A stretch of DNA of 64,000 bases. It comes from Hyphomicrobium zavarzinii ATCC 27496 (GTDB lineage: Bacteria; Pseudomonadota; Alphaproteobacteria; Rhizobiales; Hyphomicrobiaceae). The position numbers and the translations under genes were made by a program. The notes under the pieces were generated by a model. The model was not told the origin of the DNA. It ran no database searches and was given only the letters and a program-made list of their open reading frames with translations. The stretch is from the NCBI RefSeq assembly GCF_000383415.1, contig NZ_KB911256.1, positions 372,001-436,000 on the forward strand, written 5' to 3'. This document shows, in pieces, positions 1 to 64,000 of the stretch (its first letter is position 1; each line of letters begins with the position of its first letter).

Positions 1-41
1 ATAGGTCTGTTCGGGGCTGGGAACGAGGGGGAAGGAAGACC

Positions 42-1124
42 ATGCTGTATGAGCTCGTAAGCTTCAGCGATCAGATCGGCATATTGAACGTCTTCCGCTA
101 CATCACCTTCCGCACCGGCGGCGCCATTTTCACCGCGCTTCTCTTCGTTCTTCTCTTTGGCCCCGGCATTATCGATCTGCTCCGCCTGAAGCAGGGCAAG
201 GGCCAGCCAATCCGCGAGGACGGCCCCAAGTCGCATTTCTCGAAGAAGGGTACGCCCACCATGGGCGGCCTCATGATCCTGGCTAGCGTCACCGTCGCGA
301 CGCTTCTCTGGTCGGATCTCGCGAACGTCTACGTCTGGGTCGTGCTGCTGGTCACGCTCGCCTATGGCGGCATCGGCTTCTACGACGACTATCTCAAAGT
401 CACAAAGCAGCAGCCGAGCGGCTTCGGCGGCTGGGCGCGCCTGGGTCTCGAGATCGCGGTCGCCGCGTTGGCGGTCTACATCATCATGGATCTCTCGACG
501 GAGGAGCTGTCGGGCAAGCTCGCGCTCCCGTTCTTCAAGACGGCGCTCGTCGATCTCGGCGCGTTCTTCATCATCGTCGGCATGATCGTCATCGTCGGCG
601 CGGGCAATGCGGTCAACCTGACGGACGGCCTCGACGGCCTCGCCATCGTGCCCGTCATGATCGCGGCGGCCACCTTCGGCCTCATCGCCTATCTCATCGG
701 CAACGTGAAGTTCGCCTCCTACCTGCAGATCCACCACGTCGCGGGCACCGGCGAACTGGCCGTCATCTGCGGCGCCCTGATCGGCGCTGGTCTTGGCTTC
801 CTCTGGTTCAACGCGCCACCCGCCATGATCTTCATGGGCGACACGGGATCGTTGGCGCTCGGCGGCGCGCTCGGCACCATCGCGGTCGCCACCAAGCACG
901 AGGTCGTCCTCGCCATCGTCGGCGGCCTGTTCGTACTGGAGACGTTGTCCGTCATCATCCAGGTGACCTCGTACAAGCTTACCGGAAAACGCGTCTTCCG
1001 CATGGCCCCGCTGCATCACCACTACGAGCAGAAGGGCTGGCACGAGAGCACCGTCGTCGTCCGCTTCTGGATCATCGCCGTGATCCTGGCTCTGATCGGC
1101 CTCGCCACCCTGAAGCTGCGCTGA
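42..1124 (+). CDS. mraY: Phospho-N-acetylmuramoyl-pentapeptide transferase
   Basis: Integral membrane enzyme that transfers phospho-MurNAc-pentapeptide from UDP to undecaprenyl phosphate to form lipid I, the first membrane step of peptidoglycan synthesis. The 360-residue protein has the usual length and about ten hydrophobic segments. Family signatures are visible: the Asp-Asp pair in YDDYLK (about residue 115), [10 protein letters not shown] (about 192), [12 protein letters not shown] (about 266) and the late MAPLHHHYE. The ATG follows a GGAAGGA ribosome site. It is the first gene of the dcw run here; murE and murF would be expected just upstream, outside the window. A REP-like repeat begins at its stop codon. 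Confidence 0.98.
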
Positions 1125-1225
1125 TGCCGGGATGACGGTGATTGTTTGTCTCGACGAACGGCAAATAAGGCAACGTCACCCCGACGGAGACCGGGGTTCA
1201 GACGCAGTTCCGGACGCTTGAGCGG
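1125..1225. repeat. REP-like palindromic repeat, copy 1
   Basis: A right half-unit (GCCGGGATGACGG) lies at about 1127-1139. A full unit follows at about 1174-1201 that starts CGTCACCCCG and contains the arms ACCCCG (1178-1183) and CGGGGT (1192-1197). The same unit recurs as inverted pairs at 6661-6750 and 61541-61627. The first half-unit abuts the mraY stop codon. Confidence 0.6.
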
Positions 1226-1292
1226 GCCACGCTTGGCGAACGGCGCGCCGGCCACGATTCAATCGCGCGAGAAAAGGCATTAGCCTGAGCCC

Positions 1293-2701
<1,409 letters not shown>

Positions 2702-2705
<4 letters not shown>

Positions 2706-3880
2706 AGTTCTCGCGCGCCGACAGAAGCCGGCTCGCGGAATGGTGGTTCACCGTCGACCACGTGCTCCTCTACGCGATCCTCATCATCGTTGCCGCGGGT
2801 GTAGTCCTCTCCCTCGCGGCGAGCCCCGCCGTCGCGGTGAAGAAGGGCCTCTCCCCTTACTACTTCGTCGAGCGGCACGTCATCTTCTCGCTGGCGGGCA
2901 TTGTCATCATGCTTGCGGTCTCGCTGCTGGGGCCTGCTGCCGTTCGCCGCCTCGCCATCCTCACGCTCGCAGCCTCGATGATCGGCCTCGTCGCGGTGTA
3001 CTTCATGGGCGAGGAGATCAACGGCGCTCGCCGCTGGCTGTCCATCGAAGGCCATTCGATCCAGCCGTCCGAGTTCGCAAAGCCCGCGTTCGTGGTCGTA
3101 TCCGGCTGGCTGCTCGCCGAGGCGCGCCGCCGCCCGGACATGCCGGCCCTCACGCTGGCCATGAGCCTGTTTGCGATTTTTGCCGGCTTGCTCGTTATCC
3201 AGCCTGACGTCGGTCAGACGATGCTCGTCACCATGGTCTGGATGACGATGCTGTTCGTCTCGGGCCTTGCCGCCACAGGGGCCGCTGTCGTCGCCGTCGC
3301 AGGCGCCGTCGGGCTTTACGGGGCCTACATCTATTTTCCGCACGTCGCCTTCCGCATCGACCGCTTCATCAATCCGCAGACCGGAGATTTCAGCCAGGGA
3401 GACCGCGCGATCCGCTCGTTCGTCGAAGGCGGTTTTCTCGGGCGCGGCCCGGGCGAGGGCACCATCAAGACCTCTCTGCCGGACGCGCACACGGACTACA
3501 TTTTCGCCGTCGTGGCCGAGGAGTACGGGGCGCTCGCCTGCCTCGCGCTGCTCTGTCTCTTCGCCTTCGTCGTCCTGCGCGCGCTCCGCCACGCCGAGAG
3601 CGAGCCCGACGCCGCCACGCGCCTCGGCATCGTCGGCCTCTCGCTGATGTTCGGGCTTCAGGCCTTGATCAATATGGGTGTGAACGTCGGCCTGCTTCCT
3701 GCCAAGGGCATGACGTTGCCGTTTCTTTCGGCGGGCGGCTCCTCCATGCTTGCCATTTCGCTGACGCTCGGCATGTTGCTGGCGTTGACCCGCCGCCGCC
3801 CGGATGCGGACCGCCTCAAAAAGCCCCCATTGATGCCGAGCCTTCCGAGCCTCGCTCCCAACAACGAGACACGAACGTGA
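2702..3880 (+). CDS. ftsW: Lipid II polymerase / division protein FtsW
   Basis: SEDS-family membrane glycosyltransferase that polymerises lipid II at the division septum with its partner PBP. The 392-residue product has about ten membrane segments and the family signatures RRWLSIEGHSIQPSEFAK (about residue 108), the long extracellular loop with DRFINPQTGDFSQGD, and the C-terminal MTLPFLSAGGSS (about 349). The ATG at 2702 is chosen because it overlaps the murD stop by four bases. An upstream in-frame ATG exists but lies well inside murD. The last four bases overlap the GTG start of murG. Confidence 0.96.
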
Positions 3881-5010
3881 CGCGTGAGCCCCCCACCATC
3901 CTGCTTGCCGCTGGCGGAACCGGCGGCCATTTGTTTCCCGCCTATGCCCTGGCAGAGGAGCTGGGGCGGCGCGGATTTGCCGTGGACCTCGTTACGGACA
4001 TGCGCGGCGACCGCTACGGCACCGGCTTCCCCGCGCGCTCCGTCTATCAGCTTCCGGCGGCGACGCCGGGCAGCAAGCGCAACCCTATCGCGCTTGCCCG
4101 GGCGAGCTTCACCCTGGCCCGCGGCATCCTCAAAGCGCACAAGCTGCTTCGTTCCGTGAAGCCTGCGGCTGTGGTCGGCTTCGGCGGCTATCCCACCATT
4201 CCCCCGCTGGTGGCTGCCCGGATGCTCGGCGTCCCGTCGATCATTCACGAGCAGAACGCCGTGCTGGGCCGCGCCAACCGCGTGCTCGCGAAACACGCCG
4301 CCGCCGTCGCCACCTCGTTCCGCAAGACGAAGTTCCTGGAGGGCGCACTGGCGGAGAAGGCCCGCTTCACCGGCAATCCCGTGCGGGGCGTGGTCATCGA
4401 GGCGGCCAAGACCCCCTACCCGCCGCTGAACCAGAACGGCCCCATTCACCTCCTCGTCTTTGGTGGCAGCCAGGGTGCCCGTTTCTTCTCCGAAGCCGTG
4501 CCGCCGGCCCTGGCGACGCTGCCCCTTTCCGTCCGCCAACGGCTGAAGCTCGTTCAACAGGCTCGCGAGGAGGACGTGGCCGCCGTGAAGGCGGAAACCG
4601 CCGCGGCCGGCATAGACGCCGAGATCGCCACTTTTTTCAAGAACTTGCCGCAGATCATGGCCGATAGCCACGTGGTGATCGCCCGCGCCGGTGCCTCCTC
4701 CGTCGCCGAATTGGCAGTCATCGGGCGCCCGTCGATCCTCGTACCTTTGCCGCATTCTCTCGACAGTGATCAGCTTGCAAACGCTACGAACCTTGCCGAA
4801 TCGGGGGGCAGCTGGTGTATCGAGCAAAGGGATCTGACGCCGCTGCGTTTGGCGACAGAACTCGGAAGGCTGTTCGATTCACCCGACACTCTCTCGCGTG
4901 CGGCCGCCAGTGCCAAAGCCCAGGGGCAGGCGTCCTCCGTGGGCCTGCTCGCGGATCTGGTCGGGGACGTGATCGGAAGACGCCGCGGAGCAGACGGGGG
5001 AACGTCGTGA
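3877..5010 (+). CDS. murG: Undecaprenyldiphospho-muramoylpentapeptide beta-N-acetylglucosaminyltransferase
   Basis: Peripheral membrane GT28 glycosyltransferase that adds GlcNAc to lipid I to make lipid II. The 377 residues start at a GTG that overlaps the ftsW stop (GTGA). The N-terminal glycine-rich loop AAGGTGGHLFPA (about residue 11), the acceptor-side HEQNAVLGRANR (about 125), the C-domain GGSQGARFF (about 196) and the UDP-GlcNAc pocket ARAGASSVAEL (about 270) are all present. The next gene, murC, follows after 88 bases. Confidence 0.97.
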   Translation: MTREPPTILLAAGGTGGHLFPAYALAEELGRRGFAVDLVTDMRGDRYGTGFPARSVYQLPAATPGSKRNPIALARASFTLARGILKAHKLLRSVKPAAVVGFGGYPTIPPLVAARMLGVPSIIHEQNAVLGRANRVLAKHAAAVATSFRKTKFLEGALAEKARFTGNPVRGVVIEAAKTPYPPLNQNGPIHLLVFGGSQGARFFSEAVPPALATLPLSVRQRLKLVQQAREEDVAAVKAETAAAGIDAEIATFFKNLPQIMADSHVVIARAGASSVAELAVIGRPSILVPLPHSLDSDQLANATNLAESGGSWCIEQRDLTPLRLATELGRLFDSPDTLSRAAASAKAQGQASSVGLLADLVGDVIGRRRGADGGTS

Positions 5011-5098
5011 CTCTGACGATACGTCACACTCACGCGCGCCAAGGGCAGGACATAGTGTCCCCGAGGCGCCCCGCGCGGCAGGAATAGGAACACCACGC

Positions 5099-6538
5099 AT
5101 GCAGATGCCCCGTGACATCGGGCCGTTTCACATCATCGGTATCGGCGGCATCGGCATGAGCGCCATCGCCGAGATCCTGCTCGCCAAAGGCTACAGCGTC
5201 CAGGGCAGCGACCAGAAGGATTCCGCCAATGTCCGCCGCCTGCGCGCGAAAGGCGTGCGCGTGTTCGTTGGCCATGATGCGGTGAACCTTATCGGCGCCC
5301 GCCAGGTCGTGATCTCGACGGCGGTGAAGCGCAACAATCCGGAGTTCGAGGCGGCCCGCGCCAAGGGGCTGCCCATCGTGCGCCGCGCCGAGATCCTGGC
5401 CGAGCTGATGCGCCTCTACGCAACTGTCTCTGTGACCGGTACCCACGGCAAGACCACCACCACTTCCCTGATCAGCACCATCTTCGAGCACGCGCGCCTG
5501 GATCCCACCGTGATCACCGGCGGCATCATCAACTCGTGGGGCTCCAACGCACGCCTCGGCCAGGGCCGCTGGATGATCGTCGAAGCCGACGAGAGCGACG
5601 GCACCTTCACGCGCCTCCCGACCGAGATCGGCGTCGTGACCAACATCGATCCCGAGCACCTCGACTACTTCGGCTCCGTCGAGAACATGCACCGCGAGTA
5701 CGAAGCCTTCTTCCGCAACATCCCCTTCTATGGCCTCGCGGTCACCTGCACCGATCATCCGGTCGCGCGCGAGATGGTGGAGCGCCTTGAATTGAAGCGC
5801 GACGGCCGCCCGCTTCTCACCTACGGCACACGTGACGACGCAGACATCGTGCTGCGCGCTGTCCGTGCCGACGGCGGTGGAACCGTGATCGATGCGGACC
5901 TCGGCCCGCGCGTGAAGGGGGGCGCCCGCGCCATCCGCGGCTGGACCGTTCCGATGCCGGGCCAGCACAACGCTCTGAATGCGCTCGCCGCTATCGCCGT
6001 GTCGGCAGAGGCGGGCATCCCGGACGACGTCATTCGCTCGGGCCTTGCGAGCTTCTCCGGCGTCAAGCGCCGTTTCCAGCTAACCGGCACCTGGAATGGC
6101 GTGCAGATCTTCGACGACTACGGGCATCACCCAGCGGAGATCGCGGCCGTCCTCGAAGCTGCGCGAGCGGGTGCACGCGGGCGTGTGATCGCCGTCGTGG
6201 AGCCTCATCGCTACACGCGCGTGCGTGATCTCTTCCGTGAGTTCTCAGCCTGCTTTCGCGCGGCTGACAGCGTGATCGTCGCGCCGCTCTACAGCGCGGG
6301 CGAGCAGCCCATCGACGGTATCGATCCGCTCTCGCTGGCCGAGGGCATCCGCGGCATGGGCCACACCGCAGTCGCCACCATCGAAGACCCGCGTGAGCTC
6401 GTGGGCGTAATCCGGCGTCACGGCCGTCCGGACGACATGGTGATCTTCCTCGGCGCCGGCAACTCCACCGAATGGGCGCACGCGCTTCCCGAATGGCTGG
6501 CCGCCGCCGAGCCCCGCCGCGCCGGGAGCGCCCTGTGA
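5099..6538 (+). CDS. murC: UDP-N-acetylmuramate--L-alanine ligase
   Basis: ATP-dependent ligase adding L-alanine to UDP-MurNAc, the first amino acid of the stem peptide. The 479-residue protein carries the N-terminal nucleotide fold HIIGIGGIGMSAIAE (about residue 11), the P-loop GTHGKTTTTSL (about 116), EADESDGTF (about 162), and the Mur ligase C-domain motif FDDYGHHPAEI (about 341). A second ATG lies two codons downstream (5105). No neighbouring gene overlaps it, and the following 310-base gap contains an inverted pair of REP-like units before murB. Confidence 0.97.
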   Translation: MQMPRDIGPFHIIGIGGIGMSAIAEILLAKGYSVQGSDQKDSANVRRLRAKGVRVFVGHDAVNLIGARQVVISTAVKRNNPEFEAARAKGLPIVRRAEILAELMRLYATVSVTGTHGKTTTTSLISTIFEHARLDPTVITGGIINSWGSNARLGQGRWMIVEADESDGTFTRLPTEIGVVTNIDPEHLDYFGSVENMHREYEAFFRNIPFYGLAVTCTDHPVAREMVERLELKRDGRPLLTYGTRDDADIVLRAVRADGGGTVIDADLGPRVKGGARAIRGWTVPMPGQHNALNALAAIAVSAEAGIPDDVIRSGLASFSGVKRRFQLTGTWNGVQIFDDYGHHPAEIAAVLEAARAGARGRVIAVVEPHRYTRVRDLFREFSACFRAADSVIVAPLYSAGEQPIDGIDPLSLAEGIRGMGHTAVATIEDPRELVGVIRRHGRPDDMVIFLGAGNSTEWAHALPEWLAAAEPRRAGSAL

Positions 6539-6848
6539 CGATCAAAACGAACGCAGCGGAAGCTTCCTCCCCCTTGTGGGAAGGGGGCAGGGCATGGGCG
6601 GATCCCAGCTCTCGTTACGGCTGGACATCCCTTCTTCCTTCGAAAGCGATGCGGCAAGCGGAGCTGGATTCCGGCCTACGCCGGGATGACGGTGTTTTTC
6701 GTCCGGCCCACAGCCCCAAATTTACGTCACACCGGCGAAGGCCGGTGTCTAGACACGTCTCCGGAGCATCGCGACCGCAAGAGCTTGCGGGCAGCCACGG
6801 TCGTTTGCGGGTAGGTCACTCTTGCGATCTGGCCAGGAGTGAAGCGCG
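6539..6848. repeat. REP-like inverted repeat pair, copy 2, in the murC-murB gap
   Basis: No gene is visible in this 310-base gap. Two units face each other. The first has a stem around CCGGC (6671-6675), loop CTAC, and GCCGG (6680-6684). The second has stem ACACCGGC (6729-6736), loop GAAG, and GCCGGTGT (6741-6748). The second is close to the reverse complement of the first, a BIME-like arrangement. The murB ribosome site (CAGGAG) lies at the right end. Confidence 0.6.
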
Positions 6849-7808
6849 ATGACCTTCCCCGATCTCACGCCGGACCTGAAAGAACGCATGCCGGAGCTGC
6901 GCGGGCGCCTCTCCGCCAACGTGTCGATGGCTGACATAACTTGGTTCCGCGCCGGTGGCCCCGCACAGGTGCTGTTTACGCCTGCCGACGAGGCGGACCT
7001 CGCCTACTTCCTCAAGAACAAGCCGAAAGACCTCGCGACCTTCGTCATCGGCCTGGGATCGAACCTGCTCGTGCGTGACGGAGGCGTGCCCGGCATCGTT
7101 ATCCGCTTGGGGCGCGGTTTCGGCGAGATCAAGGTCGAGCCCGGCAACCGCATCCGCGTCGGCACCGTCGTGCCGGACGTGAAGGTCGCGCGGGCCGCAG
7201 CGGATGCAGGCATTGCCGGCCTCGCCTTCTATCGCGGCATCCCGGGCTCCATCGGCGGCGCCTTGCGCATGAACGCGGGCGCCCACGGCAGCGAGACGAA
7301 GGACGTGCTGCGCGAAGCGCGCGCCGTCGACCCGGAGGGCAACATCCATGTGCTCTCGCTCGCCGACATGGGCTTCACCTATCGCCACAGCGCCATCCCG
7401 TCCGACTGGATCTTCACCGAAGCCCTGTTCGAAGGAACGCCGGGCGATCCCGCAGAGATCCTGCGCGCTATGGACGAGGTGGCGGAGTATCGGGAGAAGA
7501 ACCAGCCGATCAAGGAGCGCACCGGCGGCTCCACCTTCAAGAACCCGCCCGGCCACAGCGCCTGGAAGCTGATCGACGCCGCCGGCTGCCGCGGCTTTCG
7601 CGTGGGCGGCGCGGCCGTGTCCGAGAAGCACTGCAACTTTCTGATCAACGACCGCAACGCCACCGGCGAGGACATCGAGCGCCTGGGCGAGACGGTGCGT
7701 GCGCGCGTGAAGGCCGACGCTGGCGTCACGCTCGAATGGGAGATCATCCGCCTGGGGTTGCCTGAGGCCGGCCGTCCGGTCGGCGAGGCGCTGGCTGCGG
7801 CGGAATAG
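6849..7808 (+). CDS. murB: UDP-N-acetylenolpyruvoylglucosamine reductase
   Basis: FAD-dependent cytoplasmic reductase that converts UDP-GlcNAc-enolpyruvate to UDP-MurNAc with NADPH. The 319 residues include [13 protein letters not shown] (about residue 33), the FAD-binding [12 protein letters not shown] (about 67), [19 protein letters not shown] (about 129), and the substrate and catalytic region [16 protein letters not shown] with [10 protein letters not shown] (about 222-263). Length and motif order are those of type I MurB. ddlB follows after 35 bases. Confidence 0.97.
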
Positions 7809-7843
7809 GGAAACGGCGAACATCTGTCTGAGACTGTGAAATC

Positions 7844-8800
7844 ATGACCAACACGCTGGGCGAGCCACCGCAAAGGACCTTCGAGCACGTGGCCGTTCTG
7901 ATGGGAGGCCTCTCCGCCGAGCGCAGCGTGAGCCTCCGCTCCGGCGCCGCCGTCGCGGATGCGCTCGAAGGCGAGGGCTACCGCGTCACCCGCATCGACG
8001 TCGATCGCGACATCGCCGCCCGCCTCGCGGCCGTGCGCCCGGATGTGTGCTTCAATGCGCTGCATGGCCGCTTCGGAGAGGACGGTTGCATCCAGGGCAT
8101 CCTGGAGATGATGGCCATTCCGTACACGCACTCGGGCGTGCTGGCGTCCGCCCTCGCCATGCACAAGGAGAACGCCAAGGCGATCATGAGACTGGCCGGC
8201 GTGCCGGTCGCGGAAGCAAAGCTCCTCACCCGCAGCGACGCCGCGGCCGCTCACGCGCTACCGCCGCCTTACGTCGTGAAGCCCGTCGATGAAGGCTCGA
8301 GCGTCGGCGTCCTCATCATCCGCCCCGGCAATAATGACTGGTCGCGCGCCATTCTCGAAGGCGGCGCGCCGGAGCAGGTTGTGATGGTGGAGCGCTTCAT
8401 CCCCGGGCGCGAGCTGACCTGCGCGGTGATCGGGGACTTCGCGACCGACGTGATCGAGATCGTGCCCCAGAAGGGCCTCGCCTTCTACGATTTCGAGGCG
8501 AAATACGCCCCCGGCGGCTCTACCCACGAGCTTCCGGCAGATATTTTACCGAATGTTTACCAGTTGATCCGGAAATACACGTTGGCGGCCCATGCGTCGC
8601 TTGGCTGCCGTGGTGTGTCTCGCGCGGACTTCCGCTTCGACGATACCGACGGCGGAACCGGCGAGCTGATCTGCCTTGAAGTCAACACGCAGCCGGGCAT
8701 GACGGGAACTTCTCTGGTTCCGGAGCTTGCTGCACATGCGGGCTGGTCATTTGGCAAGCTCGTGAGATGGATCGTCGAGGACGCGAGTTGTTCGAGGTAG
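7844..8800 (+). CDS. ddlB: D-alanine--D-alanine ligase
   Basis: ATP-grasp enzyme that joins two D-alanines for the end of the peptidoglycan stem. The 318-residue protein shows the N-terminal VLMGGLSAERSVSLRSG (about residue 15), the KENAKAIMRLAGVP segment (about 108), the ATP-grasp core VVKPVDEGSSVGVLI (about 145) and the metal and substrate-binding CLEVNTQPGMTGTSLVPE (about 278). It lies between murB and ftsQ as in most alphaproteobacterial dcw clusters. Confidence 0.97.
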   Translation: MTNTLGEPPQRTFEHVAVLMGGLSAERSVSLRSGAAVADALEGEGYRVTRIDVDRDIAARLAAVRPDVCFNALHGRFGEDGCIQGILEMMAIPYTHSGVLASALAMHKENAKAIMRLAGVPVAEAKLLTRSDAAAAHALPPPYVVKPVDEGSSVGVLIIRPGNNDWSRAILEGGAPEQVVMVERFIPGRELTCAVIGDFATDVIEIVPQKGLAFYDFEAKYAPGGSTHELPADILPNVYQLIRKYTLAAHASLGCRGVSRADFRFDDTDGGTGELICLEVNTQPGMTGTSLVPELAAHAGWSFGKLVRWIVEDASCSR

Positions 8801-8811
8801 GGCAGGACCGT

Positions 8812-9741
8812 ATGACCCGACTGCAGGCGCACGATGCGATCCTGCAAGCACCCGCTCACGACCCGCTTCCACACTCCGAAACGCCCCCCGCCCGTAGCCC
8901 CAAAGGCCCCTATCAGGTCGAGCAGAAGCTTGCGCTGGGCCTTGGCGCGCCGTCGCCGCGCCGGCGCTTCTCGCTGGCTGCTTGGAAGCCCAGGCGCGCC
9001 CGTCTTCTGTTCGCTGCGCTCGGGATCGGCTTGGCTCTGGGCGCGGTCGAGGAGACGGTCCGCCTCGGCAAGCATTCGCCCGAGGTCCAGCGCACCGCGC
9101 GCTTTCTGGGCTTCGGCATCGATCAGGTCACGCTCAAGGGTCATCATTTCAGCTTCGATCGCGACATCTTCGATGCGCTCGATCTCGCCAACGTGCGCAC
9201 GTTCGCGGCCCTCGATACCGCCGCCGTCAAAGCCCGCATCGAACGCCTGCCCTGGGTCGATACCGCCGAACTCACGCGCGTCTATCCCGGCCGCCTCGAC
9301 ATCCGCGTGACCGAGCGGAAGCCTTACGCGCTCTGGACGCGCGCCGACCGCCATTACCTCATCGACAAGACTGGCCGCGTGCTTGCCGCCGTCAGCGGCG
9401 CACAGCTCCCCGATCTTCCCCGTGTCTCCGGAGAAGGTGCTGCTGCCGATGCCGCAGGTCTCATGGAGAGCCTCGCCCGCTATCCCGAGATCGCGGCCCG
9501 CATGGGCGAGGCCGAGCGCGTATCGGAGCGCCGCTGGCGGCTCAAGCTCACCAACGCCACGACGATAGAGCTGCCAGCCGACGGAGAGGTCGGCGCGCTC
9601 GAGGAGATCGCCCGCGATACGGCGCTCCTCCGTCTCGTCGCCGGCGGCAAGACGACGCTCGATTTCCGCGGCCCCGGCCGCGTCGCCATCCGCCCCGAGG
9701 CGCCGCCTGCCGCCGGGCCCGCGCCGAACACCGGCTCTTGA
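8812..9741 (+). CDS. ftsQ: Cell division protein FtsQ
   Basis: Bitopic divisome protein that bridges the early cytoplasmic and late periplasmic division proteins. From the ATG at 8812 the product is 309 residues: a proline- and arginine-rich cytoplasmic tail, one membrane helix (LLFAALGIGLALGAV), then a POTRA domain beginning near FGIDQVTLKGHHF and the FtsQ domain with YPGRLDIRVTERKPYALW. An in-frame ATG at 8767 would overlap ddlB by 34 bases and has no clear ribosome site. The 8812 start follows GGGCAGGA, so it is preferred, but the choice is uncertain. Confidence 0.9.
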   Translation: MTRLQAHDAILQAPAHDPLPHSETPPARSPKGPYQVEQKLALGLGAPSPRRRFSLAAWKPRRARLLFAALGIGLALGAVEETVRLGKHSPEVQRTARFLGFGIDQVTLKGHHFSFDRDIFDALDLANVRTFAALDTAAVKARIERLPWVDTAELTRVYPGRLDIRVTERKPYALWTRADRHYLIDKTGRVLAAVSGAQLPDLPRVSGEGAAADAAGLMESLARYPEIAARMGEAERVSERRWRLKLTNATTIELPADGEVGALEEIARDTALLRLVAGGKTTLDFRGPGRVAIRPEAPPAAGPAPNTGS

Positions 9742-9755
9742 GGAGAAGAGATCCG

Positions 9756-11036
9756 ATGACACGAGACAAGGCAAAACGGCGGAGCGGAGGGCCGAAACGC
9801 GTGACGGCCGTGCTCGATATCGGCACCAGCAAGATCGCGTGCCTGATCGCATCGGTCGAGCCCGGGCGGCGCGAGGACGGCAGCCCGGACGTGCGCATTC
9901 TCGGCATCGGCCATCAGCGCGCCGAGGGCGTGAAGGGTGGCGTCATCATCGATCTCGACCGCGCCGAGCAGGCGGCCCGCGCGGCCATCGCCCAGGCCGA
10001 GCGCATGGCGGGCTTCGAGCTCTCCGAGATCCACGTCGCCGTGTCCTGTGGACGCTTGAGGTCTCACAATTTCTCCGCCAAGGCCGACATCGCGAGCGGC
10101 ATCGTCGCCAACGCCGACGTGGACCGCCTGCTCACGGCCGGCCAGGCTTATGTCGAGCGGGACGGCCGTGCGCTCGTGCATATGAACGAGGTGGCCCTGC
10201 GCATCGACGGCGCCCCCGGCTCGCGCGACCCCCGCGGTATGGCGGCCCGCAGGCTGGACCTTGATCTCCATGCCGTGACGGCAGACGAGGCACCCCTGCG
10301 CAACCTTTTGATGGTGGTGGGACGCTGCTACCTCGAGGTCGCGAGCCACGTCCCCGCCCCGTTTGCCAGCGCCCTTGCCGTTACGAGCGAAGACGAGCGC
10401 CGGCTCGGCGTGACCGCCGTGGACATCGGCGCCGGCACCACCGGCATCGCCATGTTTGCCGAGGATCGGTTTCTCTACGCCTGCTCCGCGCCCTTGGGCG
10501 GCACCCAGATCACCTTCGATATCGCCCGCGCGTTGCATGCACCTCTTGCGGAGGCCGAGCGAATCAAAGCGCTTTATGGCACAGTGGTCTGCGCTCCGTC
10601 TGACGAGCACGACGTCTTTACGTACCCGGCATCCGGCGACGAGGAAGGCGTCATGCATCACATGACGAAGGCCGAGCTTGCTGAGGTGATCCGGCCTCGC
10701 GTAAAGGCGATCGTCGATCATATCCGGCAACGCCTGGACGCGTGCGAGATGACGGCTTATGCCGGCCGCTGTCTTGTGCTCACAGGGGGTACGAGCCAGT
10801 TGACCGGCTTGGCCGATTTTGTAGCCGCAGAGTTGGGCCGCCCTGTGCGTATTGCAGGTCCGCAGGCGATTTCAGGATTGCCGCCTGCGCTATCGAGTTC
10901 CGCGTTCTCGACCGTGGTCGGATTGCTCCTCGCGGAAACGCCCGAGCACGCCGGCAGGCGGATCAATCGCAGCCGCGACGCCGAATCGGGAAGCTACCTG
11001 AAGCGCGTCGGATCCTGGCTGCGGGAAGGGTTCTAG
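9756..11036 (+). CDS. ftsA: Cell division protein FtsA
   Basis: Actin-like ATPase that anchors FtsZ to the membrane and recruits the divisome. The 426-residue product starts at an ATG preceded by a strong GAGGAGAAGAG site. Actin-fold phosphate motifs are visible: AVLDIGTSKIACLI near the N-terminus, TAVDIGAGTTGIAMF in the middle and VLTGGTSQLTGL late. It ends with a basic, aromatic tail (YLKRVGSWLREGF) that fits the membrane-targeting amphipathic helix. The open frame extends further upstream, but that part overlaps ftsQ and is not FtsA-like. Confidence 0.96.
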   Translation: MTRDKAKRRSGGPKRVTAVLDIGTSKIACLIASVEPGRREDGSPDVRILGIGHQRAEGVKGGVIIDLDRAEQAARAAIAQAERMAGFELSEIHVAVSCGRLRSHNFSAKADIASGIVANADVDRLLTAGQAYVERDGRALVHMNEVALRIDGAPGSRDPRGMAARRLDLDLHAVTADEAPLRNLLMVVGRCYLEVASHVPAPFASALAVTSEDERRLGVTAVDIGAGTTGIAMFAEDRFLYACSAPLGGTQITFDIARALHAPLAEAERIKALYGTVVCAPSDEHDVFTYPASGDEEGVMHHMTKAELAEVIRPRVKAIVDHIRQRLDACEMTAYAGRCLVLTGGTSQLTGLADFVAAELGRPVRIAGPQAISGLPPALSSSAFSTVVGLLLAETPEHAGRRINRSRDAESGSYLKRVGSWLREGF

Positions 11037-11134
11037 CTCGGAGTGCCGCCAGCAACGGATCGGGCCCGGGCCGAGTTGGGAATGCCGGGGAGCCGCGTTG
11101 CGGACTGATCTCCCTCGCGTGAAACGGGGGCGAA

Positions 11135-12901
11135 ATGAGCATCAGAGGTCACCTGCCGAATCTTTCGGATGTGAGACCCAAGCTCACGGTGATCGGCGTC
11201 GGCGGCGCCGGTTGCAACGCTGTCAACAACATGATCGCGACGGGCCTCGTGGGCGTCGATTTCATCGTCGCCAACACCGATGCCCAGGCGCTTGCGGCAG
11301 CCAGCACGGATGTACGCATCCAGCTCGGCGCCGAATTGACCGAAGGCCTCGGAGCTGGATCGCGCCCTGAAATCGGCGAGGCGGCGGCCGAGGAAGCCAT
11401 CGAGGACATCCGCAAGCACATCAAAGGCTCGCACATGGTGTTCATCGCCGCCGGCATGGGCGGCGGCACCGGTACGGGTGCCGCCTCTGTCATCGCACGC
11501 GTGGCGCGCGAGCTCGGAATTCTAACGGTCGGCGTCGTCACCAAGCCGTTCCTGTTCGAAGGCGCGCGCCGCATGCGCATCGCGGAAGCGGGCGTGGCAG
11601 AGCTGCGCAATTTCGTCGACACGCTGATCGTCATTCCGAATCAGAACCTGTTCCGCATCGCGAGCGAGAAGACCACCTTCTCCGAAGCCTTCGTGATGGC
11701 CGATCAGGTGCTCTATTCGGGCGTGGCCTGCATCGTCGACCTGATCATCAAGGAAGGCCTGATCAACCTCGATTTCGCCGACGTGCGCACCGTCATGACG
11801 GGCATGGGCACGGCGATGATGGGAACCGGCGAGGCAACCGGCGAGCGCCGCGCCACCGTCGCCGCCGAGGAAGCCATCTCCAACCCGCTGCTCGACGACG
11901 TGTCGCTGCGCGGCGCAAAGGGCCTGCTGCTCTCCATCACCGGCGGCCCCGGCCTCACGCTCTACGAAGTGGACGAGGCGGCGAGCCGCGTGCGCCAGGA
12001 GGTCGATCCCGAGGCGAACATCATCGTCGGCGCCACCTACGACGAGACGTTGGGAGATCGGATCCGCGTCTCCATCGTGGCGTCCGGCATGAGTCGCGCT
12101 GGCGAGGCCGAACGCGCCCCGCCCGCACCCGCCGAGGATTGGATTCGCGCGGCCTCTCGTGCCGCGCCTGGCCGCCCGCAGGCTCCAGAGAGCTCCCGCC
12201 ATGCCCCGCCGCCGCCGCCGCCGAGCTACGCGCCGGAGCCCGCGCGCGAGCATCGCGGCGGCGCCCACGACCTTCAGCAGCGCCTGACCGAGGCCCTGCA
12301 ATACGCTCCGTCGGCTGCTTCCCAGTTCGGGACCCCCCGGACTCAGGCCTCCATGGGCCACGAGCCCGCTCGCGGCCGCGGTGGGGAACCCTGGCGGGGC
12401 CCCGGCAATGTCATGATCGAGGACGGTCCGCCGCAGTTGCAGGCCGCGTCCGCGCCGCCCCCCCTTCCGCAGGGGTATGTCTCGGCCCACGGCCAGGCGG
12501 GATCGTTCGCGCCCCAGCCCCCGTCCGAGGTGCGCCGCCAGCAACGGCGTTTGCCCGATGCCAACGATTTCCCGCCGCAGGTTCAGCGGCAGTATTCCGA
12601 GCGTCCGCATGCCGATCCGGAGCCGCCGATTTATGCTCCTGAGCCGCGGCAAGCCCCGCACCAGGAACCGCGTCGGCGACTCGGTCTTTTCGAGCGTTTA
12701 GCGGGCCGGGTACGCGGCGGATCTGATTCGGATACACGCCAGCGAATTTCCCCCCAATCCTATCAACAAGAGCAGCCCTCCGAGCCGCCCGCACCAGCGG
12801 ACGGCGAAGGCTACGAGCGCTATGCTCAAGCGCCGGATGCGTACGAGCGCGAAAATCAAGACGTTGAACTACCAGTGTTTTTCAGAGAAAGACGGAGATA
12901 G
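11135..12901 (+). CDS. ftsZ: Cell division GTPase FtsZ with a long proline-rich linker
   Basis: Tubulin-like GTPase that forms the Z-ring. Residues 1-315 hold the GTPase: [13 protein letters not shown] (about 22), the tubulin signature GGGTGTGAA (about 109), and T7-loop [11 protein letters not shown] (about 209). The protein is 588 residues, much longer than the roughly 380 of E. coli. A Pro/Ala/Gln/Arg-rich linker follows from about 320, with a conserved-looking island [13 protein letters not shown] (about 473). The C-terminal peptide [13 protein letters not shown] is the counterpart of the DIPAFLRRQ peptide that binds FtsA. The long linker is typical of alphaproteobacteria. Confidence 0.97.
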
Positions 12902-13186
12902 TCCACGACCCGTCCGAAGGCCGTTTTCGGCGCTTCGGCGGAGCCGTCCCGAACGTAACACGCCGTAAGAAAGCGTGATTTGTGCCACAGCGGGACGGGG
13001 GCTATCGTTTCTTAATAACGACCGGTTCGCGCTACATCCGCATCACCCAACTGCCCTTCGAGCTTGCCAAAAATAAGCGACTTGGGCGGTTAAAAAACGG
13101 GGAATGGAGTGAGCGGCGCGCGAACGTCGGCCGGGGGTGGCAAACCGTTCAAGACGGAATGCCGATGCATCGAGGGACGGCGCAGC

Positions 13187-14128
13187 ATGTCGAATCGATT
13201 TATTGGCGCGCGACAGACGACGATTGCTCAGGAAATCCAAGTCCACGGCACGGGGGTGCACAGCGGAGCGCCAGTATCGGTTATCCTGCATCCGGCAGTA
13301 GCCGACACTGGGCTCCGTTTCGTGGTTACGAAACGTGGACGCATCACCGCCGAGATCCCCGCTAAAGTCTGCAACGTCAAAAATCTCACGCTCTGCACGG
13401 TCATTGGAAACGAAGACGGCGTAACCGTCTCCACCGTCGAGCATCTTCTCGCCGCCCTCCGCGGCCTCCAGATCGACAACTGCCTCATCGAAATCGACAG
13501 CAAGGAAGTGCCGATCATGGACGGCAGCTCCGCGCCGTTCGTCGAGGCGATCGATCAAGTCGGCATCCGCGAGCTTCCTGCCCCGCGCCGTTTCCTCAAG
13601 GTTTTGAAGCCCGTGCGCGTCGAAGAGGGTGAGTGCTGGGGCGAGCTGACGCCGCACTCCGGTTTCCATCTCGACGTCGAGATCGATTTCCCGTCCGCCG
13701 TTATCGGCAAGCAGCGCTTGGCCTTCGAGATGAGCCCCGGCGTGTTCCGCAATGAGCTGGCGAATGCCCGCACTTTCGGCTTCATGAGCGACGTGGAGCG
13801 CCTTTGGAAGGCGGGCCTCGCACTCGGTGCCAACCTCACCAACACCGTTGCCATCGGCGACGATCGCATCATGAACCGCGAAGGCCTGCGCGATCCGCAG
13901 GAGTTCGTGCGCCACAAGATGCTGGACGCTGTTGGCGATCTCAGCCTCTCGGGTCACCCGATTCTGGGCGCCTACCGTTCGGTCAAGGGCGGCCACCGCC
14001 TGAACTCGCTGGTACTCCAGAAGCTGCTCGAGGATAGCTCGGCCTGGGCCATCGTGCAGGCTCCGCGCGTCCGCGAGACCCGCCCCGTTGCCTTCGAGCG
14101 GGCTGCCGTCGCGGCTGCCGGCGAGTAA
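13187..14128 (+). CDS. lpxC: UDP-3-O-acyl-N-acetylglucosamine deacetylase
   Basis: Zinc amidase that catalyses the committed step of lipid A synthesis. The 313 residues from this ATG match the usual LpxC length. Family motifs are TIAQEIQVHGTGVHSG (start), TVEHLLAALRGLQIDN (about residue 83, first zinc His), MDGSSAPFVEAI, and the late FVRHKMLDAVGDLSLSGHPILG (about 243), which includes the other zinc ligands. An in-frame upstream ATG would add 26 residues unlike LpxC. A 285-base gap after ftsZ probably contains its own promoter. Confidence 0.96.
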   Translation: MSNRFIGARQTTIAQEIQVHGTGVHSGAPVSVILHPAVADTGLRFVVTKRGRITAEIPAKVCNVKNLTLCTVIGNEDGVTVSTVEHLLAALRGLQIDNCLIEIDSKEVPIMDGSSAPFVEAIDQVGIRELPAPRRFLKVLKPVRVEEGECWGELTPHSGFHLDVEIDFPSAVIGKQRLAFEMSPGVFRNELANARTFGFMSDVERLWKAGLALGANLTNTVAIGDDRIMNREGLRDPQEFVRHKMLDAVGDLSLSGHPILGAYRSVKGGHRLNSLVLQKLLEDSSAWAIVQAPRVRETRPVAFERAAVAAAGE

Positions 14129-14394
14129 GCTGCGGATCCGGCGGACGACCTTCCTCTACCTTGAGAACCGCCCATGCGGCCGCGAAAGCGCGGCCCCGCG
14201 CAGAGACGTGAATGAGTCGCGCCAACGGCTTGTTCTAGATGGCGCTTCCGGCGATCCGCTCACACCCGAATACGCCTCCGAGCCTCACATCAACCACATT
14301 GTGGAACTACGGTCACCAGAAGGGATTTCGAGGGCCTGTTGGCTTCAGGCCTGATCTGAAGTGTGCTAATCAACGCAAAACGCTGCCGGGCGGG

Positions 14395-15291
14395 ATGGCG
14401 GCGCGTCAGAACGTCGGCTGGGGAGTAGGGCATTTGCTGAAGACGCCGAAATGGGCAGCGGCCGTTGTTTGGTGCGCCATGGGCGGTGTTGCGCTGACGC
14501 TCGCGGGCTGCGCGTCCTCCTCCGATAGCGCCACGATCCTGAACACCGATCCGCCCGAGAAGATGTACGCCGACGCCGATACCCTGATGAACAAGGGTAA
14601 GTTCGAGGACGCGGCGCGCAAGTTCGAGGATCTCGACCGCTCGCATCCCTATTCGCCGGAAGCTCGCCGCGCCATCGTGCTGGCGGCCTACGCCTATTAC
14701 AAGGCCGGCAAGACGCCGGAAGCTATCGCATCGGCAGAGCGTTACACGATCATGCATCCCGGCACCAAGGATGCGCCGCTCGCCCACCACATCATCGCCT
14801 CGGCCTACTTCGACGACATCAAGACTGCGAATCGCGACCAGGGCGCGACTCGCAAGGCGCTGGAGCAGCTTCGCATTCTGAAGTCGCGCTATCCCGACAG
14901 CACCTATGCGCGCGATGCCGAGAACCGCATTCGCATTGCCGAGGACACGCTCGCGGCGTCCGAGATGGAAGTCGGCCGCTATTACATGAAGGACAAGAAC
15001 TTCGTCGCGGCCATCAATCGCTTCAAGACCGTCGTCTCCGACTACCAGACGACCGCCCACGTCGAGGAAGCCCTCATGCGCCTCACCGAGTGCTACATGG
15101 CGCTCGGCGTGATCAACGAGGCGCAGACGGCCGTGGCGGTGCTTGGCCACAACTTCCCGGAATCGAAGTGGTACAAGAGCGCTTATGCGCTTCTGAAGTC
15201 CGAGGGCCACGCCCCGGCCGTGAACAGCGATTCCTGGATCACCAAGGCGTGGAAGGCCGTTCCCAAGCTGTCGCTCGGCGGCCCCGGCTGA
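14395..15291 (+). CDS. bamD: Outer membrane assembly lipoprotein BamD
   Basis: TPR-type lipoprotein of the BAM complex, which inserts beta-barrel proteins into the outer membrane. From the ATG at 14395 the 298-residue product has a signal peptide ending in a lipobox (LTLAGC), then five TPR-like units, including FEDAARKFEDLDRSHPYSPEARRA and YMKDKNFVAAINRFKTVVSDYQTT. An in-frame ATG at 14239 would add 52 residues before the signal peptide, which is unlikely. In many Rhizobiales recN lies between this gene and ligA; here ligA follows directly after 76 bases. Confidence 0.93.
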   Translation: MAARQNVGWGVGHLLKTPKWAAAVVWCAMGGVALTLAGCASSSDSATILNTDPPEKMYADADTLMNKGKFEDAARKFEDLDRSHPYSPEARRAIVLAAYAYYKAGKTPEAIASAERYTIMHPGTKDAPLAHHIIASAYFDDIKTANRDQGATRKALEQLRILKSRYPDSTYARDAENRIRIAEDTLAASEMEVGRYYMKDKNFVAAINRFKTVVSDYQTTAHVEEALMRLTECYMALGVINEAQTAVAVLGHNFPESKWYKSAYALLKSEGHAPAVNSDSWITKAWKAVPKLSLGGPG

Positions 15292-15361
15292 CCCCCGGCG
15301 CGGCACGTTTCCGCCGCCAGGGAACGGTTGCGTTGAGAACGCCTGAGCGAGTACACCGTGA

Positions 15362-17494
<2,133 letters not shown>

Positions 17495-17521
17495 TCCCAG
17501 ACACGACGAACCAGGCACAAC

Positions 17522-17550
17522 AAAAAACGGAGGAGCTTTCGGCTCCTCCG
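17522..17550 (-). terminator. Intrinsic terminator of the FecR-domain gene
   Basis: A perfect 9-bp stem (CGGAGGAGC 17528-17536, GCTCCTCCG 17542-17550) with a TTTCG loop is flanked on its left by six A residues. Read on the - strand this is a stem followed by a U-tract, just after the stop of the - strand gene ending at 17575. There is no U-tract on the ligA side. Confidence 0.85.
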
Positions 17551-17574
17551 CTTCGCCCTCATCGAGGCCGGCGA

Positions 17575-18678
17575 CTACCGGCCGCTGTAATACCTGTCCA
17601 CGTACTTCCGCCAGCCGGTCGCCGGGCCGCCGGAGCTTGCGGCATCTGCACGCTCGATGGTGCCGTTCTTGCGCAGCTTGTCGATGGTCGTGGGCGCATA
17701 CTGGGAAGCGGTATCGAGGCCTTTCTCACGCTGCTTCGTGTAGCGATCGGTCTTCTGCGTATGGCGCTCGTACTTGTCCATGCCGCGGCCCGTCTTGCGG
17801 GGATCCTTCATCGTGCCGACGCTGTTGCCGGTGGGCTCGATATTGGTCTTTTTGATCTTGGTGCGCTTGGGCGGCAGGTTCGTCATCGCGGGCGTCTCCG
17901 TAGCCTCGGCGGAAGCCTGCTGCTGGCGCTTCTTCTTAGGTGCTTCAGCGCGGCGCTTCGGAGTCTCCTTCGCCGTGTCGGACGTCGGCTGAAGCACGGC
18001 CTCGCGGGTAAGCACGGGCTTGGGATCGACCGACGGCGGCGTGCCGACGAATGGGAATGCGGTATCGAACGAGATCTTCTCGATGCCCGGCAGCGTGGCC
18101 CATCGGGTCGGCTTGCTGAGCTCACCCCCGCTCGAGATGCGGATGAGCTTGCCCGGTTCGGAATGATCGCGGCAGGTCCCAGTCGCATTGCAGACGCGCA
18201 CGGCGCCCTCGTGCAGCAGCAGCCAGCTCGTGCCGCCGTCCTCCACGAACACGTCGAAGATGGTGCCGCGAACCGTGATCGAGGCGGAGGGAACATGAAT
18301 GACGTAGGCCGGCTTTTCCGCGAGGCCCGTGACGAACCGGAAGGCGCCCTTGGCGAAGCGCATCACCACCGAGTTGCCGCTCTTTGCGGGATCGTAGACG
18401 AATTTATCGAGCGTCAGCCGCGCACCGGGACCGAGCGCGAGTTTCGTATCGTCGAGCAGCTTGAACTCGCCCGATCCGTCCTGGCTCACCTCGATCAGCT
18501 CGTCCTGATTGATGAGGTCGCCGGACGCGAGGTTGCGGGTGTCCTTCGCGAGCTGCGCGGTGACGAGCTGCGCCACGCTGACGGTGTTGCCGATGGTTTC
18601 GGCCGAAGCGTATCCGATAGGAAGGCTGGCCGCACCCGTGAGCAGGCTCAGAAACAGCAGGGAGGCTTTCGAGGACAT
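17575..18678 (-). CDS. Secreted FecR-domain protein
   Basis: A 367-residue exported protein of unknown role. It begins with a signal peptide (about 1-27, cleavage near YASAET). A FecR domain (PF04773 type) follows at about 60-170, with GEFKLLDDTKLALGPGARLTLDKFVYDP, GAFRFVTG and ASITVRGTIFDVFVEDG. The second half is basic and low in complexity, ending in Lys/Arg/Thr-rich sequence. The family was named for the iron-dicitrate sensor, but soluble exported FecR-domain proteins without FecI or FecA neighbours are common and poorly understood; none of those partners is nearby. ATG at 18678 is chosen because it opens the signal peptide. Confidence 0.8.
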   Translation of the reverse strand: MSSKASLLFLSLLTGAASLPIGYASAETIGNTVSVAQLVTAQLAKDTRNLASGDLINQDELIEVSQDGSGEFKLLDDTKLALGPGARLTLDKFVYDPAKSGNSVVMRFAKGAFRFVTGLAEKPAYVIHVPSASITVRGTIFDVFVEDGGTSWLLLHEGAVRVCNATGTCRDHSEPGKLIRISSGGELSKPTRWATLPGIEKISFDTAFPFVGTPPSVDPKPVLTREAVLQPTSDTAKETPKRRAEAPKKKRQQQASAEATETPAMTNLPPKRTKIKKTNIEPTGNSVGTMKDPRKTGRGMDKYERHTQKTDRYTKQREKGLDTASQYAPTTIDKLRKNGTIERADAASSGGPATGWRKYVDRYYSGR

Positions 18679-18793
18679 GGTCGCGCCCTTTCTCTCGTTC
18701 TCTGTTGACGCACAACGCCTGTTCGGCATGCGTGGCCGCGCCTTGCGGCAAGCCCACTGCAACCGATCCTGAGCCAGAGTGGAGGGGAATGCG

Positions 18794-18828
18794 AAGGCGC
18801 GCTGTTCCGTCGGGAACACCGCGCCTTT
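18794..18828. other. Stem-loop between two - strand genes
   Basis: An imperfect inverted repeat (left arm from AGGCGCG at 18795, right arm ending CGCGCCT at 18826, GTCG loop) lies between the VOC-fusion gene and the fecR-like gene. The T-tract is only three bases and on the + side, so it is a weak terminator candidate or a message-stability hairpin. Confidence 0.4.
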
Positions 18829-18877
18829 AAGCCTGTCGGGGCGGGTCGATCCCGCGCTTGAGGAAAAGCGGAAACCG

Positions 18878-20230
18878 CTATTTGTACCAGGTGTTATAGG
18901 GCCAGGGCACGTCGTGCAGGTCCACCACATAGGTCGGCAGAACGCGCGAGGCACGGGCCGTCGCTTGCTTCTGGCTCTTCTGCGACGATTTCGATGCACG
19001 CCGCGCGCTGCTCTGCTCGCGATCGGGCGCGGCGGCGTGCGGCGTGGCGGTGTCATCATCGTCGGAAGCCGCGGCGTGTGCCTTGGCCGGCGCTTGTTCG
19101 GCAGCCTTTTCCGATGCCGGATTGGTCGCGGAAGTCTCGATGCCGCTTGCCCCAGCCGGCGTGGCAACGGACGACGGGGCCTCCGGCGGCGTCGCAGCAG
19201 GCGCATTGAGAGCGACCGGCGCGGCAGGCGCCTCCGGCGTAGCCTCGGCGACAGGCGGCTCCGCAGCCTTGACCTCGGCCTGTTGTTTCGGCGGGCTTGG
19301 CTCGTTGGTTGCGGATTTGACGGCGAGCTTCTCCTCGCTGATGCGCTTGGCCTCGACGGCAGCGTCGAGCGCATCCTGTTCGCGCTTCAGCTCCTCGCGA
19401 AGCGCGGCAATGGCCGTCTCGGCGGAGCGCCGCGCCGTCTGTTCCTCGGAAAGGCGTTCGGACGTCTTGCCCGCATCGGCTTCCGTCGCGATCCGCCGCG
19501 CCCGCTCGCTGGCCAGATCGCTGTTGAGCGATTGCGCCAGCTCGTCGGCCTTGCGCTTCTCCGCGCGCACCTTCACCAGCTCCGCGTAGGCGCGTTCTGC
19601 TTCGGCCGCCTGGTGACGGCCCGCGGCATCGGCGAGCCGCTTTGACAGATCCGACTTGATCTCGTCCGCGAACACCCAGCAGGTTGCGCCGAGCGCCACC
19701 ATCAGGCCGGCGATGCTCATCAGCACACGCGGGCTGTGGCGCCGGCGTGGCGGTTCCGGCAGCGCTTCCACCGAGGGCGGAGCTGACGCCGACGTCATCG
19801 TCAGGCCCTTGCCGGGGTTATAGGTGCCGAAGTTCCAGATGTGTCCCTGCGGATCGCGGCAGGAATAGCCGCGCCGTCCGAGGCCGTCGCTCTTGATCTC
19901 GAGCACGATCTCCGCGCCTTTGTCGCGCGCGCGGGCATAGTGGGTGTCCGCATCGTCCACGACGATGTAGCAGCTCTGCGTCTCGACACCGCCCACCTCG
20001 TCCGGCTGGCGCATCAGCTTGTCGAGATCGGTATCGCGCACGGCGCCCATCATCATCAGGCTGCCGCGATAGCTCATCTGGCCGTAGATCACCTCGCCGT
20101 CGCTATCGCTGACGGCGATCTGCTTTTCGAACCCGAACGCATCCTCGAGCCAGCTCATCGCCTCCGCCAAATCGCGGTAGCGCATCAAAGGCATGAGGTT
20201 TGGAGCGGGCAGAGTGCTGCTCGCGGTCAT
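18878..20230 (-). CDS. VOC/glyoxalase-domain protein fused to a membrane helix and coiled coil
   Basis: A 450-residue composite protein. Residues about 10-140 form a VOC (glyoxalase/bleomycin resistance) fold: LMPLMRYRDLAEAMSWLEDAFGF, GEVIYGQMSYRGSLMMMGA, and CRDPQGHIWNFGTYNPGKG. A proline-rich spacer leads to one membrane helix (VLMSIAGLMVALGATCWVFA, about 175-195). A long charged coiled coil (about 200-300) comes next, then an Ala/Pro/Glu-rich stretch, and last a short tail rich in aromatic residues (YVVDLHDVPWPYNTWYK). The function cannot be named. The topology predicts a cytoplasmic VOC domain and a periplasmic coiled coil. The ATG at 20230 begins right before the VOC fold. Confidence 0.75.
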   Translation of the reverse strand: MTASSTLPAPNLMPLMRYRDLAEAMSWLEDAFGFEKQIAVSDSDGEVIYGQMSYRGSLMMMGAVRDTDLDKLMRQPDEVGGVETQSCYIVVDDADTHYARARDKGAEIVLEIKSDGLGRRGYSCRDPQGHIWNFGTYNPGKGLTMTSASAPPSVEALPEPPRRRHSPRVLMSIAGLMVALGATCWVFADEIKSDLSKRLADAAGRHQAAEAERAYAELVKVRAEKRKADELAQSLNSDLASERARRIATEADAGKTSERLSEEQTARRSAETAIAALREELKREQDALDAAVEAKRISEEKLAVKSATNEPSPPKQQAEVKAAEPPVAEATPEAPAAPVALNAPAATPPEAPSSVATPAGASGIETSATNPASEKAAEQAPAKAHAAASDDDDTATPHAAAPDREQSSARRASKSSQKSQKQATARASRVLPTYVVDLHDVPWPYNTWYK

Positions 20231-20513
20231 GAAACGCTCCAAAAGAGTCTGTTGCAGGTTTAATCGCAACCGCACGCAAGGCGCACGACCGAAAGATCGA
20301 AAACGGGACGTGCAGCGCTGGGCCACGGCACACCCGAATCACATCTAATAAATCATAATAGAAAATCGGCGTGACGCATTGAAGAAAGTAGGAAAAATGT
20401 GCGCGCTGCCTTCTTGCTGTTATGCGCGAAGGCAGAAAAGCCACAAAATGGGGCGAAATGGTCGGGCTTTTGCCGGGAAATGAAATAAGTTTTGAGTTGT
20501 GCGGGGCAGGTTT

Positions 20514-22328
20514 TTAGAGCGGTTTTGTCGCCGCTTCGAGCCAGCGAAGCGTCGGAGCATCGACCTCGGGTCCTATCGTCGCCAGAACCCTTGCGTGATA
20601 GGTGTCGATCCAACGCGTCTCGTCTGGTGTCAGCAACTCTTTAGCGATGAGGCGGCGGTCGATCGGCACCAGCGTCAGCGTCTCGAAACCCATCACGTCC
20701 CGGTCGCCGCCCTTGGGACGCTCCGGCTCGGTAACGAGAACGAGGTTCTCGATACGGATGCCGTAGGCACCCTCCTTGTAGTAGCCGGGCTCGTTCGAGA
20801 TGATCATGCCCGGCTCGATCACAGCCATGCCCGCTCGCGAGATCGATTGCGGGCCTTCATGGACGGAGAGGTAGCTGCCCACGCCATGGCCGGTGCCGTG
20901 ATCGTAGTCGAGCCCATGCTCCCAGAGCGCGCGCCGCGCGAAGGCATCGAGGTCGATTCCTCGCGTGCCTTGGGGAAAGCGGGCTGTCGCGATGGCGATA
21001 TGCCCCTTGAGCACGAGCGTGAACCGCTCGCGCGCTTCGGCAGGCGGCTCCCCGATCGCGATTGTGCGCGTGATATCAGTGGTTCCCTCGAGATACTGCG
21101 CGCCGGAATCGAGCAGGAACAGCTCTCCCCGCTTGAGTATCCGGTTGCTCGCCTCCGTCACGCGATAGTGCACGATGGCGCCGTTCGGTCCGCTGCCCGA
21201 GATGGTGTCGAAGGAGATCTCCTTGAGCGCCTGGCTCCCGGCACGCTGGTCCTCGAGCGCGCGAACCGCGGCGATCTCGTCGACGGCATCCCCGCCGGCA
21301 ACGGCGCGGTCGAGCCAGGCGAGAAACCGCACGACGGCCGCGCCGTCACGCACATGCGCAACGCGCGCGCCCTTGATCTCGGTTGCGTTCTTGATCGCTT
21401 TCGGCGCAACGCAGGGGTCACCGCCCCTAACTGCGCTCTTGCCGAGCGCGCGCACGAACCAGAACGCGGCCCGGTCGTAATCGACGCGCACGCGCCGCCC
21501 CGCCTTGCGCAGCGCCGCAATGCGATCCTTGAGGGCGCCGGGCGGAGAAATCTTTGCAGAGCTTTCGAGATGCGCACGGCTTTCCCGCGAAAGTTTCTCG
21601 GGCGCGACGAACAGCTCGGCCTTTCCGTTGGCGGGCACGATCGCGAAAGCGAGAACGACCGGATTGTGCGCAACGTCGTGGCCGCGAATATTGAATAGCC
21701 AGCAAATGGAATCCGGAGACGTGAGAACGACGGCATCCTGGCCAGCATCTTTCAGCGTCTTCTGAAGCGAGGCGATTTTGTTCTCGGCGGAGCGTCCGGC
21801 GTATTTCATCGGATGCGGCACCACCGGCCCGTCTGGCGGAAGCGGGCGATCATTGCCCCAGATGCGATCCACCAGGTTTCGCCGGGTCGGCTTGAGCGCG
21901 ATGCCGGCGTCCTTCAGGAGCGCGTCCAGCCACGCGATCTCGGATGCCGTATGCAGCCAGGGATCGAAGCCGACGACGTCTCCGCTCTTGAGCTTGTCCT
22001 TGAGCCACCCGGCAAGCGCGACGCGCGCCATCCCGGGGAAGTCGAACAGCCCGCTGCTGCCGCACTCGCTCCGCACTTGCACGGTGTAGCGCCCGTCCAC
22101 GAACAGTCCCGCGTGCCGCCGTGTCACCGCGACCATCCCGGCGCTGCCGGAAAAGCCGGTGAGCCAGCGAAGGCGCTCCGAGCACGGCGCCACGTACTCG
22201 CCCTGATGCTCGTCCCCTCTCGGCAGCAGCACCGCCTGCAGACCTTCCTCGGCGAGCAGCGCGCGCAGCCGCTTCACGCGATCGGGAACGGCGGCAGCGT
22301 CGGACGGTGCGGCGAACGTCTGGAACAT
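20514..22328 (-). CDS. pepP: Xaa-Pro aminopeptidase (M24 family)
   Basis: Cytoplasmic metallopeptidase that removes N-terminal residues preceding proline. The 604-residue, three-domain form has two creatinase-type N-terminal domains followed by the pita-bread catalytic domain. The metal-site region reads LLDSGAQYLEGTTDITRTI, then HGTGHGVGSYLSVHEGP, and later ISNEPGYYKEGAYGIRIENL, which together supply the expected Asp, Asp, His, Glu and Glu ligands. It lies 20 bases after prmA and is probably cotranscribed with it. The symbol is by family resemblance only. Confidence 0.85.
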   Translation of the reverse strand: MFQTFAAPSDAAAVPDRVKRLRALLAEEGLQAVLLPRGDEHQGEYVAPCSERLRWLTGFSGSAGMVAVTRRHAGLFVDGRYTVQVRSECGSSGLFDFPGMARVALAGWLKDKLKSGDVVGFDPWLHTASEIAWLDALLKDAGIALKPTRRNLVDRIWGNDRPLPPDGPVVPHPMKYAGRSAENKIASLQKTLKDAGQDAVVLTSPDSICWLFNIRGHDVAHNPVVLAFAIVPANGKAELFVAPEKLSRESRAHLESSAKISPPGALKDRIAALRKAGRRVRVDYDRAAFWFVRALGKSAVRGGDPCVAPKAIKNATEIKGARVAHVRDGAAVVRFLAWLDRAVAGGDAVDEIAAVRALEDQRAGSQALKEISFDTISGSGPNGAIVHYRVTEASNRILKRGELFLLDSGAQYLEGTTDITRTIAIGEPPAEARERFTLVLKGHIAIATARFPQGTRGIDLDAFARRALWEHGLDYDHGTGHGVGSYLSVHEGPQSISRAGMAVIEPGMIISNEPGYYKEGAYGIRIENLVLVTEPERPKGGDRDVMGFETLTLVPIDRRLIAKELLTPDETRWIDTYHARVLATIGPEVDAPTLRWLEAATKPL

Positions 22329-22348
22329 GGCGGGAAAGTCCTTGAGGC

Positions 22349-23242
22349 TCAGGTCCGCTTGGTCAGCGTGAGGGTCGACCAGCCATCGTAGCGCTGATGG
22401 GAGGAGAGAGAGAAGCCTTGCGCGTGATAGGCCGCAAGCACGCGCGGCGCCTCCCGCGTGAGCAGGCCCGAGAGAACCACTGTCCCGCCCGCTTTCGTGG
22501 CGCGGCGGATATCGGGCGCGAGCGTGATCAACGGCCCGGCGAGGATGTTCGCGACGACGAGATCGAACGGCACGAGCTTGCGCACGGCGGGTGCTGATAC
22601 GCCCGGTCCGCAGGTGAAGCGGAGGCGTGCGCCCACCTTGTTGACCGCCGCGTTCTCGCGCGCGACGATGACCGACTGGTGATCGATGTCCACGCCATGC
22701 ACCGAGGCATGAGGCCAAACGCGGGCCGCAGCGATGGCGAGCACGCCGGAGCCGCAGCCGAGATCCAGGACATTGCGGAACGTCCGGCCCTGCGCCAGCC
22801 GGCCGATCGCGATGAGGCAGCCGTAAGTAGTCGAATGATGGGCGGTTCCGAATGCTTCGCCCGCTTCGATGAGAATGGCGTTCGGCCCTTGTGGAACGCG
22901 CTCCCGGTCGTGGCAGCCATGCACCGTGAACCGGCTTGCCCGCACCGGCGGCAGAGCCGCCTGCGAGAGCGCCACCCAGTTGAGGTCGGGAATATCGTCC
23001 GACTGGAAGCGGGGAGCGGGCTCGCCGAGCAGGGCGGTAAGCTCGTCTTCGATGTCCTGCGGCGTCCGCTCATCGGAGAAGTAGGCCTCAATGCGCCAGC
23101 GCACCGGCGCGTCGTCGCCGGTCTTGTTCTCGAACACTGTGAGCGCATCCGGCGGCGGCTCGAGAAGATCCTGAAGCGCACCCGCAACGCGCATTGCGCG
23201 ATCGCGCGCCTCCACCTCGGCAATCAGCTTATGGGGGGTCAT
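22349..23242 (-). CDS. prmA: Ribosomal protein L11 methyltransferase
   Basis: SAM-dependent methyltransferase that trimethylates ribosomal protein L11. The 297 residues show an N-terminal substrate-recognition domain, AFGTAHHSTTYGCL (about residue 131), the SAM-binding motif I VLDLGCGSGVLAIAAA (about 158), and the motif IV-like DLVVANILAGPL (about 227). It is followed closely by the aminopeptidase P gene. prmA next to an M24 aminopeptidase is a familiar arrangement in this class. Confidence 0.93.
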   Translation of the reverse strand: MTPHKLIAEVEARDRAMRVAGALQDLLEPPPDALTVFENKTGDDAPVRWRIEAYFSDERTPQDIEDELTALLGEPAPRFQSDDIPDLNWVALSQAALPPVRASRFTVHGCHDRERVPQGPNAILIEAGEAFGTAHHSTTYGCLIAIGRLAQGRTFRNVLDLGCGSGVLAIAAARVWPHASVHGVDIDHQSVIVARENAAVNKVGARLRFTCGPGVSAPAVRKLVPFDLVVANILAGPLITLAPDIRRATKAGGTVVLSGLLTREAPRVLAAYHAQGFSLSSHQRYDGWSTLTLTKRT

Positions 23243-23367
23243 GGAATCCGTTCTAGAGCAAGAATAGAAGATGCAACCGCGCGGGGTCCGGGCGAACCGG
23301 CATGCGGCGCGGCTGGTTTATATCGCGCATCGGGCGTGGGCGCGATGGCAAACCGAGGGGCCTGGGC

Positions 23368-24825
23368 TCAGCCCGGCTGGGCTCTGGCGGCCTGCTGCGC
23401 CGCTACCGCGTCCTCGATCGGAACCGTGCGCTCCACCTCGCGCCCCTCGTCGCCCCGGCAATCCGGGAGATTGTCCAGGAACACGTCCCACTTGGCGTCA
23501 AGATGCTGTGCGGCGGCCTCGGGGCCGAGCGTGCGCAGCGTACCGTCGGCGTCCTCGGTCACGATCCCGTCTGCGAGCAGGCGCTGCAGGGCATCCTCGA
23601 GGTCGAAGTCGACCGTGACGCCAAAGCTCGCCGCCAGATACTGCTCGATGGCCGCATCGATCGCAGGTAGATCCGAATGCTTGGCCGTTTCCTTGGCGAG
23701 CACGCTGTAAAGCAGCATCTCCTCCTTCACGTCTTCCTCCGCCGCACGGTCCGCTAGCTTGATCAGCACGCCGCGATTGTCGGCCATGGCATGGAAGTAG
23801 AGGTTCTGCGCCATCACCACCATGTAGCGCTGCTTCTGGTTGAGGAAGTTCATCGTCTGGCGGAAGGCGATGCCGCCGAGACCGAGCACTGCGCCCGCCG
23901 CCATCAGCGGATTGGTCGCCGCAACCGCGATCTTACCCGCCGCGCCGAATACGCCCATGCCGAGGCCCGCGCTGCCCGTGACGCCGAGCCTGAGCTTGTC
24001 GAGCAGGCGGAACTTCACGCGCGTGTTGGGGAACACCATCTCCACGTCGCTGCGCGGGATGTTCTTGAAGAGCTTGAGGTAGATGTTGCTGTCGTTGACC
24101 GACGACGGGATCATCGCGCGCAGGTTCCTGACCGCCTTCTCCGCCTCGCGGCGCGGCAGGCGCAGCTCCTTCATGATCTCCACGACACGCGTCTCGAACG
24201 GCTTGAGCTTGAACAGCAGGAACAGCCGCTGGAAGATCGGAACGTCGAACTCTTCCTTGCGCATGAATTTGCGCAGCGTGCGCCGCTGGTCGCGCCGGTT
24301 CGAGGCGCCGCGGTAGTAGACCAGGATTTCCTCGAACGCGGTGAAGTCCACGTGCAGGTCGAGGCCGTAGTGGGATTCCTTCGTCAGGATCATCTCAACG
24401 TCCGACGGATCGATGCGGACGTAGTTGGCCTGAACGAGAATCCTCTCGATATCGCGCACCACGCGCTTCTGCATGTTGTTACGCTCTTCCGGCGTGAACG
24501 TGCGCGTCACCAGAAGATCGCTGTCGGGGCTGAACGACTCGTAGGCTTGCAGCAGCGTGCTGAGACCGACGCTGTGCTGCTGGCGCCGCCAGTATTCGAG
24601 GTAGCGGAAGAAGCGGCGCGCGGCTTTGGCCTTTCCCGCAGGCCAGGTCTGGGGCGCAGTCAGGCGGTCGATCAGCGCGTACGTCGTAACGGGGATGAAG
24701 CGCTCGCGCGGGCGTGCCGCATCCGGCGCGACGAGATCCGCGCTCGGAAGCGAAAGAATGGTGTCGCCCTCCTGGGGAGCTGCGGATGCTCCCGGTGTCG
24801 GCAACACAACATCCTGAGCCGCCAT
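23368..24825 (-). CDS. DUF3754 (TMEM143-type) family protein
   Basis: A 485-residue protein of unknown function. Visible features are a Pro/Ala-rich start, a charged helical body (RFIPVTTYALIDRL, KAARRFFRYLEYWRR), a segment FEEILVYYRGASNRRDQRR, and a hydrophobic Gly/Ala-rich hairpin (about 290-335, GLGMGVFGAAGKIAVAATNPLMAAGAVLGLGG) that probably forms two short membrane helices. The segment from IFQRLFLLFKLKPFE to NIYLKLFKNIPRSDVEMVFP resembles the DUF3754 family, whose members include the mitochondrial TMEM143. No enzymatic motif is evident. Confidence 0.7.
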   Translation of the reverse strand: MAAQDVVLPTPGASAAPQEGDTILSLPSADLVAPDAARPRERFIPVTTYALIDRLTAPQTWPAGKAKAARRFFRYLEYWRRQQHSVGLSTLLQAYESFSPDSDLLVTRTFTPEERNNMQKRVVRDIERILVQANYVRIDPSDVEMILTKESHYGLDLHVDFTAFEEILVYYRGASNRRDQRRTLRKFMRKEEFDVPIFQRLFLLFKLKPFETRVVEIMKELRLPRREAEKAVRNLRAMIPSSVNDSNIYLKLFKNIPRSDVEMVFPNTRVKFRLLDKLRLGVTGSAGLGMGVFGAAGKIAVAATNPLMAAGAVLGLGGIAFRQTMNFLNQKQRYMVVMAQNLYFHAMADNRGVLIKLADRAAEEDVKEEMLLYSVLAKETAKHSDLPAIDAAIEQYLAASFGVTVDFDLEDALQRLLADGIVTEDADGTLRTLGPEAAAQHLDAKWDVFLDNLPDCRGDEGREVERTVPIEDAVAAQQAARAQPG

Positions 24826-25135
24826 CCCGCTTCCTCCCCTTCACTCACATCTCGAAGCCACGAGCAGGCTCTTCCATGAGAGCCTTGCACGGGTTCGAAA
24901 ATCCTTTGGCCGGCCAAACATGTCCCTGTGCCGGCTCGCCTCTGAAATCAGGGCCTGAAACGCCCGAGGCCCGTCGATTGATAGGGCCTCAACCGTCCAT
25001 GGTCCAGCCTCTGCCCGTGGTTAACAAAGCTCAGGATCACGAAAATCCGGAGCTCGCAAACGTGCGTGACCGCTCGCGACCCTAGGTCAGCTCTGGTTCA
25101 GCAATTTGACGAACGGCCCGCAGGCGCGCGGATAA
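24826..25135. other. Intergenic stretch without a recognisable feature
   Basis: These 310 bases lie between two - strand genes. I see no convincing ORF, hairpin with T-tract, or repeat. The part next to 24825 presumably carries the promoter of the DUF3754 gene. Confidence 0.4.
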
Positions 25136-25618
25136 TTATGCGCGATGATAGGGATGGCCCGAGAGGATGGTGGTTGCCCGGTAGAGCTGCTCGGCCAGCA
25201 CGATGCGGGCAAGCCCGTGCGGCATTGTCAGCGGGCCGAGGGACATCTTGAGGTTGGCGCGTGCGAGCGCGCTCTCTCCGTGACCGTCCGGCCCTCCGAT
25301 CAGGAACGCTATCGTGCGATGCCCGTCGTCCCGGCGCCCTGCGAGCCAGCGTGCGAACGTTTCGCTGGTGAAGGATTTGCCCGCCACATCGAGAAGCACC
25401 AGAAGATCGGCTCCCGAAGCCTGATCGATCAGGCGCTGGGCTTCGTCCGTCTTGCGTTGCGCGGCGCTCGACTGGCGCGCTTCGGGGATTTCGGAAAGCG
25501 TAAGGGGGCCGAGCGCCACGGCGCGCCCCGCATCGTCGATCCGCTTGGCATATTTGAGATAGAGCTCGCGCTCGGGTCCGTCCTTGAGACGCCCCACCGC
25601 GACGATGGAAAGACGCAT
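25136..25618 (-). CDS. rlmH: 23S rRNA (pseudouridine1915-N3)-methyltransferase
   Basis: SPOUT-class methyltransferase that modifies pseudouridine 1915 in helix 69 of 23S rRNA. The 160-residue protein carries the knotted SAM-binding motif FLIGGPDGHG (about residue 104) and the C-terminal AEQLYRATTILSGHPYHRA, near-invariant in the family. It lies downstream of rsfS and nadD on the same strand, the usual alphaproteobacterial order nadD-rsfS-rlmH. Confidence 0.96.
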   Translation of the reverse strand: MRLSIVAVGRLKDGPERELYLKYAKRIDDAGRAVALGPLTLSEIPEARQSSAAQRKTDEAQRLIDQASGADLLVLLDVAGKSFTSETFARWLAGRRDDGHRTIAFLIGGPDGHGESALARANLKMSLGPLTMPHGLARIVLAEQLYRATTILSGHPYHRA

Positions 25619-25757
25619 TCAACCTGCTCCCGCTAGGCATTGGTGCTCTAGCCCGGGAGCGCCCACAATCCTCTCCGTGACGGCACCCGGAACGGCGCCA
25701 TCACTGGCAACGTGAGCATACGCTCGAGCACGACGCTTTCGCCGGTCTTGAGAACCG

Positions 25758-26168
25758 CTAGTGCGACGTCTGCTCGCCCGGCCTCGTGGCCGACCACATT
25801 TTCTCGAGATTGTAGAAATCCCGAACCTCGCCACGGAACACGTGCACGAGAATGTCCACGGCATCGACCAGAACCCAGTCGCAGGTGTCGAGACCTTCGA
25901 CCCGGACGCCGCCGATACCCTTGTCCTTGAGATGCTTGCGAAGCTGTTCGGCGATAGCACCCACGTGGCGGTCAGAGCGCCCAGTGGCGATCACCATGAA
26001 GTCGCCAAGCGACGACTTCCCTTTGAGGTCGATCGTGACGATGTCTTCCGCCTTGGCTTCATCGAGCCAATGGATGACCTCTTTGAGCAGTGTCTCCGAG
26101 CTTGCGCGCGCTGGCACGATCTCGGCGGGAGGCACACCCTTGCGGGCGCCCTCAATGGCGGTTCGCAT
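25758..26168 (-). CDS. rsfS: Ribosomal silencing factor RsfS
   Basis: Binds L14 on the large subunit and blocks subunit joining when nutrients are scarce. From the ATG at 26168 the product is 136 residues, with the family core DIVTIDLKGKSSLGDFMVIATGRSDRHVGAI and the later CDWVLVDAVDILVHVF. An in-frame start at 26258 would add 30 residues that do not resemble RsfS. An AAAGGA site precedes the chosen start. The 296 bases upstream, before nadD, show no gene. Confidence 0.93.
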   Translation of the reverse strand: MRTAIEGARKGVPPAEIVPARASSETLLKEVIHWLDEAKAEDIVTIDLKGKSSLGDFMVIATGRSDRHVGAIAEQLRKHLKDKGIGGVRVEGLDTCDWVLVDAVDILVHVFRGEVRDFYNLEKMWSATRPGEQTSH

Positions 26169-26464
26169 CTTTTGGGAAATATCCTTTCCGTTGGAGCACC
26201 TGAGAGGCCATCCTTCTATCGGCCACAAGGCACAAGGCGGATTTACAAGAAACTGCACCGGCCGACCCGCGTCACATCAATGGCCGGTATGATCCACCAC
26301 CGCGGCGCCTCATCACGCCGCAAGCACTGCGTAGGATAGCCGCCGCCCGGCCCCCCAGCAATAGGGTCTTGTCCGGATTGTCGCACCCGGAGCGGGAGAC
26401 GCAGCGTGTTCTTTATTCCGCACGCGTTGCGTCATTCTTTAGAAAAAGCATCACAAGCCGCGCA

Positions 26465-27130
26465 TTAACGAGGTTTTGCGGTGCGGGAGGCGGAAATGCT
26501 GGCCCGCCCGGCCCTGATCTCGGTCGAGGACTCGGGCGAGAGACGCAGCGTGAGATAGCTCCACGCAGGCGCCTGCTGCAGCGCGAGAGAGGCCGCCTTG
26601 CTGTCGTCGAGGCGAAAGCGCGCGAGAGCCCGTGCAGCGGGTGAGGAGAGGGCGCGCAACCGCCAGTCGGGGCGATCTGCAACTACGAACGGCATCAGTG
26701 TGGCGATGCGCCGCCACGCGGTCCAGCGGTGAAACCCCGCCAGATTATCGCCGCCCATGATCCAGACGAAATGGACGTCGGGGAAGCGGCGCTTGAGAAA
26801 CGACAGCGTCACTACCGTGGAGGCGCTCTTGAGATCTGCTTCGAGCGCGGTGACCTTGATCCGCGGATGGGTCGCGATGCGTTCGCAAGCCTCGAGCCGC
26901 TCCGCGAGAGGCGCGAGATCGGAGTGGCTCTTCAACGGATTTCCGGGCGAGACCAGCCACCACACCTCGTCCAGATCGAGCCGCTTCAGAATGGCTTCCG
27001 AGATCGCGACATGGGCTCTGTGCGGAGGATTGAAGGATCCTCCCAGCAAGCCGATCCGCTGCCCGGCCGCCGTATGAGGTGTGCGCACGGCCAGGGAACC
27101 GAAGCTTTTGGAGAGAAGGCGGGCGGACAT
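26465..27130 (-). CDS. nadD: Nicotinate-nucleotide adenylyltransferase
   Basis: Makes deamido-NAD from nicotinate mononucleotide and ATP. The 221-residue product from the ATG at 27130 has the nucleotidyltransferase signature GLLGGSFNPPHRAHVAISE (about residue 26), followed by VWWLVSPGNPLKS and FVWIMGGDNLAGFHRW. The open frame continues upstream to 27202, but that would overlap the end of the GtrA-like gene and adds unconserved sequence. Confidence 0.94.
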   Translation of the reverse strand: MSARLLSKSFGSLAVRTPHTAAGQRIGLLGGSFNPPHRAHVAISEAILKRLDLDEVWWLVSPGNPLKSHSDLAPLAERLEACERIATHPRIKVTALEADLKSASTVVTLSFLKRRFPDVHFVWIMGGDNLAGFHRWTAWRRIATLMPFVVADRPDWRLRALSSPAARALARFRLDDSKAASLALQQAPAWSYLTLRLSPESSTEIRAGRASISASRTAKPR

Positions 27131-27198
27131 CGGTTCCAATCGAAGAGTTCGGCCTAGAAAGCAGAGGAGAGCCCGGCCCGGACCGGCAAGCGTGCCTC

Positions 27199-27666
27199 TC
27201 ACTCGATGCGTGTGAAGACCAGCCGGCTGCGGATGATATAGAGCGTCACGAAGCAGATGAGCACGGCCACAGTCTTCGCGATAGTGGGGCTCAAGCCGAA
27301 CGTATGGATTCCGATCCCCGTCGCGACCGCCGTCAGCACCAGGCCTAGAAAGCCCGTCGCCAGAAACTCCGTGAAGAGCCGCTTCTCGCTCTTGTGGCTG
27401 CCGTCCGTTCCGAACACGAACCGCTTCGACAAATCGTAGTTGAGCGAGAGCGCGATCGCATAGGCGATGATGCTCGCGATGATCGGAATGTCGTAGGCGT
27501 GGGTGAGCGAGAGAAATATGCCGTAGTCGAGAGTCACGCTCGCGATATTGACCCCCGTGTAGCGCAACAGCCGCCGGATTCGATAGGCGCGGTCGCTCTG
27601 GGCGCGCTCCGTGGGAAGGGCTGGCGCGATGTCGAGAGGAGGCGTGTTGTCTTCCAGCATCGTCAC
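27199..27666 (-). CDS. GtrA-like membrane protein
   Basis: A 155-residue protein with four hydrophobic segments, the layout of the GtrA family, whose members are thought to flip or help transfer polyprenyl-linked sugars. Signatures include LLRYTGVNIASVTLDYGIF, LSLNYDLSKRFVFGTDG and the terminal LYIIRSRLVF. A second possible ATG lies two codons in (27660). It is inserted between nadD and the proBA region, which in many relatives sit next to each other. No glycosyltransferase partner is visible nearby. Confidence 0.82.
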   Translation of the reverse strand: MTMLEDNTPPLDIAPALPTERAQSDRAYRIRRLLRYTGVNIASVTLDYGIFLSLTHAYDIPIIASIIAYAIALSLNYDLSKRFVFGTDGSHKSEKRLFTEFLATGFLGLVLTAVATGIGIHTFGLSPTIAKTVAVLICFVTLYIIRSRLVFTRIE

Positions 27667-27840
27667 TTTTTCAGCTCCTTCGCATTAGGTCTGTCAAACG
27701 GCAAAGGCCTTCGAAGGCGCGTCACAGGCTTTAAACGCAAACCCGCGCTGTTGCCTCTGCGGCATGCGGTGCACGCAAAACGTAACCATACCAGGGGAAT
27801 CGCTTGATGCCTCGGTAAGAACACCTCAGTATTCAGGAAT

Positions 27841-27866
27841 GGTCTCTGATTCCAGAGGCCTTTTTT
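27841..27866 (+). terminator. Intrinsic terminator or attenuator ahead of the desaturase gene
   Basis: An 8-bp stem (GGTCTCTG 27841-27848 with CAGAGGCC 27853-27860, one G-U pair, ATTC loop) is followed by six T residues. No + strand gene precedes it. It ends 22 bases before the desaturase start, so it either terminates a short leader or small RNA starting in 27667-27840, or attenuates the desaturase. Confidence 0.6.
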
Positions 27867-27888
27867 GTGACTGCTCGGGGGTGCGGGG

Positions 27889-29277
27889 TTGAATTCCGTT
27901 TCCGATTTGGCGGCGCCGGATCCGCTGCGCGTTGCGGCGTCTCCGGCACAGCCCGCGTCGTCCGTCGGCAGATCGTCATTTGACGCCGAAGCAGTCAAAG
28001 CCCTCAAGTCTCGCGACAACGTGACGAACTGGGTCCACCTGGCCCAGGTTTACGCCGTCATCGCCATCACCATTGCCCTTGCGATCGAGGCCAATGAGTG
28101 GATCGCGGATGAGGGCTTCGGCTGGGGCTGGACGCTGGGCGTCAACGCCCTCGCGGCGCTGGTTCTGGGCGCGGCCCAGCATCAATTCGGCGGCGCTATC
28201 CACGAGGGCACGCACTTTCTGCTCTTCAAGAACCGGATGCTCAACGAGCTGGCCTCGGATTGGCTGGCGGCCTTCCCGATCTACACGTCGACGTATCAGT
28301 TCCGCCTTCATCATCTGGCGCACCACCAATTCGTGAACGACCCGGAGCGCGATCCGGACATCGCCCAGTTGAAGGAGAGCGGGCACTGGCTCGATTTTCC
28401 GGTGCCCTCCGTCGAGCTGCTATGGGCGTTCCTGAAACGCCTCTCGCCGGTGAAGCTGTTTCTCTTCACGCTCTTCCGCGCCAAATACTCTGCCGTCGGT
28501 TTCGACGAGCATGCCTACATCGATCCCGAGAGCCAGGGCTCCAAGTGGCCGCTGCGCGTTGGGATCCTCTATGCGGTCGCGGCCCCCATCGCCACGGTCG
28601 AGACGATCCGTTTCGGCTATCCCGCGATCGGGTGCGGGCTTCTCGCGCTCGCGACCCTTGCTTCGATCGCCTACCTGCTTCTGGCGCCCGAACGCGCCTT
28701 CACCCAAACCCGCCTCGCGCCAGTGATCTCGCACCGCGCGACCATGGTGAGCCGTGTCGTCTACTTCGCGCTCCTCTACGGCACCCTCACGGCTCTCACC
28801 GTTTCGGGCATCGCCCCGGCCTGGAGGTATTTCAACCTCTATTGGGTCATCCCGCTGTTCACCTCGTTTCCGCTCTTCATGATGCTGCGCCAGTGGGTGC
28901 AGCACGGAAACGCGGACCGCGGGCGCTATACCAATACCCGCGTGTTTCTCACCGGACCTCTCGTTCGCTACGCAGTGTTTCCGTGGGGCATGGACTACCA
29001 TCTGCCCCATCATCTCATGGCGTCCGTCCCTCACTACAATCTGAAGCGCCTGCACGAGCTGATGCTGGAGGACCCCGCCTATCGGGAGAAGGGCGTGGTG
29101 CTCCACGGCTTCTTCGTGGGATCGGAAGGCCCCTCTGCGCTGGAAGCGCTCGGCCCTGCGCACGCCCCTCTCATTCGCGAGCGCGCATTCGTCGACAACG
29201 CGGCGCTCGAATACGCGGAGCTGCGCGATGCCGCGGGTATCGCCAGCGAAGCCGCCCGTTCCGAAAAAGCCCGCTGA
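27889..29277 (+). CDS. Fatty acid desaturase family protein
   Basis: Membrane di-iron desaturase/hydroxylase of 462 residues. All three histidine clusters are present: HEGTH (about residue 105), RLHHLAHH (about 140) and the distal DYHLPHHLMASVPHYN (about 370), with paired membrane spans between them. The substrate is not evident; an acyl lipid is the family default. The start is uncertain: TTG at 27889 gives the longest frame after the terminator-like hairpin, and no ATG occurs until well inside the conserved region. A GTG at 28021 is an alternative. Confidence 0.8.
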   Translation: MNSVSDLAAPDPLRVAASPAQPASSVGRSSFDAEAVKALKSRDNVTNWVHLAQVYAVIAITIALAIEANEWIADEGFGWGWTLGVNALAALVLGAAQHQFGGAIHEGTHFLLFKNRMLNELASDWLAAFPIYTSTYQFRLHHLAHHQFVNDPERDPDIAQLKESGHWLDFPVPSVELLWAFLKRLSPVKLFLFTLFRAKYSAVGFDEHAYIDPESQGSKWPLRVGILYAVAAPIATVETIRFGYPAIGCGLLALATLASIAYLLLAPERAFTQTRLAPVISHRATMVSRVVYFALLYGTLTALTVSGIAPAWRYFNLYWVIPLFTSFPLFMMLRQWVQHGNADRGRYTNTRVFLTGPLVRYAVFPWGMDYHLPHHLMASVPHYNLKRLHELMLEDPAYREKGVVLHGFFVGSEGPSALEALGPAHAPLIRERAFVDNAALEYAELRDAAGIASEAARSEKAR

Positions 29278-29450
29278 CCCCGCCGATCGCCGCGTCAACC
29301 GAAAGCAAATGTTTCGTTGGGCTCATGCAACCCGGCCGGAAACGCACGCTCACACACGATTTAGTAATTGCTCTCGGGAAAGGTTGGAGGCGTGGCAACG
29401 AAACGGACGGCCCCGCTCTCGCGGTAACCGGTCCGCGCGGGGGGCAGACT

Positions 29451-29861
29451 ATGAGTGCACGCAGCGAGCTTGAGGTGCTGATCGTCGAGGATCGGCAGGT
29501 GATGCTGAAGATCATCCGCCGTTTGCTCGTGCAGCTCGGCTACGCGAAGGTGGACGAGGCCGCCAACGGCCTGCAGGCGCTCGAGCATATTCGCCAGAAG
29601 CGCTACGACCTCATCCTCTCCGACTGGAACATGGACGGAATGAGCGGCTTCGATCTCCTGAAGGTCGTCCGCGCCGACCCCGAGACCCGGGAAACCCCCT
29701 TCATCCTGGTGACGGCGGAATCGAAGCCCGAGAACATCCTGGCTGCCAAGGCGGCCGGCGCCAGCGGCTACCTTCTCAAGCCCTTCAAGCTCGACGTGCT
29801 CGAGAAGACGCTCGACAGCGTTCTCGCAGCGAGCGGCTTCGTCACGCTCGCTGTGGCCTGA
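29451..29861 (+). CDS. Single-domain response regulator (CheY-like)
   Basis: A 136-residue stand-alone receiver domain. The phosphoacceptor is Asp58 in LILSDWNMDG, the acidic pair is in LIVEDRQ (about residue 13), and the conserved Thr/Ala switch and Lys are in ILVTAESKP and YLLKPFK. There is no output domain, so it should act by protein-protein interaction, as CheY or relay receivers do. No histidine kinase or chemotaxis genes are adjacent. The ATG at 29451 follows a 173-base spacer after the desaturase. Confidence 0.9.
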   Translation: MSARSELEVLIVEDRQVMLKIIRRLLVQLGYAKVDEAANGLQALEHIRQKRYDLILSDWNMDGMSGFDLLKVVRADPETRETPFILVTAESKPENILAAKAAGASGYLLKPFKLDVLEKTLDSVLAASGFVTLAVA

Positions 29862-29878
29862 TCAGAGCCCTCGGCCGA

Positions 29879-31165
29879 TCAGACAGGCCGGATCTGCCCG
29901 TTACCGCGCACCACGTACTTGAAGCTTGTGAGCTGCTCCACGCCGACAGGCCCGCGCGCGTGCAGCTTGCCGGTCGCGATTCCGATCTCGGCGCCGAAGC
30001 CGAACTCTCCACCGTCCGCGAACTGGGTCGAGGCGTTCCACAGCACGATGGCGCTATCGACCTCCGCGAGGAAGCGCTGCGCCGTCGCCTCGTCGGAGGT
30101 GATGATCGCGTCCGTATGCTGCGAGCCATAGCGGCCGATATGGGCAATCGCCTCGCCCACACCGTCAACGGTCTTCACCGCAATGATGGCGTCCAGGAAC
30201 TCATGCCCGAAATCCTCCGGCGCGGCGGGCTTCACGCGGGCATCGACAGCTTGCGTGGCTGCATCGCCGCGCACTTCCGCGCCCGCCTCGATGAGCGCTT
30301 TGACCAGCCTCGGCAGCGTCTCTGCCGGTGCGTTGCGGTCCACCAGCAGACACTCCGTCGCCCCGCATACGCCCGTGCGGCGCATCTTCGCGTTGAGCAC
30401 GACGCTCTGCGCCATGTCGAGATCGGCCTTGGCATCCACATAGGTGTGGCAGATGCCTTCCAGGTGCGCGAACACGGGGACACGCGCCTCGTCCTGCACG
30501 CGCTGCACGAGGCTCTTGCCGCCGCGCGGCACGATGACGTCGATGTTGCCGTCGAGGCCGGTCAGCATGTAGCCCACCGCGTCGCGGTCGGTCGTCGCGA
30601 CATACTGGATGCAGCCTGCCGGGAGACCGGCGTCCGCTAGCCCCTCCGCGAGCGCCGCGTAGATGGCGGAGCTCGAATTGTAGCTGTCCGTGCCGCCGCG
30701 CAGGATGGCGGCGTTGCCCGACTTGAGGCTCAGCGCGCCGGCGTCCGCCGTCACGTTCGGCCGGCTCTCGTAGATGATGCCGATCACGCCGATCGGCACG
30801 CGCACGCGCTGGAACTTGAGGCCGTTGGGCCGTGTCCACTCGGCAAGAACCGAGCCGACCGGATCGGCGAGCGCCGCCACCTCCTCGAGCCCGCGTGCAA
30901 TGCCCTCGATGCGCGCATCCGTCAGCACCAGCCGATCCACGAGAGATTCGGCCCGGCCCGCGGCGCGGGCCTCCGCCACGTCCTTCGCGTTCTCGGCCAG
31001 GATGTGCTTCGCGTCGCGGCGAAGCACGGCGGCGGCCTTCAGCAAGGCGCGATCCTTGGTCTCACGCGGGGCGAGCGCGAGCTTCCGCGAGGCATCACGC
31101 GCGGCGATGCCGATATCGCGCATCAGCGCGCCGATGGACTGGTCAGTGGAGGTTGCTTTCTGCAT
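29879..31165 (-). CDS. proA: Gamma-glutamyl phosphate reductase
   Basis: NADPH-dependent enzyme producing glutamate semialdehyde in proline synthesis. The 428-residue product has the aldehyde dehydrogenase fold. The active-site cysteine lies in [16 protein letters not shown] (about residue 275). Other motifs are [19 protein letters not shown] (about 128), and late [27 protein letters not shown]. An in-frame TTG at 31201 is rejected in favour of the ATG. It lies 73 bases after proB on the same strand. Confidence 0.96.
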
Positions 31166-31238
31166 GGGGCGTAACTTTGGGCTTTTGGCTGGTGAGGTCA
31201 ATCCCGGCGCCGCGCGCCAGGGACATATACGATGAGCG

Positions 31239-32399
31239 TCACTTGCGGGTGTTGAGCGCCATGTCGTTGCGGTGGATCAGCTCTGGCCCGCCCTCGAAGC
31301 CCAGGATGTCCGCGATCTCGGAGGATTTACGTCCCAGGATGCGTTCCGCGTCGCCGCGCGCATAGGCGGAAAGTCCGCGCCCCAGCTCGCGTCCGTCCGG
31401 GGCGCGGATGATCACCGCGTCTCCGCGCTCGAACTCGCCATCGACCCGCTTTACACCCGCCACCAGCAGGCTCTTGCCCGCGGCCAGGGCCTTCTCCGCG
31501 CCCGCATCGACGTGCAGCGTGCCGCGCGGCTCGAGCTGGCCCGCGATCCAGCGCTTCTTGGCCGTCACCGGATCCTGCTTGGCGAGGAACCACGAGACCC
31601 GCGAGCCCTCTGAGATGGCGCGCAGCGGGTTGAGCACCTTGCCCGTGGTGATCACCATATTGGTGCCCGCGCCGAGCGCGATCTTCCCCGCCTCGATCTT
31701 GGTCTTCATGCCGCCCTTGGAAAGCTCCGTTCCCGCGTCGCCGGCCATCGCCTCGATCTCGGCCGTAATCTCGGTCACGAGCGGAATGTGGCGGGCCGTG
31801 GGATCGCTCGCAGGCGGGGCGGTGTAGAGGCCGTCGATGTCGGACAGCAGCACAAGGCAGTCGGCCGACACCATTCCGGCGACGCGCGCCGACAGCCGGT
31901 CGTTGTCGCCGTATTTGATCTCGGCGGTCGCCACCGTGTCGTTCTCGTTCACGACCGGGATCGCCTTCAGCTCGAGCAGCGTCTCGATGGTGTGGCGCGC
32001 GTTGAGATAGCGCCGCCTCTGTTCCGTGTCGCCGAGCGTAAGCAGGATCTGCGCGACCGTGAGCCCGGATTTCGCGGCCAGCTCCTGATAGGCGTGCGCC
32101 AGGCTGATCTGCCCCACGGCGGCGGCGGCCTGCGACTGCTCGAGCTCGAGCGCTCCCTTGGGAAGGCCGAGCTTGTGCCGTCCGAGCGCGATCGAGCCGG
32201 ACGACACCAGCACCACGTCCTTGCCCTGCCGCACCAGCTCCGCCACGTCCTCCATCAGGGAGGCGAGCCACTGGGTCTTGAGCGTCCCCGTCTCCCGGTC
32301 CGCGAGCAGCGCCGAGCCGATTTTGACCACGATCCGGCGCGCTCGCGTCCATTCCGGGCGGGCGGCAAGGGATTCGGCAGTGGCAGCAGGCTGGGACAT
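31239..32399 (-). CDS. proB: Glutamate 5-kinase
   Basis: Phosphorylates glutamate as the first step of proline synthesis. The 386-residue protein joins an amino acid kinase domain ([63 protein letters not shown]) to a C-terminal PUA domain (about 290-370, [21 protein letters not shown]). The PUA domain is typical of proteobacterial ProB. With proA downstream it forms the proBA operon; obgE, a frequent upstream neighbour in the class, is not here. Confidence 0.96.
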
Positions 32400-32548
32400 C
32401 GGAAAAGCAGGAGAAAAGCGCCAAAAATCGACCGGCAGGGCGATCGTGGCGCTCTCCTAGCATACGCCGGGTGCTTCGGGCGAGATGGCGTTTCGCAGCG
32501 CCATCCTCCCGAACATGAGCCGTTCCCGGTCAGGGAAGGCCGCTGAAT

Positions 32549-33055
32549 TTACTCTTTCGACGTGCCCTGGAGGCCCTCGGCCAGCATGTCGGCGGCCGGC
32601 ACGCCGAGCTTGTTGTTCTTGGCCACCCATTCGCCCGCCGCCTTCATGCGGCTCTTCGGGTCGGCGTCGTCCTTATCGGCGATGCGGGCCAGATAGAAGC
32701 CGCCGCCCGTCCGGGTCGCCGACCAGCGCGAGCCGTCCCAGGCCACGAAATGCAGGATGCGCTCGGACTGCACTTGGCCGTCGAGCTTGATGACCAGGGC
32801 GCCGATGTCGGAGCTCCATTCGAAGGTGCCGCACTTGCCGTCCCAGGTCTGGAACTCGGCGGACGGTGAGGGATCGCCCGGCGATTTGCCCGCCTGGCTG
32901 AGCGAGACGTTGCCGCCGAACCAGCGAGCGGTCACGTCCTCGCCCTTGCAGCTCTTGAAGTTGAGCTTGTTGTCCTCGTAGGCGAGCGTTTTGGCCTCGA
33001 GCGGCGCAGCGGCGCCGATGAGAACGGCGGCGAGAACGAGCGTCCGGCGGATCAT
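32549..33055 (-). CDS. Exported protein of unknown function
   Basis: A 168-residue protein with a signal peptide (MIRRTLVLAAVLIGAAAPLEA, cleavage about residue 22). The mature part is rich in Trp, Gly, Lys and Asp and has two cysteines (NFKSCKGED and DGKCGTF) that could form a disulfide. I do not recognise a domain. The ATG at 33055 follows GGAG with good spacing. It stands alone between proB and a 463-base gap. Confidence 0.7.
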   Translation of the reverse strand: MIRRTLVLAAVLIGAAAPLEAKTLAYEDNKLNFKSCKGEDVTARWFGGNVSLSQAGKSPGDPSPSAEFQTWDGKCGTFEWSSDIGALVIKLDGQVQSERILHFVAWDGSRWSATRTGGGFYLARIADKDDADPKSRMKAAGEWVAKNNKLGVPAADMLAEGLQGTSKE

Positions 33056-33518
33056 GGGCAATCTCCAAATGGGGGCACGCATATCGGCGTTTGCTCCCTT
33101 CTGGCACGGGCGAGTTCGGCGCGAGAAGAGCGTAAAGCGCTGCCGTTTCTGACGATTTTGTGAGGGAGCGTGAGGCGCGGGATAGTCTGGCGATCTGCCG
33201 GGAACTTGTTCCATTCGGAAGGTGCGAATGGGTAGGGCGAAAATGGGAATTTCGAATGCGCTGGGCTCTCTGTTTCGCGCCATCAAGACGATCCAAATCG
33301 GTCCCGTCCTCACAAATTGATTCACGCAAACGTCCTAAGCCAAGCATCGCGCACTCTAAATCAGATCTACGATAGCTCCATGATTTTACTTGGAAATATT
33401 GTACTTATCTAGTCTTTCAAGTGTGGCCTCAAGTTAAACGAAGCAGTATGATGCTTGTGTTGTTTGCATCGCACCAAGCAACGCCACTGACATCGCAAAC
33501 CCCAAAAATGGAGTTCTC
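33056..33518. other. Intergenic region, AT-rich toward its right end
   Basis: These 463 bases lie between divergent genes. No convincing ORF was found. The part from about 33350 to 33430 is distinctly A+T-rich for this window (for example TTGGAAATATTGTACTTATC near 33391), so it probably holds the promoter of the Ala/Glu-rich gene at 33519. No terminator hairpin or repeat was recognised. Confidence 0.4.
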
Positions 33519-34475
33519 ATGAACCTCCAAGAGCAGAGATTTGCCTGCTTGCGGATGGCGATGGAGCTCGGCTGCAAGGCCGATTCCATCGTGCGCGTCG
33601 CAAGAGAGATGAGTGAGTTCATAGAAGGAGTTCCCGCCGCGCCGGTCGCCGCCGTCGCCGCGGTCGAAGCTGAACCGGAAGCCCCTCGCGACGCCATCGC
33701 GGCGTGCGGGACGGCCCTTGCCGAGCCGGTTCTCGCGGCCGAGGCTAGTGAGCCGGCGGAGGAGCCGGTCGTTGAGGCCGCCGCCGAGCCGGTGGCGGAG
33801 GAGGCGGCAGACGAAGCCGTAGCGGCAGAGGAAACGGTAGCGGAGACGGAAGCGGAAGCCGTCGAGGCGGCGTCGGCCCCTGAAGCGGCCGCCGAAGCCG
33901 TCGAAGCGGAAGCAGCGGTGGAGGAGGCTATTGCCGAGGCCGAGGCGGCACCGGTAGCCGAGGTGAGCGAGGAAGCGGCAGAAGCCCCTGCGGACGAGCA
34001 GGTCGTGGAAGCCGCCCCCGAGGAGGTCGTCGCCGAAGCGGAAGCCGTGGTCGAGGCGGCAGCCGAAGCCGCGCCGGCCGAGGAGCCTGTAGCCGAAGCA
34101 CCCGCCATGGAAGCGGCTGCGGAGGAAGCGCCTGCCGCCGAAGCAGCCGAGGCCCCCGCCGAGGCGGTAGCTGAGGAAGCAGCGGCAGAGCCTGTGGGTG
34201 AAGAGCCCGTGGTGGAGGCCGCCTCCGAAGAGCCTGCCGCGCCGGCAGCCGAAGCGGCTGCGGAAGAAGCACCCGCAGCGGAAGTCGCCGCTGAGGAAGC
34301 ACCTGCCGCCGAAGCCGCTGCCGCCGAGGAGGCACCCGCAGCGGAAGCAGCATCCGAGCCCGAGCCGGCCGCAGCCGAGGCGGACGTGGAGGTCGAGGTT
34401 GCTCCCGAGGCAATGGCCGCCGCTCTGAATGGGGCCGCGGATCCGGCAGCCGCGACCGTCGCACCGGCGGAATAA
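33519..34475 (+). CDS. Highly acidic Ala/Glu/Pro low-complexity protein
   Basis: A 318-residue protein with a short ordinary start (about 1-37: MNLQEQRFACLRMAMELGC and a following helix) and then about 280 residues made almost only of Ala, Glu, Val and Pro. Near-repeats of the type EEAPAAEAAA are frequent, clearest at about 240-290. The composition makes it strongly acidic and probably disordered, with no membrane or signal segment. The ATG lies in a CTCATGAACC context without a strong ribosome site. The opposite strand also has long open frames here, but those are GC-driven shadows. Function is unknown. Confidence 0.7.
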   Translation: MNLQEQRFACLRMAMELGCKADSIVRVAREMSEFIEGVPAAPVAAVAAVEAEPEAPRDAIAACGTALAEPVLAAEASEPAEEPVVEAAAEPVAEEAADEAVAAEETVAETEAEAVEAASAPEAAAEAVEAEAAVEEAIAEAEAAPVAEVSEEAAEAPADEQVVEAAPEEVVAEAEAVVEAAAEAAPAEEPVAEAPAMEAAAEEAPAAEAAEAPAEAVAEEAAAEPVGEEPVVEAASEEPAAPAAEAAAEEAPAAEVAAEEAPAAEAAAAEEAPAAEAASEPEPAAAEADVEVEVAPEAMAAALNGAADPAAATVAPAE

Positions 34476-34629
34476 GAAACGAGCGCACGACACGCCATCT
34501 TTGCGCAGGGATGGCGAGAGGGAAGATACCGTTCAAGACAAGAGGGCGGGCTGGCTGCACTGGCCATCGGTCAGCTCGTCACCGACGCGATATGAAGTCG
34601 CCAATGCGGCCTTTCTCGAGGACGCAGCT

Positions 34630-35490
34630 CTAGATGATGCTCTTCGCGTAGAGATCCGTCCGCCGGTCGCGGAAAAAGCCCCAGTCGGCACGATAGCTCT
34701 CGATCAGAGAGAGATCGAATGTGTGCACGAGCACGCCTTCGTCCGTCGCGCCGAAGCTCTCGACCAGCTCGCCGCGATGATCGGCGATGAACGAATGTCC
34801 GTAGAATTTCTGCTGCACGCCCTCGTTGTCCTCGAGGCCGATGCGGTTCGCCGCCACGATCGGAATGGCGTTCGAGACAGCGTGCCCCTGCATGGCCCGT
34901 TGCCACTGAAGGTGCGTGTCGAGCGCGGCGTCGTAGGGCTCTGAGCCGATAGCGGTCGGGTAGAACAGCACCTCCGCACCCTGCAGCGCCATCGCGCGCG
35001 CCGTCTCGGGATACCACTGGTCCCAGCAGATGCCGACGCCGATGTGCCCGCGCTTCGTCTTCCACGTCCTGAAGCCGGTGTCTCCCGGGCGGAAGTAGTA
35101 TTTCTCCTGATAGCCGGGGCCATCCGGAATGTGGCTCTTGCGATAGATGCCGAGGATGTCGCCATCCGCATCCGCGATCGCGATGCTGTTGTAGTATCGC
35201 GGCCCGTCCTTCTCGAAGAAGGAGATCGGAATGACGATTTCGAGCCTCTTGGCGAGTTTCTTCAGCGCACGCACGCACGGATGCTCGTCGACCGGATGCG
35301 CCGTCTCGAACCACTTCGGGTCCTGTTTCGTGCAGAAATAGATGCCTTCGAACAGCTCCGACGGCAGCACGACTTCGGCGCCCTGCTCGGCCGCTTTCCG
35401 CACCAGCTTCTCGGTCTTCTCGATGTTCTCGTCGAGATCGTGCCCGTAGGAGGTCTGAAGGGCCGCGACGGTGATGGTGCGCTTTTTCAT
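34630..35490 (-). CDS. aguB: N-carbamoylputrescine amidohydrolase
   Basis: Nitrilase-superfamily enzyme that hydrolyses N-carbamoylputrescine to putrescine, CO2 and ammonia. The 286 residues contain the Glu-Lys-Cys triad: Glu in LPSELFEG (about 46), Lys in YRKSHIPDG (about 117), and Cys in GICWDQWYPE (about 154). Family-specific GPGYQEKYYFRPGDTGF is also present. The start shares a base with the aguA stop (TGATG), so the two genes are translationally coupled and complete the agmatine-to-putrescine route. Confidence 0.94.
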   Translation of the reverse strand: MKKRTITVAALQTSYGHDLDENIEKTEKLVRKAAEQGAEVVLPSELFEGIYFCTKQDPKWFETAHPVDEHPCVRALKKLAKRLEIVIPISFFEKDGPRYYNSIAIADADGDILGIYRKSHIPDGPGYQEKYYFRPGDTGFRTWKTKRGHIGVGICWDQWYPETARAMALQGAEVLFYPTAIGSEPYDAALDTHLQWQRAMQGHAVSNAIPIVAANRIGLEDNEGVQQKFYGHSFIADHRGELVESFGATDEGVLVHTFDLSLIESYRADWGFFRDRRTDLYAKSII

Positions 35491-36500
35491 CAGAGGGGTT
35501 CCTGCTGGGTGATGCAATGGAAGGAGCCGCCGCCCGCTTCGCCGCAGCCGAGCAGCCCGCGCGAGGAAACGCCGATCACCTTGCGATCCGGAAACACGGC
35601 CTGCAGGGCCTTGAGCGCCGCGTCCTGCGTCGGCGTTCCGTAGACCGGCACCACCACCACGCCGTTGGCGATGATGAAGTTCATGTGCGAGGCCGGGGAG
35701 ACTTCGCCCAACGCGTTGCGATAGAGCCCGACGCCCGGAATGCGGATCACCTGGAGCTTGCGCCCGGCCGCATCGGTGGAGTGCGCGAGCTTGTCCGCGA
35801 TGGCATCGAGGATCGCGGCATTGGGATCGTCGCCGCCGGACGGCGCCTGGCAGACCACTTTCCCCGGCGCCACGAACCGCGCGATGTTGTCGATGTGGCC
35901 GTCCGTATGGTCGCCGATCAGCCCTTCGTCGACCCAGATCACCTTCTTGGTTCCGAAAGCGTGCCGCAGCGCGGCCTCCGCCTGCTCGGCGGACCAGCCG
36001 TTGCGATTGGGATTGAGAAGCGTCTGCTTCGTCGCGAGGATGGTGCCCTCGCCGTCGTGGTCGACGGCACCGCCTTCGAGCACGAAGTCGAAGCGATCGA
36101 TCGGCACGCCCGCAAGGTCGGCGACGCGGTCGCCGACCGTGGAGTCGTCGGGCAGGTCGTATTTGCCGCCCCAGCTGTTGGTCTTGAAGCGAAGCGCCAC
36201 GCGGTCGTTGCCGCGATGAGCGAAGATCGGGCCGGTGTCGCGCAGCCAGATGTCGCCGTACTTCGCGGAGACGAGCTCGGCCGCAGTGCCGAGCGCGACC
36301 TGCGCGGTCTCGGCCGCCTCATCGCCGTTGACGAGCACGTACACCTTGTTGCTCTCGCTGAGCGCCTTGACCAGCGCGGCCACGTCCCGGCGCGGAGATG
36401 CGAGGTCGTCGTTCCACTCGCTGGCGTCTGCGGGCCACGCCGTCCAGATCGCCACTTGGGGCGCCCATTCGGCGGGTACGATCGTCGTCGTCTCGGTCAT
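35490..36500 (-). CDS. aguA: Agmatine deiminase
   Basis: Guanidino-group hydrolase of the PPAD family that converts agmatine to N-carbamoylputrescine. The 336-residue product shows WLRDTGPIFAHRG (about 83), FVLEGGAVDHDGEGT (about 138), GDHTDGHIDNIARFV (about 195), and the catalytic Cys near the end in GGGSFHCITQQ (about 329). With aguB it makes putrescine, the precursor of the homospermidine and spermidine common in this order. No arginine decarboxylase is nearby. Confidence 0.95.
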   Translation of the reverse strand: MTETTTIVPAEWAPQVAIWTAWPADASEWNDDLASPRRDVAALVKALSESNKVYVLVNGDEAAETAQVALGTAAELVSAKYGDIWLRDTGPIFAHRGNDRVALRFKTNSWGGKYDLPDDSTVGDRVADLAGVPIDRFDFVLEGGAVDHDGEGTILATKQTLLNPNRNGWSAEQAEAALRHAFGTKKVIWVDEGLIGDHTDGHIDNIARFVAPGKVVCQAPSGGDDPNAAILDAIADKLAHSTDAAGRKLQVIRIPGVGLYRNALGEVSPASHMNFIIANGVVVVPVYGTPTQDAALKALQAVFPDRKVIGVSSRGLLGCGEAGGGSFHCITQQEPL

Positions 36501-36763
36501 GAAGCGGAAGTCCTCAGCTAGGCCGGTCGCGTGAGAGCAGGCAGGGAAATGTAAGCGCGCCGGTCATGCCTGCAACATGCCCCCAATGCAATACAGATAG
36601 GTGAAGCACCGTAGTCCCGGACGGCAGGGAGGGCGGCGTGCACGCGTGCCGCACGCATCATCGGCTTCACAAGCAGGCGCAAACGCTCTACAAACATGCC
36701 CGGCCCGCATGGCTGACTCCACGCGGCGCGTTTTCATTTAACGCATTGAAATAAATGCGTTTT

Positions 36764-36838
<75 letters not shown>

Positions 36839-36886
36839 ACTTTCACGTCATTTCCGCAAGATCATCCGCGGGCCGCTTGCGCCGGT

Positions 36887-37951
36887 TCACTCCGCCGCAT
36901 CCTCGGCGTTGGCGTGGCGCTCCCGCTCGGCGGGGATGTCCACCGGCTTGCCGAGTGCCTCCCGCACGTAGAGCCGGCGCACCGCCACATCGCCCACGAT
37001 GGCGAGCGGATAGCCGAGCAGCAATCCCAGCGGGCCGAACAGCAGGCCCATCGCCACCGTGGCGAACAGGCCGACGGCGGCCGGGAGCTCCACCACCTTG
37101 CCCACGACGAACGGCATGATCACGTTGTTCTCGAGCTGCTGCACGACGACGGCGACCGCCAGCGCCCAGAGGGTGAGATCCCAGCCTTGGGTCGAGGCGA
37201 GCAGAAGAGCCGGGATCGCGCCGACGATAGGCCCGACGATCGGGATGAACTCCGTGGCTGCTGCGATCAGTCCCAACGCCAGCGGGGAGGGGACACCCGC
37301 GAGCCACATGCCGAGCCCCGTCATCACGCCCACGAGCGCCATGGCGATGAGCTGCGCTCTGAGCCAGCGCGTCAGCGCGAAATTGCTGTCCTCGATCGTG
37401 GAGGTCACAGCCGCTCGCCACCGCTCAGGAACAAGCGCGATGAGGCCGCGCCGGTAGAGCCCGGGCGAAGCGGCGAAGTAGATGCCACCGACGATCACCA
37501 GCACGAAGCCTGCAACCGCCCCCACGATGCTGGAGCCGATCGTGAGCGCACGCGCGGCCAGCGCACCGATCGCCGACCCGCCGGCCTCCTTCGAGACGGA
37601 GCCGAGGTCGAGCTGATGGGAGAGCGACTGCAGCGCCTGAGGCACGTTTTGCATGAGGTAGGAGATCTGATCGGAGAGGCGCGATCCGAACTGCAGCACG
37701 AGCCCCGCGCAAAGAGCGACGATCAGCAACACGACGAGCGCAAGAGCCACCGCCTGATTGAGCCCGGTCGCGTTGATCAAGGGGGCAGTGAGTGCGCGCA
37801 GCGCCAAGGCGCACAGCACTGCGGCGAAGATAAGCAGCAGCAGATCGGACAACACCCAAAGCGCGAGCGCCAGCGCGCCGATGGCGAGCACGATGAGCAC
37901 GCGGCGCACGAACGTCCAGTCGGAGATGGCAGGGTCGGCAGGGTGGGCCAT
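36887..37951 (-). CDS. AI-2E family (PerM-type) transporter
   Basis: A 354-residue polytopic membrane protein with about eight hydrophobic segments. Family features are a paired N-terminal hydrophobic block (VLIVLAIGALALALWVLSDLLLLIFAAVL), an extended middle loop and the conserved ATEFIPIVGPIVGAIPALLLA (about residue 243) followed by QQLENNVIMPFVVGK (about 283). Family members are permeases with proposed roles in export of small molecules such as autoinducer-2 or ions; the substrate cannot be told here. The short cytoplasmic tail is charged. Confidence 0.85.
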   Translation of the reverse strand: MAHPADPAISDWTFVRRVLIVLAIGALALALWVLSDLLLLIFAAVLCALALRALTAPLINATGLNQAVALALVVLLIVALCAGLVLQFGSRLSDQISYLMQNVPQALQSLSHQLDLGSVSKEAGGSAIGALAARALTIGSSIVGAVAGFVLVIVGGIYFAASPGLYRRGLIALVPERWRAAVTSTIEDSNFALTRWLRAQLIAMALVGVMTGLGMWLAGVPSPLALGLIAAATEFIPIVGPIVGAIPALLLASTQGWDLTLWALAVAVVVQQLENNVIMPFVVGKVVELPAAVGLFATVAMGLLFGPLGLLLGYPLAIVGDVAVRRLYVREALGKPVDIPAERERHANAEDAAE

Positions 37952-38064
37952 GATGCCTCGACGGAAGGAGATAAGCGTAGGAGAGGCCCGCGCCGTCGCG
38001 ATGACGGCACGGGCCCCTCTGATCTCTTGTGGCTGGAGCTATTGGCCCGCAGTCGCTTTGAGGC

Positions 38065-38430
38065 TTATCGGGCCCAGTAAGTCTGTGCGCCGAAATGCTG
38101 ATGGGCGCGGGTTTCCCAATCGCGATCCGTCCAGGAATCGTCGCTGAACTCGGGAGCATTCCTGAGCTGGTCCACAGTGATGCCGGTCCGATAGCCGGCG
38201 ACGCTCTTGTCGTACTTCAACGCAGACCACGGGATGGGATAGTGACTGTGGGCGAGCCCCAGGAGGCCGCCGAAGCTCATCACCGCATAGGCAACGCGGC
38301 CGCTCGTCTTCTCGATCAGCAGATGGTCGATCTCGCCGATGACCTCGTCGTCGGCGCCGATCACGTCGGTGCCGTGAACGTCCTCGCTGGAAATCAGCGA
38401 ATGGTCGGGATGTGCTGTGGCGCGGGCCAT
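38065..38430 (-). CDS. PRC-barrel domain protein
   Basis: A 121-residue protein consisting mainly of one PRC-barrel: LISSEDVHGTDVIGADDEVIGEIDHLLIEKTSGRVAYAVMSFGG, then PIPWSALKYD. Such small soluble PRC-barrel proteins are frequent in stress islands of alphaproteobacteria. It lies divergently from a secreted protein whose promoter is of the EcfG type, but I found no matching promoter on this strand. Function is unknown. Confidence 0.8.
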   Translation of the reverse strand: MARATAHPDHSLISSEDVHGTDVIGADDEVIGEIDHLLIEKTSGRVAYAVMSFGGLLGLAHSHYPIPWSALKYDKSVAGYRTGITVDQLRNAPEFSDDSWTDRDWETRAHQHFGAQTYWAR

Positions 38431-38582
38431 TTCAACTCCTCCTCACGAGTGTTTGTGCGCGGCCGCTGAATTGGAAGTTGCGGCCGCTTTGTTCCATAAA
38501 CCGCGAGGCAGCGGCTTTTGTTTCATGAGAATCGCGGGGCGGCGCGCCCTGTGTCGCGTGAGCGCCTATTGCGGCTCGCAGA

Positions 38583-38607
38583 GGAACTGCGTGCGCTCTT
38601 CGGAGTT
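38583..38607 (+). promoter_or_regulatory. EcfG-type promoter for the gene at 38653
   Basis: GGAAC (38583-38587), 17 bases, then GTT (38605-38607). This matches the published general-stress consensus GGAAC-N16/17-GTT. The GTT lies about 45 bases before the start codon. Confidence 0.7.
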
Positions 38608-38652
38608 TTGTTGGCAGGGAGACGAGCACTGAGACTTAGGAGAAAGCAAGAA

Positions 38653-39003
38653 ATGACCATCAAGAAGCATATGGCCACTCTCACCCTCGCCGCGGCCACT
38701 GTTGCTATGGCTGCGGGCGTTGGCGTTGCGCACGCCGCAGACGTCATCGACAACCAGAATTCCGTGAACGCGAAGGGCAAGCCGAACTCCGGCCCCGGCG
38801 TGCAGGGTGCGCCTGATACGCGCACAGGTCCCGCGACGCGCGCCCCCGGCGGCGAGGAGAGCGGTACCGCAAACGAAGGAGCGTCTTCGGGCGCAAGCGG
38901 GTCCGGCGCAACGACGCAGCCGAGCCAGGATTCGAGCGGCGTGGAAGGTATGCCGGGCAACAAGAGCGGCCCGGCCGCGAAGTCGCCGTCCACCACCAAT
39001 TAA
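38653..39003 (+). CDS. Small exported Gly/Ser/Pro-rich protein, probable stress protein
   Basis: A 116-residue protein with a signal peptide (about 1-29, cleavage near VAHAAD). The mature part is hydrophilic and of low complexity, with units such as NSGPGVQGAPDT, NEGASSGASGSG and GNKSGPAAKSPS. Comparable motifs (SEGASSGGSG, NRQPGPGASKP) recur in the protein at 39684, so the two are likely related. An upstream in-frame ATG (38518) would place the signal peptide internally. It has an EcfG-type promoter and a strong terminator, so it is a single-gene unit. Function is unknown. Confidence 0.75.
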   Translation: MTIKKHMATLTLAAATVAMAAGVGVAHAADVIDNQNSVNAKGKPNSGPGVQGAPDTRTGPATRAPGGEESGTANEGASSGASGSGATTQPSQDSSGVEGMPGNKSGPAAKSPSTTN

Positions 39004-39059
39004 CGGCAAAGCGCGGAATTTCCGCGCGATCCCCGGCTGAGAGCTGCGGCCGGGAAACG

Positions 39060-39092
39060 CCGGAGAGCGAAAGCTCTCCGGTTGTTTTTTTT
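39060..39092 (+). terminator. Intrinsic terminator
   Basis: A perfect 9-bp stem (CCGGAGAGC 39060-39068, GCTCTCCGG 39073-39081) with a GAAA tetraloop is followed by TTG and eight T residues. It ends the transcript of the exported protein at 38653. Confidence 0.92.
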
Positions 39093-39299
39093 CCGCTTCA
39101 CGCGTTAGAGCGTCGCGGAAGCATCAGCAAACCTCTGCGCTAAGATGTCCGTCTGAACGCGCGGAACCGGCGAATGCCGATCATGGTTACCCACCGAGAG
39201 CGCGAAGCTCCCTTCCATGTCGAGTGAGGCGTGAGGACCAGGTCTTCCCCTGGGCGGCTTCGGGCTGACCGAAAATACCTGTCCGTAACCGTTTCCAAT
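39093..39299. other. Intergenic region between the terminator and the next stress promoter
   Basis: The gap from 39004 to 39373 is 370 bases. Apart from a short palindrome near 39012-39027, the terminator at 39060-39092 and the promoter at 39300-39324, I see nothing coding or repetitive in it. Confidence 0.4.
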
Positions 39300-39324
39300 G
39301 GAACTGCGCTCGGACTGAACGGTT
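39300..39324 (+). promoter_or_regulatory. EcfG-type promoter for the gene at 39374
   Basis: GGAAC (39300-39304), 17 bases, GTT (39322-39324). Same spacing as the promoters at 38583 and 39615, with the GTT about 49 bases before the start codon. Confidence 0.7.
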
Positions 39325-39373
39325 GACTTTTTGTGTGCTTGGGAAGGAGTGCAGCACGCCGGAGACGAGAATA

Positions 39374-39580
39374 ATGGAACGAGATTTCGGATCGGAAATG
39401 GTTAGAACCTTCGGCGTGCGCTTGAAGCGCATCTATGAGCCGGACGAGGCGTCGCTGCCGCGCGAGATGGTCGCGGTGCTCGACAACCTGAAGCGCGCCG
39501 AGGCGGAGCTTGCAGCTCGCGCCGCACTGCCCAGCCCTGCTGCACAGCCGTCGCAAGAGAGCGCGGAGCCTGGCGCTTGA
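39374..39580 (+). CDS. Small NepR-like protein (candidate anti-sigma factor)
   Basis: A 68-residue cytoplasmic protein. The central part, GVRLKRIYEPDEASLPREMV followed by AVLDNLKRAE, resembles the core of NepR: a short helix with L-R/K-x-x-Y, a linker with a proline, and a second helix with LL-x-x-L. NepR sequesters EcfG until phosphorylated PhyR binds it. The assignment rests on pattern only; ecfG and phyR, the usual neighbours, are not in the window. The ATG at 39374 lies about 50 bases after an EcfG-type promoter, which supports stress control and the start. An in-frame start at 39323 would fall inside the promoter. Confidence 0.55.
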   Translation: MERDFGSEMVRTFGVRLKRIYEPDEASLPREMVAVLDNLKRAEAELAARAALPSPAAQPSQESAEPGA

Positions 39581-39614
39581 GGCCGAGCGCGTCAAAGCGG
39601 CGTCCGCAATAATC

Positions 39615-39639
39615 GGAACCGATGAGCAAGGCGTGGGTT
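39615..39639 (+). promoter_or_regulatory. EcfG-type promoter for the gene at 39684
   Basis: GGAAC (39615-39619), 17 bases, GTT (39637-39639), about 44 bases before the start codon. Third copy with the same geometry within 1.1 kb. Confidence 0.7.
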
Positions 39640-39683
39640 TTCTTCCGGGTGGGAGGAAACCACAAACGAGAAAAGGAATGATC

Positions 39684-40073
39684 ATGACGAGAGCACTTCC
39701 TGTCTTTGCCGCCCTTGCCATTACTCTTGGTGCAACATCTGCGCTCGCCCAATCCTCGGGCGGAAGTCCGGCCGATCCCAGCACCACCATGAACAAGCAG
39801 CCCGGCCCGAGCGCCACGACGCCGTCCGATCCGGCCGCTGGCTCGAAGCCTTCCGCGCGCATGCCGACCGCTCCGGCAGGCACGGGTTCAGGCAGCTCCG
39901 CGAGCGAGGGCGCAAGCTCGGGCGGTTCGGGCTACGAGACGCCTGCAGGCATTCCGGCCGATCCGAATTCTGTCGAGAACCGTCAGCCGGGTCCGGGCGC
40001 GAGCAAGCCGACCGACCCGGCCGCGGGATCGGATCCGGCAGCTCGCGTGCCGACCGACGGATCGCGCGACTAA
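39684..40073 (+). CDS. Small exported Pro/Gly/Ser-rich repeat protein, probable stress protein
   Basis: A 129-residue protein with a signal peptide (about 1-22, cleavage near SALAQS). The mature chain contains two similar units, MNKQPGPSATTPSDPAAGSK and VENRQPGPGASKPTDPAAGS, separated by a Gly/Ser stretch (SEGASSGGSG). It looks disordered and is likely periplasmic or surface. ATG at 39684 is preferred over 39678 because AAAGGA then sits at the right distance. It resembles the exported protein at 38653 in composition and motifs. Function is unknown. Confidence 0.72.
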   Translation: MTRALPVFAALAITLGATSALAQSSGGSPADPSTTMNKQPGPSATTPSDPAAGSKPSARMPTAPAGTGSGSSASEGASSGGSGYETPAGIPADPNSVENRQPGPGASKPTDPAAGSDPAARVPTDGSRD

Positions 40074-40109
40074 GCGCAGTCACCGAATTGTCGACGCGGG
40101 GAAGTCGGC

Positions 40110-40140
40110 CCCCCGGCGCCCGAAGGCGCCGGGGGTTTTT
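40110..40140 (+). terminator. Intrinsic terminator
   Basis: An 11-bp perfect stem (CCCCCGGCGCC 40110-40120, GGCGCCGGGGG 40125-40135) with a CGAA loop and five T residues. It closes the stress island. Confidence 0.93.
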
Positions 40141-40275
40141 GCGCCCATTCACGCAAGATTTCGGTAGCCCCTTTGCTTGACTCGCCGGAACGGCCTACTC
40201 AAGATGATGGCAAACGGTTTCTTGTTGTCTCGTGACCTTCTTGTCTTGGCTCCAACGCGGTGTTGACCCAGCTTG

Positions 40276-41481
40276 ATGTGGTGGGTTCGCATTTCTCAAG
40301 CAGCCGGAGAGCGCGGCGCGCCCAAGCCCGGATTTGCCTCGCGCGCGGCGTGGGTCTCACTCGTGCTCGCGCTATCGGTCACGCAGGCCGTCGCGGCCGA
40401 ATGGACAGCCGGCAAGGCCGCTCAAGCCGATACGCTCGTCAAACAGTTCCTGGCGCGACTGGACGCGACACGCGGCGCGCTACCCAAGGTCTCGTTCGCG
40501 CTCGCGATCGGCACCGAGCGCGCGCTCGGGATGGCGAAAGGCTACGGTGAGAGCGCCCCTGGCGTGGCGGCGACGGAGCGCACGGTTTTTCACGTCGGCT
40601 CCCTTGCGAAGCAATTCACGGCTTCAGCTGTGCTCGATCTCATCGGCCGCGATGCGACGCTGCGCGACGGAACGGCCGTCACCCTCGATCTCGCGCTCGC
40701 GCGCGTCTTCAAGGGTGTGGAGCACTGGCCGGGACAGGATGCGGCGTCGAATACGCAACCCGTCACGCTCCGCACCCTGCTCACCATGACGTCGAACCTT
40801 CCGAACTTCACGCGCCTGCCGCCGGCCACCACCAATCCGTGGGGGCGTATCGGCGCGCCCGAATTGCTGTCGGAGCTGAAGAAGCTCCGGCCATCCGGAT
40901 GGCCGAACACATTCGAATATTCGAACACCAGTTACTTCCTGCTGGCCGAGACAATCGAGGAAGCTCTGTTGCCGGGAGAGGCCATGCCGCACTCCCATCA
41001 CGCCTATCTACGGCAGACGATCTTTCCGCGCGCCCATCTTCGCGAGACGGGATTCATCGGGGACTACCCGGCCGGCGCCGTCGTGGCACCCCCGATATAC
41101 AGGCGCCGCCCGGTGTTCGATCAGCCGGACTGGCTCAAGGGCAGCGCCGACGTCGCGAGTTCCGCAGGAGACCTCTATGCCTGGAACGCCGCTTTGATGG
41201 GCGGCCGCATCCTGCCCGTCGAGCTCGTCGATCTGATGGTCTCGGACGGGGCCCGCGTGACGCCCGATCTCTATTACGGCATGGGGTGGTTCGTGGAGCA
41301 CCGCGCGGACTACGATCTCTTCACCCACTCGGGTCTCGTGCCGGGCTATACGGCCTTGAACATGATCGCGGCGGGCGAGGGACGCCGCGCTTGGACGTCC
41401 GTCACGCTCCTCGTCAATACAGACGTGCCGGAAGGCATGGATACGCTCGCAGAGGATCTGCTGCGTCTCGCCCGCGAGTGA
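40276..41481 (+). CDS. Serine hydrolase of the beta-lactamase/class C (AmpC-like) fold
   Basis: An exported 401-residue serine hydrolase. The catalytic Ser and Lys are in the SxxK motif HVGSLAKQFTAS (about residue 110), the Tyr motif is FEYSNTSYF (YxN, about 215), and the third motif is THSGLVPGY (HSG in place of KTG, about 352). These features are shared by class C beta-lactamases, esterases and D-aminopeptidases, so the substrate is not settled and resistance should not be assumed. A hydrophobic stretch at about 26-40 (WVSLVLALSVTQAVAA) is the likely signal peptide. Its N-terminus is unusually long, so the true start may be later. Confidence 0.8.
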   Translation: MWWVRISQAAGERGAPKPGFASRAAWVSLVLALSVTQAVAAEWTAGKAAQADTLVKQFLARLDATRGALPKVSFALAIGTERALGMAKGYGESAPGVAATERTVFHVGSLAKQFTASAVLDLIGRDATLRDGTAVTLDLALARVFKGVEHWPGQDAASNTQPVTLRTLLTMTSNLPNFTRLPPATTNPWGRIGAPELLSELKKLRPSGWPNTFEYSNTSYFLLAETIEEALLPGEAMPHSHHAYLRQTIFPRAHLRETGFIGDYPAGAVVAPPIYRRRPVFDQPDWLKGSADVASSAGDLYAWNAALMGGRILPVELVDLMVSDGARVTPDLYYGMGWFVEHRADYDLFTHSGLVPGYTALNMIAAGEGRRAWTSVTLLVNTDVPEGMDTLAEDLLRLARE

Positions 41482-41499
41482 GCGGCTTGCCGTTCGCTG

Positions 41500-41605
41500 G
41501 AGCATTTTCAGACGAAGTGCAGGCCGGTTCGTCGCAAGACAATACGACAATCAGAAATCTAGAGCGTATTGCGATCCGAGCCTGTCGGATCGCAATACGC
41601 TCTAG
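41500..41605. repeat. Intergenic repeat element ending in a perfect 21-bp inverted repeat
   Basis: A run starting GGAGCATTTTCAGACGAAGT leads to a long hairpin. The left arm 41559-41579 (CTAGAGCGTATTGCGATCCG and one more base) and the right arm 41585-41605 are exact reverse complements around a GCCTG loop. The right arm includes the stop codon of the SoxYZ-like gene. The general layout resembles interspersed intergenic repeats I know from Rhizobiales. It lies between convergent genes and may also act as a bidirectional terminator. Confidence 0.7.
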
Positions 41606-42444
41606 GAACCCCGCGCGTCCGAGCGCAGAGAGAACGATGCGCCGTCCGTATCCTTGGCATTCACCTCGATGAGCTCGTCGGCGCTGCTTCCGCCGTAGCT
41701 CACGCGGATATTCGGGTTCTCCGAGATCGAGATGCCGCCTTCCATGCGGAACAGAACCTGCCCGGCGCTCTTCACCTCAAGCGTGTTGATGAAGCGCGCG
41801 GGCACGTAGCCGCGCGTATCGGGATCGAGTTGCAGGCCGGTGAAGTTGGGATGGCGGATCATCACCTGCGCCTCGCGGAACGCGTCCCCGCGCGCGGGCT
41901 CGGTCTTCGCCTTGATGTCGATCTTCCCGAGGCCGGCGAGGGCCGCCTCGATGTCCTTCGAGGGCGTTGCGGAGCATCCGCCCGCGCCGGAGACGAACTT
42001 CGCGGACATGTGAAGTCGTCCGTCCGCGGTTTCGAGCACCGCTCTCACCTTGGAGAAGGAGTCGAGCCGGATGCGCGTTGCGAGTTGCCGCTCGCCGATA
42101 TCGGGACCGTCGCGGAAGCCCTCACCGAAGCGGAAGGCGGCGGCGACCGGCGCAGGGTTCCGGTCGATCAGCAGCGTAAGCGCGACCGCGTTCCGGGCCA
42201 CGGTGCCGGGAATGCGGATGCTGATAGGCACGAGTGCCGCGTCCTCTGCTCGCTCCGGCGCATAGAGCGTGACCAGACCGTCGTTTTCCGCAATCTCCCG
42301 CTTTCCGAACACCTCCTCCCGGAGGCCCGGCCACGGATCCTCTTCGGCGGCGTGAAGGAAACCCGGCCAAAGCCCGGCCGCGAGCGGCGGAAGAGCGAGG
42401 GCGGAAATGATCAGGGAACGGCGGGAAATGGAGCGGCTAACCAT
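41602..42444 (-). CDS. Quinoprotein dehydrogenase-associated SoxYZ-like carrier
   Basis: A 280-residue exported protein that fuses a SoxY-like and a SoxZ-like domain, the architecture of the carrier family found beside PQQ dehydrogenases. The N-terminus has a twin-arginine-like motif (SRRSLI, about residue 7-12) and a hydrophobic stretch, fitting Tat export as for SoxY. The SoxY part (about 35-158) ends in GAGGCSA with Cys157 in the place of the SoxY carrier cysteine (GGCGG). The SoxZ-like part (about 175-275) has MIRHPNFTGLQLDPDTRGYVPARFI. No other sox genes are near, so a role in thiosulfate oxidation is unlikely. It is divergent from the FGE-fold gene. Confidence 0.85.
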   Translation of the reverse strand: MVSRSISRRSLIISALALPPLAAGLWPGFLHAAEEDPWPGLREEVFGKREIAENDGLVTLYAPERAEDAALVPISIRIPGTVARNAVALTLLIDRNPAPVAAAFRFGEGFRDGPDIGERQLATRIRLDSFSKVRAVLETADGRLHMSAKFVSGAGGCSATPSKDIEAALAGLGKIDIKAKTEPARGDAFREAQVMIRHPNFTGLQLDPDTRGYVPARFINTLEVKSAGQVLFRMEGGISISENPNIRVSYGGSSADELIEVNAKDTDGASFSLRSDARGS

Positions 42445-42577
42445 GGTCAGGCCCTTTCCGTTTTAGGCATTCCGGAGCGTGTGCGCTCAGCGGCGCCGGC
42501 GAATCTGCTGGCTGGCCCTTGCGCGATGCGACAATTTATAACATAGGAGATGTTACCTTGTTACACTGAAAGTTTCC
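42445..42577. promoter_or_regulatory. Divergent promoter region of the PQQ-oxidation island
   Basis: 133 bases separate the SoxYZ-like gene (-) and the FGE-fold gene (+). An AT-rich block includes TTATAACAT (42536-42544). The same nine bases occur upstream of the XoxJ-like gene at 48476-48484. A direct repeat GTTAC-CTT-GTTAC follows at 42552-42564. These are candidate regulator or -10 sites, supported only by resemblance. Confidence 0.45.
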
Positions 42578-43708
42578 ATGCAGGCATCGCCCGATCTTTC
42601 CCCGCTCGCCCGGGTACTTACAGTCATGCTCGCGGTTCTGGCCGGAACGGCGGAGCCATCTTTCGCGGCCCCGGACGCCGAAGCCGTGGCGACTGCGGCC
42701 AGCCCACGGGCCTTGCAGGAAATTTTAGATCGCGATCCCGGTACGAAGGAGGCCGTCGCGGCGCGCGCCGCCGCGCTGAGCCTGGTTCTGATCGATGTTC
42801 GGATCGGAACCGGCAAGGCCGAGCGCAGCGAGACGCGGGTTGCCGGAGGCGGCAAACCGTTTGCCGATTGCGATGCCCCTGCCGTCTGCCCGCCGATGCT
42901 GGTCGTTCCGCCCTCTCCGCCGGACTTCGCCATCGGCTCGCCTCCGGACGAGGCAGACCGCTCGGACGACGAGACGCTGACGCCGGTAACCATCCGCGCC
43001 TTCGCCATGGCGGCGCATCCTGTCACCGTGGCTGAATACAAGGCCTGCGTGGCGGCAGGCGGATGCAAGCCGCCCGAATGGCTCGAGCCGGGCGGCCAGC
43101 ACAACATCGAGACCGGCTCCAGCCGCTACTATCGTAACCTGGGCGAGGCGCTGACCGGCCCGGGCCAACCCATCGTGGGCGTGAGCCACACCGATGCCAC
43201 GGACTACGCCAAGTGGCTGAGCAAGCTGACCGGACATGCGTATCGCCTGCCTTCGGAAGCGGAGTGGGAAATGGCAGCCCGCGCGGGCACGAAAACGGCT
43301 TTCTGGTGGGGCGACTCGCTCCCGGCGGACGGCGTCGCGCGCGCGGCATGCGTGGGCTGCGGAAGCGAATGGGACAGCAAGTCGCCTGCGCCCGCAGACG
43401 CCTTCCCTGCCAATCCCTGGGGTTTGCACAACGTGCATGGCAACGTGTGGGAATGGACGGCGGACCTCTATTGCGAGGACTATGCGTCCGGCCCGAAGGA
43501 CGGCTCTCCCCGCGTGACCGATGATTGCGCCCCACAGGGAGACCGCCCCGCGGCGCGCGGCGTCTACAGTCTGCGCGGCGGCTCGGCGTTCTATCCGGTG
43601 AAGGCGATGCGGTCAGCCATGCGCGTGCGCAACATTCCCGGCTTCCGCAATTTCAGCGTGGGCTTTCGCGTCGCGCGCGATCTCCCGCCTGGCAGCGGAG
43701 CACCATGA
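42578..43708 (+). CDS. Exported FGE-fold (SUMF1-type) protein, catalytic cysteines absent
   Basis: A 376-residue protein with an N-terminal hydrophobic signal (about 10-30) and a formylglycine-generating-enzyme fold from about 110: RAFAMAAHPVTVAEYKAC, RLPSEAEWEMAARAGT, NPWGLHNVHGNVWEWTADLY, and the terminal YSLRGGSAF leading to VGFRVAR. In true FGE the RGGS region is followed by two copper-binding cysteines. Here the matching positions read FYPVKAMRSAMRVRN with no Cys, so formylglycine synthesis is unlikely. It opens an apparent operon with a histidine kinase (21-base gap) and may be a periplasmic sensor partner or binding protein; that role is inference. Confidence 0.8.
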   Translation: MQASPDLSPLARVLTVMLAVLAGTAEPSFAAPDAEAVATAASPRALQEILDRDPGTKEAVAARAAALSLVLIDVRIGTGKAERSETRVAGGGKPFADCDAPAVCPPMLVVPPSPPDFAIGSPPDEADRSDDETLTPVTIRAFAMAAHPVTVAEYKACVAAGGCKPPEWLEPGGQHNIETGSSRYYRNLGEALTGPGQPIVGVSHTDATDYAKWLSKLTGHAYRLPSEAEWEMAARAGTKTAFWWGDSLPADGVARAACVGCGSEWDSKSPAPADAFPANPWGLHNVHGNVWEWTADLYCEDYASGPKDGSPRVTDDCAPQGDRPAARGVYSLRGGSAFYPVKAMRSAMRVRNIPGFRNFSVGFRVARDLPPGSGAP

Positions 43709-43729
43709 GAGCCGGAGCGGGATAGAGCC

Positions 43730-45148
43730 ATGCCGATGCGCGAATACATCGATCTCAATGGGTCTTTGGGACCCAAGAAGTCGGAGTCGCTCTCCGCGAC
43801 CATCATCCGCAATATCTCCATCGTTCTCATTCTTACGCTCGTGATGAGCGGCGCGATCACCTACTGGCAGGCCGCGAACAAGGTGGAGACGGAGGTCGGT
43901 GCCGCGCTCTCGATTGCCGAGAAGACCGTGCGCAAGGTCGTCCAGGAGATTGCTCACGACGATGAGCCGCGCTTGCAACTCGTCCGTCTCGTCCGCGTGT
44001 TCGACGGCAACCGTCACGTTCGCGCGACCTTCATCGAGCCCGAGCCGATCGGCGCACGCATATCGAGCTTCGTCGCGCCGGCCGAGGAATTGCCGGATTG
44101 GTTCTACGCGCTGATGGCAGGACCGCCCCAGGTCATCCGCATCGCCCTGCCGGAAGGTCTCACCAACTACGGCGCGTTCGAGCTCGAAACCGAGCAGCGC
44201 GGAGAGGTGGGAGAGGTCTGGGACGACTTCCTGTTGAAGCTCGCCATCCTGACATTCTTCTGCGCGCTGGTTTCCACGCTCGTCTACTTCACCGTCGGGC
44301 GCGCCCTGGAGCCTCTGCCGAAGCTCTCCGCCGCGTTCGAGCGGCTCGGCGGAGGCGACTATGGCGTGCGCGTCGCGGAAAGCGGACCGACCGAGCTCGC
44401 CAAGCTCTGCTCCGGTTTCAACGAGATGGCCGATCGTCTTGGCCAGATGGAGAGGCGCAACCAGCAGCTCAACGAGCAGCTCGCGACCGTGCAGGAGGAG
44501 GAGCGCGCGGACCTGGCCCGCGACCTTCATGACGAGGTGAGCCCGTTCCTGTTCTCCGTCGACGTCGACGCCTCGACCATTCGCCAGATGGCGGAGGCGC
44601 CCGAGACGGACGCGCTGATCGCCCGCACGGACGCCATACGCGAAGCGGTGGCGCATATGAAGAAGCATGTGAAGTCGATCCTCGGCCGCCTCCGCCCCAC
44701 GGTGCATCTGGAGCTGGGTCTCGCCAACGCCATCGAAACGCTCGTGGCCTCCTGGCAGCTCCGCAATCCCGATGTGGTCTTCAACGTCGACGTGACGGAT
44801 CGCGGATGCGGCCAGAAGCTCGACGCGGTGATCCACGGCATCGTTCGGGAAGCCATCAGCAACGCCTTCAAGCACTCGAAGCCGACCGAGATCGATGTGC
44901 AGGTGACGCGCAACGAGGACGACGACGTCCGTGTTTTGGTCCGTGACGACGGAGGCGGATTGAAGCCGTCTAGCCTGTCGAGCGGCTTCGGGCTGATCGC
45001 CATGCGCGAGCGGGTGACCGCTCTCGGTGGGACGATTGATATTGGCAACAGGGAAGATCGAGCCGGTGTTAAGGTGGACGTCCGGCTCCCGATCCGGGAA
45101 AGCTATGCTGCATTCGACGGATCCGCCGATCTGGGGAGTGATGCATGA
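43730..45148 (+). CDS. NarX-type sensor histidine kinase
   Basis: A 472-residue membrane kinase. One membrane helix at about 25-45, a periplasmic sensor segment (about 46-168), a second helix (about 169-190), a HAMP domain (about 191-245), a HisKA_3 dimerisation domain with His267 in LARDLHDEVSP, and an HATPase domain (REAISNAFKHSKPTEIDV for the N box, VRDDGGGLKPSS and GFGLIAMRERV for the G boxes). The stop overlaps the start of the response regulator by four bases (ATGA), so they form a cognate pair. Its position upstream of the methanol dehydrogenase suggests that it senses an alcohol-oxidation cue, but the signal is unknown. Confidence 0.92.
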   Translation: MPMREYIDLNGSLGPKKSESLSATIIRNISIVLILTLVMSGAITYWQAANKVETEVGAALSIAEKTVRKVVQEIAHDDEPRLQLVRLVRVFDGNRHVRATFIEPEPIGARISSFVAPAEELPDWFYALMAGPPQVIRIALPEGLTNYGAFELETEQRGEVGEVWDDFLLKLAILTFFCALVSTLVYFTVGRALEPLPKLSAAFERLGGGDYGVRVAESGPTELAKLCSGFNEMADRLGQMERRNQQLNEQLATVQEEERADLARDLHDEVSPFLFSVDVDASTIRQMAEAPETDALIARTDAIREAVAHMKKHVKSILGRLRPTVHLELGLANAIETLVASWQLRNPDVVFNVDVTDRGCGQKLDAVIHGIVREAISNAFKHSKPTEIDVQVTRNEDDDVRVLVRDDGGGLKPSSLSSGFGLIAMRERVTALGGTIDIGNREDRAGVKVDVRLPIRESYAAFDGSADLGSDA

Positions 45149-45762
45149 AGGTCCTCGTCGTTGATGATCACGCGGTGGTGCGCCAGGGCGTGCAACGCCT
45201 CCTCTCCGCCATGCCGAACGTGGTTGTGCTGGAAGCGGCGACGGCCCACGAGGCGCTGGCGACGGCGCGCAAGGAAAACCCGGATGTCGTGGTCCTCGAC
45301 ATCAATCTCGAAGGCGCGAGCGGCCTCGAATTGCTGCGCCGTCTTCGGATCGAAAGCCCGGCCGTGCGCGTCTTGATGTTCTCGATGCATGCCGAGCCGA
45401 TCTACGCGAACCGGGCTCTCAAGGCAGGCGCCTACGGATATGTTTGCAAGAGCGCGGGTGCCGAGGAGCTGACGACCGCGGTGATGCGCGTTGCCGACGG
45501 CGAGCGCTACCTCGACAGCACCATGGCGGGCGAGCTGGTAATGAGCAGCGTGCGCGCCGAGGACCCTTTGCGCAAGCTCACCAACCGCGAGATCGAGATC
45601 CTGCGTATGCTGGGCGAAGGCAAGAGCCTGCAAGGCATCGCCGATGCGATCGGCATCGCCTACAAAACGGTTGCCAACTCGTGCGGGCGCATCAAGGAAA
45701 AGCTCGATTTACCGCGCACATCCGACCTCATTCGCTTTTCCATCGAAAACCGCCGCAACTGA
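45145..45762 (+). CDS. LuxR/NarL-type response regulator, first copy
   Basis: A 205-residue two-domain regulator. Receiver domain with the phosphoacceptor Asp52 in VVVLDINLEG and acidic pair VVDDH; C-terminal GerE/LuxR helix-turn-helix with KLTNREIEILRMLGEGKSLQ and IAYKTVANSCGRIKEKL. It resembles ExaE/ErbR/AgmR-type regulators of PQQ-dependent alcohol oxidation, but the resemblance is at the family level. A second protein of exactly the same length and very similar sequence lies at 51416, on the other side of the dehydrogenase. Confidence 0.93.
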   Translation: MKVLVVDDHAVVRQGVQRLLSAMPNVVVLEAATAHEALATARKENPDVVVLDINLEGASGLELLRRLRIESPAVRVLMFSMHAEPIYANRALKAGAYGYVCKSAGAEELTTAVMRVADGERYLDSTMAGELVMSSVRAEDPLRKLTNREIEILRMLGEGKSLQGIADAIGIAYKTVANSCGRIKEKLDLPRTSDLIRFSIENRRN

Positions 45763-46347
45763 TCCGATCGATCCGAAGCGCGATATCTCCGTTTGAACGC
45801 AGCACTGCGAAGTGAAGAGATTTTGGCGCTACGCGAAGCCGGTCTCCTTCTCCGCTTCCGCCGCTTCGGAACAGGACTATTGTTTTCAAGGAAAATGTAT
45901 CCCGGGAAATCGTCCTACAATTTGGCACGGAATTACGGGCTTATTCGGCGAAATCGAACCGGCGATCACGACTGTGTGATTGGGAAACTTGGCAAACCAC
46001 ATCGGGAGCTAATCCCATAGTGCAACTTATTGGCGTTGCCTATGGTTCGCGGGCTTGCAGGATGGCTGGGGCGCCGAGACAACCGCTCTCCTCCTTGGGT
46101 TCTCCCGGCGCCCAGCTTTTTCCAGCATAGCAAAGCCATCTGCCTCCATCGGAGGTCAGCACTCCACGATCGAGATTTTTTGAATGCGCAAGACGATCAC
46201 GGCCGGGAAGGCCGGAGATGCCGTTTTGCGTAATGCGGGATCTCGTTTTTTCGGCAAAGCCGGATTTGCGAGAGGACGTGGGTTTTCGGAAGGGCATGGT
46301 TTGGAATTGCCTGCGGAAACTCGCCTGGTACTAGGAGAGGAAGCAGA
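45763..46347. promoter_or_regulatory. 585-base leader and promoter region of xoxF
   Basis: No convincing gene was found here. The left part is AT-rich, including ACAATTT (45917-45923). At 46065-46121 a GC-rich inverted repeat (GCTGGGGCGCCG and the imperfect partner CGGCGCCCAGC, a loop of roughly 30 bases) is followed by five T residues, which looks like an intrinsic terminator or attenuator about 225 bases before xoxF. A ribosome site GGAGAGGAAG lies just before the start codon. Confidence 0.5.
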
Positions 46348-48237
46348 ATGAGACAGAGGTTAGCCTTTGTAGCTGGCGGTGTTTTGGCCGCCCTGCTCGG
46401 CATGAGTGGCCCCGTATTGGCCAATGCCGAGATCGAGAAGAACACCAAGAACGAGAACCTGTGGCCCGCCCCGGGCCGCGACAACCAGCTCACGCGTCAC
46501 TCGACGTTGAAGGACATCAACACCGAGAACGTAAAGAAGCTTCAGTTCGCCTGGTCGCAGTCGACCGGCGCTCTGCGCGGCCACGAAGGCCAGCCGGTCG
46601 TCGTCGAGCACAACGGCAAGCCGATGATGTACTTCTCGTCGGGCTGCCCGAACATGGCCCAGTGCAACATCCTGCAGGCACTCGACCTCAGCGATCCGGA
46701 CAATCCGGTTCAGGTCTGGAACTACGTCAAGAAGACCGACCGCGATGAGTCGGCCGTTCCGCGCGCCTGCTGCGACACCGTTCACCGCGGCGTGAACTAT
46801 GCCGCCGGCAAGGTGATCTACCACACGCTCGACGGCTTCGTGATCGCGCTCGACGCCACCACCGGCGCCGAGAAGTGGGTCGTGAAGCACGCTTATCCTG
46901 AGCACGGCGAGACCATCACGGGTCCCACTCTCGTGGCCGAGAACCTCGTGATCGCAGGCTTCGGCGGCGACGAGTTCGCAGCCCGCGGACGCCTCACCGC
47001 CTACAATATCGAGACCGGCGAAGTGGTCTGGAAGTGCCACTCGACGGGCTCTGACAAGGATGTCTGCCTCACGCCGGACACCAACAAGGCCAACCCGCAC
47101 TACGGCACGGCCGGCACCGACATCGGCATCACGTCGTATCCCTCGACCAACGGCGGCGAGTGGAAAATCGGCGGCGGCGCTTACTGGGCCTGGGGCAGCT
47201 ATGACCCCGAGCTGAAGCTCGTCTACTGGTCCACCGGCAACCCCGGTCACTGGAGCCCCAGCTATCGCTGCGGCGACAAGACCCACGACGAGTGCAACAC
47301 CGGCAAGTGGGACAACAAGTGGTCGATGACCATTTTCGCCCGCAAGGTGGACACCGGCGAGGTCGTCTGGGCCTACCAGATGACGCCCTTCGACCAGTGG
47401 GACTATGACGGCGTGAACGAGAACATTCTCGTCAACGACCTCGATGTCGATGGCAAGAAGCACAAGGCTCTCGTCCACTTCGACCGCAACGGCTTCGCCT
47501 ACGTCCTCGATCGCGTCGACGGCACGCTGCTGCGCGCCAACAAGTTCGTGACCGTGGATTGGGCCGAGAAGGTCGATCTCAAGACCGGCCGTCCGATCAA
47601 GGTCTACGAGCACTCGCCCTTCGAGGTCGGCCGCAACGTCGCTGCCTGCCCCTCGGCCATGGGCGGCAAGGACCAGCAGCCTTGCTCTGTCGACCCCAAG
47701 GAGCCCAACAAGTTCTACTGCCCCACCAACAACTGGTGCATGGAGGACGAGCCGCAGGAGCGCACGCACACGCAGCAGGGCACGGTCTACGTGTTCGCCA
47801 ACGTGTACATGTATCCTGAGAAGCCGGGCATCTCTGGCAAGATCAAGAAGTTCGACGTCGTGACGGGCAAGGCTGACTGGGAGATTCCGGATCCCTATCC
47901 GAACTGGTCGGGCACCATGGTCACCGACGGCGGCCTGATGTTCTACGGCTCGAAGAGCGGCCACTTCCGCGCAGTCGATCGCAAGACCGGCAAGGTGCTG
48001 TGGCAGAAGAAGCTGGGCTCCGGCATCATCGGCAACCCGATCACCTACAAGATCAAGGGCAAGCAGTACGTCTCGATCTTCTCGGGTCTCGGCGGCTGGA
48101 TCGGCATCCCCGTCACCGCTGGTCTCGACATGAACGACAAGTTCGGCGCGATCGGTGCGACGGCAATGGCGAAGGCCACCGGCCTCGACAAGATCCCGCA
48201 GGGCGGCGAGCTCTACACGTTCAGCCTTGGCGAGTGA
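46348..48237 (+). CDS. xoxF: Lanthanide-type PQQ-dependent methanol dehydrogenase
   Basis: Periplasmic quinoprotein alcohol dehydrogenase that oxidises methanol, passing electrons from PQQ to a cytochrome c. The 629-residue preprotein has a signal peptide (about 1-25) and an eight-bladed propeller with repeated tryptophan docking motifs. The PQQ-site vicinal disulfide is CC at 141-142 (RACCDTVHRG). Likely metal and active-site residues are Glu209 (GGDEFAARG), Asn298 (STGNPGHW) and Asp352. The residue two positions on is Asp354 (WDYDGVNE); calcium MxaF enzymes carry Ala there, and Asp marks the lanthanide-binding XoxF type. I did not assign a XoxF clade. No XoxG cytochrome follows. Confidence 0.9.
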   Translation: MRQRLAFVAGGVLAALLGMSGPVLANAEIEKNTKNENLWPAPGRDNQLTRHSTLKDINTENVKKLQFAWSQSTGALRGHEGQPVVVEHNGKPMMYFSSGCPNMAQCNILQALDLSDPDNPVQVWNYVKKTDRDESAVPRACCDTVHRGVNYAAGKVIYHTLDGFVIALDATTGAEKWVVKHAYPEHGETITGPTLVAENLVIAGFGGDEFAARGRLTAYNIETGEVVWKCHSTGSDKDVCLTPDTNKANPHYGTAGTDIGITSYPSTNGGEWKIGGGAYWAWGSYDPELKLVYWSTGNPGHWSPSYRCGDKTHDECNTGKWDNKWSMTIFARKVDTGEVVWAYQMTPFDQWDYDGVNENILVNDLDVDGKKHKALVHFDRNGFAYVLDRVDGTLLRANKFVTVDWAEKVDLKTGRPIKVYEHSPFEVGRNVAACPSAMGGKDQQPCSVDPKEPNKFYCPTNNWCMEDEPQERTHTQQGTVYVFANVYMYPEKPGISGKIKKFDVVTGKADWEIPDPYPNWSGTMVTDGGLMFYGSKSGHFRAVDRKTGKVLWQKKLGSGIIGNPITYKIKGKQYVSIFSGLGGWIGIPVTAGLDMNDKFGAIGATAMAKATGLDKIPQGGELYTFSLGE

Positions 48238-48258
48238 TCGGCAAGGAGCATGAAACGG

Positions 48259-48288
48259 ACGCCCGGTGCCTCACGGCACTGGGCGTTT
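48259..48288 (+). terminator. Hairpin terminator after xoxF
   Basis: A 12-bp stem (ACGCCCGGTGCC 48259-48270 with GGCACTGGGCGT 48275-48286, one G-T wobble) with a TCAC loop lies 21 bases after the stop. Only three T residues follow, so it may reduce rather than fully stop read-through. Confidence 0.65.
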
Positions 48289-48475
48289 GCCGTTGGGGCC
48301 GCTCTTTCGGTGAGGCGGAGCGGCTTTTGGAAGAAGCCGCGACAGTGGCAGCCGGTCCGGCCGGATTCGCTCGAAGCAGGATCGGGCTAGGCCCCTGGTT
48401 TGGCGCGCGAAACTGTGATTGCTCCGCGTAGAGATCCGGACTTGCCGCGCCGCGCTCTGATCATTAGAAGCAACA

Positions 48476-48484
48476 TTATAACAT
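48476..48484 (+). promoter_or_regulatory. Candidate shared element upstream of the XoxJ-like gene
   Basis: TTATAACAT, preceded by CAACA, lies 13 bases before the GTG start, in a 260-base gap after xoxF. The same nine bases occur in the divergent promoter at 42536-42544. It could be a -10 box or a regulator site; two instances are too few to decide. Confidence 0.35.
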
Positions 48485-48497
48485 TAATAGGTGTGGT

Positions 48498-50318
48498 GTG
48501 AGGAAGCTGTCGCACACGCTCGCGTTGGGTGCCGTTCTTGCCGGTCTCTGTGGCCCGGCCATCGCGGCGGAGAACCTGCGCTCGTTCACGAAGAACAAGT
48601 CGTTCGACGATTTGACCGCGGCCGAGCACACGGCAACGCGTCAGGAGGCGCGTCACCGCAAGCTCGACGTGCTGCGTGTCTGCGCCGATCCGGGCAACAT
48701 GCCGCTCTCCTCCTCGAAGGAGGACGGCTATCAGAACAAGATCGCGAAGATCATCGCCGAGGATCTCGGCGGCCACGCGAGCTTCTTCTGGCGCCCCTAT
48801 CACGAGCGCGGCCTTACCCGCGAGACGTTCCAGAACGACGAGTGCGACATCCTGATGGATATGCCGACGGCGCTTCAGGAGCTGCTCACCACTGAGCCGA
48901 TCTATCGAACGACCTACATCTTTGCCCACCGGGAGGACCGTAAGCTCGACATCAAGAGCCTCGACGATCCTGCGCTCAAGGATCTGCGCATCGGTGTGTT
49001 CCAGCATTCCGGCTTGCGCGAGGCGCTCGAGCGCCGCGGGCTCAAGAACCTCGACCTCCACGTCATCGCCTACGACGCGGATCTGAAGCCCGAGCATCAG
49101 CCGTGGCAGCAGGTGCAGAAGGTCATCGACGGTGAATTGGACGTGGCCGGTGTGTGGGGGCCGTTCGCGGGGTGGCTCAAGACGCAGAAGAATGCGCCGA
49201 TCGTCATTCAGCCGGTGAACCTCTGGGAGAACGAGGTGCCGATGGAGTTCGATCTCGCCATCGGCATGCAGCGCAACCAGGTCATGTTGAAGTACATGAT
49301 CGACTGGGCGCTCACCCGGAAGAAGGATGAGATCGCCGCCGTCCTCAAGGACTACGGCGTCCCCCTCGTCAAATGCTCGAAGTGCGCGGTGGATGGCGAT
49401 CTGCCGGCCCACGGCTCCTACTACGAGCGCCTCCGCAACGTCTCGCAGGACCGCTTCCTGAAGGAGGCACCCAAGATCGAGCATACGGACAAGGCGGCCG
49501 AGCACCAGATCGTGACGGAAGCGCGCCTCGAAGCTTGGCTGAAGGAAGGCGCCGATCTCGATCAGGAGCTGGTCAACGCGATCATCGGCAACGATGCGGA
49601 GCGCGTGCGCTTCCTCATCAAGAAGGGCGCGGATGTGAACAAGCGCGATTCCGGCGGCTTTACCCCGCTGGACACCGCTGCCCGCACCCGCGGCACCACG
49701 CTGATCGGCATTCTGGCGGAGGCGGGCGCCGATCCTAACGCGCCTGATGCCGATGGCTTCTTCCCGCTTCTGCACGCCATCAATCGCAATCATGTCCCTT
49801 CCATCGAGATGCTGGCCAAGAAGGGCGCGAACCTCGAGCTCAAGAACAAGCAGGGCATCACGCCGCTTTCCTGGGCACTAGGCGATGGCAAGTATTTTGC
49901 GGCGAAGGCCCTGATCGATCTCGGAGCGGATGTGAATGCCACCTCGGGGGTGGAGAACGTGACGCCGCTGATGGTGCTCGCGACCCAGCTTGCCGCCAAG
50001 ACGCGGTCCGGCAACCTCGCGCAAGGGCCGCAGCCGCTCGATCTCGCCCGTCTCCTCATCGAAAAGGGCGCGAACGTAAACGCATTGTCGAAGGACGGCG
50101 TCAACGCGCTCATGATCGCGGCGGGCCACAACAACGCGCCGATGATCGGTCTTCTCGCCGGTTCGGGAGCGGATCTCGGCGTGAAGTCAACCACGGGCCA
50201 GACTGCGCTCGATATCGCGACCAGCGCCGGTTTCGATGCCGCTGTCGGCGCTCTGCGCCTCGTGTCGCGGCCCGTGGGCGGCAAGGCCCACGATACGCCG
50301 CCCGCCCTGCCGAATTGA
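48498..50318 (+). CDS. XoxJ-like periplasmic binding protein fused to ankyrin repeats
   Basis: A 606-residue exported protein with two parts. After a signal peptide (about 1-24) comes the quinoprotein-associated substrate-binding fold (about 50-330): VLRVCADPGNMPLSSS, CDILMDMPT, RIGVFQHSG, KVIDGELDVAGVWGP, then a CxxC region LVKCSKCAVDGDLPAHGSY. Residues about 345-590 form roughly six to seven ankyrin repeats, such as VRFLIKKGADVNKRDSGGFTPLDTAART and ARLLIEKGANVNALSKDGVNALMIAA. XoxJ/MxaJ proteins normally end after the binding fold and are thought to help activate the dehydrogenase. The start codon is GTG. A likely operon with the beta-propeller gene (30-base gap). Confidence 0.85.
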   Translation: MRKLSHTLALGAVLAGLCGPAIAAENLRSFTKNKSFDDLTAAEHTATRQEARHRKLDVLRVCADPGNMPLSSSKEDGYQNKIAKIIAEDLGGHASFFWRPYHERGLTRETFQNDECDILMDMPTALQELLTTEPIYRTTYIFAHREDRKLDIKSLDDPALKDLRIGVFQHSGLREALERRGLKNLDLHVIAYDADLKPEHQPWQQVQKVIDGELDVAGVWGPFAGWLKTQKNAPIVIQPVNLWENEVPMEFDLAIGMQRNQVMLKYMIDWALTRKKDEIAAVLKDYGVPLVKCSKCAVDGDLPAHGSYYERLRNVSQDRFLKEAPKIEHTDKAAEHQIVTEARLEAWLKEGADLDQELVNAIIGNDAERVRFLIKKGADVNKRDSGGFTPLDTAARTRGTTLIGILAEAGADPNAPDADGFFPLLHAINRNHVPSIEMLAKKGANLELKNKQGITPLSWALGDGKYFAAKALIDLGADVNATSGVENVTPLMVLATQLAAKTRSGNLAQGPQPLDLARLLIEKGANVNALSKDGVNALMIAAGHNNAPMIGLLAGSGADLGVKSTTGQTALDIATSAGFDAAVGALRLVSRPVGGKAHDTPPALPN

Positions 50319-50347
50319 GAACGCGCCGCCACAACAGAAGGTTCGCA

Positions 50348-51328
50348 ATGGTGACCAGCAACAAGATCGTGACTGCCGCGCTCGCTCTGCCCTTTCTGCT
50401 CACGGCGGCGCCGAAAGAGGCCAGCGCGCTGACCATCTTCGTCACGAACGAGAAAGAGAACACGGTCACGGTGCTCGACGAGTCTCTGAAGATCGTGAAG
50501 ACCATCAAGACCGGCATGCGGCCGCGCGGCATCCGCATCACGCCGGACTTCAAGGAGGTGCTCGTCTGCATCGGAGACGACAACCGCCTCGACGTCATCG
50601 ATACCGAGACGCTGGAAATCACCCGCACCTTGAACTCGGGGCCTGATCCCGAGCTCCTCGATGTCTCGCCGGACGGCAAGCGGATCTACATCGCCAACGA
50701 GGACGAGGGCTACGTCACCATCATGGAGCGGGCCGACGGCAAGGTGCTGGCGGAGGTGATGATCGGTGTCGAGCCCGAGGGCATGGCCGTCTCGCCAGAC
50801 AACAAGATCACCGTCGCCACGTCCGAGCAGACCAGCATGGCGCACGTCATCGACAACGAGACGTTCGACGTGCTCCAGAACATCCTGGTCGATACCCGCC
50901 CGCGCGAGGCTCAGTTCACTGTGGACGGCCGCCATGTGTGGGTCTCGGCCGAGATCGGTGGCACCGTCTCCGTCATCGACGCCAAGACCTACAAGGTGGT
51001 GAAGAAGTTCGGCTTCACGATTCCGGGCGTCAATCCGGAGCTGATCCAGCCCGTGGGCATCGAGATGTCGAAGGATGGTAAACACGCCTTCGTCGCCCTC
51101 AGCCACGCCAATCGCGTCGCCGTGGTCGACACCGAGACCTACGAGATCAAGCAGTACGTTCTCGTGGGTCAGCGGCCCTGGCACATGGCCGTTCACCCGG
51201 ACGGCTCGCAGCTTTTCGTGGCCAACGGCCTCACCAACGACATGACGGTGATCGATACGGCCACCCTGAAGCCGCTCCGCTCCGTGCCTGTAGGGCGCCT
51301 TCCGTGGGGCATTGCCATTAAGCCATAG
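50348..51328 (+). CDS. PQQ-catabolism-associated YVTN beta-propeller protein
   Basis: A 326-residue exported protein with a signal peptide (about 1-27, cleavage near KEASAL) followed by seven-bladed YVTN-type repeats: LTIFVTNEKENTVTVLDE, YIANEDEGYVTIMERADG, HVWVSAEIGGTVSVIDAKT, HAFVALSHANRVAVVDTET and QLFVANGLTNDMTVIDTAT. It matches the propeller family that accompanies PQQ alcohol dehydrogenases; its biochemical role is not established. The ATG at 50348 follows AGAAGG. An in-frame TTG at 50315 overlaps the previous stop and would disrupt the signal peptide. Confidence 0.88.
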   Translation: MVTSNKIVTAALALPFLLTAAPKEASALTIFVTNEKENTVTVLDESLKIVKTIKTGMRPRGIRITPDFKEVLVCIGDDNRLDVIDTETLEITRTLNSGPDPELLDVSPDGKRIYIANEDEGYVTIMERADGKVLAEVMIGVEPEGMAVSPDNKITVATSEQTSMAHVIDNETFDVLQNILVDTRPREAQFTVDGRHVWVSAEIGGTVSVIDAKTYKVVKKFGFTIPGVNPELIQPVGIEMSKDGKHAFVALSHANRVAVVDTETYEIKQYVLVGQRPWHMAVHPDGSQLFVANGLTNDMTVIDTATLKPLRSVPVGRLPWGIAIKP

Positions 51329-51415
51329 TGCCGGGCGTATCGGGAAAGTGATATCGTTACAACTATATGAGGCGCGACGGGGGTGTTATCCTGCGTCGCG
51401 AGGAGACTTGAGCCG

Positions 51416-52033
51416 ATGAAAATTCTTGTGGTCGATGATCACGCGGTGGTGCGGGAGGGGATCCGTCGCCTGCTCGCGACGATTTCCGGAGCGGAGATCC
51501 ACGAAGCGGCGAATGCGCAAGACGCGATGAACCTCTCTCGAACGGTCAATCCCGACGTGGTGGTGCTCGACATCAATCTCGACGGATCGAGCGGGCTAGA
51601 GCTGCTTCGCCGTCTCAAGGCGGAGAATGTCGCGGCCCGCATCGTGATGTTCACCATGCACTCCGAGCCGAGCTACGCCATGCGTGCGCTCAAGGCAGGT
51701 GCGGCCGGCTATGTCAGCAAGAGCGCCGAAGCGGGCGAACTCGTCACGGCGGTGAAGAAGATTGCATCCGGCGATCGTTATCTCGACCGCTCCATGGCGA
51801 GCGAGCTGGTGTTCAGCTCCGCATTCACCGAGGATCCGCTGCACAAGCTGTCGAACCGTGAGGTCGAGATTCTGCGCCTGCTCGGCGAAGGCAAGAGCCT
51901 CGCGGAGATCGCGGCAACCTTCGGTATCGCCTACAAGACGGTGGCGAACTCGTGCAGCCGCCTCAAGGAGAAGCTCGGCGTTGAGCGCACCGCCGATCTC
52001 ATCCGCCTCAGCGTCGAGCGCCGCATCCGGTAA
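51416..52033 (+). CDS. LuxR/NarL-type response regulator, second copy
   Basis: A 205-residue regulator with the same layout as the one at 45145: Asp52 in VVVLDINLDG, and HTH with KLSNREVEILRLLGEGKSLA and IAYKTVANSCSRLKEKL. Both have identical length and share long near-identical stretches (VLVVDDHAVVR, SSGLELLRRL-type, KAGAAGYVSKSA), so they are paralogues. It lies 87 bases after the beta-propeller gene and has AGGAG at good distance from this ATG. It lacks its own kinase in the window and probably shares the kinase at 43730 or answers another. Confidence 0.92.
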   Translation: MKILVVDDHAVVREGIRRLLATISGAEIHEAANAQDAMNLSRTVNPDVVVLDINLDGSSGLELLRRLKAENVAARIVMFTMHSEPSYAMRALKAGAAGYVSKSAEAGELVTAVKKIASGDRYLDRSMASELVFSSAFTEDPLHKLSNREVEILRLLGEGKSLAEIAATFGIAYKTVANSCSRLKEKLGVERTADLIRLSVERRIR

Positions 52034-52048
52034 GCGGAGGCGGCTCCC

Positions 52049-53401
52049 TCAGCGCGCGAGCCGCTCGCGCGTCAGCGTCTTCGCAAGCTCCACCGCGGGC
52101 TGGTCGAACGGGTCGAGGTTCAGAAGCCGCCCCGCCAGGATGGTCTCGATCATGAAGTGCATGAGCAGCGCTCCGATCGCGCGCTCGTCGAGCTTCTGAA
52201 TATCGAACGTGCGAACCGGCCTGCCAGCCTGGGTCAGCGCCTCCGCGATGGCGTGCGACTGCGCATCCACCACGTCGCCGATCGTCTTGCCGCCGAGGAA
52301 GCTCTGCCCCGCGAGCTTGGCCATCTCCGCGTCGAGCAGAGCGCCTTCGCCTGCACTCGCGACCCGGACCACGGTCACCGCGATCTCGCGCGGACCGTCC
52401 ATGAAGAGCTGAAGCTGGCTGTGCTGGTCCAGCGGCCCGAGGGCCGGGATGGGCGACGTGCCCTCGCCGCCCTTGCCGAGGCTCTCCGCCCAAAGCTGCA
52501 CGTACCATTCAGAAAAGCGGCCGAGCCGGTCGTTGTAGGGCATCATGACGAGCGTGCGGATGCCGCGCTCTTTCGAGAGGCCCACCGCCGTCGCAGCGCC
52601 GATCGCCGGAGCGAAGGCTGCGGGGAAGGACGCCGAGACGAGGCTGTCGATCACCTCCTGCGCACCCGCGCGGATCTTGCGGGCATCGAGCCCGCGCGCC
52701 AGCGCCGGCAGCAGGCCGACGTTCGTCAGGCACGAGAAGCGCCCGCCGATACCGGTGTGATGCTCCAGCATGGGAATGCCGAGGCTGCCGAGCAGCGCGC
52801 GCAGGCCGTTGCTCTTGCCCGGCTTGTCCGGCTCCGTGATGCCGAGGAACATCTGAGGAATACGGCTTTCGAGGCCTGCGGCTTTCACTGCCGACAACGT
52901 CGCGAGAAGCTGCGCAATGGTTTCTGTCGTGCCGCCCGACTTCGACGTGACGACGAAACGCGTCTTGTCGAGTTCGAGCCGGGCGAGACCAGCCGACAGC
53001 GTCAGCGGATCGAGATTGTCGTAGAAGCGCGTACGCGGGCGTGCCTTGTCGCCAGTCGCGCAGCAGGAGACGCCGGGAAGCCCCCACCCGCCGAACTGGG
53101 CGAGCGTCTGGCCGCCAAGGCCAGAGCCGCCGGTGCCGAAGAACACGATCGTCTCCGCGCCTTCGGACAGCTTGGCGAGCGCTGCCTCCGCCGCATCGAG
53201 ATCGGCCGTCTCCTCTGAGATCTTGAGCAGCGGAAGACGCCCGCTCGCATGATCCGCCTTGAGATCGTGGAGCGCTGGCCCGAGCTTCTCGAGCCAGCTT
53301 CCAAGCTCGGCCTCGGACAATCCGTTCTCGCCGATGGCGCCAGAAAGGCACCCGGCAATTGACTGGCGATAGGAGGGGGAGGAGGAGCTGGGCTTTGTCA
53401 T
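52049..53401 (-). CDS. pgi: Glucose-6-phosphate isomerase
   Basis: Interconverts glucose 6-phosphate and fructose 6-phosphate. The 450-residue product fits the shorter alphaproteobacterial form. SIS-domain motifs are FGTGGSGLGGQTLAQFGG (about residue 88) and VVTSKSGGTTETIAQLL (about 150), with the later FSEWYVQLWAESLGKGGEG and GPLDQHSQLQLFMDGP. An ATG four codons upstream (53413) is possible. It converges with the second response regulator gene, with 15 bases between stops. Confidence 0.93.
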   Translation of the reverse strand: MTKPSSSSPSYRQSIAGCLSGAIGENGLSEAELGSWLEKLGPALHDLKADHASGRLPLLKISEETADLDAAEAALAKLSEGAETIVFFGTGGSGLGGQTLAQFGGWGLPGVSCCATGDKARPRTRFYDNLDPLTLSAGLARLELDKTRFVVTSKSGGTTETIAQLLATLSAVKAAGLESRIPQMFLGITEPDKPGKSNGLRALLGSLGIPMLEHHTGIGGRFSCLTNVGLLPALARGLDARKIRAGAQEVIDSLVSASFPAAFAPAIGAATAVGLSKERGIRTLVMMPYNDRLGRFSEWYVQLWAESLGKGGEGTSPIPALGPLDQHSQLQLFMDGPREIAVTVVRVASAGEGALLDAEMAKLAGQSFLGGKTIGDVVDAQSHAIAEALTQAGRPVRTFDIQKLDERAIGALLMHFMIETILAGRLLNLDPFDQPAVELAKTLTRERLAR

Positions 53402-53525
53402 GGCATCCCGCATAACCGTTCGAGCGAGCGTGAGTTCCGCGGGAGGCGTAGCCGGTTTCGCAGCCCGCGCCAAGATGGTCGGTGAGGCATATGCCGAAAG
53501 ATTGGCGGTTCGGCAGCCTTTCACG

Positions 53526-53557
53526 AAAACGCCGCCCCGGTAGGATCGGAGCGGCGT
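53526..53557 (-). terminator. Intrinsic terminator of the M16 peptidase operon
   Basis: Read on the - strand: a 10-bp stem (ACGCCGCTCC with GGGGCGGCGT, one U-G pair) with a nine-base loop, followed by TTTTC. It lies just after the stop of the M16 peptidase gene at 53591. Confidence 0.8.
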
Positions 53558-53590
53558 CGATATTCTTGCAGGAAGTAGGGGCGAGCGCCC

Positions 53591-54961
53591 TCAGCCCTTC
53601 TTGTCGGCGGTGGCGGTCGCGGGCTGGCCGACGATCGTCACGATCATATTGTCGGTGTCGAGCAGCCGCTTGGCCACGCGCTTGGCGTCGTCCAGCGTGA
53701 TCGCCTCGATCATCTTGTTGCGGTTGTCGATGTACTCCGGGCCGAAGTCGTCCTCGAGCAGGCCCAGAAGCTGGCTCGCGATCTTGGAGTTGGTGTCGAA
53801 GCGCAGCGCATAGGAGCCGATGAGATACTTCTTCGCGTTCTCGAACTCGGTTGGCGTCGGCCCCTCGTCGGCGACGTGCTTCAGCTCCTTGCGGATCACG
53901 TCGAGCGACTGCTGGATCGCGTCCGCGCGGGTGGCGACGCCGCCGGTCAGGATGGACGTGTGCCGGAACGGCTGGATGTAGCTGTAGACCGAGTAGGCAA
54001 GCCCGCGCTTCTCACGCACCTCCTCCATCAGCCGCGAGGCGAAGCCGCCGCCGCCGATGAGCTGGTTCAGCACGAACGCGGCCATGAAGTCCGGGTCCTT
54101 GCGCGGCATGGCAGGCAGGCCGAACACGGCGACCGACTGCGGCACATCCATCGAGATCCACTTTTCCTTGCCGCCCGCCGCCGGCTTGGTCAGCGGCACC
54201 GGCGCGAGGCTCGCCTTCTCCGGCAGATCGCCGAAGACGTCGTCGAGAAGCTTGCCGAGCTGCTCCGGCGTAATGTCGCCGACGGCGACGACCTTGAGGT
54301 TGCTGCGGGCGAAGATGCGCTTGCGATAGGCTTCGAGGTCGTCGCGCGTGATCGCGTTGACGGTTGCCTCTGTACCCTGCGAGGGGCGGGAATAGCTGTG
54401 ACCGGCGAAGGCAACGGCGAACCACTCCTTGGCTGCCACCTTCTCGGGATCGCGGTCGGCGTAGACGAGGTTGGCGAGCAACTGACCGCGAATACGCTCC
54501 ACCGCATCCTGATCGAAGCGCGGCTTCGTCAGCGCCAGCTTGAGCAGCTTGGCGGATTCGTCGCGGTTCTGCGTCAGCGTCTCGAAATTCCCGTAGAACG
54601 CGTCGCGGCTGTCCTCGTAGCGCATGCGCATCGCGAGGCTTTCCATCTGCTCCTGGAAGTCGCTCGCCTGGATGTCGCCAGCGCCCTCGTCGAGCATGGC
54701 GGAGACGAAGTTCGCGACGCCGTCCTTGCCCTCGGGATCCTGCGAGTTGCCGCCTTCGAACGAGAACTTGAGGGCGAGCAGCGGATTTTCATGGGCTTCC
54801 ACAAGCCACGCCTGGATGCCGCCGGGGCTTTTTACGACTTCGATTTTCATGGCGTGAGCGGGCCTGGAGAATGTGAGGACAAGGGCGAGAACGAGCACGG
54901 TCAACGAGAGCGCGATGTCGATCCTGCCAACACGCACGATTGAACGCTGAAGCATAGCCAT
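53591..54961 (-). CDS. M16 family peptidase-like protein without the zinc motif
   Basis: A 456-residue exported protein of the M16 (pitrilysin/processing peptidase) fold, with a signal peptide at about 1-37. Where active members have HxxEH, it reads ANFVSAMLDEGAG, so the zinc ligands are missing. The C-terminal half keeps the EKRGLAYSVYSYIQPFRHTSILTGG signature and the glycine-rich IGGGGFASRLMEE. It directly follows the active M16 gene (66-base gap). Such active/inactive pairs usually assemble into a heterodimer. A second ATG lies two codons in (54955). Confidence 0.88.
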   Translation of the reverse strand: MAMLQRSIVRVGRIDIALSLTVLVLALVLTFSRPAHAMKIEVVKSPGGIQAWLVEAHENPLLALKFSFEGGNSQDPEGKDGVANFVSAMLDEGAGDIQASDFQEQMESLAMRMRYEDSRDAFYGNFETLTQNRDESAKLLKLALTKPRFDQDAVERIRGQLLANLVYADRDPEKVAAKEWFAVAFAGHSYSRPSQGTEATVNAITRDDLEAYRKRIFARSNLKVVAVGDITPEQLGKLLDDVFGDLPEKASLAPVPLTKPAAGGKEKWISMDVPQSVAVFGLPAMPRKDPDFMAAFVLNQLIGGGGFASRLMEEVREKRGLAYSVYSYIQPFRHTSILTGGVATRADAIQQSLDVIRKELKHVADEGPTPTEFENAKKYLIGSYALRFDTNSKIASQLLGLLEDDFGPEYIDNRNKMIEAITLDDAKRVAKRLLDTDNMIVTIVGQPATATADKKG

Positions 54962-55027
54962 TGAGCGGTCCTTAGAACTGCTTCTGGTAAAGTGCAGAGC
55001 GGTTATCGACAGGAAGCACCCGCGAAC

Positions 55028-56422
55028 CTACGAGCGGCTCTTGGAGGCAGGCTGCTCCGCGTGCGCACCCGCTTCCGGCGAGGGCGTGAGATAGCCCGTC
55101 ACCGAGCGGCGGATGTCGAGGTACGTGTTGGCCACCCGCTTGATGTCGTCGCCCGTCACCTTGGAGATCGCATCCGGCCAGCCCTCGATCTGCGCCACCG
55201 TGCGGCCGAGCGCGAGGCCCCAGCCGTAGCGCCGCGCGAGCGAAGCCTGGTCGTCGTTCTCGTAGATGTAGTCGGCGATGTAGCTGGATTTGGCACGCGT
55301 CAGCTCGGCATCGGTGACGCCGTTGTCGCGCAGCTCCTCCAGCACCTTGTCGATCGAGGCTTCGATCTTCGGCAGATCCGAAGGCTTGGCCGCTACCGCG
55401 TAGAGGCTGATCGATCCGCTGTCGAGGCCCGAGCCCGAGTAGCTGCCGCCGGCGGAGGAGGCGATCTTCTCCTCCACGACGAGCCGCTTGTAGATCCGGC
55501 TCGTGGCGCCATCCGCGGCGATCTTCATCAGGAGATCCAGGGCTTCCGCCTCGCCGGGCTTGGCCGTCGTATAGCTCGGCACGACGTAGTCGCGATGGAA
55601 CGACGCTTTGCCTGCGCGCGGATCGGAGTATTCGACACGCCGCGCTGCGCGCTGCGGGGGATCCTGTGGCCGCTCACGCGTGGCGCCGACCTGTGGGTTG
55701 GCCGGGATCTTTCCGTATGTCTTCTCGGCGAGGGCCTTCACCTCTTCCGCCGTCACGTCACCCGCCACCACCAGCACCGCGTTGTTGGGCGCGTAGAAGT
55801 GCTTGTAGAAGGTCATCGCGTCCTTGGGCGAGAGCTTCGCCATCTCGTGCTCCCAGCCGATCACCGGGATGCCGTAGGGATGCGAGTAGTAGAGCGCAGC
55901 GTTCATCTGCTCGTCCATGATCGCGGCCGGATTGTTCTCGATGCGGCTGCGGCGCTCCTCGAGGATCACGTCGCGCTCGGTAAGAACCTCTTTCTCGGTG
56001 AGCTTGAGGTTGACCATCCGGTCGGCCTCCATCTCCATCACCGTCTCGAGGCGATCCTTCGAGATGCGCTGGAAGTAGCTCGTCACGTCATGGCCGGTGA
56101 AGGCGTTGTCGTTGCCGCCGAGGCGCGCCACGATCTTCGAGAACTCACCGAGCGGGATCTTGTCGGTGGACTTGAACATCAGGTGCTCGAGGAAGTGCGC
56201 GATGCCGGACACGCCCTTCGGCTCGTCAGCCGCGCCGACCTTGTACCAGACCATGTGCGTGACGACGGGCGCGCGGTGATCGGGAATGACCACCACCTGC
56301 ATACCGTTGGCGAGCTTGAACTCGCTGGTGCGCGGCTGGGCTTGGATTTGAGAAGGCACGATGGCAAGCATGATCGAGGCGACCCAGATAAGAAGGCGCG
56401 AAACGCCCGGTGAATGCATCAT
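55028..56422 (-). CDS. M16 family zinc peptidase
   Basis: A 464-residue exported metallopeptidase. After a signal peptide (about 1-28, near IQAQPR) comes the inverted zinc motif HFLEH in GVSGIAHFLEHLMFKST (about residue 75), with the third ligand Glu about 75 residues later in VLTERDVILEERRSR. The C-terminal half has YSDPRAGKASFHRDYVVPSY. The ATG at 56422 has GAGG at good distance; an upstream in-frame ATG at 56500 lacks support. With its inactive partner downstream it likely degrades or processes peptides in the periplasm. Confidence 0.92.
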   Translation of the reverse strand: MMHSPGVSRLLIWVASIMLAIVPSQIQAQPRTSEFKLANGMQVVVIPDHRAPVVTHMVWYKVGAADEPKGVSGIAHFLEHLMFKSTDKIPLGEFSKIVARLGGNDNAFTGHDVTSYFQRISKDRLETVMEMEADRMVNLKLTEKEVLTERDVILEERRSRIENNPAAIMDEQMNAALYYSHPYGIPVIGWEHEMAKLSPKDAMTFYKHFYAPNNAVLVVAGDVTAEEVKALAEKTYGKIPANPQVGATRERPQDPPQRAARRVEYSDPRAGKASFHRDYVVPSYTTAKPGEAEALDLLMKIAADGATSRIYKRLVVEEKIASSAGGSYSGSGLDSGSISLYAVAAKPSDLPKIEASIDKVLEELRDNGVTDAELTRAKSSYIADYIYENDDQASLARRYGWGLALGRTVAQIEGWPDAISKVTGDDIKRVANTYLDIRRSVTGYLTPSPEAGAHAEQPASKSRS

Positions 56423-56659
56423 ATGATCCTCGGTGGCGAGAGATCGCGGGGCAATCTGGCCATCCGGCGCCGACCGGAATGAGCAGAAAAACGATTGCAC
56501 GAGATCTCGGCATTCGTGGCTCTGTTGTCAAATGACAACCCGTTCATGTGCCGGTGAACAGCCGCATGTGATTGGCTGATAAAGATCTGGTAAAAATAGC
56601 AAATTGAGGCGGTCGCCGCGCGTGCGGGCGGCGCGGAAGGAGAAAAGCGGACGGACGCG

Positions 56660-57136
56660 CTACTCGTCGTCGTCCTCGCTCCCTTTATTCCATTGCTGGA
56701 TAGCCGTGAGCACCGAGCCGCGGCACGGTCCCAGCGGACCCGACGCGAGATCCGCGTTGTCGTCGCCGCGCGCCTTCGCCTCGTCGTAGTTCTTCTTGCA
56801 GTACTCGGCCTGCTGCCGCTCGAGCTCTGCCCGGTTGGTTTTCGCCTTGCGGTCGGGATCGTCCACCAATGCCGTGACGTCGTTGGCGACGGCTTCGGCC
56901 GGTGCGCCGGGCTCGGGCACGCGCTCCAGATTGGGCGGCATGACGAGCGGTGCGCGCTCCGCCATCTTGGGCTCGGCGGACTTGGATTTGAGATTGTTGA
57001 GGCCCACGGCGTCGAAAAGCTTGCCATTGAGCTCCACGTCATCGGCCGAGCAGGCGCCGAGGCTCAGCGCGACAGGAACGACGATGGCTCCCGCCCAACG
57101 CTTAACGGCTCGCCTGCTGATCAAGCTCGTGATCAT
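56660..57136 (-). CDS. Lipoprotein of unknown function
   Basis: A 158-residue protein with a signal peptide ending in a lipobox (LSLGAC, Cys about residue 29). The mature part begins SADDVELNGKLFDAVGLNNLK, has a proline-rich middle with PLVMPPNLERVPEPG, and a charged end with two cysteines (EYCKKNYDEAK and GPCRGSVL) and an acidic tail. It resembles proteins conserved next to lspA and M16 peptidases in the order, but I cannot name a function. The ATG at 57136 is chosen for the signal peptide. Confidence 0.78.
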   Translation of the reverse strand: MITSLISRRAVKRWAGAIVVPVALSLGACSADDVELNGKLFDAVGLNNLKSKSAEPKMAERAPLVMPPNLERVPEPGAPAEAVANDVTALVDDPDRKAKTNRAELERQQAEYCKKNYDEAKARGDDNADLASGPLGPCRGSVLTAIQQWNKGSEDDDE

Positions 57137-57228
57137 GATAGATCGCTCGCCCCTTGTTGCGCCCATTCACCGAGTTGGACTTAGTCCCTTTGATGAACCA
57201 TGCAAATCCGCGCTTCTGATACGCCGGG

Positions 57229-57759
57229 CTACCGCGGGTTTGCGGCGTCATTGCGACTCCCTGGGAACGAGTCATACAAGAGCGCTACAACCCCGGCAAC
57301 AATCGCCACGTCGGCGATGTTGAAGACGTACCAGTAAAATCCGAATGCGTGCAGAGAGAAGAAGTCTGCAACCCCTCCGATAAGTATGCGATCGAGCCCG
57401 TTGGCCAGGGCTCCGCCGATGATGAGGCCGAGCGCCCACGCCATCAGGCGTCCCGTCCCGGCTGCGGCCAGCCACGCCCACAGGGCCGCCGAGGCCACCA
57501 CCGCAAACAAAGCAAGAACGATCTGCCAGGTGTAGGTGGACTGGTCGAGCATCGAGTAGCTGATGCCGGTATTCTTGACGAACACCAGATCGAGGAACGG
57601 GGTGACCGTCACCCGCCCCTTCTCGGCGATTTGGTAGACCAGCAGCATCCACCACTTGTGCGCCTGGTCGATGACGAAGGTCACCGCCGCGATCTTGAGC
57701 GCGAGCGACGAGTAGGGACCCCACAGATAGCGCGAGAAGCCGCCAGCCGGTGCCGTCAT
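57229..57759 (-). CDS. lspA: Lipoprotein signal peptidase
   Basis: Membrane aspartyl peptidase that removes signal peptides from prolipoproteins. The 176-residue protein has four membrane helices. Catalytic aspartates are in [20 protein letters not shown] and [12 protein letters not shown], and the N-terminal half has [10 protein letters not shown] and [13 protein letters not shown]. Its start overlaps the end of ileS by four bases, the classical ileS-lspA coupling. Confidence 0.95.
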
Positions 57760-60700
57760 GCCGCGCCCCGCGCATCGAGTTCACGCACGGCGGCCGCATC
57801 GCGGGCTGAGAGATCCGGATAGCTGGGGTCGGACCCGACATCCGTCGTGATGCGCCATGAGCGCGCGCACTTGCGCCCTTCCGCGCGCGTCGGCACGACG
57901 CCGACGCCCGGCACGTCGGGAAGCGTGAAGGCGTTTTCCGGGGCGAGCTTGCGAACGAGCGTCGCGCTGCTGGTGATGGAGATCTCGGCGAGGTCGACGT
58001 CCTGGATCGCTTCCAGCGTGGCGACGTCTGTGACGAAGACCTCGGGCGCCGCCTCGAGGCTCGATCCGATGCGCTTGGCCGCGCGCTCGAGTTCGAGCGC
58101 GCCCGTCACCACGCGGCGCACGGCACGCACGCGCTCCCATTTTTCGGCGAGCGCGTCGTCGCGCCAGGACTCAGGCACCTCCGGGAAGGTTTCGAGATGC
58201 ACGCTGCGCTCCGCGCCGTAACGGTGGATCCAGGCTTCTTCGGCCGTGAACGACAGGATCGGCGCGAGCCAGGAGGTCACGCAGCCGAAGATCTGGTCGA
58301 TCACCGTCAGGCAGGCCCGCCGCTTCACGCTCGAATAGGCGTCGCAGTAGAGGGTGTCCTTGCGGATATCGAAGTAGAAGGCGGAGAGGTCCGTATTCAT
58401 GAACGGCGAGAGAGCGGCCACGACACCGCGATAGTCGTAGCTCGCGTAGGCGGCGCGCACGTCGCGGTTGAGCTCCCACAGCCTGTGCAGCATGAGACGT
58501 TCGAGCTCGGGCAGCTCTGCGCGGGCGATCTGCAGCTCCGGAGAGAAGTAGTGCAGCGCGCCCAGCATCCAGCGGAGCGTGTTCCGAAGCTTGCGATAGG
58601 CTTCCGCGGCCGACTGCACGATGGCCGGTCCGAAACGGATGTCGTTCGTCGTGTCGGCGGACGCTACCCAGAGGCGCAGGATGTCCGCGCCCGAGGTCTT
58701 CATCACGTCCTGGGGCGAGAGCACGTTGCCCTTCGACTTCGACATCTTCTCATCCCCCTTCTCGTCGAGGATGAAGCCGTGCGTCAGCACCACGTCATAG
58801 GGCGCGCGCCCGCGTGTGCCGCAGGATTCGAGCAGCGAGGAGTGGAACCAGCCGCGATGCTGGTCCGAGCCCTCAAGATACATCACCCGGTCCTGTCCGC
58901 CGTCGCGAACCCGTTCGATGCCCGCGAGGCCGGGGAACTGCTCGGGATCGTCCAGCACGAACGCGTGCGTGGAGCCCGAGTCGAACCACACGTCGAGCAC
59001 GTCGCGCACCTGCTCCCACTCGGCGGGATCGTACTTAGGCTTGAGGAAGCGCTCGGCCGACCCGGCCGCGAACCACGCGTCGGCTCCCTCCTTGGCGAAG
59101 GCGTCGGCGATGGCGGCGTTGACGGCCTCGTCACGCAGGATGTCGCCTTCCTTGTGGCCGTCGTGATCGCGCTTCGAGACGAACACGGTGATCGGAACGC
59201 CCCACGCGCGCTGGCGCGAGACGACCCAATCGGGACGGTTGGCGATCATGCCGTTGATACGGTTCTCGCCCGTCTCCGGCACCCATTCCGTCGCCTGGAT
59301 CTCGGAGAGCGCGACCTGGCGCAGCGTGCGCTTGTCCGCGCCGAAGCCCTTGTCCATCGCGATGAACCACTGCGGCGTGTTGCGGAAGATGATGGGTTTC
59401 TTCGAGCGCCACGAGTGCGGATACTGGTGCTTGAGACGGCCACGCGCGATGATGTTGCCCGCTTCGCTGAGCGCCTTGATCACCGCGTCGTTCGCGTCGC
59501 CCTTGTCGCCGTTTTCCTTCAGTACGCGCTTGCCGGTGAAGCCGGGGGCTTCCTTCGTCAGCACGCCATCGGCATCGACGGTGAATGGGATCGTGGTGTC
59601 GATGCCGCGATCGCGCAGCGCCTTCTGGTTCGCGATCCAGATGTTGTAGTCGTCCGCGCCGTGGCCGGGCGCCGTGTGCACGAAGCCGGTACCCGTGTCG
59701 TCAGTCACATGATCGCCGTCGAGCAGCGGCACGTCGAAGTCATAGCCGAGCGCGGCTAGCGGATGCTTCGCAACGAGGCCTTTGAGATCATCGGCAGCAA
59801 CGGCGCTGCGGCGCTCGAAAGCTTCAACCTTTGCGGCCTTCATCACGTCGGCCGCGAGCTTGTCGGCAAGGATCAGCTTGTCGCCGGCCTTCGCCCAGTT
59901 GCCCTCCGGCGCGGCCGTGATTTCATAGAGACCGTAGTCGATCTTGGACGAGAAGCTGATGGCGCGGTTGCCCGGAAGCGTCCAGGGCGTCGTGGTCCAG
60001 ATCACGACGTTGGCGTCTTTGGGGAGATCGCCGGACTTCACCGGAAACTTCACCCACACCATGTCGCTCTGATAGTCCTGGTACTCGACCTCCGCTTCCG
60101 CGAGCGCGGTCTTCTCGACAACGCTCCACATCACGGGCTTCGAGCCGCGATAGAGCAGGCCGTTGGCGGCGAACTTCATCAGCTCGGAGGCGATCGTCGC
60201 CTCCGCGGCATAGCTCATGGTGAGGTACGGGTTCGCCCAGTCGCCGATCACGCCGAGCCGCTTGAATTCCTCGCGCTGCACGTCCACCCACGTCTCCGCG
60301 AAGCGGCGGCATTCGTCGCGAAACGCATTGATGGCGGCCGGATCGGAGAAGTTCGGCTTTTCCTTGCCCTTCGCGCGGTACTGCTCCTCGATCTTCCACT
60401 CGATCGGCAGGCCGTGGCAGTCCCAGCCCGGCACGTAGTTGGAATCGAAGCCCAGCATCTGCTGGCTCTTCACCACCAGGTCCTTCAGGATCTTGTTCAG
60501 CGCGTGCCCGATGTGGATGTGCCCGTTGGCGTAGGGAGGCCCGTCGTGCAGCACGAACTTGGGACGGCCCTTGGACGCTTCACGCAGCTCTTTGTAGAGG
60601 TCGCGCTCCTGCCAGCGGGCGAGGATCTTGGGCTCGAGGTCCGGGAGGCCCGCCCGCATCGGAAAATCGGTCTGCGGCAGGTTGAGCGTCTGGCTCCAGT

Positions 60701-60761
60701 CCCGCCCCGATGTTTCGGCGCCCGTCTGATCGTTGTCGGCCACGCCGTTGCCCTTCGCCAT
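57756..60761 (-). CDS. ileS: Isoleucyl-tRNA synthetase
   Basis: Class I aminoacyl-tRNA synthetase that charges tRNA-Ile and edits Val. The 1001 residues contain the HIGH motif [19 protein letters not shown] (about 77), the editing domain with [13 protein letters not shown] (about 253), and KMSKS in [18 protein letters not shown] (about 665). The C-terminus ([15 protein letters not shown] to VRELDARG) keeps only one of the zinc cysteines found in E. coli IleS, as is common in alphaproteobacteria. The lspA gene follows with a 4-base overlap. Confidence 0.97.
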
Positions 60762-60869
60762 AATCGCCGTCTTTCATGTCAGGAGAGGGCGCCCCGCGCC
60801 CATGATTTGCAGGGGTTCTACCAACCTGGGCGCCGGGACGCAAAGCCCGCCCGCCGGGCAGCCCCGATC

Positions 60870-61475
60870 TCAGCCGGAAAGTCGGGCCTTGTCGGCCGCA
60901 ACCGCCGCCTGATGCGCCGGACGCGCCGCGATCCGGGCCACATAGTCGAGATATTCCGGGCGCTTAGGCAATACGTTGAAACTGAGCATGTAGCCGATGC
61001 CGGAGCCGAGCAGAACGTCTGCGGCGGAGAAGCGGTCTCCCAGCAGCCAGGGACCGGGCTTGAGGCCTGCCGAGAGCGTGTCGAGCATGTCGGCCGGCTT
61101 GCCCCATCCCGCGGTCGAGGCGGGCGTTTCCCGCTGCATCGACAAGTCGATGGAGGCAGGCTCGAAGCAGCTCCCGTAGAAAAACATCCAGCGCAGATAG
61201 GCGGCGCGGTCCCGATCCTCGATTTTCGGCGCCAGCCCCGCCTTCGGATACTTGTCGGCCAGATAGACGAGAATCGCGGGGGCCTCAGTCACGATCGTAT
61301 CGCCGTCGGCCAGCACCGGGATCTTGCCCATGGGATTGAGCTTCAGGAACTCCGGCGTCTTGTGATCGCCCGCCTTGAGGTCGACCGGCACGATCTCGAA
61401 CGGTTCGCCCAGCTCGTGCAGCATGTAGTGCACGATCGTCGAGCGCGAATGCGGATTGTGATAGAGCGTGAGCAT
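60870..61475 (-). CDS. Glutathione S-transferase family protein
   Basis: A 201-residue cytosolic GST. The N-terminal thioredoxin-fold domain has LTLYHNPHSRSTIVHYMLHELG with a likely catalytic Ser near residue 10, the glutathione-binding NPMGKIPVL with the cis-proline, and EAPAILVYLADKYP. The all-helical C-domain follows with PWLLGDRFSAADVLLGSGI. Substrates are unknown. The open frame extends upstream to 61547, but the ATG at 61475 starts exactly at the conserved domain. Confidence 0.9.
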   Translation of the reverse strand: MLTLYHNPHSRSTIVHYMLHELGEPFEIVPVDLKAGDHKTPEFLKLNPMGKIPVLADGDTIVTEAPAILVYLADKYPKAGLAPKIEDRDRAAYLRWMFFYGSCFEPASIDLSMQRETPASTAGWGKPADMLDTLSAGLKPGPWLLGDRFSAADVLLGSGIGYMLSFNVLPKRPEYLDYVARIAARPAHQAAVAADKARLSG

Positions 61476-61535
61476 GACATGCCTCTTCTGGTTCCCATTC
61501 CGACACCGTCGTATTGGCGCTATCTCAGTGTCACA

Positions 61536-61630
61536 TTGTGACGTCACCCCGACGAAGGTCGGGGTCCAGGCAACTCCTAGGAAAATTGCGACGCGATCTG
61601 GATGCCGGCCTACGGCGGCATGACGGAATA
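61536..61630. repeat. REP-like inverted repeat pair, copy 3
   Basis: A unit at about 61541-61569 has stem ACCCCGAC (61546-61553), loop GAAG, GTCGGGGT (61558-61565). Its inverted partner at about 61599-61627 has arms ATGCCG (61602-61607) and CGGCAT (61616-61621) and ends CATGACGG. The order is opposite to that at 6661. The gap between the GST and rsmE contains nothing else obvious. Confidence 0.6.
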
Positions 61631-61670
61631 TGACGCGTACGTGGGTCGAGCCTCGTCCTGCCGAAAGCCT

Positions 61671-62411
61671 TTAGCGCCAGTCTCCAAGCGCCGCGTTGAC
61701 GAGCGCGAGCGCGGCGACGGCTGCCGTATCGGCCCGCATGATCCGGGGACCGAGCGAAAGTGCGATCGCCTCCGGCCGAGCGCGGATCATCTCCCGCTCA
61801 TCCGGCGAAAATCCACCCTCCGGTCCGATCAGCACAGCGAGGGGACCGGGGGCGACACCGCCGAGCGCCGCGAGCGGGCTGGTCTGCTCGGCCGCTTCGT
61901 CGCAGAAGATCAGCCTGCGGGAGGCGTCCCACGTGCCGAGAAGGCTCGAGAGCTTCACCGGCTCGGCGATCTCTGGCACGCGCAGGATGCCGCACTGCTC
62001 CGCCGCCTCGATGGCGTTGGCGCGCATCCGCTCGAGATTGACGCGCTCGGCCACCGTATGGCGCGTGAGCACCGGCACCAGCCGCGCTACGCCCATCTCG
62101 GCTGCCTTCTGCACCATGTAGTCGAGCCGGGCGCGCTTGAGGGGGGCGAACAGGTAGTGGAGATCCGGCCCGCCTTCCTGCGCCCGCGTGAGGGTCTGCG
62201 CTTCGAGCGCCGCGCCTCGCTTGCCTGCTTCCGAGAGGCGCGCCCGCCATTCGCCGTCGCGGCCGTTGAAGATGAGGATCTCGTCGCCCTCTCCGAGCCG
62301 CAGCACGCTCCTGAGGTAGCTCGCCTGCTCGGGCGTGCACGGGATGCGCGCGCCCTCCCCGAGGGGATGATCGACAAAAAGCCGCTGAGAGGTGAAGTCA
62401 TGGACCGCCAT
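61671..62411 (-). CDS. rsmE: 16S rRNA (uracil1498-N3)-methyltransferase
   Basis: SPOUT-class methyltransferase acting on U1498 of 16S rRNA. The 246-residue product from the ATG at 62411 begins with the PUA-like RNA-binding part (QRLFVDHPLGEG and YLRSVLRLGEGDEILIFNG) and has the knotted SAM site VLIGPEGGFSPDE (about residue 196) and LSLGPRIMRADTA. The longer open frame up to 62531 adds unconserved sequence. Confidence 0.94.
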   Translation of the reverse strand: MAVHDFTSQRLFVDHPLGEGARIPCTPEQASYLRSVLRLGEGDEILIFNGRDGEWRARLSEAGKRGAALEAQTLTRAQEGGPDLHYLFAPLKRARLDYMVQKAAEMGVARLVPVLTRHTVAERVNLERMRANAIEAAEQCGILRVPEIAEPVKLSSLLGTWDASRRLIFCDEAAEQTSPLAALGGVAPGPLAVLIGPEGGFSPDEREMIRARPEAIALSLGPRIMRADTAAVAALALVNAALGDWR

Positions 62412-62636
62412 GGCGTTTCCATATCCGATGCGGCCCGCCGATCCAACACCGTCCCCAAACGCTGGCCCTGGCGCTCCGTTGACCTGGAACGGTCTCTCCC
62501 CTAGCATCCGCCGCGCGGTTGCAAGCCGCATCCGGACCCGCGGGAAGGGCAGAGCCCACTTGCTTTCGCACGCAGATTTTCAACCTTTGTGCAGCCGGAT
62601 TTGCGGGTCGTCGGCGCTCCATGCACGGAGGTTTCC

Positions 62637-64000
62637 ATGAAGCGGCTGCCCGACCGGCCGAATATCGGCCATTTGAAGAAACAGGCCAAGGACCTGCTGG
62701 CCCTCTACAGAGAGGGCGACGCGTCCGCGTTCGCGCGTTTCCGCGCAGCCTTGCCCATCGCCGCCAACGCCGATAACCGGACCATCGCCTCTCTCGATCT
62801 GCGCTTGCATGACGCCCAATCGTGCGTCGCGCGGGAGCATGGCTTCGCATCATGGGCGGAGCTGAAGAGCTTCGTTGCCGCGCGCGAGGCGCAGTCGTCC
62901 GATCCGGCCGCGACGGCGCTAACCCTCATGCGCCTCATTTATGCAGGCGACATTGCGGGCGGCATGAACCGCGCCCGGCCCGCGGTCGCCGCGAGGCTCC
63001 TGGAAGCTAGCCCCGAGATCGCGGGCAAAGACCCATACCTCGCCTGCGCGGTTGGTGACGTCGCCGCCCTGCGCGAGGAGTTGCGGCGTGACGCTGCCTG
63101 GAAAGATCGCCCGGGCGGGGCGCTGGGTCTTCCCCCGCTCGTCGCGGTCACGCATTCGAGCCTGCTGCGCCTGCCTGCCTATCGCGAGCGTCTCATGGCG
63201 GCGGCGCGTCTCCTGCTCGATGCGGGCGCCGATCCTGGCCAGAGCGTGCAAAGCCGCTGGGCGGCCTCCCCGAAAGCGCCGTCGAAAGAGTATCCGCTGT
63301 CTGCACTTTACGGTGCGGCGGGCCAGAACCGCGACCCCGAGCTGACGCAGCTTCTGCTGGAGCGGGGCGCGAACCCGAACGATGGCGAGTCGCTTTATCA
63401 CGCGCTCGAAAGCCCGGCCTGCACGCGCCTTCTGTTGAAGGCGGGAGCGCGCGTCACCGGCACCAACGCGCTCTATCGCGCCCTCGATCTCGACGATGCC
63501 GAGCCGCTGCGCCTGCTGCTCGCGCACGGAGGCGATCCTAACGAGCGCCCGCCCGGCGCGCCCACATCGGCGTGGGGCTCGCCCCTGCTATGGGCCATCA
63601 GGCGGCGAAGGTCCGCGGAGCATGTGCGTGCCCTGCTGGCCGCGGGCGCAGATCCGTCAGCCAGGACGCCCGAGGGAAACAGCGCCTACGTGCTGGCCCT
63701 CAAGTTCGGGCTTCCGCATGTCGCCGAGCTGGTGCGCGAGGCAGGCGGCAGCGTGAGCGGGCTCTCCGAGCAGGAGGAGTTCGTGGCCGCCTGCACGAGA
63801 GGTGACGAGCCTGCCGCACGCCGCCTCCTGGCTGAGCGGCCGGGCAGCCTTGCGGCGCTCTCCGCGTCGGAGCTTCGGCTCCTGCCGGAGCTGGCGGCGC
63901 AAGATGCGGGCGAGACCGTGCGCCTCATGGTGCGGCTGGGATGGCCGGTCGCCACACGTGGCGGCGACTGGGACGCCTCGGCGTTGAACCACGCCGTCTT
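62637..64000 (+). CDS. Ankyrin-repeat protein, 3' end outside the window
   Basis: At least 454 residues, open to the window edge. The N-terminus carries the module seen before ankyrin repeats in many soil bacteria: PNIGHLKKQAKDLLALYREGD, then LHDAQSCVAREHGFASWAELKSF. Ankyrin repeats follow, including AARLLLDAGADPG, TQLLLERGANPNDGE, LRLLLAHGGDPNERPPG and VRALLAAGADPSARTPEGN. No signal peptide is seen, so it is probably cytoplasmic. It is unlike the ankyrin part of the XoxJ-like protein, which is exported. The ATG follows GGAGG (ACGGAGGTTTCC). Confidence 0.85.
   Translation, partial: MKRLPDRPNIGHLKKQAKDLLALYREGDASAFARFRAALPIAANADNRTIASLDLRLHDAQSCVAREHGFASWAELKSFVAAREAQSSDPAATALTLMRLIYAGDIAGGMNRARPAVAARLLEASPEIAGKDPYLACAVGDVAALREELRRDAAWKDRPGGALGLPPLVAVTHSSLLRLPAYRERLMAAARLLLDAGADPGQSVQSRWAASPKAPSKEYPLSALYGAAGQNRDPELTQLLLERGANPNDGESLYHALESPACTRLLLKAGARVTGTNALYRALDLDDAEPLRLLLAHGGDPNERPPGAPTSAWGSPLLWAIRRRRSAEHVRALLAAGADPSARTPEGNSAYVLALKFGLPHVAELVREAGGSVSGLSEQEEFVAACTRGDEPAARRLLAERPGSLAALSASELRLLPELAAQDAGETVRLMVRLGWPVATRGGDWDASALNHAV

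Follow-up and report, generated by a model that had tools for sequence, protein, structure and literature searches.

Eight genes and an operator-like element occupy positions 41602 to 52033 of the window, by which we mean the whole stretch of 64,000 nucleotides of Hyphomicrobium DNA that was analysed. Hyphomicrobium is a bacterium of soil and water. Profile matches bore out the families that a previous sequence-only reading had assigned to all eight genes, with two refinements, namely the divergent orientation of the SoxYZ-like gene on the minus strand and the probable propeller start given below. The features are as follows:

41602..42444, minus strand: SoxYZ-like carrier with fused SoxY and SoxZ domains (TIGR04557)
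42578..43708, plus strand: exported FGE-fold protein, PvdO-like (PF03781; best PDB match PvdO, 5hha)
43730..45148, plus strand: membrane histidine kinase with HAMP, HisKA_3 and HATPase_c domains (Pfam)
45145..45762, plus strand: response regulator RR1, receiver plus LuxR/GerE HTH (profile matches)
45966..45986, plus strand: operator-like element TCACGACTGTGTGATTGGGAA, 382 bp before xoxF1a
46348..48237, plus strand: XoxF1-type PQQ methanol dehydrogenase, copy a (TIGR03075; best PDB match 7o6z)
48498..50318, plus strand: XoxJ1, with XoxJ/MxaJ domain, CXXC and ankyrin-repeat domain (TIGR03871)
50315..51328, plus strand: YVTN beta-propeller, LutB-like (TIGR03866)
51383..52033, plus strand: second response regulator RR2, LuxR type (65% identical to RR1)

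The same reading had seen here a module for PQQ-linked alcohol oxidation that has its own two-component genes and accessory families known from quinoproteins, a view that our analysis supports. The RR1 ORF overlaps the kinase ORF by 4 bp and, as read from the translations, the propeller probably starts at the internal ATG 50348 and RR2 likely at the internal ATG 51416. Orthologues of xoxF1a, xoxJ1, the propeller and RR2 are found in 7/7 same-genus genomes, those of RR1 in 5/7, and those of the SoxYZ-like, FGE-fold and kinase genes in 4/7 each; among the best 80 of 110 relatives, the nearest named ones are Hyphomicrobium. No Rfam element reached the gathering threshold between 40000 and 53000, and scans returned two promoter-like sites (shuffle mean 1.7) and 12 terminator-like sites (shuffle mean 6.9).

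The dehydrogenase (TIGR03075, 540 bits) belongs, judging from its sequence, to the XoxF1 clade. Its top structure match is 7o6z, the XoxF1 of Methylacidimicrobium (845 bits), followed by 4mae (545) and 6dam (478); the XoxF clade labels of the latter two, like those of the genome's other dehydrogenases, are our own assignments. Membership in XoxF4, first suggested by Methylotenera relatives, was dropped because of the 7o6z score and because the XoxF1-diagnostic Asp is present: the GGDEF in the active-site loop of XoxF1a aligns with that of 7o6z, in which this residue is Asp172, directly before the metal-coordinating Glu173 (PMC8546591). Both Asp352 and Asp354—the latter the lanthanide-type Asp two residues past the catalytic Asp—are kept in 113/113 XoxF1 rows, as are Cys141 and Cys142, the cysteines of the vicinal disulfide. 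Lanthanide use and methanol oxidation by XoxF1a are putative. The metal reported for the XoxF1 of M. thermophilum is Nd, and the M. oxyfera enzyme has been reported with Ca. In Methylocella silvestris, deletion of xoxF1 has almost no growth phenotype and XoxF1 goes down, not up, with La (PMC9291206), and therefore both the substrate and the metal of XoxF1a are uncertain.

The protein encoded downstream, XoxJ1, combines a XoxJ/MxaJ domain (residues 58–291; 234 bits for TIGR03871, with a periplasmic binding-protein fold match), a CXXC formed by Cys293 and Cys296, and ankyrin repeats at about 340–590. The CXXC is invariant in 46/46 aligned sequences, and a stricter text pattern that also demands VPxV is passed by 45/49 family rows and 79/81 named rows. 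Matches to XoxJ plus ankyrin accompany 82 of the 88 named XoxF1 rows (81 of them in one ORF) and 49 of the 51 family rows (all in one ORF), counts that cover the named loci and the family genomes, with the deep lineages Methylacidimicrobium and Methylomirabilis lying outside the sample. The XoxJ match is missing although the contig continues in L079, L082, one copy of G024 and copy b of G060. We found no description of the fusion in the literature searched, which omits most subscription journals; the newer points of this study are the invariant CXXC that XoxJ1 bears along with its ankyrin domain, and the regulon of two islands described below. Seen in almost every XoxF1 island that we examined, the fusion offers a handle on how the enzyme acquires its metal, its PQQ and its vicinal disulfide.

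XoxF-type dehydrogenases are important in methanol use and in rare-earth biology. Their loci usually include a XoxG of their own, and the usual arrangement around XoxF1 is xoxF1-xoxJ1(ankyrin)-xoxG1-lutA-lutB. In the window island, no xoxG adjoins xoxF in the manner of a xoxFGJ operon, and between 30001 and 62000 there is neither a match to XoxG1 nor an export-like ORF below 450 aa with CXXCH, which confirms the absence of XoxG noted previously. We rejected the idea that a degraded xoxG1 survives between xoxJ and the propeller: the XoxJ-ankyrin ORF stops at 50318 and overlaps the propeller ORF, which runs from 50315, leaving no space between them for a cytochrome gene or what remains of one. 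The same genome carries, on another contig, a second island with an intact xoxF1-xoxJ1-xoxG1-lutA-lutB set (copy b), and copy a, in the window, has neither xoxG1 nor lutA. On this sequence comparison the window island is one of two paralogous XoxF1 islands in the genome and, since the set is intact in the sister island, the cytochrome has not been replaced; rather, one of the two paralogues has no xoxG1 and no lutA. The sequence-only reading had exported proteins of the island taking the cytochrome's place, an idea that the data do not support because XoxJ-ankyrin and the propeller are also present in XoxF1 islands that carry xoxG1; the xoxG1 of a paralogous island in every family genome with a scored cytochrome-less copy, and the private promoter element that both islands share in the genus, count against it as well. 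Its suggestion to look for a distant xoxG did lead to a gene, the xoxG1 of the sister island; that this gene serves XoxF1a is something we infer.

This arrangement extends across the family, in which 26 of 103 genomes carry XoxF1. In 23 of them a scored copy lacks xoxG1, and 23/23 also have a copy that carries it; in the remaining three the only scored copy has xoxG1, and one of these has a further XoxF1 locus that is truncated and was left unscored. A separate whole-genome search, which largely picks the same genes as the island scoring, found XoxG1 at E < 1e-40 in 26/26 XoxF1 genomes and in 2/77 others. Outside the family set, XoxG1 is encoded elsewhere in 6/7 genomes with a cytochrome-less XoxF1, and there was no match in G106 (L094), a MAG with such an XoxF1. 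Among the named loci, sampled as the best 80 of 110 relatives, the 64 XoxF1 rows that do not duplicate family rows comprise 52 with xoxG1, seven without and five undecided at contig ends. The two xoxF1 genes lie 5–12 kb apart in 13 of the 23 genomes; copy a lacks lutA in 14 and keeps it in nine. The two islands of G060 complement each other: a has XoxJ and no XoxG1, and b has XoxG1 and no XoxJ. In a quick tree with SH-aLRT support only, a long-branch warning near the root and one short row (G057 copy b) left out for its length, 23 XoxF1 rows, of which 22 were scored as lacking xoxG1 and one is truncated, form a clade across genera with SH-aLRT 99. The co-occurrence fits a shared cytochrome and also two enzymes simply staying together. 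A XoxF1 clade without an adjacent XoxG, accompanied in 23/23 family genomes by a sister copy that has one, makes partner sharing testable.

Both islands are linked by a promoter element. In the whole genome, TCAC-N6-GTGA-N3-GGAA has two exact matches, one upstream of xoxF1a and one upstream of xoxF1b, and across eight whole same-genus genomes this 21-bp pattern has 10 exact matches in 6/8, each before xoxF1a or xoxF1b, with no match to the reversed pattern in the same eight. With at most one mismatch, it precedes 29/50 family xoxF1 genes (0/50 for the reversed pattern, 1/50 on the other strand) and has 33 matches in all fetched family sequence, versus two for the control. None of seven other PQQ genes checked in the genome has an upstream match with fewer than three mismatches. 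Outside the family the pattern is not enriched, since at most one mismatch is seen in 2/65 named-locus upstream regions (rows that include one slicing artefact, L095), both of them Hyphomicrobium copies already counted, versus one for the reversed control. Before the copies a of other genera (n = 17) there are at least three mismatches in 13 and at most one in three; the element being mostly missing there, co-regulation through it would be confined to this genus and to a small number of its relatives. In this genome, a single genetic switch seems to control both xoxF1a and xoxF1b. A pattern exclusive to xoxF1 genes in the eight same-genus genomes also provides a compact route to a regulator linked to methanol dehydrogenase.

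The other proteins of the island bear on maturation and metal supply. The SoxYZ-like carrier, a known companion of quinoproteins, scores 237 bits for TIGR04557 (cut-off 140) and has an apparent signal peptide with a twin-arginine-like stretch. Its Cys157, in a GGCSA motif, is invariant in 13/13 aligned carriers, and in an AlphaFold model with two strand-rich domains residues 157–161 have pLDDT <50 and are predicted to be mobile. In true formylglycine-generating enzymes, two catalytic copper-binding Cys lie in a C-terminal motif. The FGE-fold protein (PF03781, 163 bits), whose nearest solved structure by sequence is PvdO (5hha, E 4e-30), has no Cys in the corresponding segment RGGSAFYPVKAMRSAMRVRN in the four orthologues printed or in the seven aligned, and true FGE activity was rejected on this ground (7/7). 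The kinase's periplasmic domain matches LapD_MoxY_N at 20 bits, under the cut-off of 25. The propeller scores 429 bits for TIGR03866 (cut-off 287) and is 53% identical to that of the genome's lut-type cluster, and lutB mutants of Methylorubrum extorquens grow slowly with La (PMC7391723). These two observations support the earlier suggestion that it handles a metal step rather than electron transfer: it appears LutB-like (lanthanide uptake) and not an electron carrier, a metal step being more likely.

We consider it probable that XoxF1a gives its electrons to the XoxG1 of the sister island, with which it would be co-expressed from two paralogous islands. Both xoxF1 genes would be switched on through the shared element, which is observed, by a regulator that we infer and for which the neighbouring kinase together with RR1 and/or RR2 is the best candidate. 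XoxF1a would be exported, XoxJ1 would help to load PQQ and metal, with its CXXC and ankyrin parts as a possible extra clamp or thiol step, and LutB may help lanthanide delivery, as is suggested by its homology to a gene whose mutants have a published phenotype. The mobile Cys157 of the carrier may serve to make or shield the vicinal disulfide of the active site, or alternatively keep sulfur nucleophiles off PQQ, as has been proposed in print for relatives. XoxF1a would then oxidise methanol or a short alcohol and pass electrons to the XoxG1 of island b, a hand-over suggested by co-occurrence and the shared element; in M. silvestris, La elicits a joint response of XoxF1, XoxJ1, XoxG1 and an ABC protein encoded nearby (PMC9291206). 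The FGE-fold protein, encoded between carrier and kinase, may be a periplasmic input for the kinase, the weakest step. A more far-reaching proposal, which we regard as speculative and on balance unlikely, is an XoxF1-specific maturation system in which the XoxJ1 CXXC, held between an MxaJ-like clamp and an ankyrin cradle, and the mobile carrier Cys make and repair the vicinal disulfide of the cysteine-rich XoxF1, combined with a two-island split in Hyphomicrobiaceae in which one paralogue has permanently lost its cytochrome and borrows its sister's.

Could XoxF1a instead work with another cytochrome: XoxG5 of the xoxFGJ locus, an orphan XoxG5-like protein, or MxaG? The genome has two TIGR03874 cytochromes and an mxaFJGI-type locus (gene names putative), cytochromes in one cell could stand in for each other, and XoxG5 itself is matched in 6/7 genus genomes with XoxF1a. 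However, the orphan gene is missing in two of these seven (G001 and G005, both rated 100% complete), which excludes it as an obligatory partner, XoxG1 is found in every XoxF1 genome of the family (a family-wide test that covered XoxG1 alone), and the promoter element ties copy a to copy b and to none of the other PQQ genes checked, so we find this explanation improbable. That copy a is merely a redundant duplicate losing genes, xoxG1 and in 14/23 also lutA being gone, is hardly credible when median dN/dS among same-genus genomes is 0.095 for XoxF and 0.07–0.24 across all eight genes, indicating purifying selection, and when the 23-row clade persists across genera.

The same selection on the whole island would suit a XoxF1a that is mainly a sensor or regulatory dehydrogenase, carrying little electron flow and modulating methanol dehydrogenase gene expression. 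Kinase, RR1 and RR2 flank XoxF1a; in M. silvestris, the growth of the xoxF1 mutant is nearly normal and xoxF5 deletion lost the La switch of mxaF, for which the authors left a suppressor possible (PMC9291206). Yet the active-site residues checked are intact and, in several other genera, the kinase-regulator pair lies with copy b or between the copies and is therefore not tied to the cytochrome-less copy; a sensor role strikes us as very improbable. Still harder to sustain is a sulfur module in which XoxF1a and the carrier oxidise or couple thiols. A thiol dehydrotransferase of Advenella, a XoxF homologue, is reportedly used for tetrathionate oxidation, and the carrier has its invariant and predicted mobile Cys. 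On methanol or thiosulfate, the rank of XoxF within the proteome of Starkeya novella was higher (PMC3797975). Against this, the methanol dehydrogenase active-site residues are conserved, and TIGR04557 carriers accompany several PQQ dehydrogenases. This genome has five above the cut-off; one of them lies close to XoxF5 and another close to a quinoprotein of the alcohol-dehydrogenase type. The carrier also scores 57 and 54 bits for true SoxY and SoxZ, far under the cut-offs of 125 and 76, and on this ground a true thiosulfate-oxidising Sox system was rejected.

Sharing of the sister island's XoxG1, our preferred reading, concerns a locus that resembles several known systems. The classical xoxFGJ locus of the same genome (C4), which we take to be of XoxF5 type, likewise pairs a dehydrogenase with a XoxJ-type binding protein, but its dehydrogenase is only 42–45% identical, a TIGR03874 cytochrome is adjacent, and its XoxJ has neither the CXXC nor the ankyrin part. 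The lut cluster of M. extorquens has LutA and LutB homologues, there in a lanthanide transport cluster and not in a xoxF1-clade island, whereas LutB adjoins xoxF1 in the window (PMC7391723). The ped cluster of Pseudomonas putida also combines PQQ dehydrogenases with a SoxYZ-like carrier (PP_2677), a propeller (pedA2, called PQQ-dependent catabolism-associated), the MxaJ-like PedG, kinases and LuxR regulators; unlike the window, it has a cytochrome c550 (PedF), a SoxH-like hydrolase, a rhodanese-domain protein and ExaF-related dehydrogenases, and the words "ankyrin" and "formylglycine" are absent from the text of that paper (PMC12997753). Also close is the xoxF1 cluster of M. silvestris BL2 (Msil_3149-3146 and neighbours), which shares xoxF1, xoxJ1 and LutB-/LutA-like genes and whose published cluster figure lists a sensor kinase and regulators in its colour key (PMC9291206); in another M. 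silvestris strain (L080) the order is xoxF1-xoxJ1ankyrin-xoxG1-lutA-lutB, and genes for a kinase and a regulator lie close by. The Methylocella cluster has the xoxG1 and lutA that the window copy lacks, and the window copy in turn has, unlike Methylocella, the SoxYZ-like/FGE-fold pair and a second regulator.

The SoxYZ-like carrier, FGE-fold protein, kinase, first response regulator (RR1), xoxF, xoxJ-ankyrin fusion, propeller and second response regulator (RR2) that a sequence-only reading had described are all present at its positions and belong to the families it named. The carrier gene lies on the minus strand, divergent from the FGE-fold, kinase and RR1 genes, after which a 585-bp gap precedes xoxF, xoxJ-ankyrin, the propeller and RR2. 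The xoxJ-ankyrin and propeller ORFs overlap, which leaves no cytochrome or cytochrome remnant between the two, and positions 30001-62000 of the window showed none either, which bears out the missing XoxG of that reading. Purifying selection acts on all eight genes (median dN/dS 0.07-0.24), as estimated with orthologues from 4 to 7 of 7 same-genus genomes, numbers that vary because a gene is absent from some genomes or was not picked up. At 41559-41605, where the SoxYZ-like gene ends, an inverted repeat of twenty pairs carrying a short T-rich tail reads as its terminator.

The dehydrogenase is a XoxF1. Its closest solved structure is 7o6z (845 bits), XoxF1 from Methylacidimicrobium thermophilum; 4mae (545 bits) and 6dam (478 bits), which we take to be XoxF2 and XoxF5, respectively, score lower. 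It has the Asp preceding the metal-coordinating Glu that is described as diagnostic of XoxF1 (PMC8546591), and all 113 of 113 aligned XoxF1 proteins share Asp352, Asp354 and the vicinal Cys141-Cys142. Among the best 80 of 110 relatives, the nearest named loci are from a Hyphomicrobiales MAG (97%), then Hyphomicrobium (96% and below). Extra cysteine pairs of the protein (window 46348-48237) are universal (308/316, 113/113), common (230/240, 99/113) or patchy (100/106 in 54 and 446/458 in 66 of 113), and are absent at those places from XoxF5 and MxaF of the same genome. This genome also encodes a XoxF-like PQQ dehydrogenase paralogue (contig C2:792534-794204) with Ser for the catalytic Asp (WSYDG versus WDYDG), within a 939-aa ORF; this paralogue is possibly non-catalytic or a relic with a regulatory role.

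A gene for the cytochrome does lie elsewhere in the same genome. A second island, on contig C1, contains xoxF1 (78% identical), xoxJ1-ankyrin, xoxG1, lutA and lutB, so that the distant xoxG whose existence had been raised as a possibility is there; we refer to the window dehydrogenase as XoxF1a and to its sister as XoxF1b. This pairing recurs in Hyphomicrobiaceae, where XoxF1 is present in 26/103 genomes. In 23 of these a scored copy lacks xoxG1, and every one of the 23 has a further copy that carries it. For the remaining three, G003, G044 and G094, the scored copies all carry xoxG1 (G094 has an additional truncated, unscored one). XoxG1 was detected at E < 1e-40 in all 26 genomes and, among the 77 others, in G030 and G082. 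The two xoxF1 genes are 5-12 kb apart in 13/23 genomes and on separate contigs in our strain. XoxG1 is found elsewhere in six of seven further genomes with a cytochrome-less XoxF1, and a search of the MAG labelled Binataceae (L094), which has such a XoxF1, gave no match. On a tree of 113 XoxF1 proteins (77 with xoxG1, 30 without, 6 undecided), the distribution of xoxG1 requires at least four gains or losses, and 22 of the 30 absences fall in a single clade of 23 rows (SH-aLRT 99). The two islands of G060 are complementary, one with XoxJ, LutA and LutB without XoxG1, the other with XoxG1 without XoxJ.

Recurrence of the eight families in the same order, a check proposed by the sequence-only reading, holds for three of the seven genus genomes with XoxF1a (G000, G001, G005), whereas G002 and G007 depart from it. 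The G004 island is partly cut off by a contig end, the remainder agreeing, and the carrier gives no match in the stretch examined of G006. Several further genera have the carrier, FGE-fold protein, kinase and regulator beside the xoxG1-bearing copy or between the copies.

Aligning regions upstream of xoxF1a (7 genomes) and xoxF1b (8 genomes) in the genus revealed a single common element. The exact pattern TCAC-N6-GTGA-N3-GGAA has 10 matches in 6/8 whole genus genomes (two in our strain), every one upstream of xoxF1a or xoxF1b; since it was derived from these promoters, recovering them is built in, and the informative part is its absence from the rest of those genomes. The reversed pattern has no match in the eight genomes. 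With up to one mismatch, the element precedes 29/50 family xoxF1 genes (reversed control 0/50, other strand 1/50), in 19/26 copies with xoxG1 and 10/24 without; beyond the genus, only 3/17 cytochrome-less copies have it. XoxF1 loci elsewhere show no enrichment. Within the genus set, this pattern suggests that both islands are co-regulated, with RR1, RR2 or another regulator as candidates.

From the observed sequence identity, gene content, co-occurrence and shared element we infer electron partner, metal, substrate and maturation roles: XoxF1a probably oxidizes methanol or a short alcohol in the periplasm and passes electrons to XoxG1 of the sister island. That another cytochrome, such as XoxG5, an orphan XoxG5-like protein or MxaG, serves XoxF1a instead seems less likely, XoxG5 still being a candidate; the check on alternative partners covered the orphan gene, which is missing from two genus genomes that have XoxF1a. 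This orphan (contig C6:179784-180395; TIGR03874, 211 bits), with no dehydrogenase match in the 18 kb examined around it, occurs in 6/8 genus genomes (not in G001 and G005). Findings on other XoxF1 enzymes call for caution in this reading: in Methylocella silvestris, XoxF1 is repressed by La and its deletion is almost without phenotype, and Ca is reported for Methylomirabilis XoxF1 (PMC9291206), while Nd is contained in the Methylacidimicrobium enzyme (PMC8546591).

By its family scores, the carrier belongs with the quinoprotein-associated SoxYZ-like proteins rather than with true SoxYZ. Its GGCSA motif is invariant (13/13), and residues 157-161, modelled at low confidence, would fit a swinging arm. 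The genome has five such carriers over cut-off, this one included (contigs C4, C1, C2 and C9), and the carrier is therefore not peculiar to this island; two are at C1:522056 and C2:11990. Rhodaneses of family TIGR03865 number only two, at two other loci, and a SoxH-type hydrolase is at the XoxF5 locus. For such proteins, a review of the ped cluster suggests that they form disulfides, stabilise the cofactor or shield PQQ from sulfur nucleophiles, and it mentions that methanol growth of Hyphomicrobium denitrificans is inhibited by thiosulfate with auxiliary donors (PMC12997753). The FGE-fold protein is PvdO-like and has no FGE cysteines.

Neither the XoxF1 cluster nor any protein family of the island is new; we found no description, in the literature searched, of paired cytochrome-less and cytochrome-bearing copies, of the promoter element or of the XoxJ1 CXXC-ankyrin architecture. 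The gene order that recurs in named loci, taken from the best 80 of 110 relatives, is xoxF1-xoxJ1ankyrin-xoxG1-lutA-lutB, and many beta- and gammaproteobacterial loci are without lutA or a close propeller. The usual neighbourhood thus includes XoxJ and the propeller, which are ordinary members, and the gap in the window is xoxG1 and lutA. Two Methyloceanibacter xoxF1 genes (L079, L082) have no XoxJ, XoxG1 or LutB match nearby (~10 kb and ~5 kb downstream examined). XoxF1 islands in a record named Enterovibrio coralii (L057), where ankyrin and propeller matches are split, and in L094, a MAG named Candidatus Binataceae, look alphaproteobacterial, for which transfer, contamination or misbinning are candidate causes. 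In our sister island, xoxG1 encodes a small one-haem protein that is weakly MoxG-like (36.7 bits, under cut-off), followed by a LutA-type binding protein (TIGR03863), and the propeller is TIGR03866. In the account of Methylocella silvestris, the YVTN propeller beside xoxF1 is named as a LutB homologue and the neighbouring ABC binding protein as a LutA homologue, and the gene set of our sister island matches these surroundings (PMC9291206).
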